This document shows, one piece after another, positions 1 through 33,910 of a DNA stretch of 33,910 nucleotides. Origin of the DNA: Cytophagales bacterium. Its GTDB lineage: Bacteria > Bacteroidota > Bacteroidia > Cytophagales > UBA9547. Within the stretch, counting starts at the first letter, position 1. Each line of letters opens with the position of its first letter. Where the stretch lies: the NCBI GenBank assembly GCA_025360395.1, contig JANYCH010000199.1, positions 1-33,910 on the forward strand, written 5' to 3'. The notes under the pieces are model-generated. The model worked only from the letters and a program-made list of their open reading frames with translations. It was not told the DNA's origin and ran no database searches. The translations under genes and the position numbers were made by a program.

Positions 1-127
1 TACTTATATCTTTTCAACAATTGAGAATGTGTTAATTTCTTTTGGGAAAAGGAATAAGAGCTACAAATTAAAATCAAGATTACCAGGTATGCTTTTTTCA
101 TAAGGTTAAATAAGAAGTATTATAAAT

Positions 128-1114
128 TCATGCTGGCTGTAAAAAATTGTTACTTATTTCATCAAGTATTTCACAAACGCCTTCATAAGTTTTTGCTTCA
201 ACTAATTGTAGCCTATATGGTTTAAAATCGGGAATTCCTTTAAAATAATTGGTGTAATGTGGTCTCATTTCAAAAATACCTGTTATAGGGCCTTTCCATT
301 TTATAGAAAATTCAAGATGTTTCTTAACGGTTCTTACCCTTTCTTCCATATCTGGAACCGGAACTAAAGTACCATCTCTAAAAAAAGATTTTATTTCTTT
401 AAAAATCCAGGGATAACCAATTGCCGCCCTTCCAATCATGAGTCCATCAACTCCATAGCGATTTTTATATTCCAGGGCTTTTTGTGGTGAATCTATATCT
501 CCGTTTCCAAATACAGGAATTCTGAAATTGGGTAAATTTTTAACATCAGCAATTAAACTCCAATCAGCCTCTCCCTTGTACATTTGTGCCCTGGTCCTAC
601 CATGTATGGTAAGTGCACTTATTCCAACATCGTATAGTCTCTGAGCAGCTTCAATAACATTTTTGGTACTATCATCCCATCCTAATCTGGTCTTAACAGT
701 AACAGGACGTTTACATATTTTAACAATTTCGGAAGTAATTTGCTGCATTTTAGGTAAATCGCGCAGTAAACCGGCACCTGCTCCTTTGCATGCAACATTT
801 TTTACTGGGCATCCGTAGTTAATATCAACAAGGTCGGGATTACATTCGTCTGCTATTCGAGCAGCTTCCCTCATAACATCCACTTTATCACCAAATATCT
901 GGATCCCAAGTGGCCTTTCATATTCGTAAAAATCTAATTTATGCGTGCTTTTAAAAGCATTTCTGGTTAATCCTTCTGAAGAAATAAATTCGGTATACAT
1001 CAAGTCGGCACCGTTCTCTTTGCAGACAGCCCTAAATGGAGGGTCACTAACATCTTCCATTGGCGCCAACAAAAGAGGAAATTCTCCTAACTCGACTTCT
1101 CTGATTTTTACCAT
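128..1114 (-). CDS. dusB: tRNA-dihydrouridine synthase (DusB-like)
   Basis: 328 aa ORF with DUS motifs: LAPMEDVSDPPFR, DINYGCPVKNVACKGAGAGLL, TVKTRLGWDD, ALTIHGRTRAQMYKGEADW, GNGDI, GLMIGRAAIGYPWIF. Confidence 0.95.
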   Translation of the reverse strand: MVKIREVELGEFPLLLAPMEDVSDPPFRAVCKENGADLMYTEFISSEGLTRNAFKSTHKLDFYEYERPLGIQIFGDKVDVMREAARIADECNPDLVDINYGCPVKNVACKGAGAGLLRDLPKMQQITSEIVKICKRPVTVKTRLGWDDSTKNVIEAAQRLYDVGISALTIHGRTRAQMYKGEADWSLIADVKNLPNFRIPVFGNGDIDSPQKALEYKNRYGVDGLMIGRAAIGYPWIFKEIKSFFRDGTLVPVPDMEERVRTVKKHLEFSIKWKGPITGIFEMRPHYTNYFKGIPDFKPYRLQLVEAKTYEGVCEILDEISNNFLQPA

Positions 1115-1141
1115 TCACTTCAATTCAAACCTAAATATAAA

Positions 1142-1163
1142 AAAAAGGGCCTTAGCCCTTTTT
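1142..1163 (-). terminator. Rho-independent (bidirectional-looking) terminator downstream of the response regulator gene
   Basis: aaaaagggc-ctta-gcccttttt: 9-bp stem with 4-nt loop, flanked by A/T runs, in the gap between dusB and the LuxR-type regulator. Confidence 0.7.
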
Positions 1164-1186
1164 AATTAGTTGCTTTTAAATAATAA

Positions 1187-1825
1187 TTAATTGCTAAACA
1201 TCATATTATCGTGAACATATTTCAATAACTCAGCAACGTTTTTTATCCTAAGTTTCCTGAAAATATTAGTCCTGTGAGATTCTACAGTTTTTAGACTGAT
1301 GAACATCCTTTCAGAAATTTCTTTATTTGTAAGACCGTCCTGAATTAATTTAATGATTTCAATTTCTCTCTTTGAAAGATGTTTCCTCGAAACACCGGTC
1401 GCATCAACCATTTGTGCTTTTCTTTGAATCAAATCTTTTGATAAATATTCTTTACCACTTTGAACAAGATTAATGGCTTCAAAAAGTTCTTCTTTAGGAG
1501 AGTTCTTAGTCAGATAACCTGAAACACCCATTGTAAAAAGCTTTTTCACATAGGCTATCTCAGTTTGCACTGAAAGTATTATTATTTTTATCCAGGGAAA
1601 ACGATTCCTGATCACCGAAGTAGCTTCAACACCATTCATTTCTGGCATGAAGATATCCATCAATATAATATCGGTTTTTACTTTTTCAAGTACTGTTATT
1701 AAATCTTTACCATTTGTTGCCTCCCCTACTATCTCAAAATTTTTGTTTTCAGAAAGCAACAATTCCATTGCTTTTCTAATCATTAAGTGGTCTTCAGCTA
1801 GAACTATCCTTATTTTACTACTCAT
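1187..1825 (-). CDS. NarL/FixJ (LuxR-type) response regulator
   Basis: REC domain (VLAEDHLMIRKAMELLL, DIILMDIFMPEMNGVEA) followed by a LuxR HTH (LSKREIEIIKLIQDGLTNKEISERMFISLKTVESHRTNIFRKL). Confidence 0.92.
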   Translation of the reverse strand: MSSKIRIVLAEDHLMIRKAMELLLSENKNFEIVGEATNGKDLITVLEKVKTDIILMDIFMPEMNGVEATSVIRNRFPWIKIIILSVQTEIAYVKKLFTMGVSGYLTKNSPKEELFEAINLVQSGKEYLSKDLIQRKAQMVDATGVSRKHLSKREIEIIKLIQDGLTNKEISERMFISLKTVESHRTNIFRKLRIKNVAELLKYVHDNMMFSN

Positions 1826-1914
1826 AATTATTCAGTTGCACCTTAAAATTTAACGTATTTTTTTACTAAAAAGTTGCATTTTTTTAATTGTAAGTAGTTT
1901 GCTTTGTCAGGCTA

Positions 1915-4182
1915 TTATTTAGAAACTGAGGCTCTTATGATATTCAATGCCCCACCTGCTTTAAACCATTCTATTTGTTGATCGTTGTAACTGTGATTTA
2001 CCAGGATATCATCTGAAGAACCATCTTTATGATGGAGAACAACGGTAAGGGATACACCTGGTGCGAAACTAGTCAAGCCAACTATATCAATAACATCATC
2101 TTCCAGTATTTTGTTATAATCATCCTTATTTGCAAAAGTAAGGGCTAACATACCTTGTTTTTTAAGGTTTGTTTCATGTATCCTTGCAAAGGATTTGACT
2201 AAAACTGCCCTAACACCAAGATGCCTTGGTTCCATTGCAGCATGCTCTCTTGAAGAACCCTCACCGTAATTTTCGTCACCTACCACTATAGTACCAATTC
2301 TTTCAGCTTTGTATTGCCTTTGTACTTTAGGCACCGGCTCGTATACACCTTTCAATTGATTTTTTACACTATCTGATTTATCATTGAAGTAGTTGATTGC
2401 TCCAATGAGCATATTATTTGAAATATTATCAAGGTGGCCTCTATATTTCAACCAAGGCCCTGCCATTGAAATATGATCAGTAGTACATTTACCTTTAGCC
2501 TTAATTAACAACCTAAGACCTTTAAGGTCTACTCCTTCCCAAGCCGGGAAAGGATCAAGTAACTGAAGTCTGTCTGAAGTAGGTGAAACTGCTACCTGAA
2601 TGTGGCTGCCATCTTCTGAAGGCGCCTGAAAACCAGCATCTTCAACAGCAAAACCATTTACTGGAAGTTCATATCCTTTCGGCGGGTCCAACTTAACTTT
2701 TTCTCCGCTCTCATTTGTAAGATAATCCGTCAATGGATTAAATCCTAAATCTCCAGCTATTGCTAAGGCAGTTACTAGTTCTGGAGAAGCAACAAAAGCA
2801 TAAGTATTTGGGTTACCATCTGCTCTTTTAGCAAAATTCCTATTAAAAGAATGTACAATAGTATTTTTCTCCTCTTTTTCAGCACCTACCCTTGCCCACA
2901 TCCCAATACAGGGCCCACATGCGTTTGCAAAAACTTTAGCACCAATTTTATTAAAAATATTTAAATACCCATCTCTCTCAATTGTAAATCTTACTTGCTC
3001 AGATCCGGGGGTGATAGTGAATTCGGCTTTAGTTTTCAATCCTTTTGCGGCTACTTGTTCTGCAAGTGAGGCAGCTCTCGAAATATCTTCATAAGAAGAA
3101 TTTGTACAAGAACCGATCAAACCAACTTCGATTTTTAAAGGCCAGCCATGTTTTAGTGCTTCTTCTTTTACTTTTGAAATAGGAGTAGCAAGATCTGGTG
3201 AAAATGGGCCGTTTAAATGTGGCTCCAATGTATTTAAATCAATTTCAATAACCTGGTCAAAGTATTTTGTAGGATCATTATATACCTCAGGATCAGCATT
3301 TAAGAATTCTTTAATAGAGTTTGCCAGGTCTGCAATATCTGCCCTATTAGTTGAGCGCAAATATCTTTCCATACTTTCATCATAACCGAAGGTGGAAGTT
3401 GTGGCACCCACTTCTGCCCCCATATTTGAAATGGTTCCCTTTCCTGTACAACTCATGGAGGTAACTCCTTCACCAAAATATTCAATAATGCATCCTGTAC
3501 CGCCTTTTACTGTCAGTATTCCAGCAACTTTTAAAATTACATCTTTAGGGGCTGTCCATCCGCTTAGTTTACCAGTAAGTTTAACCCCTATCAGCTTCGG
3601 CCATTTTAACTCCCACGGAAGTCCTGCCATCACATCACACGCATCTGCACCACCAACCCCGATAGCTATCATTCCAAGACCACCTGCATTTACAGTATGG
3701 GAATCTGTGCCTATCATTAATCCACCTGGAAATGCATAATTTTCAAGCACAACCTGGTGAATTATTCCTGCCCCTGCTTTCCAAAAACCTATTCCATATT
3801 TATCAGATACGGAAGACAAGAAGTTATATACTTCTTTATTTTCAAGTTCTGCTTTAGTTAAATCTTCTGAAGATCCTACTTTAGCTGTAATCAAATGGTC
3901 GCAATGGACAGTAGAAGGAACTGCTACCTTTGGCCTGCCAGCCTGCATAAATTGTAATAATGCCATTTGAGCAGTGGCATCTTGCATGGCGACCCTGTCA
4001 GGTTTAAAATCAACATAGGATTTTCCTCTTTCATATATTCGGGAAGCATTACCTTCGTCCAAATGTGAATAAAGAATTTTTTCAGTTAAGGTTAACGGTC
4101 TTCCTAGAATATTACGTGCTGCTTGAACACGTTGAGGCATACGTGAGTAAACCCCTTTTATCATTTCAATATCAAACGCCAT
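1915..4182 (-). CDS. acnA: aconitate hydratase
   Basis: 755 aa; aconitase motifs: [95 protein letters not shown]. Confidence 0.95.
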
Positions 4183-4396
4183 GTCTGAAGGTGTGTTTAA
4201 TGTAAATCATTTCTACGCGCAATTTATAATAATTAGCTTACAATTGAATAATGTAAGACACAGAAAGCAATTTCCATACTAATTTTATACAAAAATGCTA
4301 TATAAACAATGTAATCAACAAGGCAATTTTGTTATTAATTGTTTTTTAATTTCAGAATATACAATTTTGAATTGCCTGATATCAATAGTATCTAAA

Positions 4397-5173
4397 ATGA
4401 ATCTTTTAAAAATATTTTTCTTCAGTTCTTTGTTGATATCTCAAACTTATGCAGGGGAACTTACAGTAGTGGGAGAATATCATGGAAAAAATATTTATGT
4501 CCAAAATCCTTATTCTTTAGAAAAAAATGAATACTGTGTTCAGGAAGTTTATTTGAATAATGAAATATTAAAAACTCCTTTTAAAAGCAGCGCATTTGAA
4601 ATTGACTTATCAACACTGCCACTTCATAGTCAGGTCATTATAAGAATCTTATTTAAAGATGATTGTAAGCCTAAAATTTTAAATTTAAACGTAATTAAAA
4701 CACATGTAAAGTTTCATTTTTCAGACTTCACTATTGATGATGAAAAACTTTCATGGAGCACTACCGGTGAAAAAGTTCCTGGTAAATTTTTCATTGAGAA
4801 AACAATGCATAATTCCTGGGTAGTAATAAAAGAAATTGAATCGAATGGAGGCTTAGGCCTAAACCATTACTCTATTGAAGAAATTCACCATTCCGGATCA
4901 AATAAATATAGAATTAAATTTAAAGAAGGCCTTGATCATTTTCAATATTCAAAAGTCATAGAATATCATTCAAAAAAGAAAGCTATTACATTTTCTCCCA
5001 AAAAGCCCTCCGATATTATAAAATTCAGTGATACAACAGATTACGAAGTTGTAAATTTGCAAGGAAATTCTCTTCTGAAAGGCAGGGGAAATTCTGTCAA
5101 TGTTTCAACAATTACACCTGGTATATACTATCTAAACCTGGATAACAGAACAGAAAAAATTATAAAACGTTAA
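4397..5173 (+). CDS. hypothetical secreted protein with a probable T9SS C-terminal sorting domain
   Basis: The internal ATG at 4397 gives a good signal peptide (MNLLKIFFFSSLLISQTYAG). The C-terminus (YEVVNLQGNSLLKGRGNSVNVSTITPGIYYLNLDNRTEKIIKR) resembles type A T9SS tails. Confidence 0.7.
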   Translation: MNLLKIFFFSSLLISQTYAGELTVVGEYHGKNIYVQNPYSLEKNEYCVQEVYLNNEILKTPFKSSAFEIDLSTLPLHSQVIIRILFKDDCKPKILNLNVIKTHVKFHFSDFTIDDEKLSWSTTGEKVPGKFFIEKTMHNSWVVIKEIESNGGLGLNHYSIEEIHHSGSNKYRIKFKEGLDHFQYSKVIEYHSKKKAITFSPKKPSDIIKFSDTTDYEVVNLQGNSLLKGRGNSVNVSTITPGIYYLNLDNRTEKIIKR

Positions 5174-6188
5174 CTTTTTCATTTAGGATCTTAAAAAAAA
5201 CCTCTCTCCCTGACAAAAACTCAATATTAATAGGAAGATAGAAAACCGGAATTAGCAATAATTCCTTTTTCCAAACTTTTAACCTTGCAAAATCCTTTTC
5301 TGTGGTTAAGACTGGTAAATTATTTTTTTTCATTTCTGAAATATCTGAAAGAGAAAATTCGTAGTGATCGTTATAAACGAATTTTGAAGAAATTAAATAC
5401 TCCTTTTCACAATGTGATATAAACGGGCCAGGGTTATCTATCCCGCAAATGAGGTTAAATCTTTTCGGAATTTCATTGCAAGTTCCTAGTCCCAGTAAAG
5501 GGTTGGAATACTTAATTTTAGTATAAAATATTGGGGTGCTAATTCTTGCATATTTATTTATTTTTACTTCTATTTTTTTCCTGTCGTTCTGATTTAATGT
5601 TTCCGGACATTTGGAAACAACAACAATATCAGCCCTTCTAGCTCCTGTTCTCGATTCTCTTAACCTGCCAAATGGCAAGAGAAAGTCATCATAAAAAGGT
5701 CTGTTAAATTCTGTAAGTAAAATATTGATTTTTGATGTTAATGGCCGATGCTGAAATGCGTCGTCTAACAATATAATCTCAGTGTCGCTATTCTTTTGTA
5801 GTATAGACTTAATACCATGGGGACGCTTTTCATCAACATACACATTAATACTGTCCTTGAACTTAGCGAAATATTGCAAGGGTTCATCTCCAATATCCTG
5901 TGAGGTACTTTTTTCATTCGCAACCACAAAACCTTTGGTCTTCCTTCCATATCCTCTGCTTAAAATGCTGATTTTCCACCCGGAGCTTTTATATTCATTA
6001 ATTAAAAATTCAATAAAAGGAGTTTTACCAGTCCCTCCCACTCTTAAATTTCCAATGCAAATGATCGGAACATCAAAAGATTCTGATTTTAAAAAACCTA
6101 TATCAAAAAGGAAATTTCGTAAAAAGGTAATTGCATTATAAAGGCATGCAAAAGGAAATAATAATAAAGACAGTATTTTCAAGGGCAT
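5160..6188 (-). CDS. lpxK: tetraacyldisaccharide 4'-kinase
   Basis: P-loop IGNLRVGGTGKTPFIEFLI, LSRGYGRKTKGF, VGDEP-like IGDEPLQYFAKF, LLDDAFQHRPL. Confidence 0.93.
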   Translation of the reverse strand: MPLKILSLLLFPFACLYNAITFLRNFLFDIGFLKSESFDVPIICIGNLRVGGTGKTPFIEFLINEYKSSGWKISILSRGYGRKTKGFVVANEKSTSQDIGDEPLQYFAKFKDSINVYVDEKRPHGIKSILQKNSDTEIILLDDAFQHRPLTSKINILLTEFNRPFYDDFLLPFGRLRESRTGARRADIVVVSKCPETLNQNDRKKIEVKINKYARISTPIFYTKIKYSNPLLGLGTCNEIPKRFNLICGIDNPGPFISHCEKEYLISSKFVYNDHYEFSLSDISEMKKNNLPVLTTEKDFARLKVWKKELLLIPVFYLPINIEFLSGREVFFKILNEKVNVL

Positions 6189-6249
6189 TATATATAGTAA
6201 GAGACCAAAATAAGAGAAATTATTGTGTTAATAATTAGAAAAATGTTTA

Positions 6250-6257
6250 TAAATTTG
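6250..6257 (+). promoter_or_regulatory. Bacteroidetes-type -7 element (TAAATTTG) for the DUF177-rpmF-plsX-fabH operon
   Basis: TAnnTTTG match 20 nt upstream of the first CDS. The upstream TTG spacing is not ideal. Confidence 0.4.
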
Positions 6258-6277
6258 CGACCTTATTTTCAAAGTCG

Positions 6278-6808
6278 TTGAAAGGGTTGAAAAATTTAGT
6301 GATAGAAATCTTCCAGCTTAAGGCAGGCATACATCACTATGACTTTGAAATAAAAGATTCGTTCTTTCAATTGATGGGTACTTCTCTTATTGAGAAAGGA
6401 AATTTAAGGGCTGAAGTGATTCTGGATAAGAACACCGACTTCTTTAAATTGAATTTTCTAATTAAAGGTCATGTAAATTTAACATGCGATCGTTCGTTAG
6501 AAGAGTTTGAACAATATATAGACTTAAATAAAAGTCTGATTATCAGGTATGGGGAAAAAACGGAAGAAGTTAGTGATGATTTAGAAACCATTACGTCTGA
6601 CACTTTGACCATTGATCTTGGAAGATATATTTATGAATATATCGGACTTGAAATACCATATAAGAAGTTACACCCACGGTTTAGGGAGCAAGTTTCTTCA
6701 AGTGACCAGGATCCACTGGTTTACCAAACAGAAACTTACAAAAAAAGTGATTTAGAGGATGATATTGATCCTCGTTGGAAAGCATTATTGAAACTTAAGG
6801 ATAATTAA
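6278..6808 (+). CDS. DUF177 (YceD-like) protein
   Basis: 176 aa ORF (TTG start) immediately upstream of rpmF, the usual YceD/DUF177 position. Internal motif [15 protein letters not shown]. Confidence 0.8.
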
Positions 6809-6822
6809 AAAGAAAATTAAAA

Positions 6823-7014
6823 ATGGCACATCCCAAGCATAGAACCTCTAAAGCAAAAAGAGATAAAAGAAGGAGCCATCACAAAATAGCTGACAAAGCT
6901 ATTGCGATATGTCCAACAACAGGTATGCCACATCTTTATCATAGAGCTCATTGGCACGAAGGTAAGCTTTACTACAAAGGCAAAGTAGTAATTGATAAAA
7001 CACCGACTGTTTAA
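6823..7014 (+). CDS. rpmF: 50S ribosomal protein L32
   Basis: 63 aa [22 protein letters not shown], typical L32 N-terminus. Confidence 0.95.
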
Positions 7015-7026
7015 CCTGGTCAATTC

Positions 7027-7977
7027 ATGAGAATTGCAGTAGATGCGATGGGCGGGGACAATGCTCCTGACCTCGTTATTGAAGGAGCTATTTTAGCAAG
7101 CAAAGAATTAGCTTCAGAAACTAAACTAATTCTAATTGGAGATGAAACGATAATCACTTCAATTTTGAATAAAAATGGTGGTAAACCTTCCAATATTGAA
7201 GTTGTTCACGCTTCAGAAACTGTTGGTATGGACGAACATCCTACCAAAGCTATATCCCAAAAAAAGGATTCGAGTATCATTGTAGGATACCAGCTTTTAG
7301 CTTCCAAACAAGCAGATTTATTCTGTAGTGCTGGCAATACCGGTGCAATGCTAGTTGGAGCCATGTTTACAATTAAACCAATAGAAGGTGTCTTACGCCC
7401 AGGTATTGCTGGTTTTATTCCGCAAATATCCGGCAGATACGGAATCCTAATGGATGTTGGGGCTAATACTGACTGTAAACCGGAAGTTTTAGTCCAGTTT
7501 GCAGAAATGGCAAGCATTTTTGCTACAGATCTTTATCAAATTGAAAAACCCAGAGTTGGTTTAATAAATGTAGGAGAGGAAGAGCAAAAGGGTTCCTTGC
7601 TAACACAGGCCACTTATCAACTGCTAAAAGTTAATCCCAATATAAATTTCGTTGGCAATCTCGAAGGAAGAGATATCTACAGCGATAAGGTTGATGTAAT
7701 GGTTTGTGATGGCTTTGTAGGAAATGTTATCCTTAAAGCATCAGAAGGGATTTATCCTTTATTAAAGAAAAGAAATTTTACAGATGCCTTTATAGACATG
7801 TTTCATTGGGAAACTGTTGGTGGCAGTCCTATTTTAGGTGTTAACGGCGATGTTGTTATTGGCCATGGGTCATCTGGCAAGATGGCAATCAAAAACATGA
7901 TTTTGCTCTCTCAAAATCTCGCAAAATCTGAAATATCAAAAAAAATCAAAAACGCTTACAGTAAAGTAAGTTCTTAG
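7027..7977 (+). CDS. plsX: phosphate acyltransferase PlsX
   Basis: MRIAVDAMGGDNAPDLVIEG, SAGNTGAMLVGAMF, DVGANTDCKPE, CDGFVGNVILK. Confidence 0.96.
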   Translation: MRIAVDAMGGDNAPDLVIEGAILASKELASETKLILIGDETIITSILNKNGGKPSNIEVVHASETVGMDEHPTKAISQKKDSSIIVGYQLLASKQADLFCSAGNTGAMLVGAMFTIKPIEGVLRPGIAGFIPQISGRYGILMDVGANTDCKPEVLVQFAEMASIFATDLYQIEKPRVGLINVGEEEQKGSLLTQATYQLLKVNPNINFVGNLEGRDIYSDKVDVMVCDGFVGNVILKASEGIYPLLKKRNFTDAFIDMFHWETVGGSPILGVNGDVVIGHGSSGKMAIKNMILLSQNLAKSEISKKIKNAYSKVSS

Positions 7978-7985
7978 CTACGCTA

Positions 7986-8984
7986 ATGTCAAAAAAAATC
8001 CGAGCAGCCATTACTGGAGTTGGAGGCCATGTTCCTGATTATATTCTTACGAATAAGGAATTGGAGAAAATGGTTGATACAAATGACGAGTGGATAACCT
8101 CCCGTACAGGCGTTAAAGAAAGACATATCTTAAAAGGCGATGGGATGGGAACATCTCATATGGGTGAAAAAGCAGTAAGAGATCTCCTTAGGAAGACTAA
8201 TACTGACCCAATGGAGATCGACATGATTTTATGTGCTACAGCTACACCAGATTATATTTTCCCTGCAACAGCCAATTTGATTTGCGATATGGTTGGAGCA
8301 AAGAATGCTTTTAGTTTTGATCTGCAAGCAGCCTGTTCTGGGTTTCTTTATGGGCTTGTCACAGCCCAACAATTTATAGAAACAGGCAAATACAAAAAAA
8401 TTATTGTTGTAGGGGCCGATAAGATGTCTTCTATTATTGACTACACTGACCGTAAAACCTGCATTATTTTTGGGGATGGGGCAGCAGCAGTTATGCTTGA
8501 ACCAGATGAATCTGGGAATGGAATTCAAGATAGTATTTTAAGAACTGATGGATCGGGCTTACCTTATCTTCACCTAAAAGCAGGAGGAAGCAGAAAACCA
8601 GCTTCTTTAGAAACTATACAAAACCGAGAACATTACGTTTTTCAGGAAGGTGCGACTGTATTTAAATTTGCCGTTACAAACATGGCAGGCGTTGCTGCAG
8701 AAATCATGGTAAGAAACAATCTTTCTTCGGACGATGTGGATTATCTTGTTCCACATCAGGCAAATAAAAGGATTATAGACGCTACAGCAGAAAGAATGGG
8801 TGTTGGCGAAGACAAGGTGTTAGTAAATATTGAAAAATACGGAAATACTACCGCAGCTACAATTCCACTTGTGTTGTGGGATTTTGAAAAAAACTTTAAA
8901 AAAGGCGATAATTTAATTTTAGCTGCATTTGGAGGAGGTTTTACATGGGGATCCTGCTATTTAAAATGGGCTTATAATTCTTAA
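7986..8984 (+). CDS. fabH: beta-ketoacyl-ACP synthase III
   Basis: ITGVGGHVPDYILTNKELE, WITSRTGVKERHI, DLQAACSGFLYGL, VPHQANKRIIDA, YGNTTAATIPL. Confidence 0.96.
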   Translation: MSKKIRAAITGVGGHVPDYILTNKELEKMVDTNDEWITSRTGVKERHILKGDGMGTSHMGEKAVRDLLRKTNTDPMEIDMILCATATPDYIFPATANLICDMVGAKNAFSFDLQAACSGFLYGLVTAQQFIETGKYKKIIVVGADKMSSIIDYTDRKTCIIFGDGAAAVMLEPDESGNGIQDSILRTDGSGLPYLHLKAGGSRKPASLETIQNREHYVFQEGATVFKFAVTNMAGVAAEIMVRNNLSSDDVDYLVPHQANKRIIDATAERMGVGEDKVLVNIEKYGNTTAATIPLVLWDFEKNFKKGDNLILAAFGGGFTWGSCYLKWAYNS

Positions 8985-8990
8985 AAATAA

Positions 8991-9554
8991 ATGGCTTCGA
9001 CAGCAGATTTTAAAACCGGTTTGTGTTTAAATTTCAAAAATGATCTTTACACAATTGTTGACTTTCAGCATGTTAAGCCTGGTAAAGGTCCTGCCTTTGT
9101 GAGAAGTAAACTGAAAAGTTTGACTACTGGCCGCGTAATAGAAAACACTTTCACTGCTGGCGAAAAAGTAGATACAGCCAGAATTGAAACACGTCCCCAC
9201 CAATATCTTTTCAAAGAAGAAAGTGGATATACTTTTATGGACAGTGAAAATTTTGAACAGGTTACTATTCCTTCAAAACTTGTATCTGGGTTTGAATTTA
9301 TGAAAGAAGGACAGGAAGTGACAATCCTGTTTCATGCTGAAACGGAAAAGGCACTTTCTTGTGAATTGCCACCTTTTGTTGCACTACAAGTGACTTATAC
9401 TGAACCAGCAGTTAAAGGAAATACGTCTTCAAATGCGATGAAATCTGCAACTCTTGAAACAGGGGCTGTAATAAACGTACCTATGTTTATTGAACAGGAT
9501 GAATGGATCAAGGTTGATACCAGAGATGGATCTTATTATGAGAGAGTAAAATAA
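8991..9554 (+). CDS. efp: translation elongation factor P
   Basis: FQHVKPGKGPAFVRSKLKSLTTGRVIENTF, YTFMDSENFEQV, GSYYERVK C-terminus. Confidence 0.96.
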   Translation: MASTADFKTGLCLNFKNDLYTIVDFQHVKPGKGPAFVRSKLKSLTTGRVIENTFTAGEKVDTARIETRPHQYLFKEESGYTFMDSENFEQVTIPSKLVSGFEFMKEGQEVTILFHAETEKALSCELPPFVALQVTYTEPAVKGNTSSNAMKSATLETGAVINVPMFIEQDEWIKVDTRDGSYYERVK

Positions 9555-9646
9555 AAGTGGTTTTTTCATTTTTTTCTAATAAACTTGAAGATTCAATAAG
9601 AAGAAATAAAATTTTGATTGACTTAATGGCTTAGCCTGACAATATT

Positions 9647-10135
9647 ATGAAACCAAAGGAAATTCAAGACCTTCTTGACTTTATTGCAAAATCCGGATTA
9701 GCAGAAGTCAGCATTGAAACAGAACAATGTAAAATTGTGGTAAAAAGAGATTCTATACAAGGCCATGCATTGCCACAAATGCATATTGCCCAACCTATTC
9801 AAAGCTTGCCAACGGCGCATCCGCATTCTTTGCCAACACACTTGCCAGCAAAAGCTAAAGAAGAAGATGTAGTACCTATTACATCAGAAGGTACTTATCT
9901 TACTATTAAATCCCCTATGATCGGTACTTTTTACCGCTCATCTAGTCCAGATTCGGATAATTTTGCAAACATAGGAGATACTATAAGTAAAGGACAGACT
10001 GTTTGTATTATCGAAGCAATGAAATTGTTTAACGAGATCGAAACAGATATAGCAGGAAGAATTGTAAAAATTCTTGTAGAAAATGCCACACCAGTTGAGT
10101 ATGACCAACCATTATTCCTTGTTGACCCGTCGTAA
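9647..10135 (+). CDS. accB: acetyl-CoA carboxylase biotin carboxyl carrier protein
   Basis: Biotinyl motif IIEAMKLFNEIE; PMIGTFYRSSSPDSDNF; His/Pro/Ala-rich linker. Confidence 0.96.
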   Translation: MKPKEIQDLLDFIAKSGLAEVSIETEQCKIVVKRDSIQGHALPQMHIAQPIQSLPTAHPHSLPTHLPAKAKEEDVVPITSEGTYLTIKSPMIGTFYRSSSPDSDNFANIGDTISKGQTVCIIEAMKLFNEIETDIAGRIVKILVENATPVEYDQPLFLVDPS

Positions 10136-10183
10136 GCCCATTTCTATTTAATTATTATTCATTATTAATCAATCATTAAGCTC

Positions 10184-11533
10184 GTGTTTAAGAAAGTATT
10201 GATTGCAAACAGGGGAGAAATTGCCTTACGGGTAATAAGAGCCTGTAAAGAAATGGGAATCAAAACGGTTGCCATATATTCTACTGCTGACAAAGCAAGT
10301 TTACATGTTAAATTTGCCGACGAGGCTGTTTGTATTGGCCCGCCATTAAGTTCTTTATCCTATTTGAGTATTCCTAATATAATTGCAGCAGCAGAAATTA
10401 CGAATGCTGATGCCATTCATCCTGGCTATGGATTTCTATCTGAAAATGCTGAATTCTCTAAAATTTGCCAGGATTATAAAATTAAATTTATAGGTCCTTC
10501 GCCGGAAATGATCAATGCGATGGGCGATAAATCCACTGCAAAGGCATATATGAAAAAGGCCGGAGTACCAACAGTTCCAGGTTCTGTAGGTCTGGTAGAA
10601 AATATTAAAGACGGCAAAAAAATTGCAAAAGACATAGGTTACCCTGTCATACTCAAAGCTACTGCGGGTGGTGGAGGTAAAGGCATGAGAATCATCAATG
10701 AAGATGCTGAATTTGATAAGGCATGGAATGATGCCAAACAAGAAGCAAGTGCTTCGTTTTCTAACGATGGGGTATATCTGGAAAAATTTGTAGTAGAACC
10801 CAGGCATATTGAAATCCAGATTTTTGGAGACAAACATGGAAATGTTGTCCATCTTTCAGAAAGAGATTGCAGTATTCAAAGAAGACATCAGAAATTGGTA
10901 GAAGAAGCTCCTTCTCCAATAATGACTGATAAATTAAGAAAAGAAATGGGAGAAGCTGCCATAAAAGGTGCTAAAGCCATTAAGTATGAAGGAGCAGGTA
11001 CGATTGAATTCCTTGTTGATAAATTCGGAAAGTTCTATTTTATGGAAATGAACACGAGGATTCAAGTTGAACACCCTGTAACCGAAGACGTAACAGACAC
11101 TGACTTGGTTAAGCAACAAATACGGGTGGCGGCAGGAGAAAAACTTTCTTTTGGGAACCTTATTCCTAAGCGTTGTTCCATGGAGGTAAGAATAAATGCA
11201 GAAGATCCAGGAAATGGTTTCAGACCTTCTGCGGGTAAAATCACCCAACTCCATTTCCCTGGAGGAAAAGGTGTACGTGTTGATTCACATATTTATGATG
11301 GGTATACAATTCCTCCTAATTATGATTCTATGGTAGCCAAACTTATTGTGACTGGTGAATCAAGGGAAGAAGTATTAAACAGGATGAAAAGAGCTTTACA
11401 GGAATTTGTTATAGAAGGTATTAAAACCACAATCCCTTTCCACTTAAAGTTGATGGATGATGCTGGTTTCAGATCTGGTAATTTCACGACAAAATATCTT
11501 GAAACTTTTGACTTTACAAGCTTGAAAGCTTGA
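10184..11533 (+). CDS. accC: acetyl-CoA carboxylase, biotin carboxylase subunit (GTG start)
   Basis: [65 protein letters not shown]. Confidence 0.97.
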
Positions 11534-11583
11534 TAGATGTATTGAAATATTTTAGTTACTTAGCATTTGATCAAATATCCAAC

Positions 11584-12201
11584 GTGGATAAAATAAAATT
11601 AGAAATATTAGGGTTATCCTCAAGTCAATCTCAGACTGGGTCGTTTGCATTAGTCTTAGGAGAAGAAGGTGGAAATCGACGATTGCCAATCATTATTGGA
11701 ATGTTTGAAGCACAGGCAATCGCAATAGAAATTGAAAAGATCATCCCTAACAGGCCAATGACTCATGATTTGTTTAAGTCATTTTCTGCTAATTTTAATT
11801 TTTATGTTGAGGAAGTTTTAATTTCAGACCTAAAGGAAGGTGTCTTTTATGCCAAAATACACTGCTCTGACGGCCGTACCCATGTAGAGATTGATGCGAG
11901 ACCTTCTGATGCTATTGCTATTGGCTTGAGATTTAATGTTCCGATATTCACTGTTGAATCCATCATGTCGGAAGCGGGGATATTGCTGTCTGATATAACC
12001 CCAGAAGAGTCTGCAACTGAATTGCCAGCTGAAAAAAAGAACCGTAAACCTTCTAAACAGTCTAAGTCTGCTGTAGAAAAGTCTGATAATGTTAAAAACT
12101 TAAGTAGTGAACAGCTTAAAACAATGTTAGAGGACGCTTTAAAAAACGAAGATTATGAAAACGCTGCTAAAATCAGAGATGAATTAAACAAAAGAAACTA
12201 A
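11584..12201 (+). CDS. bifunctional nuclease family protein (DUF151) with C-terminal UvrB/UvrC motif
   Basis: KIKLEILGLSSSQSQTGSFALVLGEEGGNRRLPIIIGMFEAQAIAIEIE, IDARPSDAIAIGLR, C-terminal EQLKTMLEDALKNEDYENAAKIRDELNKRN. GTG at 11584 fits the family start better than the TTG at 11530. Confidence 0.85.
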   Translation: MDKIKLEILGLSSSQSQTGSFALVLGEEGGNRRLPIIIGMFEAQAIAIEIEKIIPNRPMTHDLFKSFSANFNFYVEEVLISDLKEGVFYAKIHCSDGRTHVEIDARPSDAIAIGLRFNVPIFTVESIMSEAGILLSDITPEESATELPAEKKNRKPSKQSKSAVEKSDNVKNLSSEQLKTMLEDALKNEDYENAAKIRDELNKRN

Positions 12202-12217
12202 GGCTATCGGATTCAAT

Positions 12218-12256
12218 AAAAAGGGAAGCCTCCAATATTTGGAGGCTTCCCTTTTT
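12218..12256 (+). terminator. strong bidirectional Rho-independent terminator between convergent genes
   Basis: aaaaagggaagcctcc-aatattt-ggaggcttccctttt(t): 16-bp perfect stem with A/T-run ends. Confidence 0.92.
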
Positions 12257-12274
12257 GTCAACTTCTTGATTCAG

Positions 12275-13165
12275 TTAAACAATAAATGTTGAGTTATCCT
12301 TGTTTAAATAAGAAGTCTGCAATGTTTCCGATCCTAGTATAAAGTCAAGCAGATCCTGATTTAATCTATCCCGGTGTGTATAAAATAAACCATGAGGGGC
12401 ACCTTCATACACCAAATATTGACTATTAGGTAACAATTCAGAGGTTCTTGCGCTGCTTGCTTCAATAGGGACTATCTTATCTGCATCACCATGTATAATT
12501 AAGGTTTCTACATTTATGGATTCGATATCCATTCTGAAATCTGTATTTGCAAAAGCCATTGCTGCCTGCTTGGTTGCATTTGGAGATGCAATAGAGGCAA
12601 GATTCGTAAAGTAAGGTAAATACGAATTACTTACCGGGTGGTTTATAAGATTTACTCCGAAGAATTGTTTTCCAAAATTATCCAGAAAAGCAATCCTATC
12701 CTCATTTATTGCCTCCAAGATTTGTTGAAATACCTCAGAGTCAACGCCATCCTGATTATTTTCTGTTTTTAACATAAATGGCAAAACTGTACTAATTAGT
12801 ACAACTTTTGTAACCCTTGAGGATCCAAATCGGCTTAAATATCGGGCAACTTCTCCCCCACCCATAGAGAAGCCTACTAATACAGCATCTTGTAAGTCCA
12901 GTTGAGTCATAACAGCATCTAAATCTTCAGCAAATGCATCATAGTTATAAAGCCCCCAAGGCTTACTTGATTTGCCGAAACCCCTGCGATCATATTTAAC
13001 TACACGAAGATTGTTGTTAACCAAATCTTCAATTTGATATTCCAACATCTCTTTACTGGATGGCCAGCCATGTATAAGCACTACAGGACGTCCTTTTCCA
13101 TAAGATTTATAGCATAGTTGTATCTCTTCTCCAGTGGAGAGATCTGTCGTTTGAATAAATTCCAT
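12275..13165 (-). CDS. alpha/beta hydrolase (non-heme chloroperoxidase-like)
   Basis: VLIHGWPSSKEM, YDRRGFGKSSKPWGLYNYDAFAEDL, LVGFSMGGGEVARYLSRFG, IIHGDADKIVP, GAPHGLFYTH. Confidence 0.9.
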   Translation of the reverse strand: MEFIQTTDLSTGEEIQLCYKSYGKGRPVVLIHGWPSSKEMLEYQIEDLVNNNLRVVKYDRRGFGKSSKPWGLYNYDAFAEDLDAVMTQLDLQDAVLVGFSMGGGEVARYLSRFGSSRVTKVVLISTVLPFMLKTENNQDGVDSEVFQQILEAINEDRIAFLDNFGKQFFGVNLINHPVSNSYLPYFTNLASIASPNATKQAAMAFANTDFRMDIESINVETLIIHGDADKIVPIEASSARTSELLPNSQYLVYEGAPHGLFYTHRDRLNQDLLDFILGSETLQTSYLNKDNSTFIV

Positions 13166-13348
13166 GATGATAAGATTAAGGATTGGTAGTTCTTAATATT
13201 TTAATAAGTCCTTCCATTATGAAAAGACTTATTAAAACAGAAAAACCATGCCGTTCCAACTAAAAGTGAGACCTTATATTAATTATAATCTAAATATCCT
13301 GAATTCCTTAAGAATCCACAGTGGACTCACTTAAAAATAACAAAGAGA

Positions 13349-14035
13349 TTATTCCTCCTTTTTGAAAAATTTATACGTTAATCCTGTAGTAAACAATGCC
13401 CCACCAATTCCAAGATCAATATTTGCGCCCAAATGCTCATTAAAGAAAACTCCCATACCAAAACCTGCACGGGCACCAATTGGGATAAAATTGTCAGAAC
13501 CATAATTCCTGTAGCTCCCGTAACTGTTCTGTTGGTTTACGTTTGTACTCGTATAATTATACTTATAGTTTACATAACCAAATCCTACGTGTACATAAGG
13601 ATCAACTTTAGAACTACTACCTAAATGTACAATAAATCTTCCTAGTGCAGTTATTCTTCCAAGGGATTCAGTGATGTCGTACTTATTTTGAATAACTAAG
13701 GGAGTTGAATAATAACCATCATTGTAGTTGTAGCCATAATTTATAGTTTCTGTTCTGGTTCCACTAACAGAGGTTTTAACATACCATATGTCCAACCCAA
13801 AGCCTATCCTTTTTGCAATCAGGTATTCAATTCTCCCACCAATAAAACCAGTCGATTTAGCATTGAATTTGTCGGTGCCATTAGAAGGATAATCATTTCT
13901 GAACTGATATTTATAAAACCAATCCGGGAACCCGTAATAAACATCTACAAATACATCTCCAGCTTTAGTCTGGGCTGAAATGTTATTTAAAACAAGGAAA
14001 AATACTGAAGCACTTATTAAAATAATTTTTTTCAT
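13349..14035 (-). CDS. secreted/outer-membrane beta-barrel protein, hypothetical
   Basis: Signal peptide MKKIILISASVFFLVLNNISAQ; aromatic, Gly-rich alternating strands; TGLTYKFF terminus. Confidence 0.7.
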   Translation of the reverse strand: MKKIILISASVFFLVLNNISAQTKAGDVFVDVYYGFPDWFYKYQFRNDYPSNGTDKFNAKSTGFIGGRIEYLIAKRIGFGLDIWYVKTSVSGTRTETINYGYNYNDGYYSTPLVIQNKYDITESLGRITALGRFIVHLGSSSKVDPYVHVGFGYVNYKYNYTSTNVNQQNSYGSYRNYGSDNFIPIGARAGFGMGVFFNEHLGANIDLGIGGALFTTGLTYKFFKKEE

Positions 14036-14111
14036 AATTGTAGTTTAAATTGCTATATTATAAAGAACAGACACAATTTTATCTAATTCAAATTAATCTT
14101 TTAAAACTTTT

Positions 14112-16583
14112 TTAATCGCTCTCCTTTTGACCTTTATGGAACCTGTCAAAAAGATCTAAACCTATATTCATTTTGCCATCCTTTTCACGGGCTCGAAGGC
14201 GGAGATTGCCGTGTTGAATATCTTTAATTTTAAAATATTCACTGTTATGGTCTTTTAAATTGGATAAAGGGATTTGAATACTCAAATCCGTTTTATGTTT
14301 AAAACTAAAAATACCTTCTAAATAAAGACTTAATACAGATGAGCTTACAACCATTTTTTCTATATAAAGTTCCTCGCCTTCTAAAACAAAAATGTTATTT
14401 ATTTCGTCGAACTGAATATGCATCATATCCCTATTTTTGAAAACCAAGTCTCCAACCTTTTTTAAAGGCAAGAAATTTTTCAATTTCCCCTGAGTTAACA
14501 GAATAGACATTCTACCCTTAATTGATCTTTGTATAGGCTCAAATGAACGGTTTGTTTGACAGTTAAAATTAACCTTAGAGTTAATTATCCCTTCCAGATT
14601 TTCGTTTGTAAGCGAACTTTGACCAAAATTGTTAAATCCATAGAATAGATTTGATGCATCAATATTCTTTAAATTAGCTTCCATTTTGACTTTACCAGAA
14701 TCATTATCCTGAAAAATATAAGCACCATTTAAGGTAATTATTCCTTTTGCAGGCAGATATAGTTTCCAATTATTCAATGATATAGACTCATTAGAAATAT
14801 CAACATTTCCACTTATATCATGAGCAACTAATTTCTTGTATTGAAATTTATGGAGGTTCACATCAAATTCCATCTCCATTTTACTTAAAATTTTATGCAA
14901 GTGACCCATGAATGGTTTAGTTACTTTTATATCATTTTCATCATATTTATGATCTCTTTTAACGAGTAAGTTGTTTAAATTGAAATACGGTGATGATATT
15001 CTCATTTTTGCTTTAATATTATTTTCAGGAAAAAGAAGATAAGGAAGCATATTTTTAAGATCAGCTTGAATTCTGACCTGGTTCTCATTCATTTTACAGG
15101 ACAATCCTTTAACATTCATATCTGAATTAAGAAAATTTAAATCTCCGTTTATATTTGAGAAGGCGAGATGCTTTTTCAAAATATCTATTTTACCATCGGT
15201 TATATTTAAACCAGCATTTATATACCCTTTCATCATGATCGGGTCTGGAATTGTCTTCAAAGAAATGGGACCCTTTTGTTTAAGCTTAAATGAAAAATTG
15301 CCTCCCGAAAATTTATAAACAGAAGTATCTAAATAGTGATGAAAAGCTTTTAACGGACCACTTAATACAGCATCAACATTTGTTTGAGGAACATTTAAGT
15401 TGTGAAGGTCTCCTATTACTTTAAAGTTTATTTCCTTATAATTAAAATCTGAGGTCAGAATTTTGAGGACAGAATTTTCATCACTAGAAAGTTGAAGAGT
15501 ATCGTAATGATTATTGAAGACACCATTTAACTTTACATTTTCCAGAAAATATTCTATTAGTCTTACTCTACTATTTTCAATTTGAAAATTCACCAGAGCA
15601 AATGGCTGAATACCAGGTTTGGTATCTAACACCAAATGGACTTGGGCACTAAGTCCATCATCAACATGAAATTTATTAAGTACTTTCTGTAAATGTGTAT
15701 TCAATAATGAAATTGCTTTGTCATAATCGGTATTGGTTGTATTGATATCCAGGTATATTAGAGGCAGTTTCTTATTTAACCTACATTTTCCTGAAACTTC
15801 GTAAATCTGTCCTTCGCTATTTATTGATGACTGCAACAAAGTCAACAAACTGTCTGACTTATTATAACTCAAATGCAGCTTAAGTTCCAATTCCTTGTTT
15901 GCAAGAAATGGTCCTTTTAAATTATTAAACAATAAGCCTTCTGAAAAAACATGACCATTAACATGACAAACAACTTGATTTTCCAATTTCTTAACTCTTA
16001 TTAAGACGTCATTACAAGCAAGTTGAATCCGTTTTTTTTTCTTATCATCCAAATAGACCAACGATACTTTTTTAAAGACTATTTTTTTAAGGTCAAAGTC
16101 CATTAAGGAGGACTTTACACTTTTGGTGGTATCAGACTTTAATGACTTTCTGGAGAAAACAGACAGATTTGAATAACCTAAAGAATCTTTAAAGATGTTG
16201 AAACTGGCATTTTGAACTATTATACTTTTTACATCAAGTTCCTTTCGTAATAATTTAAAAAGATGAATCTGCAAATAGACTTTTTCAGCCTTGATTATTT
16301 CATTATTATAAACCGAGTCTTTTATCGTAAGGCCAATTAAAGTGACTGAAACAGATGGAAATTCTCTAAAAATGGTAAAGCTTATATTATTTAAATGTGC
16401 ACTTCCTGTAATTCCATTATCAATTTCTCTATTGAAATACGCAAGAATATCCTTTTTATGTATGCTGGCGATAGAATATGCTATTATAAGGAGACTTATT
16501 AAAAATAAGAAAAACCAGAAAAAAACTTTAAAAATAAAAAATACAAATCTTTTCATCAGCGGAGCATTAAAAAATAAAGCCAT
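14112..16583 (-). CDS. AsmA-like (AsmA/TamB superfamily) membrane-anchored protein
   Basis: 823 aa with one N-terminal TM, then FREFPSVSVTLIGLTIKDS and repeated beta-strand blocks; typical Bacteroidetes AsmA family. Confidence 0.75.
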   Translation of the reverse strand: MALFFNAPLMKRFVFFIFKVFFWFFLFLISLLIIAYSIASIHKKDILAYFNREIDNGITGSAHLNNISFTIFREFPSVSVTLIGLTIKDSVYNNEIIKAEKVYLQIHLFKLLRKELDVKSIIVQNASFNIFKDSLGYSNLSVFSRKSLKSDTTKSVKSSLMDFDLKKIVFKKVSLVYLDDKKKKRIQLACNDVLIRVKKLENQVVCHVNGHVFSEGLLFNNLKGPFLANKELELKLHLSYNKSDSLLTLLQSSINSEGQIYEVSGKCRLNKKLPLIYLDINTTNTDYDKAISLLNTHLQKVLNKFHVDDGLSAQVHLVLDTKPGIQPFALVNFQIENSRVRLIEYFLENVKLNGVFNNHYDTLQLSSDENSVLKILTSDFNYKEINFKVIGDLHNLNVPQTNVDAVLSGPLKAFHHYLDTSVYKFSGGNFSFKLKQKGPISLKTIPDPIMMKGYINAGLNITDGKIDILKKHLAFSNINGDLNFLNSDMNVKGLSCKMNENQVRIQADLKNMLPYLLFPENNIKAKMRISSPYFNLNNLLVKRDHKYDENDIKVTKPFMGHLHKILSKMEMEFDVNLHKFQYKKLVAHDISGNVDISNESISLNNWKLYLPAKGIITLNGAYIFQDNDSGKVKMEANLKNIDASNLFYGFNNFGQSSLTNENLEGIINSKVNFNCQTNRSFEPIQRSIKGRMSILLTQGKLKNFLPLKKVGDLVFKNRDMMHIQFDEINNIFVLEGEELYIEKMVVSSSVLSLYLEGIFSFKHKTDLSIQIPLSNLKDHNSEYFKIKDIQHGNLRLRAREKDGKMNIGLDLFDRFHKGQKESD

Positions 16584-16731
16584 GAAATTAATGGTTACTA
16601 TTTAATCAGAAAATTTAAAAAGAAAATGAATAGAATGGATAGAAATAACAATAAAATTTGGCTGAAATATAAAGAATGTCAGAATTAAATATGGATTTAT
16701 TATAAAAATAATTATTATTTCAGAATTAAAT

Positions 16732-16761
16732 TTTGTATTTTAAAATAAATATTTACCTTTG
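16732..16761 (+). promoter_or_regulatory. Bacteroidetes-type promoter: TTTG (16732-16735) - N18 - TACCTTTG (16754-16761)
   Basis: Match to the -33 TTTG / -7 TAnnTTTG consensus with 18-nt spacing. Confidence 0.65.
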
Positions 16762-16764
16762 TTA

Positions 16765-16851
16765 ATGTTCAAGCCCGAACACATATCGACTTCTCTAAGG
16801 TTTAACCAAGACCTTCTCTGCACTTCAGATTTCTGTTGTTGTTGCCGCTAA
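16765..16851 (+). CDS. candidate poly-cysteine leader peptide MFKPEHISTSLRFNQDLLCTSDFCCCCR
   Basis: 28-codon ORF ATGTTCAAGCCC...TTCTGTTGTTGTTGCCGCTAA. It has 5 Cys codons, four of them tandem just before the stop, starts 4 nt after a -7 element, and lies upstream of a small ORF and tRNA-Cys. It was not in the supplied ORF track. Confidence 0.75.
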   Translation: MFKPEHISTSLRFNQDLLCTSDFCCCCR

Positions 16852-16865
16852 CTTTCCGTCGCAAC
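16841..16865 (+). promoter_or_regulatory. hairpin overlapping the Cys codons and stop of the leader peptide
   Basis: GTTGC(16841-16845) pairs with GCAAC(16861-16865), plus inner C-G and G-U pairs after a C/C mismatch. No downstream U-run. Confidence 0.4.
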
Positions 16866-16901
16866 GCCTTCTATCATTTCTTTAATATAAACTTCTTCGA
16901 C

Positions 16902-17171
16902 ATGAATAAGTCAGAAATCAAATTAATAAGTTTTAAAAAATTCTTTACTAAATACTTCAAGTTTCATTCAGACATTATTGTTTTTAACCCGGATGCAGAT
17001 TATTCATATGAATTTAAGGATCCTCGCGTGTCGTTCCTTGAATTGAATATCAACAATGGCAACCAAAGAAAAGATTGGCTGGAGTACAGTTATTATCCCT
17101 TCTTAGGCTCTAGCCTAAATTTAAAAATAAACGATGAAAATGCATTATTTGGTTTTATAGGCAATAATTAA
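16902..17171 (+). CDS. small hypothetical protein between the poly-Cys leader and tRNA-Cys
   Basis: ATG at 16902 (MNKSEIKLISFKKFFTKYFKFHSDIIVFNPDADYSYEFKDPRVSFLEL...); the ORF stays open upstream to 16836. No recognised family. Confidence 0.6.
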   Translation: MNKSEIKLISFKKFFTKYFKFHSDIIVFNPDADYSYEFKDPRVSFLELNINNGNQRKDWLEYSYYPFLGSSLNLKINDENALFGFIGNN

Positions 17172-17177
17172 AAATTT

Positions 17178-17248
17178 GGCTACGTGTCCGAGTGGTTAGG
17201 TACGGGTCTGCAAAACCTTTTACAGCGGTTCGAATCCGCTCGTAGCCT
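17178..17248 (+). tRNA. tRNA-Cys (anticodon GCA)
   Basis: Perfect 7-bp acceptor GGCTACG/CGTAGCC, perfect T-arm AGCGG-TTCGAAT-CCGCT, anticodon loop CTGCAAA, discriminator T73 (Cys identity), CCA not encoded. Confidence 0.93.
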
Positions 17249-17276
17249 CAAGTGAAAGATTTTCTTTTTTAACTAG

Positions 17277-18509
17277 TTAGTTAAAGCAGAATATAAATTC
17301 AGTTCCGATATTTTTTTGACTGTTTACTTTGATAGATACATTATACTTATCTAAAAGCTTTTTTACAATATAAAGGCCCATACCTGTCCCTTCTATATCA
17401 TGATTGTCCATACGTTCAAACAGGTTAAATAACTTTCCTTGTTCTTCATCTGTCATCCCTCGACCGTTGTCTGCAACTGATAGATATTTTAGTCCATCCT
17501 GAGTAGTAAAATTCAGTTTAAGATAGGGAGCCCGGTCAGGATGTTTGTATTTTATTGCGTTTGTAATGAGGTTATAAAGCAAACTTTTAAAAGCAACCCT
17601 ATTAAAAGTAAAATCTTCAACTTCAGAGAAGTTTTCGACAATTATTGAATTTGAATTATTTATCAGGGAAGTGATACTTGTTTCAATCTCTTCTAATACC
17701 GGTTTAACTTTGAAAGTCTCGAAAGAGGTACCTTCATTTTCTTTTCTTATTATATCAATTAATTCATTAATGGTGTTTTTAAGTTGTACAATAGCGCCTT
17801 CCTGCATTTTAATTATTTCAAACACTTCTGTTGAAATGGGGCTTTCCAACTCATCTTCTAATGCACTTATAAGTGCTTCCAGATTTGCGACCGGCAATTT
17901 CAGATCGTGAGAGGCTGTATAAACAAACTGATCGAGGTTATTATTAAGACTAATAAGTTTTTGATTATAAATCTGCAATTCAGCTTCAATAGTTTTCCTT
18001 TTCTCTATTTCAGCATTGAGGTCTGCATTCTTTATGTTCAGATCAGCGGTTCTTTGCTGAACAATTAATTCAAGATTATTATATGCTTCTTCAAGGTTCC
18101 TTTGCTGAATGTAAATGTCAATAAAAGAATAAACTTTAGATCGGGTAATTACCGGATCTAAAGGCTTAAACAGATAATCAACAGCTCCTTTGCTGTAACC
18201 TTCGGAAACATATTTGGATTCGTGGTTCAGGGCTGTGACAAATATGATGGGTATATTTTGAGAAGTTTTAGATTTCTTCAAAAAAGAAGCAACCTCATAA
18301 CCATCCATTTCGGGCATTTGTACGTCTAAAAGTACCAAAGCAATATTGCCTTTGTAAGCAATTTTCAAAGCTTCGTTTCCCGAGGTTGCGCGAAGAAAAT
18401 TAACAGACCTTTCTTCTAAATTTAGCAAATTCTCAAGAGCATAAATATTTTCTTCCTTATCATCTACTATGAGGACGTTGACAGAAATATCCTTTGGGTT
18501 TGAATTCAT
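17277..18509 (-). CDS. response regulator-histidine kinase hybrid (N-terminal REC, coiled coil, HisKA, HATPase)
   Basis: VLIVDDKEENIYALENLL, LVLLDVQMPEMDGYEVA, FVYTASHDLKLPVANLEAL, VADNGRGMTDEE, GTGMGLYIVKKLL. Confidence 0.93.
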   Translation of the reverse strand: MNSNPKDISVNVLIVDDKEENIYALENLLNLEERSVNFLRATSGNEALKIAYKGNIALVLLDVQMPEMDGYEVASFLKKSKTSQNIPIIFVTALNHESKYVSEGYSKGAVDYLFKPLDPVITRSKVYSFIDIYIQQRNLEEAYNNLELIVQQRTADLNIKNADLNAEIEKRKTIEAELQIYNQKLISLNNNLDQFVYTASHDLKLPVANLEALISALEDELESPISTEVFEIIKMQEGAIVQLKNTINELIDIIRKENEGTSFETFKVKPVLEEIETSITSLINNSNSIIVENFSEVEDFTFNRVAFKSLLYNLITNAIKYKHPDRAPYLKLNFTTQDGLKYLSVADNGRGMTDEEQGKLFNLFERMDNHDIEGTGMGLYIVKKLLDKYNVSIKVNSQKNIGTEFIFCFN

Positions 18510-18513
18510 GTAA

Positions 18514-19101
18514 CTATAACGTTGACATTAATAATGACTGTATTTCCTCCAGTTTCAAAATGTGATCTATCTTAACCCTTTCAATTGCAGAAAGTGGCAT
18601 TGTTTTACTTATTGCCTCCATTGGATCCTGCACAATAGTCAGGCCACCCATTTCAGAGATTGCCTTTAATCCCTGGCTACCATCAGAATTTGCTCCTGTC
18701 AAAAGTATACCTATAAGTTTGTTTCGAAAAACCAATGAAGCGCTTTCAAATACTATGTCAATTGAAGGTCTTGAAAAAAGGACATTTTCAGAAACATCTA
18801 ATGAAAAGGTCCTGTCTTTTTCTACTAATACATGATAATTTGCCGGGACAAGATATATGGTTCCTGGACGAATTTCTTCTTTATCAGTTACTTCTTTAGT
18901 ATAAAGCCGGGTATTTTTTGTAATAACTGAACACAGGTTGCTTTCTACATTTTTTTGACGGTGAACTACAACAACAATCGGCAAAGGAAAGAAAACTGGC
19001 AAATCTTTTACGATTTTAATAACCGCTTCCATTCCTCCCCAGGATCCTCCGATCACAATGGCTTCGTAACCATTTTTTTTTATTTTAAAATTTTCTTCCA
19101 T
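18514..19101 (-). CDS. CheB-type protein-glutamate methylesterase domain protein (no REC domain)
   Basis: AIVIGGSWGGMEAVIKIVKDLP, VVVHRQ, PGTIYLVPANYHVLVE, ILLTGANSDGSQGLKAISEMGGLTIVQDP. Confidence 0.93.
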   Translation of the reverse strand: MEENFKIKKNGYEAIVIGGSWGGMEAVIKIVKDLPVFFPLPIVVVVHRQKNVESNLCSVITKNTRLYTKEVTDKEEIRPGTIYLVPANYHVLVEKDRTFSLDVSENVLFSRPSIDIVFESASLVFRNKLIGILLTGANSDGSQGLKAISEMGGLTIVQDPMEAISKTMPLSAIERVKIDHILKLEEIQSLLMSTL

Positions 19102-19928
19102 TAAGAAATACGCCTGTAAATCTTTTCCTTACTATCTATTACTTCAAAATTTTTCCTGTATCTGGAAGTACTTAATGATTCTTTATTTCCTAAAACAAGG
19201 TATCCAAATACAGGAAGGCTATCAAGGAACATGCCAATTACTTTTTCCTGTAAATCTCTTTGAAAATATATCAATACGTTTCTGCAAACGATTAAATTAA
19301 ACTCATTGAAAGACGCATCACTAACCAAATTATGGGTAGAGTAAATTACGTTTGCTTTTAACTGTTCATTCATTATTGCATTATTATATCTCGCAAAATA
19401 ATAATCGGATAATGAAGTATGACCGCCAGCATTGATATAGTTTTTTGAATAATCTTTCATAACAGACAAAGGATAAATACCTTCTGCTGCTTCATTTATT
19501 ACTTTTTGATTAATGTCAGTAGCATAAATCCTGGTTTTTTTTAATATTCCTTCTTCTTTAAACAGGATTGCCAATGAGTAAACTTCTTCTCCAGTAGAAC
19601 ACCCAGCATCCCAAACACGAACATGCGGGTAAGTATCTAATTGAGGTATAACCTTAGCACGCAATTCTTTAAAGAAACCAGGGTCGCGGAACATTTCTGT
19701 TACATTGACAGTTATCTCCAACAGAAAATTATTAAAATGAAACTGGTCAATTTCCAAGTAACGCTTTAATTCTTCAACGGCTGACATCTTCATATTGGCC
19801 ATATATCTTCTTATTCGTCTCTGAAAAGAAGCTATAGAATATAAAGTAAAATCGAACCCATACATTCCCTTTATAAACAAAAGTAAATCAAGATATTCGT
19901 CATCATCCAATTCTAAAAGTGCAGACAT
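19101..19928 (-). CDS. CheR-type protein-glutamate O-methyltransferase
   Basis: ITVNVTEMFRDPGFF, VWDAGCSTGEEVYSLAILF, IYATDINQKVINEA, NLIVCRNVLIYFQRDLQ, LVLGNKESLS. Confidence 0.95.
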   Translation of the reverse strand: MSALLELDDDEYLDLLLFIKGMYGFDFTLYSIASFQRRIRRYMANMKMSAVEELKRYLEIDQFHFNNFLLEITVNVTEMFRDPGFFKELRAKVIPQLDTYPHVRVWDAGCSTGEEVYSLAILFKEEGILKKTRIYATDINQKVINEAAEGIYPLSVMKDYSKNYINAGGHTSLSDYYFARYNNAIMNEQLKANVIYSTHNLVSDASFNEFNLIVCRNVLIYFQRDLQEKVIGMFLDSLPVFGYLVLGNKESLSTSRYRKNFEVIDSKEKIYRRIS

Positions 19929-19935
19929 GTGAATT

Positions 19936-22900
19936 TTAAATCTGGTAAAGCCAAACTCTCATAAGAGAGATAAGTTTTGGTATATCAATAGGTTTTGAAG
20001 CATAATCAGAGATTCCAGCTGCCAGACATTTCTCTTTGTCTCCCGGCATTGCCTTGGCAGTTACTGCTATTATGGGCAAGTTATTAAATCTTTCATCAGC
20101 ACGTATAATTTTAGTTGCCTCGATTCCATCCATTTCAGGCATCATAATATCCATTAAAACAATTTGTATGTCAGGGTTTTTATTCAATTCATCAATCGCC
20201 TGCTTACCATCGTAGGCAACCAAGACTTCCATTCCCTGATCTTCCAATACGTTGGTCAAGGAATAAATATTCCTCATGTCATCATCTGCTATGAGTACCT
20301 TTTTGTATTTTAAAGATGCTTCAGATTTGTTTAAATTTTTCAGGAATGACTCTGCCTTGTTAAGGGTTTTATCAATACTAAACAGAAATAATTTAACTTC
20401 TTCTAATAACCTGGTATAAGAATAAGCCGTCTTTATAATAATCGTATTTGCATATTTTTTATATGCTGCTTCTTCTTTCTCAGTTAAGTCTTTACCTGAA
20501 TAAATAATGACTGGAATATTCTGGATTTGAACATTCTTTCTGATATTTTCTAAAACCTGGTAACCCGTCATATCTGGCAGGTTAATGTCCAATATCACAC
20601 AATCAAATTCTTTAACTAAAAGCATTTCCAAGGCCTCTTTCCCCGAAAAGGCACTTTGAGATATCAGATCCTGGGTAATAAGTAATTCTTTTACTGCATT
20701 ATTTTCAATAGTATTGTCTTCAACTATCAGGACGGTTTTTGTGGGGCTAGCCTCTTCATTCCTGTTAATATTTCCTAAAGTCTGATCCAACATCTGCAAA
20801 GTCAAGGGTTTCGGAATGAAAGTTTCCTGACCCAAATCTTTCGAACCTTCTTTTTCAAAGGCCGACATTAAATGGACCGGCACTTTCTTTAATGAGGGGT
20901 CATTTTTCAATTTCCTTAAAACTTCCCACCCTGTTGTATCTGGAAGTTGAATATCAAGTAGAATAGCGTCAGGATTACAGTTTTTAGCAAGTTCAAAACC
21001 TTCGCTTCCGTTACTTGCTGTAAACACTTCATATCCCTTTTTCTCAGAATAATCTACCAGAATATTACTAAAGTAAAAATCATCTTCGATAATCAGGATC
21101 CTGGTTTTCCCTCCTATAATTTTCCCTTTTTTAAATTCAACAGCTTGCGCTGTTTTTATTTCCTTCACATTTCTGGCTGGCTGTTCTCTTTCAACATTCT
21201 CAATAGGTTGAGGCGCTTCCAGCAGATACGGCAAATAAAGAGTGAAGGAGCTTCCTTTTCCCAGTTCACTTTCAAACTGAATTTCTCCGCCTAATAATGC
21301 TGCCAGGTCACGGCTTATGGTTAAGCCCAATCCGGAACCTCCAAATTTTCTGGTTGTAGAAAGGTCTGCCTGTTGAAAAGCTTCAAAAACAATGTGTTTT
21401 TTATCTTCCGCAATACCAATCCCAGCGTCTTTGACAGTAAATGCTATTGTTTTACCATTTTTCAAATTGGTATTGGCAAACTTTACTTCATTCCCTACTC
21501 TGTGTATATTGTATTCAATCGATTTATCCTTCGGAGTAAATTTAAAAGCATTTGATAATAAGTTCTTCAGGATTTGTTCTACCCTAAAACGGTCGGTACG
21601 GATAGTTTCTGGCAGGGCAGGATCTATAAAAACTTTAAAATCTATCTGTTTTTCTAAGGCAAGGTCTTTAAATTGGCCTTCAAGATTGAATTCATCAATT
21701 TTATACTCACTTAATTCAAGAGCAACTTTTCCAGATTCAATTCTGGCAAGATCTAATATTTCGTTTATTAGTTTTAGAAGGTCGTTCCCTGACTTTTCAA
21801 TAACACCGGCATGTTGAGTCTCTTTTTCGGATAAGGTATTATTCCGGTTGTCCTTTAATATTTTGGCAAGGATCAGAATACTGTTTAATGGTGTCCTTAA
21901 TTCGTGCGACATATTGGCCAGAAAATCTGACTTATATTTACTAACCATTTCGAATTGTTCCATTTTAAGCTGAATTGCATCTTTTGCATTTTCAAGCTCC
22001 TGGTTTTTGTACCTTAGGCTTTCATATTGTTCTTCAAGTTCATTGGTTTTTTCCTCCAATTCGGCATTTTTTTCCTGTAGTTCTTCTTCACTTGTTCTCA
22101 ATTCTTCTTCTGAAGCCTGCAAAAGATCCCTTTGATAACGGATTTCTTCATTAATCTGCCTTAATTCTTCCTGCTGGGCTTCAAGTTCTTCTGCCTGGTT
22201 TTGAACTTGTTTTAGAAACTCTTCAGTTTTCATTTCTGACTTTATTGCGAACAAGAATGTAGCAACAGTAAGATTAATGCCATTCAGGAATTCTAAATCC
22301 TTCTTGTCAAAATTATTTTTATGTAATAATTCTACTATTGCAATTGTTTTATTGTGATGATAAAAAGGAAGTAAAAGTATACTGGAAGGCTCAATATTTA
22401 CAAAAGTTGACTTTATTGTCAAACTGCCATCCGGTACATCGTTTATTATAGTTGGTTTCATATCAAGTACGACCTGACCAAGTAAACCCTCTCCTGATTT
22501 AAATTTGGAACGGGTATTCGAAGTATTTTCAAATGCAAATTGGTTTGTCAATTGAAACTCATCATTTTCATCCTGAATAAATAAAATTCCAGAATTACTT
22601 TTGGTAAAATCGCATAAGAAACGTAATAGCTTATCTCCAAAACTTTCCAATTCCCTTTCCGGTCTCAACAAATCATTTAGTTCAGTCGATTTTGAGAGTA
22701 GATAGTTGTTCTTATTTAATTCTGTTTGACTCAATAAAATTTGTTCATTGTTAGATTTGAGTTCGGCATTTAGCCTGGAAAGTTCCATTTCTGCAAACTC
22801 CCTGATTTTAATATCTTTGGAGATAAGGTAGAAAGACAGCAAGGAAACTAAAACTGCTATCATGGATGTAATACCTATAATATAGGGTGTAATAGTAGCA

Positions 22901-23442
22901 AATTGTTCAACTCCCTTTATCCTGATATTCAACAACCTGTCTTCTTCAATTTTCATTTCGGCTATGATAGCCCTACATTTAAACATAATTTCCCTGCCCT
23001 TTAACATATCATGAACAGGCATTCTATGTTCGGCTTTGTAAATTCTTATAACAGAATCTAATGTGGAGAATCTTAGATTAATATACGGCACAAGCCTTCT
23101 AATGCTATTCTGTTGCCTGTCATTGTCTATTGTAAGAGCCCTTATTGATTCTACGGATTCCATAGCCCTTTCGTGGCTTCCATTGTAAAGTGAAAGAAAA
23201 ACATCTTCTCCTGAGAGCAAATAACCTCTTTGTGAAGTTTCCCCATCTTTAAGACTAGAAAGCACATTCTCAAGACTTTTTAATACTTCATTGGTGTGGT
23301 CAACTAATTTAGACATCTTAATTAACTCCCTTATACTGAAAAAGGACAGCAAGGAACTGATGATCAATATGATTAAAGAAAATCCTAACCCGAACTGTAT
23401 TTTCTTATTTAGGGTTACGTTAGAAAAATTTAAATTTGACAT
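19936..23442 (-). CDS. large hybrid sensor histidine kinase (CHASE3-like, GAF, coiled coil, HisKA/HATPase, three REC domains)
   Basis: 1168 aa with two N-terminal TMs; FLANMSHELRTPLNSILIL; GGSGLGLTISRDLAALLGGEI; three receivers (ILIIEDDFYFSN, VLIVEDNTIENN, VLIADDDMRNIY). Confidence 0.95.
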   Translation of the reverse strand: MSNLNFSNVTLNKKIQFGLGFSLIILIISSLLSFFSIRELIKMSKLVDHTNEVLKSLENVLSSLKDGETSQRGYLLSGEDVFLSLYNGSHERAMESVESIRALTIDNDRQQNSIRRLVPYINLRFSTLDSVIRIYKAEHRMPVHDMLKGREIMFKCRAIIAEMKIEEDRLLNIRIKGVEQFATITPYIIGITSMIAVLVSLLSFYLISKDIKIREFAEMELSRLNAELKSNNEQILLSQTELNKNNYLLSKSTELNDLLRPERELESFGDKLLRFLCDFTKSNSGILFIQDENDEFQLTNQFAFENTSNTRSKFKSGEGLLGQVVLDMKPTIINDVPDGSLTIKSTFVNIEPSSILLLPFYHHNKTIAIVELLHKNNFDKKDLEFLNGINLTVATFLFAIKSEMKTEEFLKQVQNQAEELEAQQEELRQINEEIRYQRDLLQASEEELRTSEEELQEKNAELEEKTNELEEQYESLRYKNQELENAKDAIQLKMEQFEMVSKYKSDFLANMSHELRTPLNSILILAKILKDNRNNTLSEKETQHAGVIEKSGNDLLKLINEILDLARIESGKVALELSEYKIDEFNLEGQFKDLALEKQIDFKVFIDPALPETIRTDRFRVEQILKNLLSNAFKFTPKDKSIEYNIHRVGNEVKFANTNLKNGKTIAFTVKDAGIGIAEDKKHIVFEAFQQADLSTTRKFGGSGLGLTISRDLAALLGGEIQFESELGKGSSFTLYLPYLLEAPQPIENVEREQPARNVKEIKTAQAVEFKKGKIIGGKTRILIIEDDFYFSNILVDYSEKKGYEVFTASNGSEGFELAKNCNPDAILLDIQLPDTTGWEVLRKLKNDPSLKKVPVHLMSAFEKEGSKDLGQETFIPKPLTLQMLDQTLGNINRNEEASPTKTVLIVEDNTIENNAVKELLITQDLISQSAFSGKEALEMLLVKEFDCVILDINLPDMTGYQVLENIRKNVQIQNIPVIIYSGKDLTEKEEAAYKKYANTIIIKTAYSYTRLLEEVKLFLFSIDKTLNKAESFLKNLNKSEASLKYKKVLIADDDMRNIYSLTNVLEDQGMEVLVAYDGKQAIDELNKNPDIQIVLMDIMMPEMDGIEATKIIRADERFNNLPIIAVTAKAMPGDKEKCLAAGISDYASKPIDIPKLISLMRVWLYQI

Positions 23443-23806
23443 TAAAGGTTTATTTCGTGGATTAATATTTGTCTTAAAACAATTTCAAACAATCTTAACA
23501 AAATTTAAAAATTCCATTCGTTTCATACTGATATATAAGAACTTATAATAATCCTGTATCAAACTGTTTTTCAAATAGTTATTTAAAAATCTAAATAACA
23601 TACAACTAAAAAAACTTTGCCATAAGGTACGCATGAAACCATAAAAAATTATATTATTGTTATTTAATACTTCTAATTTAATAAATAAGACAAGTGGATA
23701 AAAATAAATATTATTTATCCTTTTCGAAACAAAAATCCGAATATTGACCAAAAACAATATTTTTAAATATTATAATTAGTAAAATTTGAATATTTCAGAA
23801 TAATAT

Positions 23807-23837
23807 TTTGTAATTACTTGAAGCATCCCTATATTTG
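23807..23837 (+). promoter_or_regulatory. Bacteroidetes-type promoter: TTTG - N19 - TATATTTG upstream of the TauE/SafE gene
   Basis: Match to TTTG-N19-TAnnTTTG about 100 nt upstream of the transporter CDS. Confidence 0.65.
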
Positions 23838-23933
23838 AAATGCTTATTTATCTTTTTGAAAACATTCATTCCTTCTGGTTTCTATATCCTTCACAACATA
23901 GATTTTAGGCAGGTATAACAAGACAGAGCCACA

Positions 23934-24941
23934 ATGAAAATCAGGAGAATTATAGAAAAACATGATAAGGCAGACATTGAGCATGAGGAATTAGGCATAC
24001 CGCCTTTAGAAGAATCAGTTCACGAAGAACCATGGAGCCTCCTCAAAAAATGCTTAGTGGCAGCATTCATTGCAATAGGTGTGGTAACTGTAGTTTATTT
24101 TCTGCTTCAATTCCTTTTTCCCGTTTTTACTGCTGAAAAAGTTGTTCAATTTATTGATGTATTTACCCAGAAAAAATTCTGGACATATGTATTTGTTGGC
24201 CTTGGTGCACAAATGATTGATGGGGCTTTAGGAATGGCATATGGAGTTAGTTCTACAACCTTTTTATTGAGTGCAGGTGTAGGGCCTTCCGCAGCAAGTG
24301 CAAGTGTGCACATTGCCGAAATGTTTACATCAGGTATATCCGGCATTTCTCACCTCAAATTTGGGAATGTTAACAAAAAGCTATTTAAAAGTCTTTTATT
24401 TACCGGTGTACTTGGAGGAATGCTAGGTGCATTTCTATCAACACAAATAGATGGTAATATTCTAAAGCCTTATATATCAGGATATTTGCTTATCATGGGC
24501 ATTGTAATTATAAGGAAGGCTGTTAGAAAGAATGTTAAAAAGAAAAAGACAACCAATATACGCTGGCTGGCTTTGTTTGGCGGGTTTGTTGATGCAGTCG
24601 GTGGTGGAGGTTGGGGACCTGTAGTAACTACTACACTTGTTAGCTCAGGAAGAGACCCTCGTTATACGATAGGTTCGGTTAACCTAGCCGAATTCTTTGT
24701 CGCAGTAGGTACGGCTTTGTCATTTGCCCTTTTCATGGGCCTTCAGGAATGGCAAACAATAGGTGAACTTGGTGTTATTATTTTAGGCTTAATAGTGGGT
24801 GGAATGTTTGCAGCGCCATTTGCTGCTATAATATTAAGACATGTAAAGGCAAAAAAACTGATGATTTTTGTTGGTATACTTATTATTGTTTTGAGCCTTC
24901 GGACACTGCTGAAAGCATTATTTGGAATACAATTATTCTAA
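23934..24941 (+). CDS. sulfite exporter TauE/SafE family (DUF81) permease
   Basis: GLGAQMIDGALGMAYGVSSTTFLLSAGVGPSAASASVHIAEMFTSGISGISHLKFGNV, ALFGGFVDAVGGGGWGPVVTTTL, multiple TMs. Confidence 0.9.
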   Translation: MKIRRIIEKHDKADIEHEELGIPPLEESVHEEPWSLLKKCLVAAFIAIGVVTVVYFLLQFLFPVFTAEKVVQFIDVFTQKKFWTYVFVGLGAQMIDGALGMAYGVSSTTFLLSAGVGPSAASASVHIAEMFTSGISGISHLKFGNVNKKLFKSLLFTGVLGGMLGAFLSTQIDGNILKPYISGYLLIMGIVIIRKAVRKNVKKKKTTNIRWLALFGGFVDAVGGGGWGPVVTTTLVSSGRDPRYTIGSVNLAEFFVAVGTALSFALFMGLQEWQTIGELGVIILGLIVGGMFAAPFAAIILRHVKAKKLMIFVGILIIVLSLRTLLKALFGIQLF

Positions 24942-24954
24942 ACCTGAAAAAAAA

Positions 24955-26169
24955 ATGGATCAGTTATTACTACAGGAAGTAAGGAGAATTGCGGGACAAA
25001 TTTCAAATGAAGTAATTTTCTACAGGCGGCATTTGCACCAAAATCCCGAACTTTCTTTTAAAGAATTTAAAACTTCCGAATTTATTGCCCAAACACTAAT
25101 CAGCAAAAATATTCAGGTAGAATATGTAAAAGAAGGGATTGCCCAGACAGGATTGGTTGCATATATAAAAGGCAAAAATCCTGAAAAAAAACAGGTCGCT
25201 TTAAGGGCAGATATGGACGCATTGCCTATTCAGGAGCAAAATAGCGTAGATTATAAATCTGAAAATGAAGGAATTATGCATGCTTGTGGACATGATGTAC
25301 ATTCATCGTCCTTGCTTGGCACTGCGATAATCCTTAATGACCTAAAAAATGAGTTTGAAGGAACAGTAAAATTAGTGTTCCAGCCTGGTGAAGAATTAAT
25401 TCCCGGAGGAGCTTCATTGATGATAAAGGCTGGCATTTTAGAAAACAAATCCATAAAGAGCATGTTTGGCCAACACGTGGCGCCACAAATTGAGGCAGGA
25501 AAAGTCGGTTTCCGTTCCGGAATATATATGGCAAGTGCAGATGAAATTTACCTGACAATTAAAGGAAAAGGCGGTCATGCTGCCATGCCAGACACTACTG
25601 TTGATCCTGTGCTTATTATGGCACATGTCATTATTGCCCTTCAGCAAGTAGTAAGCCGCAATGCCAATCCTAAAATACCAACTGTATTATCCTTTGGTAA
25701 AGTAGTTGCTGATGGTGCAACCAATATCATTCCAAATGAGGTAAAAGTAGCCGGAACCTTTAGAACCTTGAATGAGGAGTGGCGTGCAGAAGCAAAAAAA
25801 AGAATAACTAAGATAGCCACCGGAATTGCCGAAAGTATGGGAGGGACCTGTGACGTCAATATTCTAGATGGATATCCTTACCTGGAAAACAATCCTTTAC
25901 TTACCGAACGGGCGAAAGAATATGCTAAAGAATTTTTAGGTGAAGAAAATGTTGTTGACCTGGATATTTGGATGGCATCAGAAGATTTTGCTTACTATAC
26001 ACATCATGTAGATTCGTGCTTTTATAGATTAGGTGTACGAAATGAAGAGTTAGGTATTACTTCGGGAGTTCATACTCCAACCTTTAATGTTGACGAAAAA
26101 GCATTAGAAGTCGGCAGCGGATTGATGGCCTGGCTTGCTATTAAAGAATTAGAGACTGAGCTCTCATAA
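24955..26169 (+). CDS. M20 family N-acyl-amino acid amidohydrolase
   Basis: RRHLHQNPELSFKEFKTSEF, ALRADMDALPI, MHACGHDVHSSSLLGTA, VFQPGEE, GKGGHAAMPDTTVDPV, MASEDFAYY. ATG at 24955 preferred. Confidence 0.94.
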   Translation: MDQLLLQEVRRIAGQISNEVIFYRRHLHQNPELSFKEFKTSEFIAQTLISKNIQVEYVKEGIAQTGLVAYIKGKNPEKKQVALRADMDALPIQEQNSVDYKSENEGIMHACGHDVHSSSLLGTAIILNDLKNEFEGTVKLVFQPGEELIPGGASLMIKAGILENKSIKSMFGQHVAPQIEAGKVGFRSGIYMASADEIYLTIKGKGGHAAMPDTTVDPVLIMAHVIIALQQVVSRNANPKIPTVLSFGKVVADGATNIIPNEVKVAGTFRTLNEEWRAEAKKRITKIATGIAESMGGTCDVNILDGYPYLENNPLLTERAKEYAKEFLGEENVVDLDIWMASEDFAYYTHHVDSCFYRLGVRNEELGITSGVHTPTFNVDEKALEVGSGLMAWLAIKELETELS

Positions 26170-26180
26170 GTACATAATCA

Positions 26181-27044
26181 ATGAACCTCATCAATATCTC
26201 TCCTCTCTGGAACGAATACGAGCTTATAGACTCAGGGAATTTTGAAAAGCTTGAACGCTTCGGAGAGTTTACCCTTGCCAGGCCTGAACCACAAGCCATG
26301 TGGGACAAAACATTACCCGATGAGGAATGGAATAAAATGGCTCACGCAAATTTCAGAAGAGACGAAAAAAACCCTGAAAAGGGGCTTTGGACTTTAAAAT
26401 CTTCTATGAGGGAACAATGGTTTGTTTCTTATAAATTCAACAATCTGGACCTGAAGTTCAGGTTAGGTTTATCATCATTTAAACATGTTGGTTTATTTCC
26501 GGAACAAGCTGATAACTGGAACTATATTTACCAGAAAACAGCATCTTTTGGAAAGCCCAAAATCCTGAACCTTTTTGCCTATACCGGCGGAGCATCTCTT
26601 GCAGCCAAAGCAGCAGGTGCAGATATAACACATCTTGATTCTGTAAAACAATGTATTTCATGGGCCAAAGAAAACATGGAAGCAAGCAAATTGGATAACA
26701 TCCGCTGGTTAGTTGAAGATGCTTTTAAGTATGTAAAAAGAGAAGCTAAGAGAGGTTCAAAATACCAAGGGATAATATTGGACCCACCTGCATATGGTCG
26801 TGGTCCGGAAGGCGAGAAATGGATTTTGGAAGATTGCCTCAATGAAACTTTGAAATGTTGTGCTCAAATTTTAGATGATAAAGGATTTTTAGTCCTTAAC
26901 CTGTATTCTATGGGTTATTCAGCATTGCAAGCCGAAACCTTGATTAGGTCTGTATTTGGAAACAAAAAAATAGAAATCGGGGAATTTTATTTTGAGGACA
27001 AAGCCAAAAGAAAATTACCTCTCGGACTTTTTGCCAGGTTCTAG
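26181..27044 (+). CDS. class I SAM-dependent methyltransferase (RlmI/RlmK-like)
   Basis: ILNLFAYTGGASLAAKAAGADITHLDSVKQCISWAKENMEAS, WLVEDAFKYV, GIILDPPAYGRGPEGEKW. Confidence 0.9.
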   Translation: MNLINISPLWNEYELIDSGNFEKLERFGEFTLARPEPQAMWDKTLPDEEWNKMAHANFRRDEKNPEKGLWTLKSSMREQWFVSYKFNNLDLKFRLGLSSFKHVGLFPEQADNWNYIYQKTASFGKPKILNLFAYTGGASLAAKAAGADITHLDSVKQCISWAKENMEASKLDNIRWLVEDAFKYVKREAKRGSKYQGIILDPPAYGRGPEGEKWILEDCLNETLKCCAQILDDKGFLVLNLYSMGYSALQAETLIRSVFGNKKIEIGEFYFEDKAKRKLPLGLFARF

Positions 27045-27048
27045 CATA

Positions 27049-29046
27049 TTATTTAGTCCCGATAATTTCAAATTCAGTCCTTCTGTTTAGTTGCCTTCCC
27101 TCTGGATTATCGCTTCCATCTGCCTTTTTATTGGGGGCAATTGGTTTTTCAGACCCGAATCCAGCAAACTTAAATCTGTCGTTGGTTATCCCTCTGGTGA
27201 TAAGGTAATCGACAACAGCCTTTGCTCGTTTCTCAGACAACGATTTATTGTATTCTGCAGTCCCTAGATTATCAGTATGGCCTGAAATCAGTACAATGAT
27301 ATTTGTTTGCATCATAACAAGAAAAAGCTGCTGAAGCTCAGGAAAAGATTCTGAACGGAGTGTTGCCTTATCAAAATCAAAAAAGATGTTTTTAAGGATA
27401 ATTTTAGTCCCGACAGACACTTTTTTCAAATCCACATCTACAACAAACTCCTGATAATTGGTACTCAATGGAATGTTAAAATTTTCAGAATGAAATAGGT
27501 ATGACTCCTTGTTAACTGAAATACCATAATTTTTACCTGATGGCAGTACAATTAAATATCCTCCGGTAGCATTATTTGAGGTAATTTCACCTATTACTTC
27601 ATTTTTGGTATTGTCTGTTATAGTTATCTTTCCTTCTAATGGTTGCTTTGTCACTGCATCACGGATAGTACCTTTTAATATGGTTATTGGATTAACAGTT
27701 GATGTTTGTGCAATATTTAAGTTAAAATCCTTTTTCACAAGATGATCCTTTACTTCTACTTTATGTGTTGCAACAGCAGTAGCATTAACCTCTTTAGGCA
27801 TTGAAATTTTGTAAATATCTTTCTCTCCATATGTATCTTCTTTGGCTGAAGAAAAATAACCAGTCCTGCCATCAGCTGAAAGCACAAAATAAATATCATC
27901 ATCAGGCGAATTGATTGGATAGCCTAAATTATCGGGCTCTTTAAACTGTCCATTTTCCAATTGAGACTTAAATATGTCATACCCACCCATTGTACTATGG
28001 CCCTCTGAACTAAAATACAAAGTAGTTCCATCGGGATGGATAAAAGGAGAATCTTCATCTTCTTCCGTATTTATTGTGGGACCAAGGTTGACAGGTGCAG
28101 ACCATTTCCCTTTTGTGTCCTTTGCAATTTTGTAAATATCAAAACCTCCATACCCTCCTGGGCGATCACTGTTGAAATACAATGTTTTACCATCTGGAGT
28201 GATAGAACAATGTAACTCTGAATATTTGGTATTTATTTCCTTAAAAGGCTTCGGTGCATCCCAAACTATACCGTTTAGCTTTGAAATATAAATATCACCA
28301 CCATTATTATCACGATATAAAAAAAGTTGGCTACCGTCAGGCGCTAAACCAATACTCGCATCGTGTTGGTCTGTATTTATAGGATAACCCATATTTTTAG
28401 GCGCAGACCATTTGCCATTTACATTAGTCGAAATATAAATATCTTCAAAAAATTCACCGTTTTGGTCCTTTACATCTCCGGTAGTTCCTTCTCTTGTAGA
28501 AGTAAAAACCATTTCACTTTCATCTGCCTTAATTACAGGAACATAATCACTTGCTTTGGAATTGACTTCTTTTCCTAAATTTTCGATTTTAGCAGTTACA
28601 GGATGAGCCAGTAGTACTGCACCAAATTCACACTCTTTTAGTCGTTTCTTGATTATATCATTGTCTTCTGGTGTAGCGTGGTATTTATGAAAGAGTTCAT
28701 AACTGATCTTAGCTTCTCCAAATTCAAGGTTTAACTGATGTGCCTGACCCAAAAGGTATGTGATGGACTCATCTACTTTAGAGTTTTTATTATATGCCTT
28801 CTGAAGGTAAGACAACGCCTTTCTGTTGAAAGGAGAATGAATAAGACAATAACCATAGCGGAAATTCAGGTATGCATCTTCCGAATTAATATTTAGTGCA
28901 TCTTTATAATAGGCAAGGGCCAGTTTGTAGTTTTTATCATCAAATAATTGGTCTGCTTGCCTGGTTAACTTTTTAATGTTCTGAGAAAAAGCACAAATAG
29001 AAATCAGGCAAAATGCAATTCCTAAAACAATATTGTTAATCCTCAA
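27049..29046 (-). CDS. OmpA family protein with TPR, PD40 propeller and CarboxypepD_reg-like domain (PorE-like architecture)
   Basis: TPR-like N-terminus, PD40 repeats (SELHCSITPDGKTLYFNSDRPGGYGGFDIYK), GTIRDAVTKQPLEGKI, OmpA motif ISGHTDNLGTAEYNKSLSEKRAKAVVDYLITRGI. Confidence 0.9.
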   Translation of the reverse strand: MRINNIVLGIAFCLISICAFSQNIKKLTRQADQLFDDKNYKLALAYYKDALNINSEDAYLNFRYGYCLIHSPFNRKALSYLQKAYNKNSKVDESITYLLGQAHQLNLEFGEAKISYELFHKYHATPEDNDIIKKRLKECEFGAVLLAHPVTAKIENLGKEVNSKASDYVPVIKADESEMVFTSTREGTTGDVKDQNGEFFEDIYISTNVNGKWSAPKNMGYPINTDQHDASIGLAPDGSQLFLYRDNNGGDIYISKLNGIVWDAPKPFKEINTKYSELHCSITPDGKTLYFNSDRPGGYGGFDIYKIAKDTKGKWSAPVNLGPTINTEEDEDSPFIHPDGTTLYFSSEGHSTMGGYDIFKSQLENGQFKEPDNLGYPINSPDDDIYFVLSADGRTGYFSSAKEDTYGEKDIYKISMPKEVNATAVATHKVEVKDHLVKKDFNLNIAQTSTVNPITILKGTIRDAVTKQPLEGKITITDNTKNEVIGEITSNNATGGYLIVLPSGKNYGISVNKESYLFHSENFNIPLSTNYQEFVVDVDLKKVSVGTKIILKNIFFDFDKATLRSESFPELQQLFLVMMQTNIIVLISGHTDNLGTAEYNKSLSEKRAKAVVDYLITRGITNDRFKFAGFGSEKPIAPNKKADGSDNPEGRQLNRRTEFEIIGTK

Positions 29047-31450
29047 GGTGTCTTACGTTTATGGAAATTTCTATTCTTCTGTGAAGTTTGCTATCATCTT
29101 GTGCATTTGGCACTTTTTTATCTTCAACGTATTTGGAAGTAATCATATTTGAGCTAAACCCTCTGTGAACTAGATATCTAACTATGGCATCTGTTCTTTT
29201 CTTCGCCAGTTCTGCACCTTCTTTGGAATTACTTTCTGAATGGCCTTCGACAAGAATTGGTAATTTGTTTTCCTTTAACAATTTAACAAATTCAAGCAAA
29301 TCTTTATTTACAGAATCGGTAAGATCTGTTTTCTTACCAGGGAAATACACCCTCATTTTATACTTATTGTCTTTCACCGTAATCAATTTTGTAGAAAGTG
29401 GATCAGTAGATTTTACATATTTATCTTCTCTGGTTTTTCTTTCTCTTTCCAAACTGTCCCTTTCTTTTCTAAAATAAAAAGCATTAAAAGTGTTTTCATA
29501 TCTGGTTTTGAATTTAAACTTATCTACAAAAATAAATTCACTTCTTCTATTCAATTGTCTGCTTTCCGGAGTAATGTTATTTGCTACAGGGAAATCTTCT
29601 CCATAACCGACTGGCAATAACCTGGTTGAATCTATTCCGTTTTCAACAAGATATTTAACCACAGCTTTTGCCCTGTTTTTAGAAAGTTTCATATTATAAA
29701 TATTATTTGCAATAGAATCTGTATGTGCAGCTATCTCAACATATTTATCAGGATTCGATTTTAGAAGCTTTACCAATCTGTCAAGTTCAGTTTTAGATTG
29801 TGGCCTTAAAGTCGATTTATCGTAATCAAAAAATACATTGTTCAATACTGCGACTTTATCAATTTCACCCACTGGTTCCAGTTCGAGATTTTGTTCTATT
29901 TCCATGAATTTGTCAGCCTCCTGAATGTTTATATGCTCTGAATGAAATACATATCCCTCTGCTTCAGCTGTTACAGAAAAATCTTTTCCTACAGGCAAAA
30001 CTAAAACATACTTACCTGTTAAGCTGTTAGAATTAATTACCCCAACAATCTCTCCTTTTGAAAGATTAAAAATATTCAGTACTGCAGCTACAGGTTTATT
30101 GGTTTTTTTATCGGTAACTTTTCCTTTAAGCACAACAACAAAATTGCTTACCTCTTTTTTACTTGCCATGTAAATATCCTTTTCTCCATAAGTATCAGCT
30201 CTTATTGAAGAAAAATAAGCTCGTGTACCATCGGCAGACCATACTAAAAAAAGATCGTCATCTGCAGTATTAATAGGATAACCCACATTTTCAGGTTCAG
30301 ACCATTCTTTTGTATCTTCATTATAAACTGTTTTAAATATGTCATAGCCGCCCATAGAAGCATGCCCCATAGAACTAAAATATAGAGTTTTACCATCTGG
30401 GTGGATATATGGACAATCTTCATCAAATTCTGTATTTACTTTGATACTAAGGTCTTCAGCAACGCCCCAATTCCCATCAGCCATCCTCCTGGAAACATAA
30501 ATATCTTTGTGGCCTTTGCCACCTGGTTTATCGCTTGTGAAATACAATGTCCGTTCGTCAGCTGTAATACTTGCATGAGATTCCCAATAAGGTGAATTGA
30601 TATTTTCACTCATCTTAACAGGTTTCTTCCAATTTGCGCCATCCAGGTCGCTTACATAAATATCTCCTGCTAAAATCTTATTACTGGGTTGAGGCTTATA
30701 GAGGAATAGTTCCTGGCCATCCGGTGAAAGCCCAATTGCAGCATCATGCCCGTTAGTATTTATTACCGGACCTATACCTTTTGCTTCTCCCCACTCTTTG
30801 CCTTCTTTCACAGAAATATAAACATCTTCAAAGTAACAGTTGTGGAGTTCGTCAAAACCTCCACCGGTTGTAGTATTTCTTTTTGAAGTAAATATTAATT
30901 CCGTTTCATCAGCAGATATAACAGGGGCATAATCTGAATATTTAGAATTTATTTTTGGTCCAAGATTGGTAATCTCATAGTTTAAGGGGTTGGCCATTAA
31001 CTTTTTAGCCAGTTCGCACTGAGCTATTAATCTGTTGATTTCCTTATTATCTGCCTCAATTATGGGTTTTTTATCATTCACATATTTCCTGTGGTGACCA
31101 TAACTCTCAATAGCCTTATCAAATTGATGATCAAGATGATAAATCCTTCCTAGCATTAAGTCCATTTCATGGTGCTTGTGCAATAGCTTTTTGGCTTTTA
31201 AAAAATAGGGAAGAGCTTTTAATTTGTATTCAGAATTATAATAACAAACACCTATCCTGTAATTTATTTCAGCATTGTCAGGACTTAGGCTATCAAGTCT
31301 AAGATATAGGGGAAGTGCCTGGGCATATTCCTCCACACGAAAATATTCTGTCGCATTAGATTTTATCTCCCGAATGTTGTTTTGTGCAACCGACTGATTT
31401 ACAATAATTAAAAAGATAAAAAAGTAAAAAATGATGCCTGATTTAAACAT
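29036..31450 (-). CDS. OmpA family protein, paralog of the adjacent gene, with a second C-terminal OmpA-like domain
   Basis: PD40 repeats (TLYFTSDKPGGKGHKDIYVSRR), GKVTDKKTNKPVAA, OmpA domain 1 IAAHTDSIANNIYNMKLSKNRAKAVVKYLVENGI, domain 2 VEGHSESNSKEGAELAKKRTDAIVRYLVHRGF. Confidence 0.9.
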   Translation of the reverse strand: MFKSGIIFYFFIFLIIVNQSVAQNNIREIKSNATEYFRVEEYAQALPLYLRLDSLSPDNAEINYRIGVCYYNSEYKLKALPYFLKAKKLLHKHHEMDLMLGRIYHLDHQFDKAIESYGHHRKYVNDKKPIIEADNKEINRLIAQCELAKKLMANPLNYEITNLGPKINSKYSDYAPVISADETELIFTSKRNTTTGGGFDELHNCYFEDVYISVKEGKEWGEAKGIGPVINTNGHDAAIGLSPDGQELFLYKPQPSNKILAGDIYVSDLDGANWKKPVKMSENINSPYWESHASITADERTLYFTSDKPGGKGHKDIYVSRRMADGNWGVAEDLSIKVNTEFDEDCPYIHPDGKTLYFSSMGHASMGGYDIFKTVYNEDTKEWSEPENVGYPINTADDDLFLVWSADGTRAYFSSIRADTYGEKDIYMASKKEVSNFVVVLKGKVTDKKTNKPVAAVLNIFNLSKGEIVGVINSNSLTGKYVLVLPVGKDFSVTAEAEGYVFHSEHINIQEADKFMEIEQNLELEPVGEIDKVAVLNNVFFDYDKSTLRPQSKTELDRLVKLLKSNPDKYVEIAAHTDSIANNIYNMKLSKNRAKAVVKYLVENGIDSTRLLPVGYGEDFPVANNITPESRQLNRRSEFIFVDKFKFKTRYENTFNAFYFRKERDSLERERKTREDKYVKSTDPLSTKLITVKDNKYKMRVYFPGKKTDLTDSVNKDLLEFVKLLKENKLPILVEGHSESNSKEGAELAKKRTDAIVRYLVHRGFSSNMITSKYVEDKKVPNAQDDSKLHRRIEISINVRHLED

Positions 31451-31554
31451 AGGTTTCTTTTTTTTATATAGAAGTGCGTAAAAATAACAAATTACTTGCT
31501 TTCTATATTTAAGAAAGAAATATTTGTATCATTTACAGTTAATAATTTATTATT

Positions 31555-32277
31555 TTGACAACAAAAACCCTCTATCTAATCCCTAGTAATTTAAGCGAAG
31601 CCCCCGTTCCGGGCATGTTACCCCCATTTTTACTGGATGTAATTTTAAAAACCAAATATTATTTTGCAGAGGAGTTAAGGACATCAAGAAGATTTATCTC
31701 TTCTTTAAAACTAGGGATAAAAATTGAAGGCCTCCAGTTTTATGAATTAAATAAGAAAACCAGCAGGACCGAATTGAAAGATATTTTACTCTCAATTCCT
31801 GCTGAGGTGGAAGAAATTGGTGTAATGTCAGAAGCTGGATGCCCTGGGGTGGCCGATCCTGGTGCGAAAATTGTTGCCATTGCACATGAACAAGGTTGGA
31901 AAGTAGTTCCTATTCCCGGCCCTTCCTCAATTATATTAGGTTTAATGGGGTCTGGTTTTAATGGACAGCAGTTTTCTTTTGACGGATACCTTCCTATAAA
32001 CAACGAGGACAGGGCAAAAGCAATGCGGAAAATTGAAGAAGATGTGAATAATAAAGGAACGACACATATTTTTATCGAAACCCCATTTAGAAACCAAATT
32101 GTTTTGGTGGAGCTTTTAAAAAACTTGAATCCCCAAACTCTTCTTTGCCTTGCAATAAACCTTACCTCAGATACAGAATCAGTAGTGACAAAAAGAGTTG
32201 CAGTCTGGAAGAATAATATTCCGAATATACACAAAATACCAACTATATTTCTGATAGGAAAGTCTGAAGCAAAATAA
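31555..32277 (+). CDS. SAM-dependent methyltransferase, RsmI-like tetrapyrrole methylase fold (TTG start)
   Basis: LYLIPSNLSEAPVPGMLPP, EELRTSRRFISSL, VMSEAGCPGVADPGAKIVAIAHEQGWKVVPIPGPSSIILGLMGSGF, IFIETPFRN. Confidence 0.9.
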   Translation: MTTKTLYLIPSNLSEAPVPGMLPPFLLDVILKTKYYFAEELRTSRRFISSLKLGIKIEGLQFYELNKKTSRTELKDILLSIPAEVEEIGVMSEAGCPGVADPGAKIVAIAHEQGWKVVPIPGPSSIILGLMGSGFNGQQFSFDGYLPINNEDRAKAMRKIEEDVNNKGTTHIFIETPFRNQIVLVELLKNLNPQTLLCLAINLTSDTESVVTKRVAVWKNNIPNIHKIPTIFLIGKSEAK

Positions 32278-32332
32278 TATTGCGAATTATACCCAATAGT
32301 AAAAATTTATTTTTTTTATTTATTTCCCTGAA

Positions 32333-32340
32333 TACCTTTG
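32333..32340 (+). promoter_or_regulatory. Bacteroidetes-type -7 element TACCTTTG for metK
   Basis: TAnnTTTG match 41 nt upstream of the ATG. No clear -33 TTTG. Confidence 0.45.
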
Positions 32341-32380
32341 TTCTTTTAATAGAATATTCATTTAAACAGATTAATTTAAA

Positions 32381-33691
32381 ATGGCTTTATTATTCACTTC
32401 AGAATCAGTTTCGGAAGGACATCCGGATAAGGTTGCTGACCAGATTTCAGATGCTATCCTTGATGCCATGCTAGCACAGGACCCTTCATCACGTGTTGCC
32501 TGCGAAACCCTTGTTACAACAGGATTAGCAGTAGTAGCAGGAGAAATTACAACTAAAGCATATGTTGATGTTCAGGAAGTAATCAGAAAAACAATTGCGA
32601 ATATTGGATACACCAAAGCGGAATATATGTTTGAAGCCCGCTCTTGCGGAATCATCAACGCACTGCATTCCCAATCTCCAGACATTGCGCAAGGAGTAAA
32701 TGAGGGAGAAGGTTTAGACAAAGACCAAGGGGCAGGAGATCAGGGAATGATGTTTGGCTACGCCAGCAAAGAAACACCAGAATATATGCCAATGGCACTT
32801 GCTTTTTCTCACCGTATAGTAAAATACATGGCTGAAATAAGAAAAGCTGGTAAAATGATGACCTACCTGAGACCAGATACTAAGTCACAAGTAACAATTG
32901 AATATGACAGTAAAGGAAAAGCTTTAAGAGTAGATACTATTGTTGTTTCAACACAGCATGATGATTTCGTTAAACCTGCTGACAGCAGCAAACAAGCAAA
33001 AGAAAAAGCTGATTCTGCTATGTTGGAAGTAATCAAAAAAGATATTCTGGAACAAATAATTCCTGCATGTATCCCAAAAGAATTACTTGATGCTAAAACC
33101 AAATATTATGTAAACCCAACAGGGGTTTTTGTAATAGGTGGGCCTCACGGTGACTCTGGCTTAACAGGCCGTAAAATTATTGTGGACACTTATGGAGGAA
33201 AAGGAGCACATGGTGGAGGTGCATTTTCAGGGAAAGACCCTTCTAAAGTTGACAGAAGTGCAGCATATGCTGCAAGGCACATCGCTAAAAACCTGGTCGC
33301 TGCAGGTGTGGCAGATGAAGTATTGGTACAAGTTGCTTACGCAATCGGAATTGCGAAACCAGTTTCAGTTAATGTGAACACTTACGGTACTAACAAAACA
33401 GGTTTGAATGATGAGCAAATTGCGACTGAAGTGGCCCAGATATTCGACCTTAGGCCTAAAGCTATTATTGACAGGTTTGGATTGAAAAACCCTATTTATT
33501 CTGAAACGGCGAAATATGGCCACATGGGGCGGGAGCCTTATGAAAAAGAAGTTGATGTAAACTATGTCACCTTGGAAGAAAAAGGCAACCAGGTAATTGA
33601 AGTACGTACCGCATCTAAAAAGAAAGTCCAGTTCTTTGGTTGGGAAAAACTTGACTATGTTGATAAACTGAAGAAAGCTTTTTCTTTGTAA
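32381..33691 (+). CDS. metK: S-adenosylmethionine synthetase
   Basis: [92 protein letters not shown]. Confidence 0.97.
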
Positions 33692-33706
33692 TAAAAATTA
33701 ATTAAT

Positions 33707-33746
33707 AAACATGAAAGGCTGCCCTAAAAGCAGCCTTTCATGTTTT
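33707..33746 (+). terminator. Rho-independent terminator after metK
   Basis: aaacatgaaaggctgc-cctaaaa-gcagcctttcatgttt(t): 16-bp perfect stem, T-run. Confidence 0.9.
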
Positions 33747-33816
33747 AAACTTTATACGTGATTTTTAAAGACAATGTGGTCAAAGATGGTTGGTAAAACC
33801 TCTGTAAATAATTGAC

Positions 33817-33855
33817 TCAAAAGGGTTTCGATAGTATATATTGAAACTCTTTTGA
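33817..33855. repeat. imperfect inverted repeat / hairpin upstream of a possible truncated CDS (ATG at 33867)
   Basis: tcaaaagggtttc-gatagtatatatt-gaaactcttttga: 13-bp stem with a single G-U pair. Confidence 0.6.
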
Positions 33856-33910
33856 ATTTCAATAATATGTCAAAAAAAAATCTTGTTGGGGTTGTCATAG
33901 TAAAGAGGTA

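Follow-up and report, generated by a model that had tools for sequence, protein, structure and literature searches.

To our knowledge, the targets of described leader-peptide attenuators are either biosynthetic enzymes or aminoacyl-tRNA synthetases. The tnaC leader of E. coli is a case of Rho-dependent attenuation, in which the ribosome stalls through the nascent peptide and bound tryptophan. Cys leader peptides precede the cys operons of Mycobacterium and Propionibacterium and the cbs gene of B. longum (PMC1262725, 2005), and Rho-dependent termination was suggested for the mycobacterial ones (PMC1262725). Polycysteine leaderless short ORFs were reported from mycobacteria (Canestrari et al. 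2020, doi 10.1111/mmi.14498, as cited in PMC9094748 and PMC13236596). In Rhodobacterales, the uORFC-8-2 motif precedes cysS (PMC8632094).

Here we describe a short ORF with tandem Cys codons in a 33,910-nt stretch of DNA from a Cytophagales bacterium (hereafter the window). It is followed by a MetY-derived ORF and by tRNA-Cys, and from the sequence comparisons below we consider it likely that the Cys codons of this leader regulate the whole unit. The proposed logic is that of tnaC, where a ribosome halted at the leader's end blocks Rho from reaching the neighbouring RNA, but the tnaC stall does not come from a shortage of charged tRNA. As they are presented in the two citing articles, the mycobacterial polycysteine ORFs share with this locus a Cys run near the stop, a predicted leaderless start and a position ahead of sulfur-related genes. 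They belong to another phylum, the present unit ends in tRNA-Cys, and we see no sign of common descent. The other actinobacterial leaders likewise have Cys runs near the stop without a conserved terminator, but they front biosynthetic operons and not a tRNA gene. Like our ORF, uORFC-8-2 has tandem Cys codons in a leader ORF ahead of a gene that makes Cys-tRNA. However, it has two Cys codons, is structured, carries an intrinsic terminator and controls a synthetase instead of a tRNA gene.

A search by title and abstract of a literature that lacks most subscription journals gave no relevant case of a tRNA gene under leader-peptide control. Control of a tRNA gene through a leader enriched in the codons that the tRNA itself reads would be a novel element, for which this literature result is weak evidence. 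If true, such a leader, read by the product of the tRNA gene behind it, would make a direct supply-and-demand loop for that tRNA.

The leader ORF

The leader ORF (16765–16851, plus strand) has 28 codons and encodes MFKPEHISTSLRFNQDLLCTSDFCCCCR, as given by exact translation. The original prediction of an ATG ORF of this length with five Cys codons, four of them in tandem, was exact. The tandem codons (TGT TGT TGT TGC, 16834–16845, plus strand) are the proposed stall site. The run had been placed right before the stop; it does lie at the end of the ORF, but a single Arg codon (CGC) sits between it and TAA. The ORF is intergenic, with a divergent 823-aa ORF upstream (14112–16583, minus strand) and an 89-aa ORF downstream. 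To this picture our analysis adds a predicted leaderless promoter, the downstream 89-aa ORF and tRNA-Cys, and a connection to metY.

To estimate chance expectation, 200 dinucleotide-preserving shuffles of the window were searched for ATG-ORFs of 8–60 aa whose final six residues include CCCC. The mean was 0.005 per shuffled 34-kb window, against one observed, in agreement with the earlier claim that a terminal CCCC in an intergenic short ORF is unlikely by chance. The pattern CCCC-R-stop occurs once in the whole 3.1-Mb genome, and the control pattern 0 times. At the scale of that genome, however, about 0.5 ATG-ORFs with a late CCCC are expected by composition alone. Composition statistics are therefore insufficient, and conservation and context have to decide.

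Homologous leaders within the genus

A search of 392 genomes of the order recovered three copies of this leader, each with 28 codons and without indels, and all of them belong to the source genus. A 23-base start motif matched three times in the same genomes, at exactly these copies. Both homologues come from one same-genus MAG, G002. On contig C359 the leader reads MFNPEHISTPLRLLQSLIPASDSCCCCC and is followed by an 89-aa ORF (67% identical) and then by tRNA-Cys. On contig C403 it reads MFNPELISQFTRNGNLFFQMFNRCCCCC and is followed by a 403-aa ORF, tRNA-Cys and a family 2A encapsulin gene. Thus tRNA-Cys lies downstream of the leader in all three copies.

The Cys run comprises four residues (CCCC) in the window copy and five (CCCCC) in each homologue; in the C403 copy, some codons of the run differ synonymously. 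Indels are present in the flanks of the three leaders and absent from the leaders themselves. The original prediction had proposed a Cys-codon leader in Bacteroidetes, to be given up if relatives did not conserve the start, frame or Cys run. Both homologues conserve all of these, and the length as well, which supports the identification as a leader. As in known attenuators, tandem regulatory codons stand near the end of a short ORF, and within the genus the start, frame and regulatory codons are conserved in three copies.

This sample of three copies comes from two incomplete MAGs. C403 is a 3.25-kb contig from a MAG with 6% estimated contamination, and its tetranucleotide profile, at 0.94–0.95 with the other two contigs, does not settle its origin. 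In a third member of the genus, G001, the contig end cuts the tRNA-Cys, and this genome contributes no information.

Outside the genus, none of the 28 loci checked had a comparable poly-Cys leader ahead of tRNA-Cys. Apart from the same-genus copy, the matches of a whole-genome protein search were unconvincing; one inside a 466-aa ORF (L004), for example, was a chance match. A broad TTTG-ATG-poly-Cys pattern was too noisy for use, and a poly-Cys frame in G007 (L149), which runs on the opposite strand to the poly-Gln terminus of a DnaK-like ORF, was discarded.

Predicted promoter and transcript start

In Flavobacterium, the Bacteroidota −7 box TAnnTTTG lies at positions −12 to −5, and leaderless mRNAs are a minority of 5.5% (PMC9723704). 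The window leader is preceded by TACCTTTG, a −7 box (16754–16761, plus strand) that ends 3 nt before the ATG. A TTTG at 16732–16735 (plus strand), whose TTG is identical across the alignment of the three copies, is a possible −33 element of a sigma-A promoter. With the strict Flavobacterium spacing, +1 would fall no more than 1 nt from the first base of the leader ATG, and a leaderless mRNA is therefore predicted.

The −7 box alone proves nothing, because the window holds 46 TAnnTTTG boxes, which is not above the shuffled number. The argument for a leaderless start comes instead from the position of the box, 3–4 nt upstream of the leader ATG in all three copies, and from its isolation. TACCTTTG is the only plus-strand TAnnTTTG within 16600–17330, and no second consensus promoter of this form was found on that strand between the leader and tRNA-Cys. 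By these comparisons, the leader mRNA is probably leaderless.

Downstream genes

The unit runs in the order TACCTTTG, 3 nt, leader ORF, 50 nt, 89-aa ORF, 6 nt, tRNA-Cys. The tRNA-Cys gene (anticodon GCA; 17178–17249, plus strand) was identified by ARAGORN and by Rfam (RF00005, 53.5 bits). It is the sole RNA gene that these programs found in the window and the only tRNA-Cys match found in the source MAG. In the two copies with an 89-aa ORF, tRNA-Cys starts 6–7 nt past that ORF, and in the third it starts 18 nt past the MetY-like ORF. Elsewhere in the window, a putative TauE/SafE-like transporter and a putative metK (SAM synthetase) were named by eye at 23934–24941 and 32381–33691.

The 89-aa ORF (16902–17171, plus strand) has no match among Pfam and NCBIfam families. 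The 403-aa protein of C403 is assigned by family models to Cys_Met_Meta_PP and is OAH/OAS sulfhydrylase-like. Over its first 50 residues, the 89-aa protein is 42% identical to it, and a second, weaker match is possible near the C-terminus of the 403-aa protein. Because of these matches, the 89-aa protein is probably an internally deleted remnant of a MetY-like gene. A supposed homologue of the 89-aa protein in G269 was a chance match.

In the 403-aa protein, SLEDFLPPST replaces the SATKWIGGHG of canonical MetY, and the PLP-binding Lys is missing. With its catalytic Lys motif gone, this MetY-like protein is probably a pseudoenzyme. No MetY above the family cut-off was found in the genomes of the source genus.

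Directly downstream of tRNA-Cys and the gene of the probable MetY-like pseudoenzyme on C403 lies a gene for a family 2A encapsulin shell (L081, 3–869, minus strand), an encapsulin of the sulfur-starvation type. SrpI is induced by sulfur starvation (PMC8049743). No cysteine desulfurase was seen on this short contig. The downstream genes are related to sulfur or cysteine, with tRNA-Cys in all copies and the MetY-like and encapsulin genes in one.

These genes also allow a different reading, in which the MetY-derived gene is, or used to be, the sole target of the leader, and tRNA-Cys is a 3′ passenger or has a non-consensus promoter of its own. Poly-Cys leaders elsewhere in Bacteroidota do front metY and not tRNA genes, the 28 tRNA-Cys loci checked elsewhere have no such leaders, and the 403-aa MetY-like gene persists in one copy. 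However, the MetY-like protein has lost its catalytic Lys motif and the gene has shrunk to 89 aa in two of the three copies, yet leader and tRNA-Cys stay linked in all three. The lack of a consensus promoter between leader and tRNA-Cys also argues against it. We regard this reading as rather unlikely, and prefer regulation of the whole unit, which is predicted to be co-transcribed.

Termination and RNA structure

No terminator-like site was found within 16600–17330. In tests of folding, terminators and complementarity, neither the T-run hairpin and antiterminator of a classical intrinsic-terminator attenuator nor a conserved alternative attenuator structure was found. The predicted folds of the leaders are little better than those of shuffles (z −1.3 to −1.7).

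The gap between leader and 89-aa ORF (16852–16901, plus strand) is C-rich and G-poor (15 C, 4 G), and by base composition it is a candidate Rho-loading stretch. The C/G ratios of the gap in the three copies are 3.75, 6.0 and 5.5. C exceeds G in the gaps of 19 of 20 leaders. For comparison, 25 further gene starts in the window, a small control, have a C/G of 1.07. This composition fits Rho-dependent attenuation and, given that small control, is suggestive of it.

Alternatively, the Cys-codon RNA may pair with the gap before the next start, and a stalled ribosome would then free that start without any transcription termination. Translational attenuation has been ascribed to mycobacterial cysteine genes (PMC13236596). 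For the window and C403 copies, the predicted folds do show the Cys tract paired with the gap. The pairing is strong in C403 (−13.4 kcal/mol, p 0.004) but weak in the window copy (p 0.16), and in most other leaders it is no stronger than with shuffled gaps, so that the signal overall is marginal (combined Z −1.8). Moreover, attenuation of translation would not by itself act on an untranslated tRNA. We judge it unlikely as the explanation of this unit.

Drift of the peptide

A comparison of synonymous and non-synonymous changes had been suggested with the original prediction. Between the two closest leader copies it gave 10 non-synonymous against 4 synonymous codon changes, mostly mid-peptide, which is a leader-like pattern. 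Start, frame, length and Cys run are kept while the middle drifts, and this argues for a leader rather than a functional peptide. A small Cys-rich peptide with a function of its own, such as metal binding, would account for the conserved N-terminus, MF[NK]PE[HL]IS, common to the leaders. It would not account for a middle that drifts freely with mostly non-synonymous changes, for the site before tRNA-Cys and MetY-like genes, or for the parallel with metY leaders, and we consider it highly improbable. Least credible of all is an ORF arisen by chance in a 5′ untranslated region: although the ORF is short and its peptide mostly unconserved, the shuffled expectation given above and the frame, length, start and Cys run kept in three copies lead us, on these comparisons, to reject a chance origin and to accept the ORF as real.

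Proposed mechanism

In the mechanism that we propose, transcription would start on the leader AUG or no more than about 1 nt from it, and ribosomes would load directly at the 5′ end. With abundant charged Cys-tRNA, a ribosome would clear the Cys run and depart, and most transcripts would be lost in the C-rich, G-poor gap, probably via Rho. Under a shortage of charged Cys-tRNA, it would pause on the Cys run next to the stop and shield the RNA, as at E. coli tnaC. RNA polymerase could then proceed into the downstream ORF and tRNA-Cys. We infer the direction of this response, with more expression when Cys-tRNA is scarce, by analogy with known kinds of attenuator. The Rho step is put forward tentatively.

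If cysteine itself is scarce, extra tRNA-Cys would not raise charging. The loop would therefore be most sensible as a sensor of decoding capacity. At its fullest, the proposal is that a leaderless leader attenuates the tRNA gene that decodes its own codons, a direct feedback in which success in reading Cys codons would set tRNA-Cys production, with coupling to an encapsulin of the sulfur-starvation type in one relative. For this full form we see the balance as even. The arrangement found here, a short ORF that carries its Cys run close to the stop and precedes an operon, is also that of the leaderless polycysteine ORFs.

Cys leaders behind SAM-I riboswitches at metY

Upstream of metY in other Cytophagales we found unrelated leader ORFs with Cys runs at their ends. 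We surveyed the named metY loci (L183–L252) together with loci L089–L102 and L160–L181. A strict poly-Cys leader was found in 18 of 80 named metY loci, all from Bacteroidota, compared with 0 in the reverse-strand control. The organisms with metY leaders include Pontibacter, Mucilaginibacter, Pedobacter, Hymenobacter and Bernardetia, and the Bernardetia leader is nearly identical to that of G085, which points to Cytophagales as the order of the window. A CCCCC-stop pattern was more frequent than its control; because it does not separate reading frames, only frame-checked loci were used.

A SAM-I riboswitch was present in 30 of 40 named metY loci scanned with Rfam. In 24 of these 30, an ORF starts at most 45 nt past the aptamer (mostly 7–12 nt), and 17 of the 24 ORFs have at least two Cys in the last ten residues. 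Cys makes up 34% of the tails of these leaders and 2.5% of their bodies. Met, whose enrichment was noticed post hoc, makes up 10.8% and 2.0%, respectively, and three Bacteroidales have Met-rich tails instead of Cys-rich ones (e.g. MPMMPMSMR).

Ten poly-Cys leader loci lie directly behind a SAM-I riboswitch above the gathering score. Of the SAM-I loci of the order, 30 with high scores were inspected: a poly-Cys leader starts a few nt past the aptamer in seven, and in six of these it precedes metY. Where the aptamer directly precedes a metH- or metB-like ORF, as named by eye, no poly-Cys leader was seen. Poly-Cys leaders are thus recurrent in Bacteroidota, at metY behind SAM-I.

With the window leader these loci share the Cys run near the stop, a MetY-family gene downstream and no obvious terminator. 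However, their ORFs follow an aptamer instead of standing at the transcript start, and the peptides are unrelated. The window leader, in contrast, has no riboswitch: the RF00162 aptamer is absent directly ahead of it, and an Rfam scan gave no riboswitch anywhere in the window.

The tandem of SAM-I and a Cys/Met leader at metY possibly places the synthesis of sulfur amino acids under two signals. Our search of the same limited literature found no published account of a SAM-I riboswitch combined with a Cys-codon leader peptide. Together with the window leader, these loci would extend Cys-codon leaders to Bacteroidota, with a recurrent composite control suggested at metY.

The source genome itself has a second poly-Cys leader. 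On contig C223 (L151, 1334–1518), a SAM-I riboswitch (59.9 bits) is followed by MEEFSVPSAIPFNRYKQLAYCCCCC and then by a secreted-protein-like ORF without a Pfam match. In G289 (L141, 1271–1982), SAM-I and a poly-Cys leader precede a ferredoxin-like ORF and not metY.

Follow-up and report, generated by a model that had tools for sequence, protein, structure and literature searches.

In transcription attenuators of the trp, his, ilv and pheST type, the leader reading frame contains many codons for the sensed amino acid and precedes biosynthesis or tRNA-synthetase genes. The leader described here resembles them in having many codons for the amino acid it would sense. However, no intrinsic terminator of the sort that typically separates leader from structural gene in this class was found after it, and the last gene behind it encodes a tRNA, not an enzyme. 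Contiguous Cys codons are the hallmark of the mycobacterial polycysteine leaderless sORFs (Canestrari et al. 2020, doi 10.1111/mmi.14498), which two citing papers associate with sulfur-metabolism genes and describe as attenuation via cysteine availability, more precisely as translation attenuation (PMC9031893, PMC13236596). As far as these citing papers portray the mycobacterial attenuators, our locus is like them in that a sORF with contiguous Cys codons, which may be leaderless as well, precedes a sulfur-linked gene. It differs in that it belongs to another phylum, with no sequence relation shown, and in that its transcript would carry tRNA-Cys and a shortened MetY-like protein, to which a paralog adds an encapsulin. 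Leader-peptide attenuation has also been suggested in Flavobacterium (PMC9723704).

Family 2A encapsulins (SrpI) are encoded next to sulfur genes and increase when cells are starved of sulfur (PMC8049743). An operon paralogous to our locus has a SrpI-like shell gene and a sulfur context, whereas the locus itself has no encapsulin, and the shell genes in other genomes of the order were found with neither a poly-Cys leader nor a tRNA. A 403-aa protein of the paralogous operon and the N-terminus of an 89-aa ORF in our locus derive from the MetY (O-acetylhomoserine sulfhydrylase) family; unlike MetY, the former has lost the PLP-binding lysine and the latter most of the domain. The principle of leader-peptide attenuation is known, and the cargo is new: a cognate tRNA gene inside the transcript that would be controlled. 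A preliminary description of this DNA, made without literature searches, knew of no such arrangement. In the open-licence literature we likewise found neither a described leader/tRNA-Cys system nor a tRNA gene in a leader-controlled transcript, although the cysteine-leader principle as such is not new, being on record from mycobacteria.

Organization of the locus

The window, i.e. the whole stretch of DNA analysed, comprises 33,910 nt of a Cytophagales bacterium (contig JANYCH010000199.1). A 28-aa sORF, an 89-aa ORF and a tRNA-Cys(GCA) follow each other on its plus strand (Table 1), and ORF calling, ARAGORN and Rfam agree with the order, strand and coordinates in the preliminary description. 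The sORF is short, contains a run of Cys codons and lies close upstream of a gene. No ATG sORF of 15-40 aa with CCCC occurred in 60 simulated windows (window composition, one strand each), so the poly-Cys sORF is not a product of chance. There are 6 nt between the ORF stop and the tRNA, which forms a cloverleaf with the GCA anticodon. Rfam matched the tRNA and, by chance, one site elsewhere in the window, but no regulatory family (T-box, other riboswitches), which rules out a T-box or other known riboswitch for the leader.

Table 1. Features of the leader/ORF/tRNA-Cys locus, in window coordinates.
Feature	Position	Strand	Remarks
Possible -33 element TTTTG	16731..16735	+	18 nt upstream of the -7 box; weak, inferred from sequence
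-7 box TACCTTTG	16754..16761	+	Bacteroidota sigma-A consensus TAnnTTTG; separated from the leader ATG by 3 nt
Poly-Cys leader sORF MFKPEHISTSLRFNQDLLCTSDFCCCCR	16765..16851	+	28 aa, ends CCCCR
5' hairpin TGTTC-AAGCCC-GAACA	16766..16781	+	Inside the leader; folds; invariant in window and G002a
Mid-leader hairpin	16798..16814	+	One compensatory U-A to C-G and one G-U change vs G002a
Long-range helix, 5' arm GATTTCTG	16828..16835	+	Runs into the first Cys codon; pairs with 16912-16919
Four consecutive Cys codons TGT TGT TGT TGC	16834..16845	+	Codons 24-27, then Arg and stop; from sequence
ORF start-codon hairpin ACTTcTTC-GACAT-GAAtAAGT	16891..16911	+	Seven pairs kept in window, G002a and G002b
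89-aa ORF	16902..17171	+	N-terminal ~51 aa homologous to a MetY-like pseudoenzyme; central part missing
Long-range helix, 3' arm CAGAAATC	16912..16919	+	Within ORF codons 4-6
tRNA-Cys(GCA), divergent isodecoder	17178..17249	+	ARAGORN; Rfam 17178-17248, 53.5 bits

Promoter box and probable co-transcription

The plus strand of 16601-17200 contains a single match to TAnnTTTG, the -7 box of the leader. Boxes stand in the equivalent place before the two homologous leaders described below, at 3 nt (TATATTTG, locus G002a) and 4 nt (TAATTTTG, locus G002b) from the ATG. In F. johnsoniae the box occupies positions -12 to -5, 4-5 nt ahead of the TSS (PMC6847099), and applying this spacing to a box 3 nt before the ATG suggests that the sORF is probably leaderless, with transcription starting at or within ~1 nt of the AUG. 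No TAnnTTTG box was found between leader and tRNA-Cys in the scan, 16902-17177 included, and no intrinsic terminator between the two. Co-transcription of leader, ORF and tRNA-Cys had been proposed from the missing box ahead of the tRNA. With one box at the leader, none inside, no terminator, linkage in three loci and a tRNA between protein genes in the paralogous operon, it is still the simplest reading of the DNA, and we consider it likely.

Conservation of the locus and a paralogous operon

A syntenic block (locus G002a) occurs between the same genes in Cytophagales bacterium LF-bin-49 (G002; JACMRH010000519.1), a genome of the same genus whose flanking genes are ~78-79% identical in DNA to those of the window. 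The leader of G002a (MFNPEHISTPLRLLQSLIPASDSCCCCC) again has 28 aa, its ORF again 89 aa (67% identical to the window ORF), and its tRNA-Cys is nearly identical to the window copy. Between the two ORFs, dN and dS are 0.23 and 1.32 by NG86, or 0.26 and 0.88 by YN00; the low dN relative to dS (ratio about 0.17-0.29) indicates purifying selection on the 89-aa ORF and a selected protein gene. The linkage that the preliminary description wanted checked in relatives is thus kept within the genus. Beyond this genus the leader-ORF-tRNA trio was not found, and there are three loci in all.

The third locus, G002b, is on another contig of LF-bin-49 (C403, JACMRH010000071.1) and consists of a leader (MFNPELISQFTRNGNLFFQMFNRCCCCC), the gene of the 403-aa protein, tRNA-Cys and a family 2A encapsulin shell gene, identified by PF19307 and NF041162. 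LF-bin-49 is a bin with 6% contamination, and G002b may stem from a different strain. Its leader has 28 aa and ends in CCCCC, and shares length, N-terminus and -7 box with the window leader; all three homologous leaders can be written M-F-[KN]-P-E-[HL]-I-S...CCCC[RC] and are 28 aa long. The tRNA-Cys lies ~18 nt past the stop of the 403-aa gene and the encapsulin gene ~47 nt past the tRNA.

The 403-aa protein matches Cys_Met_Meta_PP and is nearest to O-acetylhomoserine sulfhydrylase (MetY). Its Schiff-base (PLP) lysine is replaced, SATK being aligned with SLED, and it does not have the lysine expected of MetY. Residues 1-51 of the window ORF are 41% identical to this protein (E 2.2e-5), and a second short stretch can plausibly be aligned; the PLP-lysine region is missing, and no Pfam family matched the 89-aa ORF. 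By this N-terminal match the ORF, at first taken for an orphan, is to be read as an internally shortened pseudo-MetY. The nearest relatives of pseudo-MetY outside the genus come from four genomes, all with encapsulin, and the motif is changed there too. No poly-Cys leader or tRNA was found at the MetY-like homologues in f16/g65. Stand-alone PLP-less MetY-like proteins were seen at L148-L151 (G106, G142, G153, G191), in genomes also carrying family 2A encapsulin, and in G081 (L059) a MetY-like gene adjoins encapsulin. At three encapsulin loci (L060, L061, L064), the shell gene is followed in a fixed order by two genes of ~620-680 and ~280 aa, predicted to be probably cysteine desulfurase and serine acetyltransferase.

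Pseudo-MetY and family 2A encapsulin in the paralogous operon place the leader family, as judged from gene content, in sulfur metabolism. Most simply, the window locus would be a pared-down copy of an operon for the sulfur response, made up of leader, pseudo-MetY, tRNA-Cys and family 2A encapsulin. This would link the sulfur system of family 2A encapsulins with both a tRNA-Cys and a MetY homologue that lacks the PLP lysine.

The leader-linked tRNA-Cys

By eye, the three leader-linked tRNA-Cys have in common U10-U25 and C27-U43 mismatches that were not seen in the other tRNA-Cys of the compared set, and the G002b copy has an additional A1-G72 mismatch. GCA and U73 are retained. The leader-linked tRNA-Cys is possibly a specialised or weakly charged isodecoder. 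Another tRNA-Cys of LF-bin-49 (L053 2015-2086, contig C274) follows an rpsA-like gene at a distance of 31 nt and has no box of its own. The same rpsA/tRNA-Cys order is present in G007; the site was not found in the window's own genome assembly, which is 85% complete.

RNA structure around the leader

Leader and ORF start can form helices (Table 1) that show limited covariation. Across four helices, 98% of the cells are paired in window and G002a, with two compensatory changes, as against at most 52% for slid partners. The same covariation score was reached by 121 of 500 shuffles, the alignment being of two sequences, too few for statistical proof, and the folding energy is unremarkable (z about -1). 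The long-range helix has one compensatory change against G002a, where one of its pairs is lost, and both bases of the compensatory change alter encoded residues; the helix is not evident in G002b. The start-codon hairpin of G002b, in front of the 403-aa version, differs by two U-A to U-G changes. The invariant 5' hairpin may be conserved for the peptide rather than for the RNA.

Proposed regulation and alternative explanations

Our preferred reading, to which we give a probability of about 0.55, is that a Cys-tRNA-sensing leader-peptide translational attenuator heads a transcript with a shortened pseudo-MetY and a divergent tRNA-Cys. Very probably, the leader regulates by way of its cysteine codons. 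In this respect the earlier idea of a sensor stands, whereas the orphan protein that it was thought to control has given way to pseudo-MetY. Transcription would start at or within one nucleotide of the sORF AUG. With ample Cys-tRNA(Cys), we infer, the ribosome would complete the sORF and leave, the helix 16828-16835/16912-16919 and the hairpin 16891-16911 would form, and the ORF would be poorly translated. With scarce Cys-tRNA(Cys), the ribosome would stall on 16834-16845 and cover the 5' arm, which would free the ORF start and turn translation on. Bacteroidota have no Shine-Dalgarno sites, and initiation is tuned by mRNA structure (PMC6847099). Control of ORF translation by the leader has the best anatomical case in the DNA.

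Since no terminator is seen, translational control could reach the tRNA only via polarity or premature termination. Ribosomes translating the ORF might keep premature (Rho-type) termination at bay; more transcript would then reach tRNA-Cys, which RNase P would release. This link between ORF translation and tRNA output is a conjecture. The stronger proposal, that the charging of tRNA-Cys determines how much of a dedicated, divergent tRNA-Cys isodecoder is made from a sulfur-response transcript and so closes a loop between decoding and supply, is tentative, and we would put its chances at somewhat less than even. Such feedback would make good a lack of tRNA or charging capacity, not cysteine starvation, because more tRNA is no help when cysteine is scarce. 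If the tRNA is regulated, cells would adjust tRNA supply through codon-level sensing of charging.

A leader controlling only the downstream protein gene or genes (MetY-like, encapsulin or the short ORF), with tRNA-Cys riding along unaffected and constitutive enough, is rather unlikely but has to be weighed against this loop. The start of the ORF is the target of both the covarying helix and the start-codon hairpin, the interval from leader to tRNA has no terminator, and the tRNA-Cys close behind rpsA shows that travelling on an mRNA is nothing special for such a gene. However, the linkage has been kept though the protein shrank from ~403 to 89 aa and encapsulin is gone at locus G002a, and the other leader targets include cysS, likewise a gene of Cys-tRNA supply. 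It could also be supposed that the tRNA-Cys has an unrecognised promoter of its own inside the ORF and that the leader has nothing to do with it; promoters of tRNA genes need not match the consensus, and some tRNA-Cys of relatives have no TAnnTTTG box within 120 nt. Among 33 tRNA-Cys loci, mostly stand-alone genes of relatives, 24 have a box at most 120 nt upstream, usually at 18-30 nt, vs none of the three leader-linked copies; together with linkage held in three loci, this makes a separate promoter very improbable.

The locus might instead be a decaying relic, a damaged second copy of the encapsulin operon in which leader and ORF are non-functional and the tRNA is kept or decaying. Most of the MetY domain is missing from the ORF, the tRNA has stem mismatches, and encapsulin was found neither in the window nor in the window's own genome assembly (G000, 85% complete). 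Against decay stand the purifying selection on the ORF, the length of exactly 89 aa in both ORFs, and the retention of leader length, Cys run and promoter box while the flanks are ~78% identical, and we regard it as improbable.

Other poly-Cys sORFs

A search of contigs with the 28-codon pattern gave 13 matches, of which the two LF-bin-49 loci and one before cysS in Emticicia are genuine; the other 10 are chance matches, most with in-frame stops or gene overlap. A class-wide search for a TGY run plus stop returned matches mostly without a start codon, and locus L001 was rejected as a chance out-of-frame match. In the window itself (23830-23911), a TAnnTTTG box lies shortly before a 22-aa sORF, upstream of a TauE/SafE gene (23934); conservation of this arrangement was not seen in the G002 alignment.

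In Emticicia sp. EMPMRC01 (L176, JAFEIL010000304.1), a 28-aa CCCCR sORF (MFWFMFCNFVKNTQVMYNPSAFRCCCCR) is located ~150 nt upstream of cysS, which makes it a second leader of this kind, in another Cytophagales genome. A 13-aa CCCM sORF (MILNKYHDRCCCM) lies shortly upstream of cysS in G032 (L203); in most relatives examined, a poly-Cys leader before cysS is absent. The window's own genome has, on contig C223 (L098 4712-4916), a SAM-I riboswitch (RF00162, 59.9 bits) directly followed by a CCCCC sORF (MEEFSVPSAIPFNRYKQLAYCCCCC), then by a terminator-like hairpin and a weak PBP_like_2 match, an arrangement in which dual SAM and cysteine control is possible. No poly-Cys sORF follows the homologous SAM riboswitches in G001 and G003. 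Judged by their neighbours, the scattered poly-Cys leaders near cysS and SAM-I support a role in sulfur metabolism or Cys-tRNA supply.
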